In this document: in pieces, positions 1 to 39,778 of the stretch
Layout: each line of letters begins with the position of its first letter
Numbering within the stretch: the first letter of the stretch is position 1
Assembly (NCBI GenBank): GCA_001767435.1
Contig: MEKT01000205.1
Span: forward strand, 1,051 to 40,828
Reading direction: 5' to 3'
From: Acidobacteria bacterium RIFCSPLOWO2_02_FULL_65_29
Lineage (GTDB): Bacteria; Acidobacteriota; Vicinamibacteria; Vicinamibacterales; CAVVIG01
Length of the DNA: 39,778 nucleotides
Program-made: the position numbers and the translations under genes
The notes under the pieces: generated by a model
Seen by the model: only the letters and a program-made list of their open reading frames with translations
What the model was told of the DNA's origin: nothing
Databases searched by the model: none

Positions 1-149
1 GGCGTGTACGGTGGCGCCTTCGCCGCCGTTCCTGGGGCCGCTGTCGTCGGTGCGGCGCGGTCGGCGGCCGCCTGGCCGGCAGCGAGAGGGGGCATCGCCA
101 AGACGGCGGCGACCGTTAGCACCGAAATGACATGCACGTGCGAAGTCAT
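1..149 (-). CDS. N-terminus of an exported protein, cut by window edge
   Basis: An ATG on the reverse strand (complement of 147-149) opens a frame that stays open to the window edge, about 49 codons. The visible part is a signal peptide (short start, hydrophobic core VLTVAAVLAMPPLAA, small-residue cleavage region) followed by an Ala/Pro/Thr-rich linker. The functional domain lies outside the window, so no function can be given. It starts 43 bases after the end of the next reverse-strand gene, so the two may be co-transcribed. Confidence 0.6.
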   Translation of the reverse strand, partial: MTSHVHVISVLTVAAVLAMPPLAAGQAAADRAAPTTAAPGTAAKAPPYT

Positions 150-192
150 GTCGCAACACGCTCTCGAGAGTGGGCGCTTTCGCATCGACTGC

Positions 193-987
193 CTACCGTT
201 TCTCTTTTCGTTGCTCGAGGAGCTTGAGGTAGAAATGCTCGACGCATTCGTACTCGAGCAGCTCGAGGTTCGCTTCGAGCCGCCGATACAACACCATCCG
301 CATCTGCCAGGGGCGCGTGAACACCTTGGGATCGTCGATGGTCACCTCGTAGTCGATGTGGTTGGGCCCGCGAGGCGTCAGCCGCTCGGTGAGCCGTGCG
401 GCCTCGCTGTAGAAGTTCCCGGCGTGGTCGAGCCAGGCCTGGCCGTTCAGGCTGATGGTGTCGATGACGAGCGTGTCTTTTTCCCACCGGCCACGCGAGT
501 CGCCCATCCAGAATTCGAGATCGCTGAGAGGAGGCGTGCCGTCGAGAAAGATCGTGCGCGTGGCGTGCGCGTACTCGTGCGCGATGCCGATGTGCTTTGG
601 CGTCTGGATGATTTCAAATGGAAACGGTAGGTACGTCGCACGCGGCACGCCCGGCAGGAAACACCGCGCGAGCGGATCGGCGGTCAGGCGGTTCGCGTAG
701 TTCTTCCGCCGCTGCTCCAGCGCCCCCGGCTGGTACGGAATCTCACCCCCCACGACAATGCCCATGCCCGCGGGCCGGCCATCTTCCGCTGAATGGGGCT
801 CGATGTTCCAGTCGGACGCACCGAAGACCTGCCAGATGCCGTTCAGATTGGGCTTGCCGTCCGGTGTCCGCGGCGCGGCCTCGACTCGGGCGCCTGGTTT
901 CGCAGGGGGAGCCTGAGCCGCAGCGGGTCCGGCCGCCAGCGCCAGTCCGGCCGCGAGCAGGGCCGCTCTCGTAGCGAAACCGTCCAT
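193..987 (-). CDS. Exported protein of unknown function with PDGKPNLNGIW motif
   Basis: A 264-residue protein. ATG at 987 is preferred over two upstream in-frame ATGs because it leaves a compact signal peptide (MDGFATRAALLAAGLALAAG, cleavage near AAA-Q). After a Pro/Ala linker comes PRTPDGKPNLNGIWQ, a motif I associate with large families of secreted proteins in Acidobacteria that have no assigned activity. The middle (FPFEIIQTPKHIGI, GDSRGRWEKDTLVID) and the C-terminal half (ERLTPRGPNHIDYEVTIDDP, KVFTRPWQMRMVLYRR) fit that family. No catalytic motif is evident. The family assignment is from memory of similar sequences; the function is unknown. Confidence 0.8.
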   Translation of the reverse strand: MDGFATRAALLAAGLALAAGPAAAQAPPAKPGARVEAAPRTPDGKPNLNGIWQVFGASDWNIEPHSAEDGRPAGMGIVVGGEIPYQPGALEQRRKNYANRLTADPLARCFLPGVPRATYLPFPFEIIQTPKHIGIAHEYAHATRTIFLDGTPPLSDLEFWMGDSRGRWEKDTLVIDTISLNGQAWLDHAGNFYSEAARLTERLTPRGPNHIDYEVTIDDPKVFTRPWQMRMVLYRRLEANLELLEYECVEHFYLKLLEQRKEKR

Positions 988-1130
988 GGGACCCATTCTA
1001 TTCAATCCGCGCCGGCCGCCGACATCGTCACGAGCGAAACCGGCCGGCCCAACCGGCGTGATTATACCGCGCGGCTCGGACTCCTACTCCACTTTGAAGG
1101 CGTCCGGGCCTTCAGCGCCTCGACCGGCCC

Positions 1131-1553
1131 TTACTCCAGACCGACTGCGCACACACCGCGCTCGCACACTTCGAGAACGATCGTCGCCCGCGCCCCCGGA
1201 TCATACCGTGCCTTCAATTCGTGCGGCACACTGACGAAGTTGCAGTGATAGGTGGTCGAGTAGTCGTAGCCAAGCGCCTTGTGATTGGCCGAGCCGACGC
1301 AGCCGACAAGGAGCGAGCCGCAGCTCGGCGAAGAAGGCCTGCTGGCCTGAAGCGTGACTTCGTAGCGTGCCGGGCACCCCTCAGGCCACGAGCGTGGCTG
1401 ATGCACGACGGTGTCGCGGGTGCCGGCAGGACGTCCGTTCAATTGACCGGCGGTCGCTCGGATATCGTTCGCGAGTCGCGTGGCCGCGTCCGTGATCAGC
1501 ATGCAAGCGCTCAAGGCCATGGCCGCGCTCACGGCTACGATGAGTCGCTTCAT
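1131..1553 (-). CDS. Small predicted lipoprotein
   Basis: A 140-residue protein. The start is placed at the ATG giving MKRLIVAVSAAMALSAC, a short lipoprotein signal with lipobox L14-S-A-C17; the longer frame beginning at 1586 adds an unlikely extension. The mature part contains six further cysteines (PEGCPARY, SPSCGSLLVGCVG, TYHCNF, VLEVCERGVC), suggesting a disulfide-stabilised extracytoplasmic domain. I do not recognise the family. It ends 126 bases upstream of the preceding family member's gene end region and is probably transcribed alone. Confidence 0.65.
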   Translation of the reverse strand: MKRLIVAVSAAMALSACMLITDAATRLANDIRATAGQLNGRPAGTRDTVVHQPRSWPEGCPARYEVTLQASRPSSPSCGSLLVGCVGSANHKALGYDYSTTYHCNFVSVPHELKARYDPGARATIVLEVCERGVCAVGLE

Positions 1554-1858
1554 AAGGGTCGTGCCCAAGAGAAAATAGTAGACCAATCAGGGGGATTCGG
1601 CGGCTCAGCAATTTTCCATCGGGTGCCAATGAATCGCCGTATCATCTGACGAGATATCTTCTCAAGCCAATGTCCATGCGAATGAGGCAGGGTTTCGGGC
1701 CCGATATGCTGGTCGAAACGACCGTCTTGTACTCGTTCCGCATAACGGGCTAGGCGCGCACGGCGCGCCTGCGAGGGAGCGGCGCGGGGCGTAGGGGTCC
1801 CCGCAAGCGACCGAGCCGGGGTGTGGGGCGGAGCCCCACGTGACAAAGGAGCTCAGAC
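1554..1858. other. Intergenic region between divergent genes, with a leader hairpin
   Basis: About 305 bases separate the reverse lipoprotein gene from the forward S9 peptidase gene, so both promoters should lie here. The right half is very GC-rich. A perfect inverted repeat GTGGGGC/GCCCCAC with a 3-base loop sits at 1823-1839, immediately before an AAAGGAG ribosome-binding site (about 1843-1849) and the peptidase ATG at 1859. The hairpin could affect translation of the peptidase. No clear promoter boxes or small gene are seen. Confidence 0.4.
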
Positions 1859-3916
1859 ATGCGTCATTTAGCCGGTCGCTCAGTCGTGTTGCTGGCCGCG
1901 CTCGTCCTCTCCGGCGCGTGGGGCGCCTACGCACAGGACAAACGACCGATCGCGTTTGTCGACGCGATGGAGCTCCCGACGATCCAGGATCCTCAGCTGG
2001 CGCCAGACGGCCGTCAGATCCTGTTCGTGATGGACAAGCCGGATTGGAAAGCCAACCGGCGCGTCGGTCACATCTACCGGATCAACGCCGACGGCAGCGG
2101 TCAGATCCAGCTGACCTTTGGCGAACGCGGCGAATCGAGCCCGCGATGGTCGCGCGACGGCAAGACCATTGCGTTCACCGCGCGGCGCGACGGCGATCAG
2201 AACGACCAAATCTACCTGCTGGACACCAACGGCGGCGAGGCGCGCCGGCTGACGAATCATCCGACCGCGCCAGGCAACCTGACCTGGGCGCCCGGCGGCA
2301 AGACGATCTTCTTCACCGCGACGGACGCCAAGAGCGGAGACGAGGGCGAAAGAGATCGTCTCCGGGATGATGTGTACGCGTTCGAGGAGACGAACTTCAA
2401 GCAGCGCCACGTCTGGACGACCGATCTCGAGGGACAAACCCGAAAGGTGACCGACGGGGACTATTCGGTCGGCCAGTTCTCGCTCTCGGCGGACGGGACG
2501 CGCGTCGCGATCACCCGCACGACGTCGCCGCTGCTCGAGTTCTCGCACCTGGCGGAGGTCTGGGTCATGTCGGCCGACGGCAGCGGCGCCAGGCAGTTGA
2601 CGTCGGGGAACCGGGTGGCGGAAGGCAACCTCGCGATTTCGCCGGACAACGCGCAGGTGCTGTTCACGGCGGCGGCCAATGAGAAGATCGAGGGATACCA
2701 CAACGGGAAGATCTTCGTGATCCCGTTCGGCGGAGGTGCGGCGCGGCTCCTGTCTCCTGCCGACGCGACGTATCAGGTGGCCGAGGCCGCATGGTCGAAA
2801 GACGGCAGAACGGTCTACTTCACCGCCAACCTCGGCGTGCACGACGAAATCTTTCGGCTCGACCCATCGACCGGGCGGGCGACGCAGCTCACGCGGGGCG
2901 ACCACAGCTACGGCGGCTGGCAGTACGTGGAATCGGTGGACGCCTTCATCTTCACGCGCAACACGCCCCAGCGCCCCGGCGAGATCTACCTCGCGAAGCC
3001 CGCGGGCGGGGAGCCGGCGCGCGTGACGTCGGTGTTCGACGAAGCGCTGGCGAAATTCAAGGTCGCGCGGCAGGAACGGATCACGTGGAAGGGCCAGGAT
3101 GGCGTGGACGTGGAGGGTCTGCTCTACTATCCGCTGGACTATCGGGAAGGGCGGAAGTATCCCCTGATCGTGTACACGCACGGCGGGCCCGCCTCGTCGG
3201 ACCAGTTCGGCTTCAGCAGCGACGCGCAGGTCTATACGGGCAAGGGCTACGCCGTACTCAGGCCGAACTACCGCGGCAGCACCGGGTACGGCGACCCGTT
3301 TCTGCGGGAGATGTCGAAGGGTTACTTCAAGCAGTCGCACCTCGACGTGATGACGGGCACCGACGCGGTGATTGCGAAGGGGGTGGCCGATCCGGAGAAG
3401 CTCGTGAAGATGGGGTGGAGCGCGGGCGGCCACATGACGAACAAGATCATCACCTTCACCGACCGCTTCAAGGCGGCGAGCAGCGGCGCCGGCGCGGCGA
3501 ACTGGATCTCGATGTACGCGCAGAGCGACAACCGCGAGTTCCGGACGCCCTGGTTCGGCGGGACGCCGTGGCAGGCCAACGCGCCGATCGATCTCTACTG
3601 GAACAACTCGCCGCTGAAGGACGTTTCGAAGGTCAAGACGCCGACGATCTTCCTCGTGGGCGAGCAGGATCCGCGGGTACCGATGCCGCAGTCAGTGGAG
3701 ATGTATCGCGCGCTCAAGACCAACGGCGTGCCCACGCATCTCTACGTCGCGCCGCGTGAAGGGCACGGCTGGACGGAACTGCGTCACAGGCTCTTCAAGC
3801 TGCAGATCGAGATGGAGTGGTTCGAGAAATGGATCCACAATCGGGCCTACACGTGGGAGAAGGCCCCAGGCGACGACAAGAAGGAACCTCCGAAGTCGCC
3901 GACGGCTCAACAGTGA
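1859..3916 (+). CDS. S9 family peptidase (prolyl oligopeptidase/acylaminoacyl peptidase-like)
   Basis: A 685-residue exported serine peptidase. The signal peptide covers residues 1-27 (SVVLLAALVLSGAWGAYAQ). Residues about 35-410 are a beta-propeller of TolB/PD40-like repeats (PDGRQILFVMD, WSRDGKTIAFTARRDGD, WSKDGRTVYFTANLG). The C-terminal alpha/beta hydrolase domain has the nucleophile motif GWSAGG (Ser521), with Asp604 in GEQDPRVP and His636 in REGHGW completing the triad; HGGP near residue 440 supplies the oxyanion region. The family cleaves short peptides, often with the propeller gating access. The start is supported by a strong AAAGGAG site. Its stop overlaps the next gene by one base, indicating coupled translation. 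Length is normal for the family. Confidence 0.93.
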   Translation: MRHLAGRSVVLLAALVLSGAWGAYAQDKRPIAFVDAMELPTIQDPQLAPDGRQILFVMDKPDWKANRRVGHIYRINADGSGQIQLTFGERGESSPRWSRDGKTIAFTARRDGDQNDQIYLLDTNGGEARRLTNHPTAPGNLTWAPGGKTIFFTATDAKSGDEGERDRLRDDVYAFEETNFKQRHVWTTDLEGQTRKVTDGDYSVGQFSLSADGTRVAITRTTSPLLEFSHLAEVWVMSADGSGARQLTSGNRVAEGNLAISPDNAQVLFTAAANEKIEGYHNGKIFVIPFGGGAARLLSPADATYQVAEAAWSKDGRTVYFTANLGVHDEIFRLDPSTGRATQLTRGDHSYGGWQYVESVDAFIFTRNTPQRPGEIYLAKPAGGEPARVTSVFDEALAKFKVARQERITWKGQDGVDVEGLLYYPLDYREGRKYPLIVYTHGGPASSDQFGFSSDAQVYTGKGYAVLRPNYRGSTGYGDPFLREMSKGYFKQSHLDVMTGTDAVIAKGVADPEKLVKMGWSAGGHMTNKIITFTDRFKAASSGAGAANWISMYAQSDNREFRTPWFGGTPWQANAPIDLYWNNSPLKDVSKVKTPTIFLVGEQDPRVPMPQSVEMYRALKTNGVPTHLYVAPREGHGWTELRHRLFKLQIEMEWFEKWIHNRAYTWEKAPGDDKKEPPKSPTAQQ

Positions 3917-4899
3917 TGATGTCTCGCAAGCTCTTCGTGACGCTCGCGTTCCTCGCGCTGCTCTCTCCGCGCGTACGGGCAGAGACGCATCGATTCGTGC
4001 CCGTCCGGTTCTACAACACGTTCTCGTTCGCGCATCCACCGGCTCTGACCATCAAGCCCGGAGACCGGGTCGTGACCAAGACGATCGACGCGAGCGGCGC
4101 CGATTGGGAGGGCCGCTCCGTTGGCGTCGGTCCGAATCCGCAGACCGGACCGTTCTACGTCGAGGGCGCGGAACCGGGCGACATCCTCGTTGTGAGCATC
4201 GAGCGGCTCGACACCAATCGCGCGACCGCCTATTCGTCGAGCCTGCTGGCTCCTTACACGGTCGATCCCCAGTCGATCGCGACCCGCACCGAGCGGGAAG
4301 CGAGGCGCGTGACGTGGCAGATCGACAAAGCGCGAGGCGTGGCCAGGCTCGACGCCGCCGACATCCAACCGGGAGGCATCGAGTTGCCGCTGCGGCCGAT
4401 GCTGGGATGCGTCGGCGTGGCGCCGGCGCGAAAGGAAGCAATCGCGACCAGCACGCCAGGGGCCTTCGGCGGCAACATGGACTATGCGGGTCTGACCGCT
4501 GGCGTGAGAATCATGCTGCCGGTGTACGAGCCCGGCGCGTTGCTGTTCGTCGGCGACGGCCACGCCCGTCAGGGCGAGGGCGAGATCGTCGGGACCGGGC
4601 TCGAAACCTCGATGGACGTCGAGTTCACCGTCGAGGTGATCAAGAAGAAGCCGGCCTCGTGGCCGCGAATCGAGACCGACACACACATCATGGTGCTCGG
4701 CAGCGCCCGGCCGCTGCTCGAAGCGCTGCAACACGCCACGAGCGAGATGCAGCGATGGCTCATGGCCGACTACGGCTATTCCGAACGCGGCGCGTCGCTG
4801 CTCATGGGCCAGGCGCTCGAATACGACATCGCCAACGTGGTCGATCCCAGCTTTACCGTCGTGGCGAAGGTGCAGAAGTCGTTGCTAGTGCGCCGCTAA
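3916..4899 (+). CDS. Acetamidase/formamidase family protein, exported
   Basis: A 327-residue protein of the FmdA/AmdA fold, whose members hydrolyse formamide or acetamide to the acid and ammonia. The first ATG overlaps the upstream stop (TGATG), with a second ATG directly after. An export signal is visible (MMSRKLFVTLAFLALLSPRVRA). Family features include the start HRFVPVRFYNTFSF, KPGDRVVTKTID, GPFYVEGAEPGD, the central PLRPMLGCVGVAP segment, the glycine-rich TPGAFGGNMD and a late MADYGYS segment. Cytosolic formamidases lack a signal peptide, so the substrate here may differ. The last 45 bases of this gene reappear after the next gene (8318-8362). Confidence 0.85.
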   Translation: MMSRKLFVTLAFLALLSPRVRAETHRFVPVRFYNTFSFAHPPALTIKPGDRVVTKTIDASGADWEGRSVGVGPNPQTGPFYVEGAEPGDILVVSIERLDTNRATAYSSSLLAPYTVDPQSIATRTEREARRVTWQIDKARGVARLDAADIQPGGIELPLRPMLGCVGVAPARKEAIATSTPGAFGGNMDYAGLTAGVRIMLPVYEPGALLFVGDGHARQGEGEIVGTGLETSMDVEFTVEVIKKKPASWPRIETDTHIMVLGSARPLLEALQHATSEMQRWLMADYGYSERGASLLMGQALEYDIANVVDPSFTVVAKVQKSLLVRR

Positions 4900-4971
4900 T
4901 CGTCAGGCGCGCAATAAGCGATCCATCGACCGTTCAATCACTGTTTCGCTCGAGAGAGAGGAAGGACCACC

Positions 4972-7900
4972 ATGAGGCTCCGGAAGCGATCCCTGCTCCC
5001 GACCGTTCTGTTGCTGACCTCACTTGCAGGTGCGACTGTTTCGCTCGTCGGCCAGCGTGCAGCAGTGGACGTTCCCGCGCCGCTTCCGTCGTTTGGCGAA
5101 CCGGCGATTTCGCCCAGTCGCGCCGAGATTGCAGTGGTCTCGGGCGGGGACATCTGGACGGTGCCCGCGGCGGGCGGCGAAGCGCGGCTGCTCGTCTCGC
5201 ATCAGGCTGCCGAGTCGCGTCCGCAGTATTCACCCGACGGCAATCGTCTCGCGTTCATGTCCGACCGCACCGGCGACGGCGACATCTACGTGCTCACGCT
5301 CGCGACCGGCGCCTTGAAGCAATTGACGTTTGACGACGGACTCGAACGGCTCGATGCGTGGTCGCGCGATGGCAAGTGGTTGTACTTCTCGTCGACGAGC
5401 CGAGACGTTGCGGGCATGAACGATGTGTACCGCGTGAGCAGCGACGGCGGCACGCCCATGCTCGTGAGCGCCGATCGCTACACCAGCGAGTTCTTTGCCG
5501 CGCCTTCGCCCGACGGCCACCGCGTCGCGTTCGCGGCGCGCGGCAACAGCGCTGCACAGTGGTGGCGCAATGGGCATTCACACCTCGACGAATCGGAGCT
5601 CTGGCTGCTGCACGACGGGCCTTCGCCGCGCTACGAGCGGCTCACTGAACGCGGCGCGAAGCAGATGTGGCCAATGTGGGCGCCCGACGGCCGCACCCTG
5701 TTCTTCGTGTCCGATAGGAGCGGCGCGCAGAACCTCTGGACGCTCCCGCTCGGCGGGACGCCCCGTCAGATCACCCGCTTTTCAAGTGGACGCGTGCTGT
5801 GGCCAACCATGTCTTACGACGGCCGCATCATCGTCTTCGAACGCGACTTCGAGGTGTGGACGCTCGATACTGCGAGCCGCGAGGCGAGCCGCGTGTCGAT
5901 GACGAAGCGCGGGCTGCCACCGGGGCCGTTCATCGATCACGTGACGCTGAACAATCAGTTTCAGGATCTTGCGCTGTCGTCGGATGGCAAGAAGGTGGTG
6001 TTCGTGGCGCGCGGCGAGATCTGGGCGGCGTCGGCCAAGGATGGCGGCGAGGCGTTCCGTGTGACGCGCAGCCAGGCGCGAGAAGGACAGATCGACTGGT
6101 TCCCCGACAGCCGCCGCCTCGTCTACGTGTCGGAGCGCGACGGTGTGCCGCGCCTGTTCCTGTTCGATTTCGCCGACAATTCCGAGACCGCGTTGACGCG
6201 CCCGAGCGCCGACGTCCGTGCGGCCGCGGCCGTGCCTGGATTCGGTGACTCGTCGCCGCAAGTGTCGCCCGACGGCAAGTCCGTGGTGTTTGTGCGCGAC
6301 GGCAAGGAGCTGCGCGCGGTCGACGTCGCGTCGAAGCAGGAGCGCGTGCTCGCCAGCGGTTATCTGAGTCGCGGAACTCGCGCGCTCGCTTGGTCGCCCG
6401 ATGGTCAATGGGTCGCGTACCTGGCGCTGACTGGCAAATCGTTCCGCAATGTGTTTGCCGTGCCGGCCGCCGGCGGCGAAAGCCGCGCTGTGAGCGCCGT
6501 GCCAAATGGCAATGCGAACAACATCTCGTGGAGTCCGGACGGCACCTATATCCTCTTCAATACGAGCCAGCGCACGGAAGAAGGGCAGGTTGTTCGCGTC
6601 GACCTGATTCTGCGCACACCGCTCTTTCGCGAGGATCGGTTTCGCGATCTGTTCAAGGAGGAACCGCCGCGATCGACGCCGGCCGAGGTGCGCACGGACG
6701 TAGCGCCGCCGCCCGAGCGAGATGCCACCCAGCCCGCGCGCGATCCCTCGAAGCCAATCGAGATCGTCTTCGACGACATCCGACAGCGGCTCAGTATCCT
6801 GCCGGTTGGCGTGGATCTGACGTCGCAGACGATCAGCCCAGACGGTAAGTCGTTGCTGCTGACCGCGAGCGCCGAAGGTCAGCAGAATCTCTACATCTAT
6901 TCGCTCGACGAGCTGGCACGCGAGCCCGCTGTCGCGCGGCAGTTGACGTCGACTGCCGGCGCGAAGGCCGACGCGCAGTTCACGCCGGACGGCAAAGAGG
7001 TCTACTACCTCGAACAAGGACGGATCTCGATCATTCCGATCGAATCGAGGCAGGCGCGCACCCTGACCGTCGCGGCGGAGATGGATGTCAGCTTCGCGCA
7101 GGAGAAGATGGAAGTGTTTCGCCAGGCATGGACGTATCTGCGCGACGGCTTCTACGACGAGAAGTTCCACGGCGTGAATTGGGAGGGCGTGCGTACGCAG
7201 TACGCGCCGCGCATCGCCGGCGCTCAGACGCCGAGCGAGATGCGGCGATTGCTCAGCCTGATGGTGGGCGAGCTGAACTCGTCGCATTCGGGCGTGACCG
7301 CGCCCGCCGACGGGCGTGTCGGCGGCGAGGGACCGTCGGTTGGCAGGCTGGGGCTTCGGTTCGATCGCACCGAATACGAACAGTCAGGACGACTGAAGGT
7401 CACCGAGGTGATTCCGCTCGGGCCCGCCGCGATTACACGCCAGATTTCCGTGGGCGACTCTCTGACGGCGATTGATGGCACACCGGTCGGCGCGCAGACG
7501 AATCTGGACGAGATCCTGATGCATACCGCCAACCGGCGGGTCGCGCTGACCGTGACTCCAGCCGCCGGCGGCGCCGTGCGCGAGGTGGCCGTGCGGCCGG
7601 TCAATCAGGCGACGGAAAAGAATCTGCTCTATCGCGAATGGGTTGAGGCCAATCGTGCCTACGTGCAAAAGGTCAGCGGCGGACGACTGGGTTACGTACA
7701 CATTCTCGACATGTCCGAGGGATCGCTGCGCCGGCTCTATACCGATCTCGACGCCGACAATCGCGTCAAGGACGGCGTGGTGGTGGACATCCGCAACAAC
7801 AACGGCGGCTTCGTGAACGTGTACGCGATCGACGTGCTCGCGCGGCGTGGGTATCTCATGATGACGCCGCGTGGCTTGCCGACCGCGCCCGCGCGCAGCG

Positions 7901-8286
7901 CGCTCGGCCAGCGCGCGCTCGAGCTGCCGACGATCCTCGTCACCAATCAGCACTCGCTGTCCGATGCCGAGGATTTCACCGAAGGCTATCGTACGCTGAA
8001 GCTCGGCAAAGTTGTCGGCGAACCGACCGCGGGCTGGATCATCTACACCGGCAGTCAGACGCTCGTCGACGGAACGACGATCCGCATGCCGGGCACGCGT
8101 ATCACCACGCTCGATGGAACGACGATGGAGTTGAAGCCGAGGCCGGTGGACGTGCCGGTCACGCGGCCGATTGGCGAGCGATCGACGGGGAAGGACAGTC
8201 AGTTGGACGCTGCGGTGCGCGAGCTGCTCGCGCAGCTGGGATCGCGAACGACTGACCGCGCGCAGGGCGCCGGCGCGCGATTCTGA
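4972..8286 (+). CDS. Tricorn-like S41 protease with N-terminal beta-propeller
   Basis: A 1104-residue exported protease. A signal peptide covers about residues 1-24, followed by many PD40/WD40-like repeats (SPDGNRLAFMSDRTGDGDIY, WAPDGRTLFFVSDRSG, SPDGKSVVFVRDG) to about residue 690, a PDZ-like region (GLRFDRT to RRVALTVTPAAGG, about 795-870) and an S41 core. Likely catalytic residues by analogy with tricorn are His772 in NSSHSGV, Ser997-Asp998 in HSLSDAED and Glu1017 in GEPTAG; VVDIRNNNGG matches the S41 substrate-binding strand. Tricorn-type enzymes degrade peptides from larger proteases. A GAGAGAGGAAGG ribosome-binding stretch precedes the ATG. The gene lies between two copies of the formamidase 3' end. 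Confidence 0.92.
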   Translation: MRLRKRSLLPTVLLLTSLAGATVSLVGQRAAVDVPAPLPSFGEPAISPSRAEIAVVSGGDIWTVPAAGGEARLLVSHQAAESRPQYSPDGNRLAFMSDRTGDGDIYVLTLATGALKQLTFDDGLERLDAWSRDGKWLYFSSTSRDVAGMNDVYRVSSDGGTPMLVSADRYTSEFFAAPSPDGHRVAFAARGNSAAQWWRNGHSHLDESELWLLHDGPSPRYERLTERGAKQMWPMWAPDGRTLFFVSDRSGAQNLWTLPLGGTPRQITRFSSGRVLWPTMSYDGRIIVFERDFEVWTLDTASREASRVSMTKRGLPPGPFIDHVTLNNQFQDLALSSDGKKVVFVARGEIWAASAKDGGEAFRVTRSQAREGQIDWFPDSRRLVYVSERDGVPRLFLFDFADNSETALTRPSADVRAAAAVPGFGDSSPQVSPDGKSVVFVRDGKELRAVDVASKQERVLASGYLSRGTRALAWSPDGQWVAYLALTGKSFRNVFAVPAAGGESRAVSAVPNGNANNISWSPDGTYILFNTSQRTEEGQVVRVDLILRTPLFREDRFRDLFKEEPPRSTPAEVRTDVAPPPERDATQPARDPSKPIEIVFDDIRQRLSILPVGVDLTSQTISPDGKSLLLTASAEGQQNLYIYSLDELAREPAVARQLTSTAGAKADAQFTPDGKEVYYLEQGRISIIPIESRQARTLTVAAEMDVSFAQEKMEVFRQAWTYLRDGFYDEKFHGVNWEGVRTQYAPRIAGAQTPSEMRRLLSLMVGELNSSHSGVTAPADGRVGGEGPSVGRLGLRFDRTEYEQSGRLKVTEVIPLGPAAITRQISVGDSLTAIDGTPVGAQTNLDEILMHTANRRVALTVTPAAGGAVREVAVRPVNQATEKNLLYREWVEANRAYVQKVSGGRLGYVHILDMSEGSLRRLYTDLDADNRVKDGVVVDIRNNNGGFVNVYAIDVLARRGYLMMTPRGLPTAPARSALGQRALELPTILVTNQHSLSDAEDFTEGYRTLKLGKVVGEPTAGWIIYTGSQTLVDGTTIRMPGTRITTLDGTTMELKPRPVDVPVTRPIGERSTGKDSQLDAAVRELLAQLGSRTTDRAQGAGARF

Positions 8287-8317
8287 CGATCGTGGGGTCC
8301 GCATAATCGAATCGTGG

Positions 8318-8362
8318 ACGGTCGTGGCGAAGGTGCAGAAGTCGTTGCTGGTGCGCCGCTAG
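8318..8362 (+). pseudogene. Remnant copy of the formamidase gene 3' end
   Basis: These 45 bases match 4855-4899, the last 15 codons of the acetamidase/formamidase gene, with three differences, one of them changing the stop from TAA to TAG. Read in frame they encode TVVAKVQKSLLVRR and a stop, identical to the intact protein's C-terminus. Nothing upstream resembles the rest of the gene; the match begins 31 bases after the protease stop. It is best read as the scar of a tandem duplication or of insertion of the protease gene beside a formamidase copy. Confidence 0.8.
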
Positions 8363-8417
8363 ACATCTTCTAAAGCCGAGGCGCCGCTTCGCTACTCGGC
8401 AAGCGCGAGGAGGACCG

Positions 8418-9395
8418 ATGAAAACGCTGGCGACCAGTCTGCTCTCGGGGATGCTGATCGTGGGGCTCGCGGCCGACCAACCGTCCTCGCAGTCGACCGC
8501 GGTCACTCGCGCGGACTACGACCGCTGGAAGAACGAGCTGTCGAATTGGGGACGATGGGGGAAGGACGATCAGATTGGAGCTCTCAATCTGATTACGGCG
8601 GCGAAGCGCAGACAGGCGGCCGCGCTGGTAAAGGAAGGCTTTTCGGTGTCGCTCGCCAGGGACGTGGACACCGAGAAGGCAATCGACAACCCGCAGCCGT
8701 ACGAGCGTAGCATGCTCGCCATCGGATCCGATCGCTTTGGGGTCGCGTTCCACGGCGTGGCGCATACCCACCTCGATTCGCTCGCGCATATCCACTATAA
8801 CGGGGTGTTCTACAACGGCTACAGACCAGATGAAGCCGCGGTCATGAAGCGGGGCGGCCACGAGAGAAACTCGATCATCAACGTCAAGAACGGGATCTTC
8901 ACGCGCGGCGTGCTGATCGATCTGCCGCGGCTCAGAGGCGTGCCGTATCTCGAACCGAACGCACCTATCTACGCGCGAGACATCGAGGCCTTCGAAAAAA
9001 TGGCCGGCGTGAAGGTGTCCGAAGGCGACGCGCTCTTTATTCGGACGGGACGTTGGGCGCGCCGGGCGAAGCTCGGCGCCTGGGACACGGGTCGCAACGG
9101 GCAGCGGCCCGGACCGAGCGCTTCGATGATTCCCTGGCTGAAACAGCGCGACATCGCGCTGCTCGGAAGCGATGTGCCGCCGAGTGTCGCGCCGTCCGAC
9201 CTGGCCGGCGAGCCGGGCCCGGTTCACGACTTCGCGCTGGTCACCTTGGGCGTGCACCTGTTCGACAACTGCGATCTCGAGGCGCTGGCCGAGGCGGCTT
9301 CGGCTCGGAAGCGGTGGGATTTTCTCCTGACGGTCGCGCCGCTCCCGATTCGAGGAGGCACCGGCTCGCCCGTCAATCCGATTGCCACATTTTGA
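8418..9395 (+). CDS. Cyclase family protein (kynurenine formamidase-like metallohydrolase)
   Basis: A 325-residue protein with an N-terminal export signal (about 20 residues, LLSGMLIVGLAAD). The family signature is clear: FHGVAHTHLDSLAHIHYNGVFY, the metal-binding His/Asp cluster of the cyclase fold, here HTHLDS-x-x-H. Later segments (RGVLIDLPRLRG, DALFIRTGRW, VHDFALVTLGVHLFDNC) fit the longer secreted subgroup. Relatives hydrolyse N-formylkynurenine, isatin or related amide/lactone substrates; the substrate here is unknown. A GCGAGGAGGA site (8405-8414) supports the ATG. It lies between the tricorn-like protease and the lactonase-like gene on the same strand. Confidence 0.87.
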   Translation: MKTLATSLLSGMLIVGLAADQPSSQSTAVTRADYDRWKNELSNWGRWGKDDQIGALNLITAAKRRQAAALVKEGFSVSLARDVDTEKAIDNPQPYERSMLAIGSDRFGVAFHGVAHTHLDSLAHIHYNGVFYNGYRPDEAAVMKRGGHERNSIINVKNGIFTRGVLIDLPRLRGVPYLEPNAPIYARDIEAFEKMAGVKVSEGDALFIRTGRWARRAKLGAWDTGRNGQRPGPSASMIPWLKQRDIALLGSDVPPSVAPSDLAGEPGPVHDFALVTLGVHLFDNCDLEALAEAASARKRWDFLLTVAPLPIRGGTGSPVNPIATF

Positions 9396-9423
9396 TCTCG
9401 GCGAGGTTTCGAGGCGCCCACGC

Positions 9424-10509
9424 ATGAACAGGACCCTTCACGACAAGACACCGACAGCCGCGTTGGATCGTCGCTCGTTCCTGACCGCCGCGCTCGCGGG
9501 CCTGGGCGCCGCTTCGGCGAGCGCGCAGGCCCCCGGGCAACCGCCGCAGGTCTCGCCGGTCCCAACCCCGCGCGACTGGTCTCGTCAGGATCCCCTTCAG
9601 TATCCAGATCCCGACATTGTGGCCCTCGACCCTCGCTTTCGCCGCTATATCGTCGGGAACACGGTTATCAGGCGGCTGCATTTCGGCACGCTCTGGGCCG
9701 AAGGTCCGGCGTGGAACGGCGTCGGGCGCTATCTCGTGTGGAGCGACATTCCGAACAACGTCCAGTTGCGCTGGATTGAAGAAGACGGGCGAGTCACCAC
9801 CTTCCGCAATCCGTCCGGCTACAGCAACGGGAACACGTTCGATTTCGAAGGACGTCAACTCTCCTGCGAACACGGCGGCCGCCGCGTCGTGCGCTATGAG
9901 GGCAACGGCACGGTGACCGTCATGGCCGACAAGTTTCAGGGGAAGCGCCTGAATTCGCCGAACGACGCGGTTGTTCATCCCGACGGCGCGATTTGGTTCA
10001 CGGACCCGATCTACGGCATCCGCGGCAACTACGAGGGTTTCAAGGCGGAGCAGGAGCTGCCGACCGCCGTCTACCGCGTGGACCCGGGGAGCTCGCAGAT
10101 CGAGAAGGTCAGCGACGAAGTCGGCGGCCCGAACGGGATCTGCTTTTCGCCCGACTACAAGAAGCTGTACGTCGCGGACACCGGTATGCCGCGAGAGATC
10201 AAAGTGTGGGATGTCGACAAGACGACGCTTCGCAATGGAAAGCGCTTCGTGCAGCTCGATGTCCCTGGAACTGGCGCGCCGTCGGCTGCGGACGGCATCC
10301 GCTGTGACGTGGACGGCAACCTCTGGGCCGGAGCGCGCCCTGGCGTTCAGATCATCGCGCCGACCGGCGAGCGCATCGGCATGATTCGCCTCCCGGAGAC
10401 GTGCGCCAACGTCTGCTTCGGAGGGACGAGACGCAATCGACTGCTCATGACGTCCAGTCAATCGCTGTATGCGGTCTACGTCGAGACCACCGGTGCTCAC
10501 ATTGCGTAG
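9424..10509 (+). CDS. SMP-30/gluconolactonase/LRE-like protein, Tat-exported
   Basis: A 361-residue protein from the ATG at 9424; an upstream ATG would overlap the previous gene by 14 bases and extend past the export signal. The twin-arginine motif DRRSFLTAALAG is followed by ASASAQ. The rest is a six-bladed propeller of the SMP-30 type: EGPAWNGVGRYLVWSDIPNN with the first metal-ligand Glu, NSPNDAVVHPDGAIWFTDP with the Asn/Asp ligands, GGPNGICFSPDYKKLYVADT, and AADGIRCDVDGNLWAG with a late Asp ligand. Relatives hydrolyse sugar lactones with a divalent metal. It follows the cyclase gene by 28 bases. Confidence 0.9.
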   Translation: MNRTLHDKTPTAALDRRSFLTAALAGLGAASASAQAPGQPPQVSPVPTPRDWSRQDPLQYPDPDIVALDPRFRRYIVGNTVIRRLHFGTLWAEGPAWNGVGRYLVWSDIPNNVQLRWIEEDGRVTTFRNPSGYSNGNTFDFEGRQLSCEHGGRRVVRYEGNGTVTVMADKFQGKRLNSPNDAVVHPDGAIWFTDPIYGIRGNYEGFKAEQELPTAVYRVDPGSSQIEKVSDEVGGPNGICFSPDYKKLYVADTGMPREIKVWDVDKTTLRNGKRFVQLDVPGTGAPSAADGIRCDVDGNLWAGARPGVQIIAPTGERIGMIRLPETCANVCFGGTRRNRLLMTSSQSLYAVYVETTGAHIA

Positions 10510-10511
10510 AC

Positions 10512-11819
10512 ATGAAGTCCCGCTCAGAACGCTTTGCGCCGGCGTGTAGCGCAGGACTTCAGTCCTGCCTACGGCGGCGCGCGTGCAGGCCGAAGGTCTC
10601 TGCGGGTCGGGCGCTGCTGCCGCTGCTCCTCGTCCTCGCGCTCTGTGTCGGGTGCCGGGGCGCCGGCAGCCCCATCCTCGTGCTCATCTCATTCGACGGT
10701 TGGCGCTGGGATTACATCGATCGCGCGAAGGTGCCGAATCTGCAGACGCTGGCGGCACGGGGCGTGCGGGCGGAAGGCCTGATTCCCTCGTTTCCGTCGA
10801 ACACGTTCCCAAGCCACTACACCCTCGTCACGGGACTCTATCCCGAGCACCACGGCATCGTCTCGAACAGCATGGTGGATCCCGTCATCGGAGAGCGCTT
10901 CAGCATGTCGGCCGACACGGCCAACGATCCGCGCTGGTGGGGCGGCGAGCCGCTCTGGGCGACCGCCATTCGCCAGGGGCGCCGCGCCGCCTCCATGTTC
11001 TGGCCGGGGTCGGAAGCCCCCATCGGCGGCGTGCGTCCGACGTACTGGCGACCGTTCGACGATGCCGTGCCCAATGCGGAGCGTGTGAGGCAGGTGCTCG
11101 AGTGGCTCGCGCTGCCCGCCGACGAGCGGCCTTCGTTCATCACGGTGTACTTCAGCGACGTCGACAGCGCCGGCCACGACTTTGGACCGGAGTCGACCGA
11201 AGTCCTGGACGCGGCGGGTCGACTGGACCAGGCGCTCGGCGATCTGATTGCGGGCATCGACACGCTGCAGCTCCTCGAGACCACGAGCGTGATTGTCGTA
11301 TCCGATCACGGAATGTCGCAGCTCGACGAGGATCGGATCATCCTTCTGGACGATTACCTGGATCTGTCGACGGTTGATGTGATCGACTGGACGCCGACGC
11401 TTGGGCTGGCGCTTCGCTCGGGGTCAGTCGACGCTGTGTACCAGTCGCTGAAGGGGAAGCATCCCGCGCTCGCCGTCTACAAGCGAGAGGACACGCCGTG
11501 GCACCTCCACTACAGCCGGCACCCGCGCATCCCACCGATCGTCGGGCTGGCAGACGAAGGCTGGAGGATCACCTCGCGTGAGCGCCTCGCCAGCGAGCGC
11601 GCCGCCGGTCGAAAGCCGGGCGGCGCACATGGCTATGACCCGGCGTACAAATCCATGCACGGTTTGTTCGTGGCCGCGGGACCGCGCCTGCGCAGGGGCG
11701 CGGTCTTGCCGGCTTTCGAGAGCGTCAACGTCTACGAGCTCATGTGCTGGCTTCTGGGGCTCGAGCCGGCGAGAAACGATGGCGATCGAGACGCGACGCG
11801 GGAATTCCTGGTGCCCTGA
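10512..11819 (+). CDS. ENPP-type alkaline phosphatase superfamily protein, probable lipoprotein
   Basis: A 435-residue type I phosphodiesterase/nucleotide pyrophosphatase domain. Metal and nucleophile motifs are present: LISFDGWRWDY (Asp62), FPSNTFPSHYTLVTG (Thr98 nucleophile), VYFSDVDSAGHDFGP, VIVVSDHGM and KSMHGLF. The enzyme should hydrolyse phosphodiester or pyrophosphate bonds outside the cytoplasm. A hydrophobic stretch with a lipobox-like LCVGC occurs only at about residue 45, because the first ~30 codons contain the palindromic repeat at 10546-10573. No ATG, GTG or TTG lies between that repeat and the signal core, so either the repeat is translated or a CTG is used. It starts two bases after the lactonase gene. 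Confidence 0.9.
   Translation: MKSRSERFAPACSAGLQSCLRRRACRPKVSAGRALLPLLLVLALCVGCRGAGSPILVLISFDGWRWDYIDRAKVPNLQTLAARGVRAEGLIPSFPSNTFPSHYTLVTGLYPEHHGIVSNSMVDPVIGERFSMSADTANDPRWWGGEPLWATAIRQGRRAASMFWPGSEAPIGGVRPTYWRPFDDAVPNAERVRQVLEWLALPADERPSFITVYFSDVDSAGHDFGPESTEVLDAAGRLDQALGDLIAGIDTLQLLETTSVIVVSDHGMSQLDEDRIILLDDYLDLSTVDVIDWTPTLGLALRSGSVDAVYQSLKGKHPALAVYKREDTPWHLHYSRHPRIPPIVGLADEGWRITSRERLASERAAGRKPGGAHGYDPAYKSMHGLFVAAGPRLRRGAVLPAFESVNVYELMCWLLGLEPARNDGDRDATREFLVP
10546..10573. repeat. Interspersed palindromic repeat inside a coding start
   Basis: The core at 10551-10568 is an 8-base perfect inverted repeat with a 2-base spacer (GCAGGACT-TC-AGTCCTGC), flanked by GTAG on the left and CTAC on the right. 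It lies within the first codons of the ENPP-type gene and is translated as part of an atypically long N-terminus. A related element, same GTAGC/GCAGG layout but different stem bases, occurs at 18441-18470. This resembles REP-like palindromes; I infer it recurs in the genome but only these two copies are visible here. Confidence 0.65.
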
Positions 11820-11862
11820 CGCGCTAGCGTTGGAAGCTGCTGTTTGGCTGGCCGGTGTGGTG

Positions 11863-12469
11863 ATGACGTCAAGACGTCTTATCGGATGCCTGTTGCTTGC
11901 GGTGATGGCGTTCGCAGCACAGGCCGGCGCTCAGGCGCCGTCGAGTGCGCCCGTGACCTTCGCCCGAGACGTCGCGTCGATCTTCGTCGACCGCTGCGGC
12001 ATGTGCCATCACCCGAACGGGTCCGCGCCGTTCAGTCTTCTGGACTACCCGACGGCCCGGCAGCACGCGACCCAGATCGCGGCCGTCACGAAGAGCCGCC
12101 TCGGCGGCGGCGCACTACAACCTGGGCACGGCGCTGGCGGCGGCGGGGCGGCTCGACGAGTCAATCGCTCGATTTCGTCGCGCGCTTCGGATCACACCCG
12201 ACTACGCGAGTGCCCACAACAATTTGGGCAACCTCCTCGTGCGCGTGGGGAATATCGGGGAAGCGTATCAGAGTTTTCGAGAGGCGGTGCGCCTCGCCCC
12301 CGCAAGCGCCGAGGCCCAATACAACGTCGGCAGCCTGGCGTTCGCCCGCGGCGACCTGCTCGAAGCGCTCGGACGATTTCAAAGGGCTGCTCGGCTCAAC
12401 CCAGAGTGGGCCACTCCCGAGGCCGCCCTTGCGTGGCTGCTCGCGACGTCAGCGCCCTCCGTGCGATAG
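11863..12469 (+). pseudogene. Cytochrome c/TPR protein gene with out-of-frame internal deletion
   Basis: The 5' part, frame of ATG 11863, encodes a signal peptide (LIGCLLLAVMAFAAQAGAQ) and a haem-binding start typical of secreted c-type cytochrome domains (FVDRCGMCHHPNGSAPFSL, CxxCH). At about 12097-12103 it switches frame to three TPR-like repeats (AHYNLGTALAAAGRLDESI, AHNNLGNLLVRVGN, AQYNVGSLAFARGDLLEAL) ending at 12469. Family members I recall have several hundred residues between these parts, so a deletion of roughly a kilobase joined them out of frame. Neither fragment should give the full product. Confidence 0.75.
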
Positions 12470-12478
12470 ACGGAAGAC

Positions 12479-12637
12479 TTAGGACGCGCGCTCGAATACA
12501 ACGGTTTGGGCGAGCAGATTCGGCCTCGCCGTCCTGCTGGCCAATAGCCTGACGCGCCCTTGCCGCTTCGCCGGCTCCGCGTCTGCTTCAGGCTGGTGAT
12601 ACGCCGTCGAGACGCGCCTCTTCATCCAATCCAGCAT
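12479..12637 (-). CDS. Small ORF of unknown function (52 aa)
   Basis: The ATG at 12637 lies 7 bases after the stop of the 56-residue gene upstream, with that gene's GGAGGAATGA end giving a good ribosome-binding site. The product (start MLDWMKRRVSTAYHQ) is basic, with no recognisable domain or export signal. It could be a real small gene co-translated with its neighbour or chance coding; the spacing and ribosome-binding site are the only support. Confidence 0.35.
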   Translation of the reverse strand: MLDWMKRRVSTAYHQPEADAEPAKRQGRVRLLASRTARPNLLAQTVVFERAS

Positions 12638-12644
12638 GGGGCTC

Positions 12645-12815
12645 TCATTCCTCCCGATTGAACAGTTCGGACAGCCGCGCGATGGCCTCTTCGTGGCTAT
12701 CGAACCACCGATCCGTCGGCAGAATCGGTAGCCTGTCACCGTCCACGAATTTGTCCGGCAGCCGGAGCAGCACGTACTTGTGCGTGATCGGGTCTTCGTA
12801 GATCGTGTACTTCAT
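12645..12815 (-). CDS. Small conserved-looking protein (56 aa), unknown function
   Basis: A 56-codon frame from ATG at 12815 to TGA at 12645-12647. The product (MKYTIYEDPITHKYVLLRLP ... SHEEAIARLSELFNREE) has regular alternation of charged and hydrophobic residues and a predicted C-terminal helix, as expected of a real globular small protein. Its size and neighbouring small ORF recall toxin-antitoxin or regulatory pairs, but I cannot assign a family. It is followed 7 bases later by a second small ORF. Confidence 0.5.
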   Translation of the reverse strand: MKYTIYEDPITHKYVLLRLPDKFVDGDRLPILPTDRWFDSHEEAIARLSELFNREE

Positions 12816-12871
12816 GAAACTCTACAGCAATCTTACGTCCTGACCAGCCCTCGCGAGTGTGCAACGCTGCC

Positions 12872-13399
12872 TTATTTCTTGTTCCGTGTGAGGAGGTCGT
12901 AAATCAGCCCGCCGACGCCGCCAGCGGCTGCGCCCACGGCAGCTCCCTTTTTGCCACCGGCCAACGCGCCGATGGCGGTTCCCGCGCCGGCGCTTCCACC
13001 GATGATCAACGCTTCCTTCTCCCACGAACGCTTGTTCGCGCGTTGAGGCTCCGGTCTTGTCTCGACGATGGCCGGGGAACGGGCCAGCTCGGCGCGACTC
13101 GCATTGTCGCTAAGTCGCACGGGATGCAGCCCTTGCTCGTCGCGAAGATAGACGGTCTGTGTGTCGTTCGTCTGCCTTTGCGGAATGAAAAGATGTCCTT
13201 GACGCCCGTTCGCCAGAGCGATCGGCACGAGCGTGCCCGTCAGGGGGCCATCGGACGTGGCGATCGTGTCGGTGTACCCGCCTGACACTCCGTATAGCTG
13301 CTCGATCTGCCGGGCGTCCATGGCCTGGGCGTCCCGTGTGCACGCCGCGAATAGAGTCGCGCCCAGTAGCGCCAACGCAAACGCCGTCATGATTTTCAT
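12872..13399 (-). CDS. Lipoprotein with C-terminal glycine-zipper segment
   Basis: A 175-residue predicted lipoprotein: signal MKIMTAFALALLGATLFAAC with lipobox F17-A-A-C20. The central part (GTLVPIALANGRQGHLFIPQ, TQTVYLRDEQGLHPVRLS) is unassigned. The C-terminus holds a glycine/alanine zipper (GGSAGAGTAIGALAGGKKGA, GAAAGGVGGLIYDLL), a membrane-interacting helix pair seen in stress lipoproteins. Its promoter region carries the TGTTC-N6-GCACA dyad 81 bases upstream. That whole upstream region and the first nine codons are duplicated at 30550-30690, where the rest of the gene is missing. Confidence 0.78.
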   Translation of the reverse strand: MKIMTAFALALLGATLFAACTRDAQAMDARQIEQLYGVSGGYTDTIATSDGPLTGTLVPIALANGRQGHLFIPQRQTNDTQTVYLRDEQGLHPVRLSDNASRAELARSPAIVETRPEPQRANKRSWEKEALIIGGSAGAGTAIGALAGGKKGAAVGAAAGGVGGLIYDLLTRNKK

Positions 13400-13513
13400 G
13401 TGTGTGCCTCAGTAGACGACCAACAGGATCGCAGGTCGTTTCATGCCCGTCCACTGTATGCGAGGCGTCTTCGGTTGCCTGTTCCCAATTGCACAGCGGA
13501 CCGCCGCCGGGAT
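13373..13513. repeat. Leader module copy 1 (promoter and first codons of the lipoprotein gene)
   Basis: These 141 bases align without gaps to 30550-30690 (constant offset 17,177) with only scattered substitutions. The module contains the first codons of the lipoprotein gene (MKIMTAFAL on the reverse strand), its leader and the dyad at 13480-13495. Beyond both edges the two loci are unrelated. Confidence 0.85.
13480..13495. promoter_or_regulatory. Putative CRP/FNR-type operator, TGTTC-N6-GCACA
   Basis: A 16-base dyad with spacer CCAATT, 81 bases upstream of the lipoprotein ATG. It belongs to the set TGTKC-N6-GMACA found upstream of several genes between 13 and 35 kb. The 5-6-5 geometry equals that of CRP sites. 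Confidence 0.5.
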
Positions 13514-13538
13514 CGACAACGCTCGCCAGCCACCCAGG

Positions 13539-14567
13539 TTACAGTGCGTTCAGCTCCGCGATTCTCTTCCGAACGGCGTGCGTGTAGACGCCGATTTCTT
13601 CGGGCGTATAGCCTGCGGCGCGAAAGCCGTCGCGGATCTGTTTATCGGAAAGCATCGACAGTCTGCGCCCCAGCCATTTCGCATCGGCGCGTGGGACCTT
13701 CTTGGTGACCTCTTCCATCCTGGAGCGTGCCAAATAGTGGGGGACGTTCAGCGCCACCAGGAAAAAGGGCCGGCTGTGCAGCACGAAATCAATGAAGTCG
13801 GACGTTGCGCTCTCGACAAACTTCGAGTCCGCATACTCCTGGGGCGCGCTCTTGGAGCGCGTGATGCTGTTGCCCGTATTTCCAAACGAGGCGCCCAGGT
13901 CGGTGACCAGGTACCGGCGCTCGCCGCCCATTTCGTAGATCGAGTTGTTGACGTCTTTCAGGTCCCAGTTATTCAACAATGCCATCATGACGCGTAAACC
14001 GTTCAGTTCCCGCTTGTCGATGAAAGGATTGTCGAACCAATCCCACGTGCCGAGCCTCTCCACGCCCATCAGCTTGCGTTCGAGGCGCGCTCCGTGAATC
14101 GTGCCGCCCCGTGAGACAAATTCCTCACCACGGTGTAACGTCGGCACACCCGTCACCGTGAGCTCGGCCAAGTAATAGTCTTCATCAACGAAATAGCCAG
14201 CCGCCCACAGAAAGCGCGACGCCGCAGTTTCCGACTGGGGTTCCTCGCCGAGTTTCACCTTCCAGTGGACGCCGTGTTGGTCTGCGATCTCGAACTTCGG
14301 GCTGGTTGCCAGCATGTCTTCCTTCAGGAAGGTGAATGTGCCTTTGGGGTTCGGCGCGTGCCCTTTCCCCCCGGCGCCATAGATCAGATTCAAGGACGCC
14401 ATCTGGCCTGGATCCCGCCAGATCACCCCCCGCACGTTGGTGGCGTTTCCCGTCTCGTTGTCTCTATCCGCCTTTTGCGCAGTCAACGATGCCGCAAACG
14501 CCAAAAGCACCAGCATCAATATGGAGTGCAGCGTCAGTAACACGGATCGGCATAGCCTTCGTCTCAT
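13539..14567 (-). CDS. Exported protein with kinase-like catalytic motifs
   Basis: A 342-residue protein. ATG at 14567 is preferred to a GTG 18 bases upstream that overlaps the PBP stop, because the same ATGAGNCGAAGGCT start recurs at 31708. A signal peptide spans residues 1-30 (MLVLLAFAASLTAQ). The body shows the spaced residues of a protein-kinase-like fold: Lys105 in WKVKLG, Glu113 in SETAASRFLW, D202-L-K-D-V-N207 (a DxKxxN loop) and D223-L-G in VTDLGASFG. I recall the family as well conserved and unannotated in Acidobacteria. If active it would phosphorylate something outside the cytoplasm, like secreted Fam20/CotH-type kinases. It is 14 bases downstream of the PBP gene. The kinase assignment is an inference from motifs. 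Confidence 0.72.
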   Translation of the reverse strand: MRRRLCRSVLLTLHSILMLVLLAFAASLTAQKADRDNETGNATNVRGVIWRDPGQMASLNLIYGAGGKGHAPNPKGTFTFLKEDMLATSPKFEIADQHGVHWKVKLGEEPQSETAASRFLWAAGYFVDEDYYLAELTVTGVPTLHRGEEFVSRGGTIHGARLERKLMGVERLGTWDWFDNPFIDKRELNGLRVMMALLNNWDLKDVNNSIYEMGGERRYLVTDLGASFGNTGNSITRSKSAPQEYADSKFVESATSDFIDFVLHSRPFFLVALNVPHYLARSRMEEVTKKVPRADAKWLGRRLSMLSDKQIRDGFRAAGYTPEEIGVYTHAVRKRIAELNAL

Positions 14568-14581
14568 GGTGGAGGAAGTCC

Positions 14582-16855
14582 TCACCGTTCCGATCCCATC
14601 CCGCCGGCTGTGCTCGACACAGCGGCTTGTGATACGAGCACTGGCGCATCGCCCTGCAGGTAGCCGGTGATGCGTTGTTCCATCTGATCCGGAAACGCCG
14701 GCGCCGGCCCCACGATGCCGTCGCGGTACACCTTCAGCATCACTTCCTGAAACACCGGGAGCGCCACACGACCCCCGGTTTCACTCGGGCCGAGCGAACG
14801 ATTGTCGTCGAACCCGATCCGCACCGCGACGGTGATGCCGTCGACGCCGTAGGTAGAGCCCACGAAGAGCGCATCTCTGAACTCGTTGGTCGTGCCCGTC
14901 TTTCCCATCACGGCAATCGGAAACCCGCGCGAGTCCAGGGCATGCGCGGTGCCCGTCGGGATGCGCACGACACCCCGCAGGCCCTCCTGAATGAGCGCGA
15001 GCGTACCGTCGGCCATCGAGATGGGCCGGCTGCGGTGTTCCTTCTCGTCCACGACTTCGCCCAGATGGCGGACGATGCGCTGAATCACGTACGGCTGCGC
15101 GAGGACACCCGATGCGATCGTGCGGTACGCCGTCGCCAGTTCCAGTAAGCTGACTTCGGACGCACCGAGCGCCGTCGTCGCATAGCGTTGCAATGGCGTC
15201 TGCACGCCGAGACTGCGTGACGTCTGCAGGATGGCGTCGATCCCGATCTGCGTCGTGATCCAGATCGCGACCGCGTTTCTCGACTCGGCGAGCGCCTCCC
15301 GGATCGGGATCAGGCCCTTGAAGCGGCCGTCGTAGTTCGAAATCCATTTCGGTTCGACTTCGACGCCGTTCGGCACACTGATGGGCTCGTCGGGCACGAG
15401 GGTTTCGAGCGCGAAGTCGCCGTGCCGGAACGCGGCCAGATACACGATGGGCTTCATGGCCGACCCCGGTTGCCGCAGCGACTGTCTGACGCGGTTGAAG
15501 TCGCTGTACGACGTCGCGCGGCCGTGATAGACCTGCCGGCCGCCCGTCTCGGCCAGAATGCTCCCGTCGCGGTTCTTCAGCACGACGATCGAGCCCTGGA
15601 CCACCCCTCGGGCGCCCGGGTGTCGCCGCTCATAACGCTCCAGGCCGTGTTCCAACGCGTCGCTCACGATGCGCTGCACGCGGGCATCCACCGTCGAGAA
15701 CACCTGGATGTGCCCCTGCAGGAGATCGTCAATGCTGAGGTCGGCGTGTGCCGACTCGAGTTCGTCAAGAACGTGTTCGACCACGGCAGACGACCGGAAC
15801 GGCTGCGACGCGCGCGGCACGAAGTCCGGAAGGGGTCGCTGCTGGGCTCCTGTCATCTGGTCGCGAGAGATGAAGCCCTGCGCGGCCATGAGCGCCAGGA
15901 TCTGGTTTCGGCGGCGCAGGATGGGGACGGCGTCGTCGGCGGAGGGCGCGTAGTCGCGGGGCGACTTCGCAATGCCCGCCAGGAGCGCCGCTTTGTCGAC
16001 ATCCTCGGTGGTGAACGTGGAGAGAGGCCGGCCGAAATAGTACTCCGTCGCCCGCGCAAATCCGTACTGCCCATCACCCATGTACACGAAACTGGCATAG
16101 CGGGCGAGGATCTCTTCCTTCGCACGGCGCTTCGACCCGAACTGCCGGCGCATCTGTTGTTCGATCCACAACGACAGCCCGATCTCTTCGCGCTTCCGGA
16201 TCACCATGTTCACGTTCCGCGCGCCAATCACCGACGACAGGGCGCGGGGCAGAATGCCCAGGCTCCGAAGTTGGTAGCTGTTTTCCTGGGACGTCTGGCG
16301 CTGGAGAAAGACACCGCGCGCGAGCTGTTGCGTGATCGTCGAGCCGCCCTGCGGGAAAATCGCCGGGCCGCGCATGTTGTCCCGCCGTCCTCCCGTCAGA
16401 AGCCGCGTCCCCCATGCACCCACCCTCACCTTACTGATCACGCGAGGCATGCTGAGGTAGTCGACGCCGTTATGGGAGAAAAAGCGCTTGTCCTCTGCGG
16501 CGAGAATCGCCTCACGCACCACCGGGGGAATGTCCGCGTACTGCGTGATGTGGCGGTACTCTCTGGCGAGCTCGATGAGCGGCTGGCGATTCCTATCATA
16601 GACGTGACCGATGGTAGGAAATTCAAACCGCGCGAATGGCCCCAGGTCGGGAAGGTTCTCGCGATCGAAGCAGACGTGGTACACGGCGATGACGGTCGAC
16701 AGCGCGGCGCCCGAGGCGGCGCCTGCGAGCGCGGCGCACGCCAGCAAGACGACGACGCCGCGAGTCCACCTCTTCGCAGGTGGCCCGCCTCGCCACATCG
16801 GAGGACTTTCCAGGGCTGGCGCAGCCGCGGCCGCGCCCGTCCACACGCGCATCAT
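14582..16855 (-). CDS. Class A penicillin-binding protein (transglycosylase/transpeptidase)
   Basis: A bifunctional peptidoglycan synthase, 757 residues from the ATG at 16855 (a GTG two codons upstream is possible). One membrane anchor lies at about residues 32-60. The GT51 domain has ILAAEDKRFFSHNGVD (catalytic Glu121), FPQGGSTITQQLARGVF and RKREEIGLSLWIEQQ. The transpeptidase domain has S465-A-M-K, the ESRN motif in place of SxN, and K652-T-G. The domain order and length are normal for PBP1A-like proteins. It lies between DUF3309 and the kinase-like gene, with gaps of 12 and 14 bases, so the three form an operon. A short remnant of a paralogue is at 30741-30795. Confidence 0.93.
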   Translation of the reverse strand: MMRVWTGAAAAAPALESPPMWRGGPPAKRWTRGVVVLLACAALAGAASGAALSTVIAVYHVCFDRENLPDLGPFARFEFPTIGHVYDRNRQPLIELAREYRHITQYADIPPVVREAILAAEDKRFFSHNGVDYLSMPRVISKVRVGAWGTRLLTGGRRDNMRGPAIFPQGGSTITQQLARGVFLQRQTSQENSYQLRSLGILPRALSSVIGARNVNMVIRKREEIGLSLWIEQQMRRQFGSKRRAKEEILARYASFVYMGDGQYGFARATEYYFGRPLSTFTTEDVDKAALLAGIAKSPRDYAPSADDAVPILRRRNQILALMAAQGFISRDQMTGAQQRPLPDFVPRASQPFRSSAVVEHVLDELESAHADLSIDDLLQGHIQVFSTVDARVQRIVSDALEHGLERYERRHPGARGVVQGSIVVLKNRDGSILAETGGRQVYHGRATSYSDFNRVRQSLRQPGSAMKPIVYLAAFRHGDFALETLVPDEPISVPNGVEVEPKWISNYDGRFKGLIPIREALAESRNAVAIWITTQIGIDAILQTSRSLGVQTPLQRYATTALGASEVSLLELATAYRTIASGVLAQPYVIQRIVRHLGEVVDEKEHRSRPISMADGTLALIQEGLRGVVRIPTGTAHALDSRGFPIAVMGKTGTTNEFRDALFVGSTYGVDGITVAVRIGFDDNRSLGPSETGGRVALPVFQEVMLKVYRDGIVGPAPAFPDQMEQRITGYLQGDAPVLVSQAAVSSTAGGMGSER

Positions 16856-16867
16856 GTTCACCGCGGC

Positions 16868-17020
16868 CTAGATTCGACCGGTCAGGAGCAGGATCACCAC
16901 AATCAGCGCAACCAGGCCCAACCCGCCGCTGGGGCCATAACCCCAATTGCGGCTATGCGGCCACGCCGGAATGGCTCCAAGCAGCATCAGCACCGCGAGA
17001 ACGATCAGAATCGTCACCAT
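16868..17020 (-). CDS. DUF3309 family small membrane protein
   Basis: A 50-residue membrane peptide with two hydrophobic segments (TILIVLAVLMLLGAIPAW and LGLVALIVVILLLTGRI) and the linker WPHSRNWGYGPSGG, which is the DUF3309 signature. An AGGAGGACAAC ribosome-binding site precedes the ATG. Function is unknown. It heads the operon with the PBP and kinase-like genes. Its leader is duplicated at 30798-30836 without the coding region. Confidence 0.85.
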   Translation of the reverse strand: MVTILIVLAVLMLLGAIPAWPHSRNWGYGPSGGLGLVALIVVILLLTGRI

Positions 17021-17087
17021 GTTGTCCTCCTCACCGAGTAACAGACCGAATGTCTTCCGATGCAATGCGTGTGTGCATAGCCGACCT

Positions 17088-17873
17088 TTACCGTTCGGCC
17101 TGGAGACTCGCGGCCTTATCGAGCCTGAACGTGAGCAGCGTTTCTGCGGGGACGCGAATGTCCTTCCCCCTGTTGAGCACCTGAACGCCCGCCCCGCCGG
17201 CCGCGCCCACCAGGACGCCAATGGCCGCGCCCTTGGTGCCGCCCGCGATGGCGCCGATGATCGTCCCGAGCGCGGCGCCGCCCCCTACGGTCTCAGCCGT
17301 CCGCTTGTTCTTGCCGATGCCGGTGCCGGTGTCGTTCTTCAGGTCCGTGGTGCTCACAAGGTACCGTCGCCCGCTGACCGTCATCGATTGCATGTCGAGC
17401 ACGATGTCGGGGCTGCCCGTCGCTCCGCCGGACGTCATCTCCCGTACGACGAGTACGGCGTGGGAACCCGCGGGGATGATCACGTTGTGAGACTCTCCGA
17501 GGATGTCTCGCTCGACGATGGCCGAGAAGGTTTGATCCACGACAGCGGTCGAGGAATCGATGTCTTCAGCCGTTCGAACCGTCAGCTCCGTCCCACTCGG
17601 GAGCCTCTCGAGCCGGCGCATGTTTCCGCTCGGCGTCCCGAAGGCGGCAGTTCGCTGACTCGCCCTGGTGAATTCGAGCGCGTCGACCTGGTTCGCGTTG
17701 TAGCGGCGCGAGACGCCGGACGCGTCCTCGAAGGTAATCGTCCGCGCGGCGATGCTCACGACCCTGCCGGGAACGCGCGTGCCGTCCCACAGAATCAACG
17801 TGTCGGCCGACGAAATGGCTGCCAGCGACACGACACACAGGCTCATCGCCGTGGCGATGACAATTCTTTTCAT
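17088..17873 (-). CDS. Exported glycine-zipper protein with N-terminal beta module
   Basis: A 261-residue protein. Signal [23 protein letters not shown]; then a beta-strand module ([21 protein letters not shown] to VDALEF, residues 26-70) similar to modules in the protein at 29630-30448; a middle domain ([30 protein letters not shown]); a glycine-zipper pair at about 200-235 ([20 protein letters not shown]); and the end [13 protein letters not shown]. The pattern suggests an envelope-associated scaffold; the function is unknown. The leader and the first eight codons closely match those of the M48 protease gene at 33200. A TGTAC-N6-GCACA dyad lies 93 bases upstream. Confidence 0.8.
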
Positions 17874-17965
17874 GAAACACTTCCTTCTGAGTTGTCTGAC
17901 TCGGGGGGCCGCTGCGAGAGGACGGCCGACGCTGACGATCGTAGGAGCGGTGTGCGATCGCGGTC

Positions 17966-17981
17966 TGTACCCGATTGCACA
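17966..17981. promoter_or_regulatory. Putative CRP/FNR-type operator, TGTAC-N6-GCACA
   Basis: A 16-base dyad with spacer CCGATT, 93 bases upstream of the glycine-zipper gene. It differs from the consensus TGTKC-N6-GMACA at one position but keeps dyad symmetry, and shares the GATT spacer end with the site at 30657. Confidence 0.45.
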
Positions 17982-18019
17982 GGCGCTCCTCTCGCGTGTG
18001 TGGCGTGGACGCCGAGCGG

Positions 18020-18364
18020 TCAGGCCGAGTGCTTCCTGATTTCAGCGATGCGATCGCTCTTGGCAGCAACCGCATAGCGCTCCACTTCGTGGGCGCCGCG
18101 CGCCACGACGTCGGCGACGTCGTCGCGGACGCCCCGACCTTTCCGGGTGAGCTCGTCGACCGCCGCACCGACGCCGGTGCTGGCCTGCTGATACTGTTCG
18201 GAGGCCCGCTCGCCGAGTCTTTTCGCCGAATCGGTCACTCGCTGGCGAAGCTCTGAGGCCGTTCGTGGGGCGAGCCACATCATCAGGCCGGCGCCGACGA
18301 AGGTGCCCGTCAACAGTCCGATCACGAAGCCGTGGTCTCGATGCTCTTGCGTGTGTGCGTTCAT
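18020..18364 (-). CDS. YtxH domain-containing protein
   Basis: A 114-residue protein. One N-terminal membrane segment with small residues (GFVIGLLTGTFVGAGLMMWLAP) is followed by SELRQRVTDSAKRL and a long amphipathic, probably coiled helix (ERASEQYQQASTGVGAAVDE ... DVADVVARGAHEVERYAVAA). This is the YtxH/general-stress layout. The ATG at 18364 has a CAGGAG ribosome-binding site 9 bases upstream. A perfect TGTGC-N6-GCACA dyad lies 50 bases upstream. A truncated copy is at 33251-33436, and a 3'-end remnant at 26580-26651. It lies downstream of the CRP/FNR gene. Confidence 0.85.
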   Translation of the reverse strand: MNAHTQEHRDHGFVIGLLTGTFVGAGLMMWLAPRTASELRQRVTDSAKRLGERASEQYQQASTGVGAAVDELTRKGRGVRDDVADVVARGAHEVERYAVAAKSDRIAEIRKHSA

Positions 18365-18413
18365 GTACTGGTTCTCCTGTGCCAGTACATTACGCGGGCG
18401 TCGAGAAAGACGG

Positions 18414-18429
18414 TGTGCACAACGGCACA
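18414..18429. promoter_or_regulatory. Putative CRP/FNR-type operator, perfect dyad TGTGC-N6-GCACA
   Basis: The most symmetric member of the set, spacer ACAACG, 50 bases upstream of the YtxH start. The same spacer occurs in the site upstream of the truncated YtxH copy at 33487-33502, so both the operator and its distance to the gene were kept in the duplication. Confidence 0.55.
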
Positions 18430-18436
18430 GACGCCG

Positions 18437-18470
18437 GTGTGCAGGTCTCGAGTAAGGACCTGCGCTACGC
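18437..18470. repeat. REP-like palindrome between the CRP/FNR and YtxH genes
   Basis: Inverted repeat GCAGGTC/GACCTGC (18441-18447 and 18457-18463) with a 9-base loop, flanked by GCTACG on the right. It has the same layout, in opposite orientation, as the palindrome at 10546-10573. It sits 24 bases past the CRP/FNR stop, so it could also form a transcript-end hairpin; no T-run follows on the reverse strand. Confidence 0.5.
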
Positions 18471-18486
18471 CTCAACGAAAACCGAA

Positions 18487-19161
18487 TTAGTCGTGCAGGA
18501 GCACGCTGCGGAGGCCACGATGGACGGTCAACCCGGCTTCACCGTTGTAATCGATAAAGCCAAGCTTCCTGAACTTGTTCATGAAATGATTGATTCGCGA
18601 CCGGGTTGTGCCGACCATCTGCGCCAGGTGTTCCTGATTGATCCCGGCCACGACAGTTTCGGTCGTGCTCTCCTTGCCAAAATGGGACAGCAGCAGGAGA
18701 ATCCGGGCCAGGCGCTTCTCGCTGGAGTTGAACAACTGGTCTACGAGATCCGCTTCGTATCGGATGATGCGAGTCAGCAGATGCGTGACGAACATTTCCG
18801 CGATTCCCTGCTCTTCGTGAAGCAGGCGCGCCATGGTCGGCTTCTCAACCTTGGTCAGCGTGCAATCTCCCACTGAAATCGCCGTGGCCATACGCAACGG
18901 CTGACCGGCGAGGCATCCTTCACCGAAGAACTCACCGGAGCCCAGCGTGGCGACAATCGCTTCCTTGCCTTCGTGGGATGCCACCGCAAGCTTCACCCTG
19001 CCTCGTAGGAGAAAGAACAAGGAATCCGCGGGCTCTCCTTGCATGAAGATGGTGTGGTTCGCACCGCACTCTAAAACGGTTTTACCCCTCTCGACTCCCG
19101 TCAGGAGGGTTTCCCAATCAGACAGACTCTTTCCCCGAGCCATCACCACATTGTTTCCCAT
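18487..19161 (-). CDS. CRP/FNR family transcriptional regulator (copy 1)
   Basis: A 224-residue regulator from the ATG at 19161 (an earlier ATG at 19188 and a later one at 19143 are possible). The N-terminal half is a cyclic-nucleotide-binding-like beta roll (HTIFMQGEPADSLFFLLRGR, GEFFGEGCLAGQPLRMATAI), then a dimer helix, and a C-terminal winged helix with recognition segment EHLAQMVGTTRSRINHFMNK. No N-terminal cysteine cluster as in FNR is present, and the CRP cAMP-contact pattern is altered (GEGCLAG). It is strongly similar to the regulator at 33896-34579, with a nearly identical recognition helix, so both may read the same site. It is the last or near-last gene of the kai operon. Confidence 0.9.
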   Translation of the reverse strand: MGNNVVMARGKSLSDWETLLTGVERGKTVLECGANHTIFMQGEPADSLFFLLRGRVKLAVASHEGKEAIVATLGSGEFFGEGCLAGQPLRMATAISVGDCTLTKVEKPTMARLLHEEQGIAEMFVTHLLTRIIRYEADLVDQLFNSSEKRLARILLLLSHFGKESTTETVVAGINQEHLAQMVGTTRSRINHFMNKFRKLGFIDYNGEAGLTVHRGLRSVLLHD

Positions 19162-19212
19162 GGCCACACACTCTCTGCGCGGCGGCAAACGAACTTGTGC
19201 CGCCCGGCAGAT

Positions 19213-19542
19213 CTAGTGATGGGCGTCCCTCTTGGTTCTCAGGTCCAGTCCAAAGAGCACTTTGTTGAGGTCCGACATGTCGCCAACGAGCCTTTGCAGC
19301 GGGATCGGGAGCCGTTTGATCAGCGTGGGCACTGCCACAATCTGCTCGTCTCTGGCCAGATTCGCCCGCCGGTAGATGTCGATGACTTCCAGGTCATACC
19401 GACCCTTCAGGTGCTCTTCACACACCCGCTTGATATTCTCCACGGCCAGTTTCGAACGCAACGTGGATCGGCTGACATACAAACGCAAGACGTACTCGGC
19501 CCGGCGGGAGTGAGACCTGGCTTTTTGGGGGCGCTTTTTCAT
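19213..19542 (-). CDS. kaiB: KaiB-like protein (copy 1)
   Basis: A 109-residue KaiB domain: [71 protein letters not shown]. KaiB is a fold-switching thioredoxin-like protein that binds the CI ring of KaiC; outside cyanobacteria KaiB paralogues act in stress or timing signalling. The N-terminus is very basic. It is 20 bases downstream of the second kaiB-like gene and about 40% similar to it by eye, so the pair arose by duplication. The symbol is used in the broad sense. Confidence 0.85.
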   Translation of the reverse strand: MKKRPQKARSHSRRAEYVLRLYVSRSTLRSKLAVENIKRVCEEHLKGRYDLEVIDIYRRANLARDEQIVAVPTLIKRLPIPLQRLVGDMSDLNKVLFGLDLRTKRDAHH

Positions 19543-19562
19543 GCGGACCTTCTGGAGTCGGG

Positions 19563-19913
19563 TCAGCCGACCTTTTGCAGGGCCATGCCCACCAACACCC
19601 GGTCGGTGTTGGACAGGTCTCCAATGATCTGTCGGACAGATTGCGGAAGGTTGACGACCAGGGTCGGCAGTGCGACGATCTGGTTGCCGCGCGCCATTTC
19701 CGGATGCTCCAAGAGGTCGATCACTTCGATCTGATAGCGGCCCTTCAGATGCTCTTCACACAGCACCTTGAGGTTCGCAAAGGCGCGAATCGATTTGGGC
19801 GTCTGGCCCGCCACGAAGAGCCGCAGCTTGAAAACCTCAGGTTTCCTGCGCTTCGATTTCGCGGGCTTCGGCTTGCGAGGCCGCGCACGAGTTGTTGTCT
19901 TGGTTGCCGCCAT
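19563..19913 (-). CDS. kaiB: KaiB-like protein (copy 2)
   Basis: A 116-residue protein with a ~28-residue Lys/Arg/Pro-rich tail before the KaiB domain ([69 protein letters not shown]). The ATG overlaps the kaiC stop by one base (TAATG), implying translational coupling and a KaiC-KaiB complex. As in copy 1, the PTLV/PTLI segment with the cis-proline position of the thioredoxin-like fold is present. No KaiA gene is nearby. Confidence 0.87.
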
Positions 19914-21670
19914 TAGCGTTTCACGGCGGCTGGCGCGCTCGCCCTTTTCTTGTAGGCGGCGGTGTCCGCTTCCCGGCTCCGCTCCATCTGCCGGCGGTCC
20001 GTCAGCAGGGCCTCGTCGAGTGTTTTCGATTCAACGATGCTTTGTTGAAGGACTTCTTCCTCCACTTCGAACTCCGCCCGGAGCATGCTCATGCGGGCCT
20101 CGAAGATGCGGCGCTTGCGATCCAGCTCGCGCCCGCGGGCCTCCATGTGTTGCCGGCGGGACGTGCCCGCGGCTAGCTCGCGCCCTTCCTGTGACACGCG
20201 GGCGGCACCGGTCAACACGCCCTCGGATCCAAGGTACACGTCCAGCAATCGGAGGCCGTCGTCGGTGATCAGGAATTCGCGAATCTGGTTGGAATGAGCC
20301 ATGCCTCGCGATTTCAGCACATAGAGTGCGCGGTTCAGCTCTCCCCCGATCTCAATGGTCTTCAGCAGGAGCCACGAGTCCATCAGTGAGGAGACGTCCG
20401 CCTCGCTGGCTTCCAACGTGCCGCTTCCCGCAGTCAAACTGGCGAAGATCGCCGTGATCTGCTGGGTCTTCAGAAAATCCACCATCCGCGTGAGCATGGA
20501 CCGCACTTCGCCCAGGGTGCTGACCGTGAGCAGATTGGTAATCGGGTCGACCACCACGACGTTGGGCTGAAAGCTGGAGACGCACCTGTGGGTCACGAGC
20601 AAGTGCTGTTCGATCCCCCCGTGGGCGGGCCGCGCCGCTTGGAATTGCAGCAGGCCCTTATGGATCCACGGCTCGAGATCGATCCCGATCGAACGCATGT
20701 TGCGGACGATCTGCCTGGGTGATTCCTCGAAGGCGAAATACAAGCAGCGTTCGCCGCGTCGGCAGGCCGCATCCACGAAATGCGCCGCCACGCTGGTTTT
20801 TCCGGCTCCCGAGGTGCCGGACAGCAGAATGCTGCTCCCCCGATAAAAGCCTTTGCCGCCCAACATGCCATCCAACCGGGTAATGCCAGTCGAGATTCGA
20901 ACGGTGGGCGCCGAATGGTCAAGGCCAAGCGAGGAGAGGGGTAGGACGGAAATGCCGTGTTCATCGATGAGGAACGGATACTCATTCGTGCCGTGGGTCG
21001 AACCGCGGTACTTGACGATGCGCAGGCGCCGGGTCGAGATCTCGTCGTGGATACGGTGGTCCAACAGGATCACGCAGTCCGAGACGAACTCCTCGATGCC
21101 GTGCCGGGTCAGCCTGTCGGGCCGGTCCCGCTCGGCCGTAATGACCGTGGTTAATCCCTTTTCCTTGAGCCAGCCGAACAGGCGGCGGATTTCGGCCCGC
21201 AGGATACTCGGGTTTGGCAACTCGCCGAAGAGCGCTTCAATGGTGTCCAGGACGATTCGCCGCGCCCCGACCCGCTGGACGGCGTCGGCAATTCGAATGA
21301 AGAGGCCATCGAGGTCATACTCCCCGGTTTCCTCAATCTCGCTTCGCGAGATGTACACGTGGTCCAGGAACAGCTTCTTGTCGGCCACCAGCCGGCCCAG
21401 GTCGAAACCGAGCGATTCGGCGTTTTTGGTCAGGTCCGGGATCGTTTCCTCGAACGACATGAACACGCCGGGTTCGTCGTATTGGGTGGTGCCCCGAACC
21501 AGGAACTCCAGTCCGAACAGTGTCTTTCCCGAACCGGCGCCTCCACTGACAAGAGTGGGACGCCCGCTTGGTAACCCTCCTCCAGTGATTTCGTCCAAGC
21601 CCTGGATTCCGGTGAGTGCTTTCCGTAGCGTCTTGGAAGATGGTGGACTTGCTTTCTTCTTTTGTGTCAT
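19913..21670 (-). CDS. kaiC: KaiC-like dual RecA ATPase/kinase
   Basis: A 585-residue protein from the ATG at 21670, chosen for the AGGA site 7 bases before it; an ATG at 21712 would add 14 residues. Two RecA/KaiC domains: CI with Walker A GGAGSGKT (Lys49) and Glu-Glu in [11 protein letters not shown] with GTSGAGKT (Lys291) and FEES. The CII autophosphorylation site appears as Ser427-Ser428 (in DVSSLMDS), equivalent to Ser431-Thr432 of Synechococcus KaiC. Past CII there is a ~110-residue extension ending in a coiled coil ([12 protein letters not shown]). No KaiA is encoded here, so any rhythm would be of hourglass type or the protein acts in signalling. Operon with two kaiB-like genes. Confidence 0.92.
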
Positions 21671-21770
21671 GCGCGCGTCCTGGCCCGGGCGATCTAGGGC
21701 GGGTTCCTTCATCTATCAGAGACTACTGCTCGAGAAGAGCGCCATGGATTGTACAAGACTTTGCCGTGAA

Positions 21771-22685
21771 TCACGCTGGGGCTGGAGCTGCAGCGGCAAG
21801 TGTGGCCGTTTCAACGGCCTCGTGGCGCTGCTCTTCCTGCTCTTTCCCGAGCCCGGTCTCGGCCCAGTCGGTTTCGAACGTGGCGATCAGCTCCTTGACG
21901 ATCGTCGCGCCTTTGACGAACACACCCACTTCGCGCCGCTTGTCCAACTCGAGCTTGCGCAGGCTCTGACTGCCGACGAAGGCGTGCCGACCATCGCGGA
22001 CAATGGCGCGGACGTGGAGCCGATGCCCCGGATACTTCTGATGGACCAGATCGTCTCCCCGCGGGCTCACCTTGCCGATGATCCGGACCTCGACGCCTGC
22101 CTTGGCGCGCTCTTTCAGCAGCCTGATCATCCGGATGTCGCTGACCTTTGGATCGTAGATGAGGAGCTGTGTCTTCGCTTTGCTGATGAAGGCAGACAGT
22201 TGCGCGCGCGCGTTTTCCGGGCTGACCAGCAGAGGTCCGGCGGCCACGTACGGGCGCCTCGCGCAATCGGCCTCGAACAGCTTGATGGCCTCCTGCACGG
22301 TCTTCCGGTTCTTCGTCACGATGCCAAAACTGCGGCTCTTGGTGACATCTTGCCGCGTGTAGTTGTAGCCGAGCACCAACAGCGTCGTGCGATCGACGAT
22401 CATGAACTTGCTGTGGTACCGGATGAAGTCGTCCCCGGTCCGGTCTACCGTTGCGCCGGCCGCCAGTAACCGCTGCTCGAGTTTCCGCAATCGGCCTGAC
22501 CCGCCCTGATTGGTATGAGCGATGAGCGCATGGACCTGAACGCCCCGTGCGACGGCGGCGGTCAGGGCCCGCTCGATGTCATCGCGATTGAAGCGGAAGA
22601 TCACCAGTTCGATGCTCTTCGTGGCCTTCTTGATCGCCGCGATCAGTGGCGCGCTTCCGTCTCGTGGCTGAATGAGGAGCTTCAT
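21771..22685 (-). CDS. Phospholipase D-like protein with one atypical HKD motif
   Basis: A 304-residue PLD superfamily protein without export signal. The first motif is canonical (H91-S-K93-F-M-I-V-D98, in RYHSKFMIVD); the second reads H224-V-R226-A-I-V-R-D231, with Arg in place of the catalytic-motif Lys. Each motif is followed by the usual G-[YS]-[NQ] turn (VLGYNYT, FVGSQSL). PLD enzymes use both His residues for phosphodiester transfer; Arg may reduce but need not abolish activity. The tail is Ala/Pro-rich. It lies 10 bases downstream of the metallophosphoesterase gene and 100 bases upstream of kaiC, so the order MPPE-PLD-kaiC-kaiB-kaiB-CRP may form one transcript. Confidence 0.85.
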   Translation of the reverse strand: MKLLIQPRDGSAPLIAAIKKATKSIELVIFRFNRDDIERALTAAVARGVQVHALIAHTNQGGSGRLRKLEQRLLAAGATVDRTGDDFIRYHSKFMIVDRTTLLVLGYNYTRQDVTKSRSFGIVTKNRKTVQEAIKLFEADCARRPYVAAGPLLVSPENARAQLSAFISKAKTQLLIYDPKVSDIRMIRLLKERAKAGVEVRIIGKVSPRGDDLVHQKYPGHRLHVRAIVRDGRHAFVGSQSLRKLELDKRREVGVFVKGATIVKELIATFETDWAETGLGKEQEEQRHEAVETATLAAAAPAPA

Positions 22686-22695
22686 GCCTGCATAC

Positions 22696-24234
22696 CTATT
22701 GTCCGGTCAAGCGGAGTGTGCGCCACGCCGTCGCGGCGCGACACGCGTCCTGCCACTCGAGGGTGGTGCTGTCCTGGGGCTTCGCCGCCGCATCAGCAGT
22801 CCGCGAGAGGACGCCGCAGTCGAGCGTTCGCCCTGGCGGAGTGATGGCTTCGAAGAACATCTGGTCTCCTGCTATTTCCACGACCATGAAGTGGTGTTCC
22901 GACGAACCGGCCTCGTCGAAGGCGCTCTTGTGGAAGTCGTACAGATTCCTGCCGCCGCCGCCAGACACGAAATACCGGATCCCCTGCTGCGGTGCGATCC
23001 GCTCGTACAGATGATCGTGACCGCTGAAGACGACGTCGACGCGATTGCGCACCAGGGCCGGCTCGAGCGCGGGTCGAATGCTTTCACGGCTCTGCTGAGC
23101 GTGCTGGCCGGACGAATACAGCGGGTGATGGAAGAAACTGATGCGCCATTTCGTGCCGGTGTGGCCAAAGGCGCCGTCGAGCCACTCGCGCTGGGCGTCA
23201 TCACCGGGCTTGTTGCTGTTCAAGACCACGAAGCGGGCGTTGCCCTCGGTAAACGCATAGTAAAGCCGATCGGTCATGTGAAACGGCTTGTAGTGCTGCT
23301 GGAGCTCGCGGTCGTGATTCCCCAGGGCCGCGTAGAACAGCACGCCGCGCTCCAGCAGTCCTTGATACGGCACCGAGAACTCGCTCTGGTAATCGTCGTG
23401 GTACAGGTTGTCTCCCAGCATCAGCACGAAGCTGAAGCGGCGAGCGGTCGTGAAGTAGCGGAGCATCGCGTTCGCGACGGCCTGCTGAGCCCAATCGCCA
23501 CTGCCGCTGTCGCCGATCAGCGCGAACCTGGTCGACCCGGGGATTCCTGGAAGCGCGAAGAGCGGATCCGACCCGTCGCTGACCGCCGCCGGGGATAGCG
23601 CCGGCACGTCGCCGGCCGGCGGCGAGTCCGGGAATGCCTGGAGCATGAAGTCGACGAGCGTATCGGCATCGACATCGCGCAAGATCAACGTCCGCCCGCT
23701 GAACGCGAACTCCACCTGCTGAGGCAACTGCGGCAACGTCTCGAGCAACACGGGAGGTACGCGTGGAACCGCGACCGTCCGATTGATCGTGAGGGCTATT
23801 GATTCGGCCTGTAGCCCTTCGTTCTGATCCTTCAGCCCGTCTCGGATGAGATCAGCCTTCGGGCCGCCAAACGCCGTGGCCAGCTGTCGTCGAATCAGGT
23901 CCGCCACCGTGGGTGACAAAACGTCGCCTTGCTGCGCGGTCGGTCTGACGGTGGTCTGAATCGCCTCCGCCAGGGTCCGTTGGCGCAGGCGGACGGCCTC
24001 GTCGGCCCCGTTCGCTGACGTCTGGTTCGGCACGGCGTCGCCTTTGGCTGCGGCGTCTTTCCGAAACGGCTGTGTCTGGTCGACGTACGTTTGCAGGGCT
24101 GTGCGGAACGACTCGAGTGCCGGTGATTGGACCGCCGGGACGATCGTCGGCGGCAGGTACGAGGCGCACGCTGCCGACCCGAGCACCCACCCGAGTGTGA
24201 GCACGAGAATGACCGCGAGAATTCGGCTGTTCAT
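22696..24234 (-). CDS. Metallophosphoesterase (purple acid phosphatase-like), predicted lipoprotein
   Basis: A 512-residue protein with a lipoprotein-like signal (MNSRILAVILVLTLGWVLGS, then AAC-A). The first ~230 residues are unassigned and probably helical (ESFRTALQTYVDQTQPFRKD, LAEAIQTTVRPTAQQ). The catalytic domain runs from about residue 235: FALIGDSGSGD, MLGDNLYHDD, ALGNHDRE, SFFHHPLYSS and FSGHDHLYER, the complete metallophosphoesterase motif set for two metals. Substrate unknown. The start at 24234 was chosen because the longer frame adds an unrelated 18 residues before the signal peptide. It is divergent from the DUF4956 gene, with 88 bases between the start codons. Confidence 0.88.
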   Translation of the reverse strand: MNSRILAVILVLTLGWVLGSAACASYLPPTIVPAVQSPALESFRTALQTYVDQTQPFRKDAAAKGDAVPNQTSANGADEAVRLRQRTLAEAIQTTVRPTAQQGDVLSPTVADLIRRQLATAFGGPKADLIRDGLKDQNEGLQAESIALTINRTVAVPRVPPVLLETLPQLPQQVEFAFSGRTLILRDVDADTLVDFMLQAFPDSPPAGDVPALSPAAVSDGSDPLFALPGIPGSTRFALIGDSGSGDWAQQAVANAMLRYFTTARRFSFVLMLGDNLYHDDYQSEFSVPYQGLLERGVLFYAALGNHDRELQQHYKPFHMTDRLYYAFTEGNARFVVLNSNKPGDDAQREWLDGAFGHTGTKWRISFFHHPLYSSGQHAQQSRESIRPALEPALVRNRVDVVFSGHDHLYERIAPQQGIRYFVSGGGGRNLYDFHKSAFDEAGSSEHHFMVVEIAGDQMFFEAITPPGRTLDCGVLSRTADAAAKPQDSTTLEWQDACRAATAWRTLRLTGQ

Positions 24235-24271
24235 CTCCGCACCATTGTCTTTCGCCGCCAATCTCAGCGTG

Positions 24272-24287
24272 TGCGCTGTATTGAACA
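24272..24287. promoter_or_regulatory. Possible CRP/FNR-type operator in a divergent promoter, TGCGC-N6-GAACA
   Basis: This lies between the divergently transcribed metallophosphoesterase and DUF4956 genes, 38 and 36 bases from their start codons. It matches TGTKC-N6-GMACA at all but one position (TGCGC for TGTGC). If real, it would bring the MPPE-PLD-kai operon into the same regulon. Confidence 0.35.
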
Positions 24288-24322
24288 CGTCGTACAGCCG
24301 GGATCAGGCAGACTGGCCGCCG

Positions 24323-25180
24323 ATGACTTCCACGATTCGCGCGGCCTGTGTGACGGCCCTTGTCGCGCTAGCGGTGATCCCAGCCATGGTCGGACGCGCT
24401 CAGGTGCGATCCGTCCCGGTTGCGATGCAGGCTGCTCCGTCACAGGGGACAGCGTCGGCTGTGAGCGAAGGTGGCCAGTCGGCCTCCGACAGCGAGACCG
24501 TCAAGCCATCCCTGTTTCCGGAGGACGCACCAGTCGACACGAGCTGGGACGCGCAGGTGGAGTCGTTCCAGCACGCGCTGGTCCGCTTGCCGATTGCCGC
24601 GCTGCTGAGCGCGATCCTGGCCTTCCGGCCGCGCCGCCGCGGGACGCCCAAACGGCAGGGGCCGGTGATTCAGACGCAGATCGTCCTGGCCCTCGTCGGT
24701 GCCATGGTCATGCTGGTGGTCGGGGCGAGCCTGGCGCGCGCCTTCGGCATTGTCGGCGCGGCGGGGCTCATCCGCTATCGCGCAAAAATCGATGATCCGA
24801 AAGACGCGGGCGTCATGCTGTCGACGCTGGCCATCGGCCTGGCGTCGGGCGTTGGGCTCTATTTGTTCGCGATCTTCGCGACCGTCTTTGTCTTGGGGGT
24901 CTTGTTGGTCATCGAATCGATTGACCCTGAGCCGTATTCGTTGTTCGACCTGGCGATCACCGCCAAGGATTCGGCGAGCCTGAAGGAGTCAATCGAGGGC
25001 GCACTGCGTCGTCGTCGGATCCCGTTCGAGCTCCGCAGCACGTCGACCGAGGAGATCTGCTACGAGGTGAAGTTGCCGCTGGGCACCCGTACAGACAAGG
25101 TCTCGGACGCGCTGATGAGCCTGAAGCCGGCGCAATCGGTCAACGTGAAATGGGAACAGAAGAAAGACAAGGCGTCATGA
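24323..25180 (+). CDS. DUF4956 membrane protein
   Basis: A 285-residue protein. A signal-like N-terminus (IRAACVTALVALAVIPAMVG), a ~60-residue polar region, a basic loop (RPRRRGTPKRQG), then three or four membrane segments (IVLALVGAMVMLVVGASL, AFGIVGAAGLIRYRAKIDDP, MLSTLAIGLASGVGLYLFAI, FATVFVLGVLLVIESI) and a cytosolic C-terminal domain of ~75 residues. GIVGAAGLIRYRAKIDDPKD is the DUF4956 signature. Members often occur beside VTC polyphosphate polymerase or CotH-type genes, neither of which is seen here. Its stop overlaps the next gene (ATGA). Confidence 0.82.
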   Translation: MTSTIRAACVTALVALAVIPAMVGRAQVRSVPVAMQAAPSQGTASAVSEGGQSASDSETVKPSLFPEDAPVDTSWDAQVESFQHALVRLPIAALLSAILAFRPRRRGTPKRQGPVIQTQIVLALVGAMVMLVVGASLARAFGIVGAAGLIRYRAKIDDPKDAGVMLSTLAIGLASGVGLYLFAIFATVFVLGVLLVIESIDPEPYSLFDLAITAKDSASLKESIEGALRRRRIPFELRSTSTEEICYEVKLPLGTRTDKVSDALMSLKPAQSVNVKWEQKKDKAS

Positions 25181-25818
25181 GACAGATATTCCTCAGCGCT
25201 CTCCTCGTGGTTCTGGTTGGTGCCGTTCCCTGTTTCGCGCAGGATCCGCCTGTCGTCGGTCCGATGCCTGTCGTCGGTCCGATGCCAGACGTCGGTCCGA
25301 TGCTCATCGTCGGTCCAACGCCCGTCGCCAGCGATCACGACCTGCTTCGCAAGTACGTCTGGTCGACCATTGGACTCGACGGCGCGATCCATGCGACGTG
25401 GGCCAGCGGTCTCGACCAGTGGCGGGAAAGCCCACCCGAGTGGGGCGCCGGCGGCACGGGCTACGCGAGACGCTGGGCTTCGAAGTACGCGGAATCAGCC
25501 ATTGGCGATGCGGCGAAATACGCCGTCGCGCGCGCCTTCGAGCACGATCCGTCATTCAAGAGATGCGAGTGCTCGGGATTCGCCAGGCGTCTTCGCCACG
25601 CCCTCGATTCGCCGTTCATGGCTCGCAGACGTGATGGCACCAGGGTCCTGTCGGCGGCGTCGCTCGCCGGCTTCCTGGTGGGCCACGTCGTGTCGGCCAG
25701 CACGTGGTATCCGGCTCCACATGGCGCGCGCGACGGGCTGAAGCACGCCGCCACGAGCCTCGTCAAAACGATCGGGGTGGACGTATTCAAAGAGTTCTGG
25801 CCGCGGCGATCACGGTGA
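25177..25818 (+). CDS. Exported protein of unknown function with short N-terminal repeats
   Basis: A 213-residue protein whose ATG overlaps the DUF4956 stop (ATGA), so the two are co-translated. Signal peptide MRQIFLSALLVVLVGAVPCF, then four six-residue repeats of the VVGPMP type, then a region without a recognised domain (KYVWSTIGLDGAIHATWASG, EWGAGGTGYARRW, RAFEHDPSFKRCECSGFARR, LAGFLVGHVVSAST). A hydrophobic glycine-rich segment suggests membrane association. The family is unknown; later residues have a loose resemblance to secreted proteins found near glycosyl or polymer systems, but not enough to name one. Confidence 0.75.
   Translation: MRQIFLSALLVVLVGAVPCFAQDPPVVGPMPVVGPMPDVGPMLIVGPTPVASDHDLLRKYVWSTIGLDGAIHATWASGLDQWRESPPEWGAGGTGYARRWASKYAESAIGDAAKYAVARAFEHDPSFKRCECSGFARRLRHALDSPFMARRRDGTRVLSAASLAGFLVGHVVSASTWYPAPHGARDGLKHAATSLVKTIGVDVFKEFWPRRSR
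25249..25320 (+). repeat. Four tandem 18-base repeats in a coding region
   Basis: Units at 25249, 25267, 25285 and 25303 share the core GTCGGTCCGATG; the first two are identical and the last is the most diverged. In frame they encode VVGPMP-type hexapeptides directly after the signal peptide. Copy number could vary between strains. Confidence 0.85.
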
Positions 25819-25845
25819 GCGCAACAGGCGCGTGAGCGCTACGGA

Positions 25846-26050
25846 GTGGCAGGGGGCGACGCTACGCGTGCTTGCGCGCGCCGGCCAATCAGCAGCACCA
25901 CGCCACCGGCCGCCGCTGTAATTCCCAGCACCGGCGGAAGCGGCAGGCGTCCTCTGTCGATCCGCCGTCGCGTGCAGGGGACCGGTGTCGATGACCGTTT
26001 CGCGACTCGTGCAGGTGATGCCTTGCACAGCGCCCGTTCGCTCGCCCATC
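25846..26050 (-). pseudogene. Broken DUF3185 gene copy
   Basis: The reverse strand encodes QGITCTSRETVID-GPLHATADRQRT in one frame and then LGITAAAGGVVLLIGRRA in another, together the second half of DUF3185. Compared with the intact copies, one extra C in the ACGCCTGCC stretch breaks the frame, and the first membrane segment is replaced by MGERTGAV. Its downstream flank (GAGTGGCAGGG, GCGACGCTACGCG) matches that of the intact copy at 33663, so both derive from the same duplicated segment. Confidence 0.75.
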
Positions 26051-26056
26051 CGCGGC

Positions 26057-26575
26057 TCAGCGATAGCCGAGCTGTCGAGCGAGGCGCTCGTTGTCCCGCC
26101 ACTGGCGGAAGTGGCCGGCCGACACCCGATGGGTCCAGTACGACGCGACCGCGCTTCGCTCGATCCAGCCGATCGCGCGGAGGAGCTTGCGATGGTTGGG
26201 ATATCGCGACGTCAGCAGGCGCTCAATCACGCGCTCTGAGGTGTTATGGAGCAGCGAGAGCTGCAAGATCACCAGGGAGTCGGTCAGAATCTGACGGTTT
26301 CCCGCTGCGTGGCCGATGGCCGTGTCGTCGGAACGGCCGCTGATGGTGAAGCGCGCATTGTGCTCGAACCACCCGTTCTGGAAAAAGATCCGCGAGCTCC
26401 GCCAGTCGAGGCGTGTCGTTTCCCAGCCCAGAAGAGCGGGCACATACGTCGTCGGATCGAGGATCACCTTCTTGACCACGTCAGGCACAAACGCCGCGGG
26501 CGCTCGATCCTGCGCGGATGCCGACGATGCCACCAGCGTCATCAGCGCGACAACGAGTGCGTGGGACAGATGCAT
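26057..26575 (-). CDS. Exported protein of unknown function (172 aa)
   Basis: From the ATG at 26575 the product has a clear signal peptide (MHLSHALVVALMTLVASSAS-AQ). Upstream in-frame codons come from a YtxH remnant in another frame and are unlikely to be translated. The mature region (KKVILDPTTYVPALLGWETT, RLDWRSSRIFFQNGWFEHN, LTDSLVILQLSLLHNTSERV, WIERSAVASYWTHRVSAGHF) has no recognised domain but has good coding character. A 24-base fragment of this gene, around the RLDWRSS codons, recurs at about 33268-33291 in the truncated YtxH copy. Probably transcribed with the DUF3185 gene upstream. Confidence 0.7.
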   Translation of the reverse strand: MHLSHALVVALMTLVASSASAQDRAPAAFVPDVVKKVILDPTTYVPALLGWETTRLDWRSSRIFFQNGWFEHNARFTISGRSDDTAIGHAAGNRQILTDSLVILQLSLLHNTSERVIERLLTSRYPNHRKLLRAIGWIERSAVASYWTHRVSAGHFRQWRDNERLARQLGYR

Positions 26576-26579
26576 GGCT

Positions 26580-26651
26580 TCAGTCCGCGCGCTCGATCGG
26601 ATCGCTCTTGGCGGCGGTGGCATGGCGTTCCAGTTCGTGGGCGCTAGCTGA
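26580..26651 (-). pseudogene. YtxH 3'-end remnant
   Basis: The reverse strand reads SAHELERHATAAKSDPIE, closely matching the C-terminus of the YtxH protein at 18020-18364 (AHEVERYAVAAKSDRIAE), and then stops. There is no matching upstream part: it is joined directly to the start region of the next module. It lies between the DUF3185 gene and the exported protein gene. Confidence 0.7.
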
Positions 26652-26678
26652 TTCATGTGTCCTGCTGCTCCTTAGACG

Positions 26679-26903
26679 TTACGCGCGCTTTCGAACTCCC
26701 GCGATCAACACCGCCACGCCACCCGCCACCGCGAACGCACCCAGCAACGGCGGCAACGGCAGTGTCTTCTGTCGCTCCGCTGTCGCGTGCAGGGGACCGA
26801 TGTCGATGACCGTCTCACGACTCGTGTAGCTGACACCCTGATAGGCGAGCGCCAGCACACCGAGGACGATCAACACCACACCAACAAGGGCAACAGGTCT
26901 CAT
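26679..26903 (-). CDS. DUF3185 family small membrane protein (copy 2)
   Basis: A 74-residue protein with two membrane segments (VALVGVVLIVLGVLALAYQG and LLGAFAVAGGVAVLIAG) around the conserved loop SYTSRETVIDIGPLHATAER, ending RKRA. This is the DUF3185 pattern; function unknown. The TGTGC-N6-GAACA dyad lies 61 bases upstream. The 3' end and following bases match those of the copy at 29359, up to the start codon of the gene after each. Confidence 0.85.
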   Translation of the reverse strand: MRPVALVGVVLIVLGVLALAYQGVSYTSRETVIDIGPLHATAERQKTLPLPPLLGAFAVAGGVAVLIAGVRKRA

Positions 26904-26963
26904 GTATTCCAACCTTTCGTCGTTTCGAGGCACCGAGCATGGCACGCGGCCGAGTCGTTCAGG

Positions 26964-26979
26964 TGTGCACAAGAGAACA
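26964..26979. promoter_or_regulatory. Putative CRP/FNR-type operator, TGTGC-N6-GAACA
   Basis: Spacer ACAAGA. It lies between divergent genes, 61 bases from the DUF3185 start and 55 from the lmo0937-type start, and could serve both. A longer similarity, including GAGCATGGCACGCGG about 25 bases away, is shared with the site upstream of the second CRP/FNR gene (34614-34629). Confidence 0.5.
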
Positions 26980-27033
26980 GACGCCGCTCGTGACCGGGCT
27001 CTATGCTTGCTGACGATCGGAAAGGACATCACC

Positions 27034-27189
27034 ATGCTTTCAACACTCCTCCTCGTCCTCCTCGTCTTGTGGCTGCTCGGGGTCGTCACGTCCTACACGC
27101 TCGGAGGCCTCATCCACATCCTCCTCGTGGTGGCCGTTATCGCCGTGCTGCTCCGCATCATTCAGGGTCGCAATCCGCTCCGGGGATAA
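27034..27189 (+). CDS. lmo0937 family membrane protein
   Basis: A 51-residue, almost entirely hydrophobic protein: STLLLVLLVLWLLGVVTSYT, LGGLIHILLVVAVIAVLLRI, then IQGRNPLRG. The LWLLGVVTSYTLGGLIHILL pattern with the RIIQGR end is typical of lmo0937/DUF5670 membrane peptides, which are common in stress loci; their function is unknown. AAAGGA precedes the ATG. Transcribed divergently from DUF3185, with the shared dyad at 26964-26979 between them. Confidence 0.82.
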   Translation: MLSTLLLVLLVLWLLGVVTSYTLGGLIHILLVVAVIAVLLRIIQGRNPLRG

Positions 27190-27242
27190 TCCTGGTCGAG
27201 CGGCCGCTCGCGTCGGTAACCCGTACTCACAGAGGTCAATCA

Positions 27243-27690
27243 ATGTTGCGATATCTCAGTCTGGCGCTCTGCTTCGTGTTGGGTTCGGCGGCGCTCGGCG
27301 CCCAGAACTAAGGAACACGATCGCTTGGAACAGGTCGGCGTCGTGATGCAGGAGATCCTCGACGTCCCCGACAACATCCCGCAGGAACTACTCCAGAAGG
27401 CCGAATGCGTCGTCGTCATTCCCTCGATGACCAAGGTCGCACTGGGCATCGGCGCCAGCTGCGGTCGTGGCGCGATGGCCTGCCGATCAGGTAAGGCGTT
27501 CACCGGACCTTGGGGCGCACCCGCCATGTATGCGCTCGAAAGCGGCAGCGTTGGCTGGCAGGTCGGTGGGGAATCGACCGATGTCGTCTTCCTCGTCATG
27601 AACAGGCGCGGCGTGGATGCGCTGCTCGGCAGCTATTGCGTATGGAACTGGATGTTCCCGCACGCCGGCTTCTTCGCGACCGCGACCTTA
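27243..27690 (+). pseudogene. SYLF (Ysc84-like) domain gene, frameshifted and truncated
   Basis: ATG 27243 encodes a signal peptide (MLRYLSLALCFVLGSAALGA-QN) that meets a TAA at 27309. One base later, in the +1 frame, the SYLF domain follows: KEHDRLEQVGVVMQEILDVP, NIPQELLQKAECVVVIPSM, GRGAMACRSGKAFTGPWGAP, STDVVFLVMNRRGVDALLGS. Removing one T from AACTAAGG would restore a continuous QNKEHDRLE reading, as in family members. The domain also lacks its usual C-terminus: after VDALLGS the frame runs into unrelated sequence and the 3' end of the ice-binding gene. Intact proteins bind lipids. Confidence 0.8.
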
Positions 27691-27691
27691 C

Positions 27692-28588
27692 TTACTTGCC
27701 GTTGCCGCCCTTGCGGCCCGGGTTCCCGGGCGTCCCGCCCAGCTCGTCATTCGACCGGCTCGGGTCGCCCTGGTTCGAGTTGCCCGGATCGCAGTCCTCG
27801 GGCCCGTTGCCCACGCCCTGGTTGCACTTGCCATGCACGTTGCCGTGGCCGCCGGTTAACTGGCAGGCGGTGACGGTGCTGTTTGTCAATGTCAATGTCA
27901 CTGCGGTCGTCGCAAAGAGATCCCCTTGAAAGGTTCCATTGGTGGCCGTGACCGTGATGGCCGCACCCGAGAGAATGGTTCCCAGGAAGTTCGTAGTCGT
28001 CAGTGTCGCGCCGGCGTTCAGCCCGGTCCGCCAATACACGTTACACGGATCCCCGCCGTTAATCATGACCACATTGAAGTTGGTGCCCGTGAGTGCGCCA
28101 TCGACCAGGAAAATCCAGACAGCACTCGCGCCGGCGGTCCCGGCATCGAGAGTCAACGTGCCCGTCTTCGCGACCGCGTCGACACAGTAGACGCCGGGTA
28201 ACAGCACTTCGCCCGCGAGCGTGCCCGTCAACGTGGCGTCGCAAGCCGGGGGGTTGATCAGGAGACTGTTATACGCGTTGATGAAGTCAGCGTAAGCCGC
28301 CGCGGCGGTCGAGTCCCCCAGGTGAAACGTCCCCGAAAACGTGCACGGAGGGGAGTTAGTGAAAGCGTTGTTGGGCCACTCGCCGACGTCTCCGGTGACG
28401 ACAGTGGTACCGCCACCATTGGTACATGTCACCGCCGTGCCAGCCAGGACCCCGAAGCCCGACGCCGAACCCAAGTCTGGCGCGAACGCTTTTGCCAACC
28501 CCGGGGAGGGGTTGCAAAGAAGCGCGGCGAACGGGACAAGGAAGAGCACTCGAGTTGTCAGTCGTGTCAGAGAAATCGATCGAATCAT
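27692..28588 (-). CDS. Ice-binding family protein (DUF3494), secreted
   Basis: A 298-residue protein: signal peptide (LFLVPFAALLCNPSPGLAKA), then the DUF3494 beta-solenoid, with FGVLAGTAVTCTNGGGTTVV, TGDVGEWPNNAFT, AAAYADFINAYNSLL, GEVLLPGVYCVDAV, DPCNVYWRTG, FLGTILSGAAITVTATNGTF and TLTNSTVTACQLTG. DUF3494 proteins bind ice crystals or act as adhesins. The tail (about 45 residues, CNQGVGNGPEDCDPGNSNQG onwards) is Gly/Asn/Asp-rich and probably disordered. A CCAGGAG ribosome-binding site precedes the ATG. A fragment matching its 3' part is at 38621-38667, and a second family member begins at 39778. Confidence 0.9.
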   Translation of the reverse strand: MIRSISLTRLTTRVLFLVPFAALLCNPSPGLAKAFAPDLGSASGFGVLAGTAVTCTNGGGTTVVTGDVGEWPNNAFTNSPPCTFSGTFHLGDSTAAAAYADFINAYNSLLINPPACDATLTGTLAGEVLLPGVYCVDAVAKTGTLTLDAGTAGASAVWIFLVDGALTGTNFNVVMINGGDPCNVYWRTGLNAGATLTTTNFLGTILSGAAITVTATNGTFQGDLFATTAVTLTLTNSTVTACQLTGGHGNVHGKCNQGVGNGPEDCDPGNSNQGDPSRSNDELGGTPGNPGRKGGNGK

Positions 28589-28747
28589 TGGCGTCTCCTG
28601 GAATCACGCAGCGGAATTGCCACGTTGAACTCACGTTCGGTAAACAACAGCGCGTGCCCGACCGCGCCCGACGCTCACGATTGTTTTGGCCTGTCTTCGA
28701 GGCCATCGCTGACCGATCGACCTCACGCGCGCCCCGGCCCGCCACCG

Positions 28748-29338
28748 TCAGAACTTCAGGACCACTCCGGCGCTCGCGCGCCCGTAATTGATCTTCGTGT
28801 CGCCCAGCGTGAAGCCCAGGACGCTGAGATCCTGAAACGAATGGAAGTAGCGAAGGTCGCCGCGCACGCCGACGTGATCGCCAACCAGAAGGATCAGCCC
28901 CCCGCCGATGTCCCATCCCAGGTTATTGTTGTCGGTCGTGAAGACGCTTCCCGTCGTCAGCTCGACGTGGGACTTGATCAGGCCGATCCCCGCGAGCACG
29001 TAGGGGCGTACCGGACCCATCTTGGGAACGAGCATGACGTTGGTCATCAGTGTGAGCACGCTCGAAGAGAGCCCAGGCGCGTCGCCGAAGAAGTTGGGGG
29101 CGTACGCGATCTCCTCCTCGATGCCCAGCACGTTGCCCATGGCGCCGAACGCGACGCCCACATTGATCTTCTTGTCCTCGCAGTTGCTCAGATTTGGACA
29201 CCCCGCGTCGCCGCCGAAGTCGAACCCGATGAACGGGCTGATGAAACCCTGCGCCCGCCCCTCGGTAGCCGTGCCAAGGATGACGCCGATCGCCAATGCG
29301 CCGAGTAGTAGCCGTCGTCCGATCAATATCTCATTCAT
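28748..29338 (-). CDS. Outer-membrane beta-barrel protein
   Basis: A 196-residue protein: signal peptide (LLLGALAIGVILGTATEGRA), then alternating strands ending in a C-terminal aromatic (ASAGVVLKF), typical of BAM-inserted barrels. Segments such as SPFIGFDFGGDAG, PYVLAGIGLIKSHVEL, NLGWDIGGGLILLVGDHVGV and GDLRYFHSFQD fit the OmpW/OmpA-like small-barrel class (about eight strands). An AAGGAG site precedes the ATG. It is 20 bases downstream of the DUF3185 copy and is probably its operon partner. Confidence 0.85.
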   Translation of the reverse strand: MNEILIGRRLLLGALAIGVILGTATEGRAQGFISPFIGFDFGGDAGCPNLSNCEDKKINVGVAFGAMGNVLGIEEEIAYAPNFFGDAPGLSSSVLTLMTNVMLVPKMGPVRPYVLAGIGLIKSHVELTTGSVFTTDNNNLGWDIGGGLILLVGDHVGVRGDLRYFHSFQDLSVLGFTLGDTKINYGRASAGVVLKF

Positions 29339-29358
29339 GTTTTCGCTGCTCCTTCGCG

Positions 29359-29583
29359 TTACGCGCGCTTTCGAACCCCCCCGAGCAACAGCACCACGCC
29401 ACCGGCCACCGCTGTAATTCCCAGCACTGGCGGAAGCGGCAGCGTCTTCTGTCGATCCGCTGTCGCGTGCAGGGGACCGATGTCGAGAACCGTTTCGCGA
29501 CTCGTGTAGGTGATGCCTTGGTAGAGGAGCGCCACCACGCCGAGCATGATCAGTACGACACCTACGATCGTCATGTGTCTCAT
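29359..29583 (-). CDS. DUF3185 family small membrane protein (copy 3)
   Basis: A 74-residue protein, same length as copies 2 and 4: membrane segment IVGVVLIMLGVVALLYQGIT, loop TSRETVLDIGPLHATADRQK, second segment VLGITAVAGGVVLLLGG, end RKRA. The second ATG (29574) is an alternative start. It starts 46 bases after the lectin-like gene and precedes the outer-membrane barrel gene. The intervening bases are the tail of a lost CRP/FNR gene (29592-29629). Confidence 0.85.
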   Translation of the reverse strand: MRHMTIVGVVLIMLGVVALLYQGITYTSRETVLDIGPLHATADRQKTLPLPPVLGITAVAGGVVLLLGGVRKRA

Positions 29584-29591
29584 GGGATTCC

Positions 29592-29629
29592 TCAGTCGTA
29601 CAGGACGACGCTCAGCAGTGAGCTGTTGA
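29592..29629 (-). pseudogene. CRP/FNR gene 3'-end remnant
   Basis: The reverse strand reads INSSLLSVVLYD and a stop, matching the last residues of the intact regulator at 33896-34579 (INSSLLSVVLHD). The DNA is nearly identical over the 38 bases and continues into the same spacer and DUF3185 start. It shows that this DUF3185 copy was once preceded by a CRP/FNR gene, as copy 4 still is; the regulator has been replaced by the lectin-like gene. Confidence 0.82.
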
Positions 29630-30448
29630 TTAGCGCCGGAGCCGTGTGAGCGTCACCGTGTAGGTTCCGCTGTTGTCCGAGAAATAGTCGTCGTTGACGC
29701 CGAGCAGAAGCTGGCCGTTGGCCGGCATCGCGATCGGTTGTGTGTTCGCGCCGATGGCGAACGGCGCACGGTTGCCGACGCGGGCGATCAGGGCTCCCAC
29801 TGGCGAGTTGAGTACTGGGTAACGGATCGCGGGACTGGTCACCGCCGGGTTACCGCCGATTCCCGAGCTCGCATTCGCCGCAATCATGATGTCGCCCGTG
29901 GCCGTGAACTCGATTCGTTCGCCCTTCGCCACGGTGATCCCGGACTTGGTCCACGGCTGGTCGCCCCGGACGATGATGGCGCCGCGGGGCACAGCGGCCT
30001 GCGCTGGGACTTCGGCCGGCGCGGCGGCGCGCTTCGGCGCGTACAGGTAGATCTGCGCGACGTCGTTCGACGTGTAGTCGCGCTGCCCGCTGGGTGTATC
30101 GATGGTGAGCCGCAAGGGGCGGGTTCCGCCGATGTCAAAGAGCCGGCCTTCGATGACCTGACCACTCCGCAGCACGATGAGCGGCTGCCCGGCGTCGATC
30201 CTGGCCTGGGTCGCTGGTGCCGGCGCGCCCACGACGAACTCCACGGCGGCGACTTCGTTCGCGGGATACTGCCGCTCCTGGCCGTTGGTTCGCAGAGTGA
30301 AGCCGCCGGCGTTCAGGTCGATCAGCTCGCCGCTCGGACGCTGGCCGTCGAGCAGGACGAGCGTCGCCCCTTCCTGCGCGTGCACGGGCAGGACCGTCAG
30401 CAGCGTGAATAGGCCCACTCCGCACCCGGCGAATATCTTGTTCATCAT
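29630..30448 (-). CDS. Exported protein with PA-IL/LecA-like galactose-binding domain
   Basis: A 272-residue protein from ATG 30448 (CAGGAG 6 bases upstream; a second ATG follows directly). Signal peptide to about HAQ (residue 25). Two successive beta modules (TLVLLDGQRPSGELIDLNAG, PANEVAAVEFV; then LIVLRSGQVIEGRLFDIGGT, NDVAQIYLY) resemble the single module in the glycine-zipper protein at 17088. The last ~110 residues (PWTKSGITVAKGERIEFTAT, PVGALIARVGNRAPFAIGAN, LLLGVNDDYFSDNSGTYTV) match the LecA-like lectin domain, where NDDYFSDNSG carries the calcium and sugar contacts. It has its own dyad 62 bases upstream. It has replaced a CRP/FNR gene. Confidence 0.82.
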   Translation of the reverse strand: MMNKIFAGCGVGLFTLLTVLPVHAQEGATLVLLDGQRPSGELIDLNAGGFTLRTNGQERQYPANEVAAVEFVVGAPAPATQARIDAGQPLIVLRSGQVIEGRLFDIGGTRPLRLTIDTPSGQRDYTSNDVAQIYLYAPKRAAAPAEVPAQAAVPRGAIIVRGDQPWTKSGITVAKGERIEFTATGDIMIAANASSGIGGNPAVTSPAIRYPVLNSPVGALIARVGNRAPFAIGANTQPIAMPANGQLLLGVNDDYFSDNSGTYTVTLTRLRR

Positions 30449-30509
30449 CGGATCTCCTGATTTGCTCTGGTTCATGTCGGAATTGTCCGTCGCGCGCCCA
30501 CGCCGCGTC

Positions 30510-30525
30510 TGTTCGATCCAGCACA
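30510..30525. promoter_or_regulatory. Putative CRP/FNR-type operator, TGTTC-N6-GCACA
   Basis: Spacer GATCCA, 62 bases upstream of the lectin-like gene. It is not part of any of the visible duplicated segments, so it is an independent occurrence of the motif and useful evidence that the motif is functional. Confidence 0.5.
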
Positions 30526-30549
30526 CGCGCGTTCTGGGAAGTGATATCG

Positions 30550-30690
30550 CAACGCAAACGCGGTCATGATTTTCATGTGTGTGCCTCAGTAGACGACCAA
30601 CGAGATCGCGGGTCGTTTCACACCCGTCCACTGCAGGCGAGGCGTCTTCCGTTGCCTGTTCCCGATTGCACAGCGGACAACCGCCGGGAT
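30550..30690. repeat. Leader module copy 2, with the start of a lost lipoprotein gene
   Basis: A gap-free match to 13373-13513. On the reverse strand the ATG at 30576 and codons MKIMTAFAL remain, after which the frame runs through unrelated sequence to a stop at 30472-30474 (34 codons in all). The dyad TGTTC-CCGATT-GCACA is at 30657-30672. It may still drive transcription through this short frame into the lectin-like gene. Confidence 0.82.
30657..30672. promoter_or_regulatory. Putative CRP/FNR-type operator, TGTTC-N6-GCACA (duplicate)
   Basis: The counterpart of the site at 13480-13495 within the duplicated leader module. All ten half-site bases are unchanged while neighbouring positions have changed, including one in the spacer (CCAATT to CCGATT), compatible with selection on the half-sites. 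Confidence 0.5.
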
Positions 30691-30740
30691 CAGCGATGTT
30701 GCATGAGCGGTTCGATCTGACGGCTGCGTCGCGGCGTGGC

Positions 30741-30795
30741 CCTCACCGAATCGCCTCACGTACAATCTGTGGGATGTCTGCGTACTGCCGTGATC
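30741..30795 (-). pseudogene. Remnant of a penicillin-binding protein gene
   Basis: With one extra base skipped, the reverse strand reads ITQYADIPQIVREAIR, matching ITQYADIPPVVREAIL in the class A PBP encoded at 14582-16855 (DNA around 16505-16560). Nothing else of the PBP survives here. It is directly followed on the right by a copy of the DUF3309 leader, giving the same order as in block A. Confidence 0.75.
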
Positions 30796-30797
30796 TG

Positions 30798-30836
30798 GTT
30801 GTTCTCCTCACCGAGTAGCAGACCGAGTGTTTCCGA
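30798..30836. repeat. Copy of the DUF3309 gene leader without its gene
   Basis: Aligns with 17021-17060 (GTTGTYCTCCTCACCGAGTA, then CAGACCGARTGT) with a few substitutions and one gap. In block A this is the ribosome-binding site and leader of DUF3309; here the coding region is deleted and the leader abuts the PBP remnant. Confidence 0.75.
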
Positions 30837-30868
30837 ACACAACGGTACCGCGGCGGCATGGACCTGTC

Positions 30869-30884
30869 TGTTCACTAATGCACG
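30869..30884. promoter_or_regulatory. Degenerate CRP/FNR-type operator, TGTTC-N6-GCACG
   Basis: One mismatch to the consensus (GCACG for GCACA), spacer ACTAAT, 33 bases from the end of the DUF3309 leader copy. No intact gene starts nearby on either strand, so this is probably a decaying site of the lost DUF3309 gene. Confidence 0.3.
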
Positions 30885-30975
30885 CACGAGGGTCGTGCAA
30901 CCGACGGGTCACGGCCAGTCCTTGGGGAGCGGTGGAACAGCGCGGACGCCTCGCTGGGAACGGCCTGTTCAGTAG

Positions 30976-31266
30976 GGAACACAGGAATTTCGCGAAGGCG
31001 GGCAATCTCGAAGCCGAATCTTGGGACCACCGTCTGTCGCCGCCGCGCTCTTCTCGCTCGTCCACGCTCCGAATCCTGGCCTGATGGCGATGACCTTTGC
31101 CGGGGGGTGGATGTGGTGCTCGCTGTTTCGACGTCGGCCGAATCTCGTGGCGCTGACTGCGAGCCATGCTTGTCTTGCGGTCATCGCCGAAGCCATGCTG
31201 CCCCTGAGTGTGACTGGCGGGTACCGGATCGGCCCAAGATATCTTCGCTGGATCAGGGGACGATAA
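30976..31266 (+). pseudogene. CPBP family intramembrane protease, 3' fragment
   Basis: The frame after the TAG at 30973 encodes a hydrophobic stretch with two CPBP/CAAX-protease motifs: the FxxxH motif in ALFSLVHAPNPGLMAMTFAG and the SH motif in LVALTASHACLAVIAEAMLP, followed by GGYRIGPRYLRW. The Glu-Glu-containing first motif, needed for catalysis, is absent: the upstream bases do not encode it in any frame I can follow. The fragment is about a third of a normal gene and has no convincing start, so it is probably a remnant. The remaining bases of 30885-30975 and 31267-31327 hold nothing recognisable. Confidence 0.6.
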
Positions 31267-31327
31267 ACGCCTCCGGCGCCCGTTCGGTCTACTTCGACGG
31301 CCCATCGCCCCTGCGCGCGAGCCGGCC

Positions 31328-31708
31328 CTAGTTCTTGGCTTTGTGCGACGACTCCAACAGCACCAGGCCCGATCCAATCCCCGGCGGCCAATTGATCTGA
31401 CCGCCCAGCGCACCGAAATTGAATCCGTCACGAATCGTCCCTGTGACGGTGACACGCGCGCTTCGGCGAGGCACGCCTTTATCGGACACGACCCAGAGCT
31501 GGCCGGTCCCGTCATCGATCCTGTAGGCGCCTCGATTGGAGAGCGAGTAGCTGTCGACAACCGCGCCCGAGACCCGGACCTCGCGGTCTTTGTAGCGAGA
31601 CGGGTCCGCGATGACCTGGTTGACGGTTGTCAAGGCGCAGGCCGTCGAGGCCAACGCGGTCACCGAGAGAATCGTCAGCAACACGGATCGGCATAGCCTT
31701 CGACTCAT
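31328..31708 (-). CDS. Exported OB-fold-like protein, probable lipoprotein
   Basis: A 126-residue protein from ATG 31708, chosen because the same start context is used by the kinase-like gene; an ATG at 31720 would add four residues. Signal SVLLTILSVTALASTAC with a lipobox-like A-S-T-A-C. The mature part (VNQVIADPSRYKDREVRVSG, SYSLSNRGAYRIDDGTGQLW, VTVTGTIRDGFNFG) has the spacing of an OB fold of the kind found in periplasmic nucleic-acid- or small-ligand-binding domains; no ligand can be named. Its first ~11 codons and leader are shared with the gene at 14567. Confidence 0.78.
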   Translation of the reverse strand: MSRRLCRSVLLTILSVTALASTACALTTVNQVIADPSRYKDREVRVSGAVVDSYSLSNRGAYRIDDGTGQLWVVSDKGVPRRSARVTVTGTIRDGFNFGALGGQINWPPGIGSGLVLLESSHKAKN

Positions 31709-31781
31709 TGGTTTCTTCATATCGTTACCACTTTCCCGTCGCGCTCATTCTTGTTCCCCATATGGCCAAATCCTCACGCCC

Positions 31782-33200
31782 TCAATTCATGATTTCAATC
31801 GATCCCACGACCCGGCGGAACGTGGCTTCGTAGACCGGGAAGCGGTCGCGCGGAGCGACCCCGAGCGCGTAGAAGAGGCTGGCGTCGCGCAGCAGCACGG
31901 TGAAGACCGCGATCCGCTCGTGCTGGCCGGTCGCGTCCGAGACGTTCGACAGCACCGTGTGGACGCCCTGCCGGCCGCCGATCTTCGTCCGATCGTAGCC
32001 GGAAGACCGACTGAGATTCGGGTTGCCGCGGGCAAGCGAGGCGATGAGCTCGTCGGTCGCGGTGCGCAGGTCGCGCGTCTCGTTACGGGCCACCCCAATC
32101 TCCACACCGTGCGTGAAGGTGCGCTGCCCGTCCGCACTGTCGTACGCCCCGTCTGGTGCGAAGGTGACGGCGTTGCCGCCTGGCAGTTCGCGCCAGTTCG
32201 ACGGCACGCTGACGCGAAACACGTCGCCTTCGGTGTACGCGGTGTACGTCGACGAAGGTGGCGCCACGCGACCGGGCTCGAGGCGTCCGTCAGGCGCTGG
32301 TGCGGAGCCGCGACCGGCCGCCTGCCGCGTCGCCTCTTTGGTGGTTGGTGCCGGCGTCATCCGGCGCAGTCCCGCCTGCGCCCGCGTGAACGCCCGCGTA
32401 TCGCGTACAGGGTTCTGGACCTTGAGCAGCTTCGCCTCGCGTGTGATGGACGCGTAGCGGTCTCCTGGATTCGGATGGTCGCTCAGCCACTGCGGTCCGC
32501 CCGAGCCGCCCTGCGTCTCGATCGTCTTGAACATGCTGGCCATTTCGAGCGGGTCATACCCGGCCGCGGCCATGATGTGCGATCCGAGCAGATCGGCCTG
32601 GCGTTCGAACTCACGGCTGAACCGGAGGAAGGCCGTGCCAAGCCCGAACTGCGTGCCCTGCGCCACGGCGCCGCCGACGTTGCCGCCGATGATGGCGCCG
32701 ACGACGGCGCCGAGCAGCGTGCCGATCTCGTATTTCGTCGCCTTGGTGGCCTGGGCCGTGCCGTGCCGCAGCGCGACGTGGCTGAGCTCGTGGGCCATGA
32801 CGCCGGCGACTTCGCCTTCGGTGCGCGCCGCCTCGATCATGCCGCGATTGACGAACATCGGTCCGCCAGGCAGCGCGAACGCGTTGATCTCGCGCACGTT
32901 CACGACCTGGAACGAGTAGTGGAACCCGGGATGCTCCAGTTCCTGCGGGACCGACTCGACCAGCCGCCGCCCGATCGACGCCAACAGCGACGTCACGTCT
33001 TCATCGCGCAGCATCGGCAGCTGCTGTTCGACCTCCGCGGCGGCCTTGCGCCCGAGCTCCACGTCCTGCGCCGGCGTGTACCTGTTCTTCGGCGGTGTGA
33101 TGACGGTCTGCCCGCCCGTCGCGCTCACCGACAGCAGCACGACGACACCGATAACAGCCAGGACGCGCGCCCTCGCCGTGGCGATGACGATTCTTCTCAC
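31782..33200 (-). CDS. M48 family metalloprotease, exported
   Basis: A 472-residue protein from a GTG at 33200, supported by AAAGGAAG 7-8 bases upstream and by its match to the ATG of the glycine-zipper gene; the longer frame to 33350 crosses the YtxH copy. Signal peptide (ARVLAVIGVVVLLSVSATGG). The zinc site is H137-E-L-S-H141 in GVMAHELSHVALRHG, with a downstream EFERQADLLG ligand; INAFALPGGPMFVNRGM precedes it as in BepA/YfgC-type proteases. A glycine-rich segment (GTLLGAVVGAIIGGNVGGAV) follows. The C-terminal ~200 residues are an additional domain (VSVPSNWRELPGGNAVTFAP). Such enzymes act in outer-membrane quality control. Confidence 0.9.
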   Translation of the reverse strand: MRRIVIATARARVLAVIGVVVLLSVSATGGQTVITPPKNRYTPAQDVELGRKAAAEVEQQLPMLRDEDVTSLLASIGRRLVESVPQELEHPGFHYSFQVVNVREINAFALPGGPMFVNRGMIEAARTEGEVAGVMAHELSHVALRHGTAQATKATKYEIGTLLGAVVGAIIGGNVGGAVAQGTQFGLGTAFLRFSREFERQADLLGSHIMAAAGYDPLEMASMFKTIETQGGSGGPQWLSDHPNPGDRYASITREAKLLKVQNPVRDTRAFTRAQAGLRRMTPAPTTKEATRQAAGRGSAPAPDGRLEPGRVAPPSSTYTAYTEGDVFRVSVPSNWRELPGGNAVTFAPDGAYDSADGQRTFTHGVEIGVARNETRDLRTATDELIASLARGNPNLSRSSGYDRTKIGGRQGVHTVLSNVSDATGQHERIAVFTVLLRDASLFYALGVAPRDRFPVYEATFRRVVGSIEIMN

Positions 33201-33250
33201 ACAGCACTTCCTTTGAGTTGTCCGCTCGTCCATTGCCGGCAACCTCTGGC

Positions 33251-33436
33251 TCAGCGGCTGCGAGCTCCGCCAGTCGAGACGTGGCCCAGACTCCTCGCCG
33301 AATCGGTCACTCGCCGGCGAAGCTCTGAGGCTACTCGCGGGGCGAACCACATCGCCAGGTCGGCGCCGACGAACGTGCCTGTCAAGAGTCCGATAGCGAA
33401 GCCGTAGTCGCGATGCGCCTGCGTGTGTGCGTTCAT
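33251..33436 (-). CDS. Truncated YtxH-like protein
   Basis: A 61-residue product whose first ~48 residues match the YtxH protein at 18020 (MNAHTQAHRDYGFAIGLLTG, ELRRRVTDSARSLG), followed by a foreign end (HVSTGGARSR). The foreign bases include a 24-base piece of the gene at 26057 (the RLDWRSS codons, in another frame), so this is a fusion of two unrelated fragments. The membrane segment is intact, the long helix is gone. It may be a functional membrane peptide or a pseudogene. The dyad at 33487-33502 is 51 bases upstream. Confidence 0.6.
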   Translation of the reverse strand: MNAHTQAHRDYGFAIGLLTGTFVGADLAMWFAPRVASELRRRVTDSARSLGHVSTGGARSR

Positions 33437-33486
33437 GTCGTTGAGCTCCTGTGCCAGTACCTTATGCGGGCGGGGAGAGCGACGCG

Positions 33487-33502
33487 TGTTCACAACGGCA
33501 CA
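33487..33502. promoter_or_regulatory. Putative CRP/FNR-type operator, TGTTC-N6-GCACA
   Basis: Spacer ACAACG, as at 18414-18429. It lies between the truncated YtxH gene (51 bases) and the DksA/TraR stub (49 bases), in a divergent arrangement like that at 26964. Confidence 0.5.
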
Positions 33503-33550
33503 GACGTCCGGGGCCACTTCCTCCATGGTGCGTGATGTCAGGAGACGAAC

Positions 33551-33640
33551 ATGACCAACGCCACGCGGAATGCAGGCCTGAGGCAGATGCTCAGCGAACG
33601 CCGGCGCGAGATCCGAGGCGAGGTCCAGCTGATGGCACTT
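33551..33640 (+). pseudogene. N-terminal stub of a DksA/TraR-type gene
   Basis: The ATG at 33551, with AGGAGAC 6 bases before it, encodes MTNATRNAGLRQMLSERRRE-IRGEVQLMA, matching my memory of the start of acidobacterial DksA/TraR-type zinc-finger proteins (a helical coiled coil). After about 30 codons the frame enters the flank and reverse complement of the DUF3185 copy, so the zinc-finger domain is lost. The family assignment rests on this short stretch only. Confidence 0.5.
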
Positions 33641-33662
33641 CTGAGAGTGGCAGGGCGCGACG

Positions 33663-33887
33663 CTACGCGCGCTTACGCGCGCCGGCCATCAGCAGCGCCA
33701 CGCCACCGGCCAGCGCCGCAATCCCCAGCACCGGCGGAAGAGGCAGCGTCCTCTGTCGATCCGCCGTCGCGTGCAGGGGACCGAAGTCGATGACCGTATC
33801 GCGACTCGTGTAGGTGATGCCTTGGTAGACGAGCGCCAACACACCGACCACGATGAGTACGACACCAACGATCGACATTTGTCTCAT
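33663..33887 (-). CDS. DUF3185 family small membrane protein (copy 4)
   Basis: A 74-residue protein with membrane segments VGVVLIVVGVLALVYQGITY and VLGIAALAGGVALLMAG, the loop TSRDTVIDFGPLHATADRQR and the end RKRA. It starts 8 bases after the CRP/FNR stop, so the two are certainly co-transcribed. This regulator-DUF3185 order is probably the ancestral one: copy 3 keeps only the regulator's last codons. The flank downstream matches that of the broken copy at 25846. Confidence 0.87.
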   Translation of the reverse strand: MRQMSIVGVVLIVVGVLALVYQGITYTSRDTVIDFGPLHATADRQRTLPLPPVLGIAALAGGVALLMAGARKRA

Positions 33888-33895
33888 GGGATTCC

Positions 33896-34579
33896 TCAGT
33901 CGTGCAGGACGACGCTCAGCAGTGAGCTGTTGATCTTGAGAGGGATCTCGCCGTTGTATTCGATGAAGCCCAGCCGCTTGAATTTGTTCAGAAAGAAATT
34001 GACGCGTGATCGCGTCGTGCCGACCATCTCCGCCAGCGTCTCCTGCGAGATCTTCGGGACCACACGGGCCGGCGTGGCCTGCTTCCCGTAGCGGGCCAGC
34101 AGCAACAGCGCGCGCGCCAGCCGCTTCTCGCTCGAGTTGAAGAGCTGATCGATCAAGTCCTCTTCGATCCGGATGTTGCGCGACAGCATGTGCGAGATGA
34201 ACCGGTCGGACATCGCATGCTGCTTATGCAAGAGCCGAAGCATTTTTTCTTTACCGACGACCAAGATCACGCTCGGGGTGATGGCGGTGGCGCTGCCCAT
34301 CCGGACCGGCTGGCCGGCCAAACACCCCTCGCCGAAGAAGTCGCCGGGGCCGAGCATCGCCACCACGGCTTCTCTACCGGTCTTCGACACCACCGACAAT
34401 TTGACGCCGCCCGTTTGAATGTAGAGGACATCCTCACAGGGGTCCCCCTGCGTGAAGATGGTCTCGCCTCGCCCATACTCCACGATGGTCTTCGCCACTC
34501 CCGACGAATCCAGAAACGCCTGCGCGTTGAACGCCGGGGCGGCTCGAGTCCGTCCGTTGGAGGCATTTCCAGGTTGCAT
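33896..34579 (-). CDS. CRP/FNR family transcriptional regulator (copy 2)
   Basis: A 227-residue regulator from ATG 34579; upstream in-frame codons cross the operator and are not expected to be translated. The cyclic-nucleotide-like beta roll (ETIFTQGDPCEDVLYIQTGG, GDFFGEGCLAGQPVRMG) precedes a dimer helix and a winged helix with recognition segment ETLAEMVGTTRSRVNFFLNK. Compared with copy 1, GTTRSRxN and the flanking residues are the same, predicting the same DNA target. A TGTGC-N6-GAACA dyad lies 35 bases upstream of its own start, suggesting autoregulation. There is no N-terminal Cys cluster, so it does not look like an FNR-type oxygen sensor. Confidence 0.91.
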   Translation of the reverse strand: MQPGNASNGRTRAAPAFNAQAFLDSSGVAKTIVEYGRGETIFTQGDPCEDVLYIQTGGVKLSVVSKTGREAVVAMLGPGDFFGEGCLAGQPVRMGSATAITPSVILVVGKEKMLRLLHKQHAMSDRFISHMLSRNIRIEEDLIDQLFNSSEKRLARALLLLARYGKQATPARVVPKISQETLAEMVGTTRSRVNFFLNKFKRLGFIEYNGEIPLKINSSLLSVVLHD

Positions 34580-34613
34580 GCGCTGAGCATGGCACGCGGT
34601 CTGTCCATGGAGG

Positions 34614-34629
34614 TGTGCACAACAGAACA
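34614..34629. promoter_or_regulatory. Putative autoregulatory operator, TGTGC-N6-GAACA
   Basis: Spacer ACAACA, 35 bases upstream of the second CRP/FNR gene. The surrounding bases resemble those at 26930-26985. The short distance to the start codon would suit repression by promoter overlap. Confidence 0.5.
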
Positions 34630-34787
34630 CGTGCCCGTTCACGGCACGCGGTGTGCTCAATTGAACAGCCGGGCGTTCGTCAGTCCTCTACCATACCCGT
34701 ACAGTCATGAACGCGATCACAGCGACGCGAGAAAGAAACCTTCGCGAGAGACGCCTCGGACGTCGTTTACTCGCATTGGAGGTCGCG

Positions 34788-34967
34788 ATGGACCATTCGA
34801 CAGGGCGGGCGGCGGATGACGACATTGGCAAAGGCGCGAAGGAAGATGATCGTCCTGGCCCTGAACGGTCGAGCCATCCTGGGCTGGACAACAACGGACT
34901 GCCGAACGACGCGATCGCAATCGCGCAGGATGCGCTGGGCGCGAACGAGGACAAGTCGCAGGGCTGA
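34788..34967 (+). CDS. Small acidic protein of unknown function (59 aa)
   Basis: ATG at 34788 has a GGAGG site 5-6 bases before it; an ATG at 34707 in the same frame lacks one. The product is polar and acidic (GRAADDDIGKGAKEDDRPGP) and ends GLPNDAIAIAQDALGANEDK-SQG, an ending I have seen in small unannotated acidobacterial proteins. No export signal or membrane segment. It converges with the sigma54 activator gene, 56 bases away. Confidence 0.6.
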   Translation: MDHSTGRAADDDIGKGAKEDDRPGPERSSHPGLDNNGLPNDAIAIAQDALGANEDKSQG

Positions 34968-35023
34968 CGAAGTCGCGGCCGCCCACCAAAGCAGTTGCCA
35001 CGAGAGATCTCGACGCGGGGGGT

Positions 35024-37111
35024 TCAAAACGATGGACGCGTGATCCCGAGCTTTCGCATCTTGGACTGGAGGGTCGTCCGTTTCAGGCCCAGGTCCGCGG
35101 CGGCGCCCTTGGGTCCGCCAATCAGGCCGCGTGACTTCCTCAACGCGCCGAGAATCAGCTCGCGCTCCGCGTTGCGCAACTGGCCGGTGGCCGCGCTCGG
35201 CCCGGCGGCGCTGCGCGGCGACGCCGGCTGGAGATCGGCCAGAGGGACTTTCAGCTCCGGCCCGGATGAGAGGATGACGGCGCGCTCGACGACGTTTTCC
35301 AGCTCGCGGATGTTGCCGGGCCAGAATGCGTGCTGGAGAGCCCCCATCGTCGCCGGCGGAACGGTCGTGATGCGGCGCTTCAACGGGCGCGCAAATCTGT
35401 CGAGGAAGTGGTGCACGAGCGGCGGAATATCCTCTGGGCGGTCGCGCAATGCCGGCACCTGTATGGGAAACACGTTCAGCCGATAGTAGAGATCCTGCCG
35501 AAACAATCCGTCGACGATCATCTGCTCCAGGTCGCGGTTCGTGGCGGCGATCACGCGGACGTCGACCCGCTGCGTCCGCGTGCTGCCGAGCCGCTCGAAT
35601 TCCCGCTCCTGCAGCGCGCGCAGCAGCTTCGGCTGCACTTCCGGCGGGATGTCGCCGACTTCGTCGAGAAACAGCGTGCCGCGATTGGCCAGCTCCAGGC
35701 GGCCGATCTTGGCGGTCGCCGCCCCCGTGAACGCCCCTTTCTCGTATCCGAACAACTCGCTTTCGATCAGGCTGACCGGCAGGGCCGCCACGCTCAGGCG
35801 AACGAACGTGCGCTCGCGACGCGGACTGAGGTTGTGGATGGCGCGCGCGAGCAGTTCCTTGCCGGTGCCGGTCTCTCCCCGAAGTAACACGGTGGCGTCG
35901 GTCGGCGCGACGGTCTCGATGGCCTGGAGCACGCGTTTGAGGGCCGGGCTGTCGCCGATGATTTCGCTGAAGTCGTGCTCGAGACGGATCTCGGCTTCGA
36001 GGTACTGCTTCTCCTCGGCGAGCTGATCTTTGATGCCCGTGACCTCCTGGTAGGCCAGCGCGTTCTCCACGGCGATCGCGAGCTGCGAGGAGATCTGCTG
36101 CAGCAGCTTGACCTCCTCGGGCGGGAAGGCGTCCGGATCGAGGCTCGCGACGTTCAACGTACCCACGCGGCCGCGCCGTGTGACGAGCGGCACACAGCAC
36201 ACCGACCGCGGGTCCGCGGACAACAGCGTCGGTGCGCCTGTGTGGCCGAACTGGTCGAGATCGGACTTGCGGAAGACCCTGGCGACCCCACTCTCGAACA
36301 CGACCCCGGCTGGTGACCCGTCGAGCGATAGCAGGCTGTGGGGCTCGGTGATGCCGCGGGCGTCGTTGTACGTGAGCGCCCGAAGCCTGAGCTGGCCCGA
36401 CTCCCGATCGACGAGCGCAACGCTCGCGGAGTCGTGCCTGACGACGCGTTGCAACGATTCGGAGAGCGTCTGAAGCAGATCGGGATATTCGAGCCGCGAG
36501 ACGAGCAGGTTGTTCATCTCGAGCAGGAGACGCAGCCGGTCCCGTTCGTCGCGGAGCTCCCGCTGGAGCCGCTGCGCGTCGTCGAAGTTGATGGCGTTGT
36601 CCACCGCGATGGCGACATGCGCGGCGACCTGCTCCATGAACGCGACGGCATCGGCCCCGTATTGGTCGGCATCGCGACTGCCGAAGCTGAGGACGCCGAC
36701 GCGCCGGTGCGCCGTGGTCAGCGGCAACCAGCAGGTCACCCGCGCGCCGTGTCCCCGAAGGAAATCGAGCGCCGTGCCCAGCAGTGCCTCCGTCAGCATC
36801 GGCACGACTGACGTGCGCTGCGTTTCCCACACCGACCGCGCCGGACCCCAGTCGCTCAGCAGCATCGGGACGAACGGCGCAAACGGCGTATCGGACGGCT
36901 CGAGCACGACGAGGCGCATCTCGTCGGTCGTGGCCTCATGCAGAATGAGCATCAGGTAATCGAAGGGTACGACGAGGTGCAGTTGGTCGGAGATGGCGCG
37001 GAGCAACTCGGCGACGCTCGTGTGGTGAGCGATGGCTCGCGACACGCTCAGAAGCGCTTCGTACCGTGAGAGCGCGTCGAGGCCGAGGGGCTGGGGTCGA
37101 TCTACGAGCAT
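35024..37111 (-). CDS. Sigma54-dependent activator with two GAF domains (FhlA/NorR-like)
   Basis: A 695-residue bacterial enhancer-binding protein. Two GAF domains (about residues 20-180 and 205-350), a linker helix (DQLAEEKQYLEAEIR), then the AAA+ domain: Walker A GETGTGKE (Lys418), GAFTGA at 459-464, Walker B TLFLDEVGD, and FWPGNIRELENVVERAV. A Fis-type helix-turn-helix ends the protein (AAADLGLKRTTLQSKMRKLG). The GAF pair probably senses a small ligand or redox signal. One segment normally reading VNCAALP is LSVAALP here. Its targets need a -24/-12 promoter; a candidate is at 37208-37222, next to the gene. Confidence 0.93.
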   Translation of the reverse strand: MLVDRPQPLGLDALSRYEALLSVSRAIAHHTSVAELLRAISDQLHLVVPFDYLMLILHEATTDEMRLVVLEPSDTPFAPFVPMLLSDWGPARSVWETQRTSVVPMLTEALLGTALDFLRGHGARVTCWLPLTTAHRRVGVLSFGSRDADQYGADAVAFMEQVAAHVAIAVDNAINFDDAQRLQRELRDERDRLRLLLEMNNLLVSRLEYPDLLQTLSESLQRVVRHDSASVALVDRESGQLRLRALTYNDARGITEPHSLLSLDGSPAGVVFESGVARVFRKSDLDQFGHTGAPTLLSADPRSVCCVPLVTRRGRVGTLNVASLDPDAFPPEEVKLLQQISSQLAIAVENALAYQEVTGIKDQLAEEKQYLEAEIRLEHDFSEIIGDSPALKRVLQAIETVAPTDATVLLRGETGTGKELLARAIHNLSPRRERTFVRLSVAALPVSLIESELFGYEKGAFTGAATAKIGRLELANRGTLFLDEVGDIPPEVQPKLLRALQEREFERLGSTRTQRVDVRVIAATNRDLEQMIVDGLFRQDLYYRLNVFPIQVPALRDRPEDIPPLVHHFLDRFARPLKRRITTVPPATMGALQHAFWPGNIRELENVVERAVILSSGPELKVPLADLQPASPRSAAGPSAATGQLRNAERELILGALRKSRGLIGGPKGAAADLGLKRTTLQSKMRKLGITRPSF

Positions 37112-37207
37112 GCGTCGTAAGTGAAGACTAGCATCGATGGCGGCTCGGTCAGGAACCTTCGCGCCGAGCGGTCAGTGACGCCGTCATTTGCCGACATGCG
37201 GGCTCTT

Positions 37208-37222
37208 CGGCACAGGCTAGCA
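37208..37222 (+). promoter_or_regulatory. Candidate sigma54 (-24/-12) promoter
   Basis: CGGCACAGGCTAGCA has the GG and GC dinucleotides at the sigma54 spacing (GG at 37209-37210, GC at 37220-37221) and GGCAC as in the -24 box; it departs from consensus at the first base and at one T of the -12 box. It lies 114 bases before the small gene at 37336 and downstream of the divergent activator gene. A weak match, supported mainly by context. Confidence 0.3.
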
Positions 37223-37335
37223 CGGTCTGCTTCTGCGAGCGGAGGCGTCAACTCATTCATTTCATGGCGTTTAGCTCGCGCGTGCGATCGCCGGTGTCTC
37301 TGGCGCGACCCTTGCCTTCTCAGGTCGTACCGATC

Positions 37336-37557
37336 ATGTCTGATCCGCCGAAGAAGTTGGGGCCCTTCTCGTCTGAAGCCAACGACGCGGCGGCACGGTT
37401 GGAGCGCATCACGGGCCTCTGGCAGCGGCTACAGCTCACCCGCGCCCACACCCCAAAGTACAACGCCTTGATAGACCAGATCCGCGCCGAAACAGACGCC
37501 TTCAGGAAGATCCTTGACGCGAAGAAGGGACTCGGTCCCAAGGAGTCCAAGGATTAG
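37336..37557 (+). CDS. Small soluble helical protein of unknown function (73 aa)
   Basis: The product (MSDPPKKLGPFSSEANDAAA ... YNALIDQIRAETDAFRKILD) is charged and predicted mainly helical, with no signal peptide. An in-frame ATG at 37264 would add 24 residues of low plausibility; the AGGT at 37323 gives only a weak ribosome-binding site. It precedes the AAA+ gene by 35 bases and probably shares its transcript. Function unknown. Confidence 0.55.
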   Translation: MSDPPKKLGPFSSEANDAAARLERITGLWQRLQLTRAHTPKYNALIDQIRAETDAFRKILDAKKGLGPKESKD

Positions 37558-37592
37558 GTCGGACCTTTAGAGATCGCCACAAACAAGGACTC

Positions 37593-38420
37593 ATGATGAA
37601 TCGCAGAACCTCCCTCGGGGTGTCGTCCGGAACGAACACCGATAGCGCTCAGGACATGCCGTGGGCGAGCGCCATCATGCGCACGATCGAGAATGACGTG
37701 GCGGATGCCGTCCAATCCGATGCGCGGGTCATGATCTCAGGAGAGAGTGGCGCCGGCAAGAAGTTTGTCGCCCATCTGATTCATCAACGGAGTCGCCGAG
37801 GCCCCGCCCCGTTTGTCGTCGCGCGTTGCCAGGACCTTGCGGAGTGGCTTCCCGAGTCCGGGCCTCGTTCCGAATCGACTCAGCCGTTCACGCACGGCCT
37901 CTTGAAGACGGCGGCCAACGGCACGGTCCTCATTGACGAAATCCAGAAAATCCCCATGCCGATGCAACTGCAGTTGCTGCAATTCATCGAACGCGAGACG
38001 ACAACCGGCAGCGAACTGCGACTCATGACCGCGACCGGCACCGATGTGTTCGAGCGCGTTCAGTCCAGCCAGTTTCACAATGATCTCTTCTATCGCCTCA
38101 ACGTCATCCACCTGATCATGCCAGCGCTGCGAGACCGACCCGAAGACATTCCGATCCTGTTTCGCCATTATCTGTCCCTCTACGCGAGAGCCGACGTCCC
38201 TCGGCTCTCGGCCGCGGCCTTGCAGCGGCTCGTCGCCTACCCTTGGCCAGGCAACGTCCAAGAACTGAAAGCCGTTGCCGCGGCGCTGGCCATGCAAGAT
38301 CTGCCACGGCTTGTCGAACCGGACGACCTTCCGTCCCACATCGGTCGGGAGGACGTCGATCAGCGGCTTTCACACGCTTCGCTTCGGCACCCGTGCTGCA
38401 GGGCGCCTGAGGCGTACTGA
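37593..38420 (+). CDS. AAA+ sigma54-interaction domain protein lacking GAFTGA
   Basis: A 275-residue protein; the second ATG (37596) is better spaced from the AAGGAC site and may be the true start. It keeps Walker A GESGAGKK (residues 50-57), Walker B TVLIDEIQKI (Asp115-Glu116), the NDLFYRLNVIHLIMPALRDR segment and YPWPGNVQELKAV. The stretch between Walker A and B is shortened, and the sigma54-contacting GAFTGA loop is replaced by QPFTHG. There is no DNA-binding domain after the AAA+ module; the final 25 residues are poorly structured. It may bind and hydrolyse ATP without activating sigma54, perhaps as a modulator of the activator encoded next to it, or be a decaying gene. Confidence 0.8.
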   Translation: MMNRRTSLGVSSGTNTDSAQDMPWASAIMRTIENDVADAVQSDARVMISGESGAGKKFVAHLIHQRSRRGPAPFVVARCQDLAEWLPESGPRSESTQPFTHGLLKTAANGTVLIDEIQKIPMPMQLQLLQFIERETTTGSELRLMTATGTDVFERVQSSQFHNDLFYRLNVIHLIMPALRDRPEDIPILFRHYLSLYARADVPRLSAAALQRLVAYPWPGNVQELKAVAAALAMQDLPRLVEPDDLPSHIGREDVDQRLSHASLRHPCCRAPEAY

Positions 38421-38620
38421 GACGTTGTCGTATTAGCGGCCGCTCGTCGCCCGCGCACGCCGGCTGACACGGTAAGCGGCTGGACACGGTTCCTGTGCGG
38501 AGCCGCGCTGCTTGCTGCGATACAGATCGCCGTCGCCGGCCCCGTGCACCTTCTCGCCGTCCACGCCGGCATCGCTCCCCTGGCTCGCGATATTCGCGCC
38601 TGGGCGCTTCTCGGACCGGG
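38421..38620. other. Non-coding stretch with no clear gene
   Basis: One forward frame (LLAAIQIAVAGPVHLLAVHA) looks weakly like a membrane protein end, but has no start, no ribosome-binding site and runs into the DUF3494 remnant, so I do not call a gene. No promoter, repeat or terminator was recognised. With the remnant and 38691-38783 it forms a 363-base stretch without an intact gene. Confidence 0.4.
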
Positions 38621-38667
38621 CCGATTAACTGGCAGGCGGTGACAGTGCTGTTTGTCAATGCCAACGT
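38621..38667 (-). pseudogene. Remnant of an ice-binding (DUF3494) gene
   Basis: These 47 bases match 27853-27899 with about four differences. The reverse strand reads LALTNSTVTACQL, the end of the DUF3494 domain (LTLTNSTVTACQL in the intact protein). No other part of the domain is recognisable in 38421-38783. The following bases 38668-38783 are unassigned. Confidence 0.75.
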
Positions 38668-38783
38668 GCAATTGTCTGCCACGCAGCTGAGCCGCGCGGT
38701 GCTTCGCGCGGGCCCTGTCTTACCGAACAGCGTTTACTCCCTGCGTGGCGAAGACGTGTGCGCGCTGGTGCACCCCGGCGCGG

Positions 38784-39778
38784 TTATTCCGCTCGAGCCC
38801 GCCGCCGCAGCCGCAGGTATCCGAGGCCTGCGAGTCCCAAGGCCAGGAGGAGAATAAAGGCCTGAGGCAGCGTCGGAACAACGAGGACGACGGTGATCGT
38901 GTACGTGATCTCGGCGAAACACCCGTTCGCATCGGTCGCTCGTACGGTGACCGTGGAGGAGCCTGCCGTAGTCGGCGTCCCCGACAGCACGCCGCCAGCC
39001 GTAAGCGTAAGCCCGGCCGGCAGGGTACCGGCGGTCACCGAGAACGTGTAAGGGGCGGTGCCGCCGCTCGCCGTGAGTGTCTGCGAGTAGGCCACGCCGA
39101 CCGTCCCGATGGGCATCGTCGGCGGAGCGATCGTAATGATGGGACAGGCGGCGGGGGCGCTACAGCCTCCGATCGTGTTGCCGCCACTGCCCGCCATCGT
39201 CACCGCACCTGTTGCACCGGTTCCCGCCAGTGCTCGGCCTTCCAGATTGGCGCCGGCACCCACCGTGATGCTTGCGTCCGCGATCACGGTTCCCCTGAAG
39301 TTGTTGCCATTGAGCGTCGCGGATGAGCCGACCCGCCAGTAGATGTTGCACGGGTTCGCGGTCCCAACCACAGTGGAAAGGACGTTCGCGGTCAGCGAGC
39401 TCCCAACGTTGAATATGAAGATCCCATTCCCGTTGAGCGTCAGGGTTGCCCCAGCCGGCAAATCGGGCGCGCCCGAAACAAAAGAATAGATGCCTGGGCC
39501 GAGCGCTCCGACTGTCGCCAGATTGTCGGGCAACACAGTACCCGGCCCCTGGGTCAGGAGCGCATTGTAGGCAGCGATGGCATCGATGCGAGCCTGCTGC
39601 ACGACGGCATCATTCGTAGTACGGACGATAAAGGGGGAAGCCGTGCTCGATGGAGGAAAGTTAGAGATGGTGGGGGTAGGGGACGAACCCACATCTCCGC
39701 GGACGAGGACGCCACTGCCGGTCGCGCCCGTCACGGCCGAGTTACCAAGGACCCCGAACTGCTGCGCGACGCCCAGTG
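38784..39778 (-). CDS. Ice-binding-like protein (DUF3494) with Ig-like domain and sorting tail, cut by window edge
   Basis: The reverse frame is open from the window edge to a TAA at 38784-38786 (about 331 codons). It starts inside the DUF3494 domain (QQFGVLGNSAVTGATGSGVL, ARIDAIAAYNALLTQGPGTV, LGPGIYSFVSGAPDLPAGAT, NPCNIYWRVGSSATLNGNNF, GTVIADASITVGAGANLEGR), continues into an He_PIG/Ig-like repeat (YSQTLTASGGTAPYTFSVTA, GTLPAGLTLTAGGVLSGTPT) and ends in VPTLPQAFILLLALGLAGLG plus an Arg-rich tail. The last part resembles the IPTL-CTERM protein-sorting signal (PTL motif, hydrophobic helix, basic end). It is probably a cell-surface ice-binding or adhesive protein; the signal peptide is outside the window. 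Confidence 0.88.
   Translation of the reverse strand, partial: LGVAQQFGVLGNSAVTGATGSGVLVRGDVGSSPTPTISNFPPSSTASPFIVRTTNDAVVQQARIDAIAAYNALLTQGPGTVLPDNLATVGALGPGIYSFVSGAPDLPAGATLTLNGNGIFIFNVGSSLTANVLSTVVGTANPCNIYWRVGSSATLNGNNFRGTVIADASITVGAGANLEGRALAGTGATGAVTMAGSGGNTIGGCSAPAACPIITIAPPTMPIGTVGVAYSQTLTASGGTAPYTFSVTAGTLPAGLTLTAGGVLSGTPTTAGSSTVTVRATDANGCFAEITYTITVVLVVPTLPQAFILLLALGLAGLGYLRLRRRARAE

Follow-up and report, generated by a model that had tools for sequence, protein, structure and literature searches.

A KaiA-less KaiBC locus with two KaiB paralogues and a CRP/FNR-family regulator in the position of the kinase gene

Gene content of the locus

On what might a KaiBC system act when neither KaiA nor a sensor kinase is encoded beside it? 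In our judgement, little is known of what KaiA-less Kai systems control. The question is raised by a stretch of 39,778 nucleotides from the genome of Acidobacteria bacterium RIFCSPLOWO2_02_FULL_65_29, here called the window. Pfam profile matches identified a row of six genes on its minus strand, which encode in this order a metallophosphoesterase (MPPE), a phospholipase D-like protein (PLD), KaiC, two KaiB proteins and a CRP/FNR-family regulator (Table 1). The genome, which is 97% complete, gave no match to the KaiA profile PF07688, which as a control matched Synechococcus elongatus only. Both KaiB matches in the genome lie at the kai locus, and among seven matches to KaiC domains the kai-locus reading frame is the only one with two full domains. 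The first-pass annotation, which described kaiC with two kaiB-like genes and no kaiA next to PLD, MPPE and CRP/FNR genes, is thus borne out. Scans for promoters and terminators performed no better than on shuffled sequences.

The same annotation attached meaning to the complete order from the MPPE to the CRP gene. Close relatives keep the kaiC-kaiB-kaiB-CRP part of it, but the first two genes do not share in this conservation. A phmmer search (E 1e-5) detected no MPPE or PLD homologue in 80 KaiC loci (the best 80 of 503), nor did the other genome stretches that were searched, many of them short, contain one. With no homologue beside kai in these stretches, MPPE-PLD was rejected as part of the module.

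Table 1. Genes and candidate CRP-type sites in the window (positions counted from its first nucleotide)
Feature	Position	Strand	Support or context
Metallophosphoesterase, calcineurin-like	22696..24234, ATG 24234; longest ORF to 24288	-	PF00149 53.3 bits
PLD-like protein, two PLDc_2 stretches	21771..22685	-	PF13091 111.1 bits
kaiC, RS-type with C-terminal extension	19913..21712; likely start 21670 (Met15, 585 aa)	-	Pfam KaiC 359.8 bits, two stretches
Proximal kaiB	19563..19913	-	Pfam KaiB 80.8 bits
Distal kaiB	19213..19542	-	Pfam KaiB 80.3 bits
CRP/FNR-family regulator	18487..19188	-	cNMP_binding 71.7 bits, HTH_Crp_2 39.6 bits
Second CRP/FNR gene	33896..34660	-	54% identity to kai-linked CRP
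CRP-type site, exact	13480..13495	.	about 80 nt upstream of gene 12872-13399
CRP-type site, one mismatch	17966..17981	.	upstream of gene 17088-17873
CRP-type site, exact	18414..18429	.	about 50 nt before YtxH-like gene (ATG 18364)
Candidate operator, one mismatch	24272..24287	.	between divergent genes, heads the gene row; about 38 nt before MPPE ATG 24234
CRP-type site, exact	26964..26979	.	about 60 nt upstream of small membrane-protein gene, start 26903
CRP-type site, exact	30510..30525	.	62 nt upstream of ATG 30448
CRP-type sites, exact	30657 and 30966	.	no listed start within 120 nt
CRP-type site, exact	33487..33502	.	51 nt upstream of second YtxH-like gene
Two CRP-type sites, exact	34614..34667 (34614 and 34652)	.	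upstream of second CRP gene

Relationship of KaiC to known systems

The best match of KaiC is the Rhodobacter sphaeroides (RS) enzyme 8dba, over residues 30-581 with an E-value of 3.8e-186. In this alignment the two P-loop domains with both Walker A motifs, both FEE glutamate pairs as catalytic residues of CI and CII, the Ser-Ser phosphosite and the C-terminal extension are all present. For RS KaiC the published account, as excerpted, names E62/E63 and S413/S414 (PMC10076222). The serines that align with S413/S414 are S441/S442 when counted in the longest open reading frame. A start at Met15 makes them S427/S428, which is evidently the numbering of the first-pass annotation and fits relatives of 585 residues. 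With the Met15 start its Ser427-Ser428 pair does occupy the autophosphorylation position, and its statement that both Walker A motifs are kept also holds. The extension that it described as a coiled coil is present and aligned to the RS protein as far as residue 555 of 568; its coiled-coil character is suggested by this one alignment. The score of KaiC lies above the cut-off of NF006799 (721 bits, cut-off 408) and below that of the cyanobacterial circadian equivalog TIGR02655 (375.9 of 546.25). On these sequence features we read KaiC as belonging to a KaiA-less KaiBC module of the R. sphaeroides kind.

Similar to the RS KaiBC hourglass (8dba, 8fwi, 8fwj; PMC10076222, in the excerpted account), the system described here has a KaiC without KaiA, in which the C-terminal extension, the Ser-Ser site and the catalytic glutamates are all present, and the RS KaiB is placed on the proximal side in the KaiB tree. 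The published RS system, as far as the available excerpt describes it, has one KaiB and a kaiC-B-PAS/HK operon (PMC4794148), whereas two KaiBs are found here, a CRP stands in for the kinase, and proline 67 is missing from the proximal KaiB. The kaiCBB locus of Thiodictyon syntrophicum Cad16 also combines kaiC with two kaiB genes; its named neighbour is a diguanylate cyclase, and the excerpted text mentions neither a CRP nor an analysis of the paralogues (PMC5944118). Another KaiB outside the KaiABC clock is Lpp1115 of Legionella pneumophila (4kun), which matches the distal KaiB with an E-value of 3e-14 and the proximal one with 1e-10; according to part of the published account it was crystallised in the fold-switched state and is linked to stress response (PMC10808063). 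Among the partial texts offered by an open-library search, none described the KaiC-CRP arrangement or a split of KaiB into two clades.

Two KaiB lineages

In the sequence TAATG the stop codon of kaiC overlaps by one base with the codon at which the proximal kaiB begins, which makes translational coupling plausible; of the coupling proposed in the first-pass annotation, the overlap is what was observed. Over 101 aligned columns the two KaiBs share 45% identity. Both score above the curated Pfam cut-off of 27 and below the cut-offs of the cyanobacterial circadian equivalog TIGR02654 (78.4 and 84.5 of 145.3) and of NF006798 (83.3 and 88.1 of 110). Among the 80 KaiC loci nearest to this one, taken as the best of 503 confirmed, 75 encode at least two KaiBs, and in a tree with 140 of 142 copies placed as expected the proximal and distal proteins form two old clades. 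The proximal KaiB lies on the same side as the RS protein and the distal KaiB in a separate ancient clade. Judged from these sequences, the pair is ancient and widespread, with members in bacterial and archaeal loci, so that a duplication as local novelty was rejected. Root distances of 1.35 (proximal) and 1.74 (distal) were dropped as a sign of faster distal change, because the root is itself a proximal-side sequence.

Three prolines (RS P58, P65 and P67) are reported, in the excerpted source, to time the fold switching of KaiB and to be present in 474 of 487 variants (PMC11551320). In the proximal KaiB of the window the third of these is a serine, whereas the distal KaiB keeps all three; proline 67 has been lost by the proximal copy in 5 of 11 members of the clade as compared to 0 of 64 others. 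That the two KaiBs compete for one site on KaiC and so tune the timer, as the first-pass annotation proposed, is a tentative explanation that we hold to be somewhat improbable. Retention of the old pair in so many loci would fit it, as would the clade-specific loss of the proximal proline and the conservation of both copies, which is stronger in the proximal one (21 invariant columns of 86, as compared to 7 in the distal one). However, the distal KaiB may have another partner and is absent from two of the related genomes (G104 and G098), and AlphaFold2 with paralogue-specific alignments does not separate the copies, as it gave the ground-state topology for both, with low confidence (pLDDT 60 and 70).

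A CRP/FNR-family regulator in the PAS/kinase slot

The gene behind the last kaiB was scanned in 75 loci and encodes a PAS protein in 69 and a CRP in four, all of the four being close relatives; a CRP follows in eight loci. In the window the CRP occupies the slot in which the RS operon carries a PAS/histidine kinase gene. The protein shares the cNMP-binding and HTH_Crp_2 domains of the CRP/FNR family, with scores above the respective cut-offs (27.5 and 27), but stays below the cut-offs of the NCBIfam models that it matches, the best score being 58.7 of 266 for the cAMP receptor protein equivalog NF008732. From its position and family we read the CRP/FNR gene as having taken, in this lineage, the place of the PAS/histidine-kinase gene that is usual behind the kaiBs. 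A kinase is retained in L014, L015 and G423.

Of 33 loci that are Acidobacterial or close, 13 have a CRP of this kind at most 8 kb from kaiC, as compared to 0 of 73 others; absence in these counts is only partial, since many loci have flanks shorter than 8 kb. The 33 include two (L012 and L014) whose record titles are not plainly Acidobacterial and whose KaiC is 83% identical, and the query, itself Acidobacterial, may favour its own phylum; a looser cut-off gave no more. The 13 show four arrangements: besides following the kaiBs, a CRP adjoins kaiC upstream, divergently, or past a kinase-regulator pair. Where it follows, the spacing is -4 to 3 nt in L010, L011 and L012, 0 nt in L124 and 341 nt in L013. 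A CRP of at least 71% identity is found in 6 of 193 genomes of the class (window included), in all six beside kaiC. The subfamily as such is not bound to kai loci: at E 1e-85 it has 18 matches in a sample of 396 genomes of the phylum, five of them directly beside kaiC, and at E 1e-45 such CRPs are present in 59 of the 193 class genomes. The second CRP of the window is the only other match in its genome at E 1e-45.

Candidate operators

A palindrome of 16 bp, TGTKC-N6-GMACA, has the size of CRP/FNR sites, and its half-site differs from what we take to be the E. coli CRP and FNR consensus. It was spotted by eye upstream of kaiC in L010, L093/L123, L124 and L126, so these four loci are not independent evidence for it; in L010 the half-match first seen is not the exact site that was identified later. 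Independent of motif finding are G052 (L011/L122), G104 (L127) and the cluster in the window. All 6 relatives of the same taxonomic order (KaiC at least 79% identical) have the exact motif upstream of kaiC, as compared to 1 of 74 other kai loci and 2 of 21 other Acidobacterial loci. The genome holds 20 exact sites, nine of them in the window, which makes up 0.72% of the genome (P about 8e-15), whereas a reversed-pattern control gave 10 in the genome and none in the window. Seven of the nine lie at most 120 nt upstream of a listed start, as compared to 8% expected, with starts that were chosen by hand. Within 600 nt directly before kaiC of the window there is no exact site; the candidate at 24272 may serve the MPPE gene or the divergent gene.

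The match between motif and regulator is loose in places. L012 and L013 have the CRP and no site within 600 nt before kaiC, and G098 has a site and no kai-linked CRP. The 59 class genomes with a CRP at E 1e-45 contain 944 motif and 508 control sites, and the 134 without one 1077 and 861; the excess over control is larger in the former (P 8e-8, kinship not corrected), but the control pattern also differs between the sets (P 2e-4), so part of the difference is one of size or composition. Upstream of 20 paralogous CRP genes four exact sites and eight with at least 9 of 10 positions were found (control 0 and 1), which indicates that the motif does not single out the kai-linked CRP and that the protein which truly binds it may be the second CRP.

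The kaiC leader of L012 contains a perfect palindrome of 24 bp, which was set aside because similar leaders precede kinase-type loci. Part of it survives in L015, and in the window it has decayed.

Possible mechanism and alternatives

The regulatory tie between kai and CRP suggested in the first-pass annotation is backed by the conserved adjacency, its recurrence in other arrangements and the clustered CRP-type sites that precede nearby envelope and stress genes. We give about an even chance to the reading that the locus is a KaiA-less RS-kind KaiBC module with two KaiB paralogues, in which the kinase has been exchanged for a CRP that controls both the surrounding island and its own operon. 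In such a system KaiC, aided by KaiB, would read the ATP/ADP state of the cell on a scale of hours. The CRP would bind TGTKC-N6-GMACA, either by itself or together with the paralogue at 33.9-34.7 kb; a regulator of the CRP family probably acts on the island as well as on the operon that encodes it, and this would create a feedback loop. The least certain step is that the Kai state may act on the CRP, with either KaiC or KaiB in contact with it or a cyclic nucleotide as intermediate; alternatively, the CRP might merely set Kai levels. Unlikely as a whole is the fuller scheme of a Kai timer with a CRP/FNR output from the same operon, in which the CRP is modulated by the Kai state and in turn controls the kai operon and a local stress/envelope regulon, a kinase-free post-translational timer is closed by a transcriptional loop, and the KaiB roles have split after the loss of the proximal proline.

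If the CRP simply belonged to a stress/envelope island and the kai genes were a further target of it, there would be no signalling from Kai to the CRP. This explanation is possible, though on balance not probable: the sites are scattered across much of the window, some of them before YtxH-like and membrane genes, the window has two CRPs, and both the broad occurrence of such CRPs in the class and the sites before some paralogue genes agree with it, but a CRP that sits where the conserved PAS partner is otherwise encoded and also stands beside kaiC in other arrangements exceeds ordinary membership of a regulon. Quite improbable is a cassette in which kaiC-kaiB-kaiB and the CRP gene were joined once and are transferred together without functional linkage. 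The patchy occurrence of KaiC proteins of at least 79% identity (7 of 193 class genomes, in four families) and the record titles of other lineages on the 80-83% KaiC relatives would agree with such transfer, whereas the tight CRP spacing in all but one of the loci listed above, the other arrangements of CRP and kaiC and the candidate operator before kaiC in the relatives of the same taxonomic order argue against it.

Implications

Judged from the sequence comparisons, the KaiB pair is no peculiarity of this locus but widespread. The roles of extra KaiB copies have been called not fully understood (PMC10808063, in the part available), and an ancient pair with a natural loss of a timing proline makes direct tests of the role of each KaiB possible. 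The lineage itself represents a natural exchange of partners, in which the same KaiC core is found with a DNA-binding regulator instead of a kinase. As this regulator has a readable candidate operator, the output of the Kai system becomes testable by simple binding and reporter assays.

Gene order and assignment of KaiC

The gene order MPPE (metallophosphoesterase), PLD (PLD-like protein), kaiC, kaiB, kaiB, CRP/FNR proposed in the first-pass annotation was recovered with Pfam on the minus strand of the window. The absence of kaiA, also claimed there, extends to the whole source genome (5.5 Mb, 97% complete; 0 KaiA matches), which has no KaiB match beyond the two at the kai locus and, among seven KaiC-domain matches, no second ORF with two full KaiC domains. 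KaiC scored 721 bits against the NCBI KaiC model PRK09302 (cut-off 408) and 375.9 bits against the cyanobacterial circadian KaiC model, under the cut-off of 546.25. The closest solved structure is Rhodobacter sphaeroides (RS) KaiC (8dba, E 3.8e-186, residues 30-581, C-terminal tail included), and the Ser pair previously placed at the autophosphorylation position indeed aligns with RS S413/S414; this pair and the tail are common to both proteins. RS KaiC is reported to autophosphorylate without KaiA, to assemble into a dodecamer through its tail, and to work as an hourglass timer that responds to the ratio of ATP to ADP (PMC10076222).

Features of the window and of relatives' kai loci (G numbers, relatives' genomes)
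Feature	Position or distance	Strand or orientation
MPPE-PLD spacing	10 nt	minus
PLD to likely kaiC start at 21670	100 nt	minus
kaiC-proximal kaiB	one-base overlap	minus
Proximal kaiB-distal kaiB spacing	20 nt	minus
Distal kaiB-CRP spacing	at least 24 nt, varying with chosen start	minus
YtxH-like genes	18020-18364, 33254-33436	
Similar small membrane-protein genes	26679-26903, 29359-29583, 33663-33887	
Ice_binding gene	27692-28588	
Exact TGTKC-N6-GMACA, G091	begins 174 nt before kaiC start	
Same, G052	begins 305 nt before kaiC start	
Same, G097	begins 236 nt before kaiC start	
Same, G090	begins 231 nt before kaiC start	
Same, G098	begins 230 nt before kaiC start	
Same, G104	begins 51 nt before kaiC start	
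Subfamily CRP, G438	upstream of kaiC	same direction
Subfamily CRP, G139 and G140		divergent from kaiC
Subfamily CRP, G423 (G430 likewise by similarity)	past kinase and regulator	

Two KaiB paralogues

Among the best 80 of 503 confirmed KaiC loci (bacterial and archaeal titles), 75 contain at least two KaiB ORFs; the others are L033, where the contig ends at that point, L045, L048, L082 and L084. A tree was built from three solved KaiBs, 71 proximal copies (adjoining kaiC) and 71 distal ones; a single branch splits proximal from distal and places 140 of the 142 copies as expected, and the pair therefore looks like one old duplication with retained order. Both misplaced sequences come from loci carrying three KaiBs; L021 and L054 each have three called kaiB genes, the second of which groups with the proximal side. 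RS and cyanobacterial KaiB also fall on that side. Of 86 alignment columns, 21 are invariant in the proximal copy and 7 in the distal, so that conservation is higher in the former.

According to PMC11551320, three KaiB prolines (RS P58, P65, P67) set the hour-scale switch, and P58A or P65A removes the fold-switched state. All three are found in 69/71 proximal KaiBs (exceptions: the window and L011, from G052) and in 69/71 distal ones (exceptions: L021 and L075); the distal KaiB of the window has the full set. With genome relatives included, 5 of 11 close-clade proximal KaiBs lack the third proline, having Ser (twice), Ala (twice) or Gln instead, vs 0/64 outside this clade. Its loss does not correspond to the presence of CRP among close relatives, since L010, L012, L013 and G104 keep the proline with a CRP and G098 has lost it without one. 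AlphaFold2 models of both window KaiBs have ground-state topology at low confidence, and their nearest PDB chains are ground-state KaiBs.

CRP in the kinase position

The gene after the last kaiB has a PAS family match in 69 of 75 loci and a HATPase_c match in 45; it encodes a CRP/FNR protein in four, whose KaiCs are 83-88% identical to that of the window, and two genes fall outside the PAS and CRP/FNR counts. A PAS-HisKA_3 kinase is retained in L015 (KaiC 80%), L014 (83%) and G423 (73%; followed by a LuxR-type response regulator), and CRP therefore most likely took the place of the kinase within this clade. KaiC at 79% identity or more occurs in 7/193 class genomes, the window's included, six of which have a CRP of at least 71% identity adjoining kaiC, the next CRPs listed being at 59% or less. 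The distal KaiB is absent from G104, and both it and CRP are absent from the G098 sequence examined. At the expected position in the latter (L126, 10335-11729) lie two genes of 194 and 265 aa without Pfam match.

A CRP of this subfamily lies within 8 kb of kaiC in 13/33 Acidobacterial or close loci vs 0/73 other kai loci, also at the looser E 1e-4. The arrangements tabulated for G438, G139, G140, G423 and G430 come from other genomes of the phylum. However, five of its 18 matches in 396 phylum genomes directly adjoin kaiC, which argues against a subfamily tied to kai.

A candidate CRP-type operator

Comparison of relatives' DNA upstream of kaiC yielded the palindrome TGTKC-N6-GMACA, whose length of 16 bp fits a CRP/FNR site. 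It is present exactly in 6/6 same-order relatives with KaiC of at least 79% identity; it was spotted using four of these, G052 and G104 being independent. The order is taken as Vicinamibacterales, that of the nearest named kai locus, L010, which corresponds to contig C55 of G091. Within about 700 nt upstream of kaiC it occurs in 1/74 other kai loci and 2/21 other Acidobacterial loci. No exact copy lies upstream of kaiC in L012, L014 or L015, L013 has three copies far from kaiC, and the kaiC-containing gene row of the window has only a one-mismatch copy, at 24272.

The source genome contains 20 exact sites, nine of them within the window (0.72% of the sequence; P about 8e-15), as compared to 10 and 0 for the reversed-pattern control. 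With one mismatch the window has 17 matches vs 4.39 expected (0/100 shuffles as high). Seven of the nine precede a listed start by no more than 120 nt, where 8% would be expected; the genes downstream include a second CRP gene (33896-34660, minus strand), the pair of YtxH-like genes and one of the small membrane-protein genes. Motif/control counts are 944/508 in 59 class genomes with this CRP vs 1077/861 in 134 without (n=193), a larger excess where it is present (P 8e-8, kinship ignored; the control also differs between the sets, P 2e-4). An exact site precedes 4/20 paralogous CRP genes (control 0), and the motif therefore probably belongs to the CRP family at large, not the kai-linked member alone.

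Several other elements were observed. A small ORF of about 57-60 codons (DRxxLxRLxLQIER...LRxLL...ELRxxKARxxR) just upstream of kaiC in L010, L123, L124 and L126 extends to the kaiC start, overlapping it in L010; none was seen in the window. Some 130 nt ahead of its ATG, kaiC of L012 has a leader element of 24 bp that forms a perfect palindrome, GACTGCTTTTCTAGAAAAGCAGTC (arms of such length in 3/2000 shuffles), and that is partly kept in L015; the surrounding leader is common to L012 and L013 and decayed in the window. Window positions 29581-29630, ahead of a small membrane-protein gene, repeat nearly letter for letter the last codons of a CRP gene and the following spacer, an arrangement also found at 33.9 kb, and look like a CRP remnant from duplication.

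Implications

Judged from its sequence, the locus is a KaiBC module of RS type that carries two KaiBs, amid an island of CRP-type sites. PF00211, the adenylate/guanylate cyclase domain, was matched 11 times in the source genome, and a cyclic nucleotide is therefore a possible CRP ligand. Within this lineage CRP would have taken over the kinase slot of the kai operon, with signalling from Kai to CRP as the proposed step.
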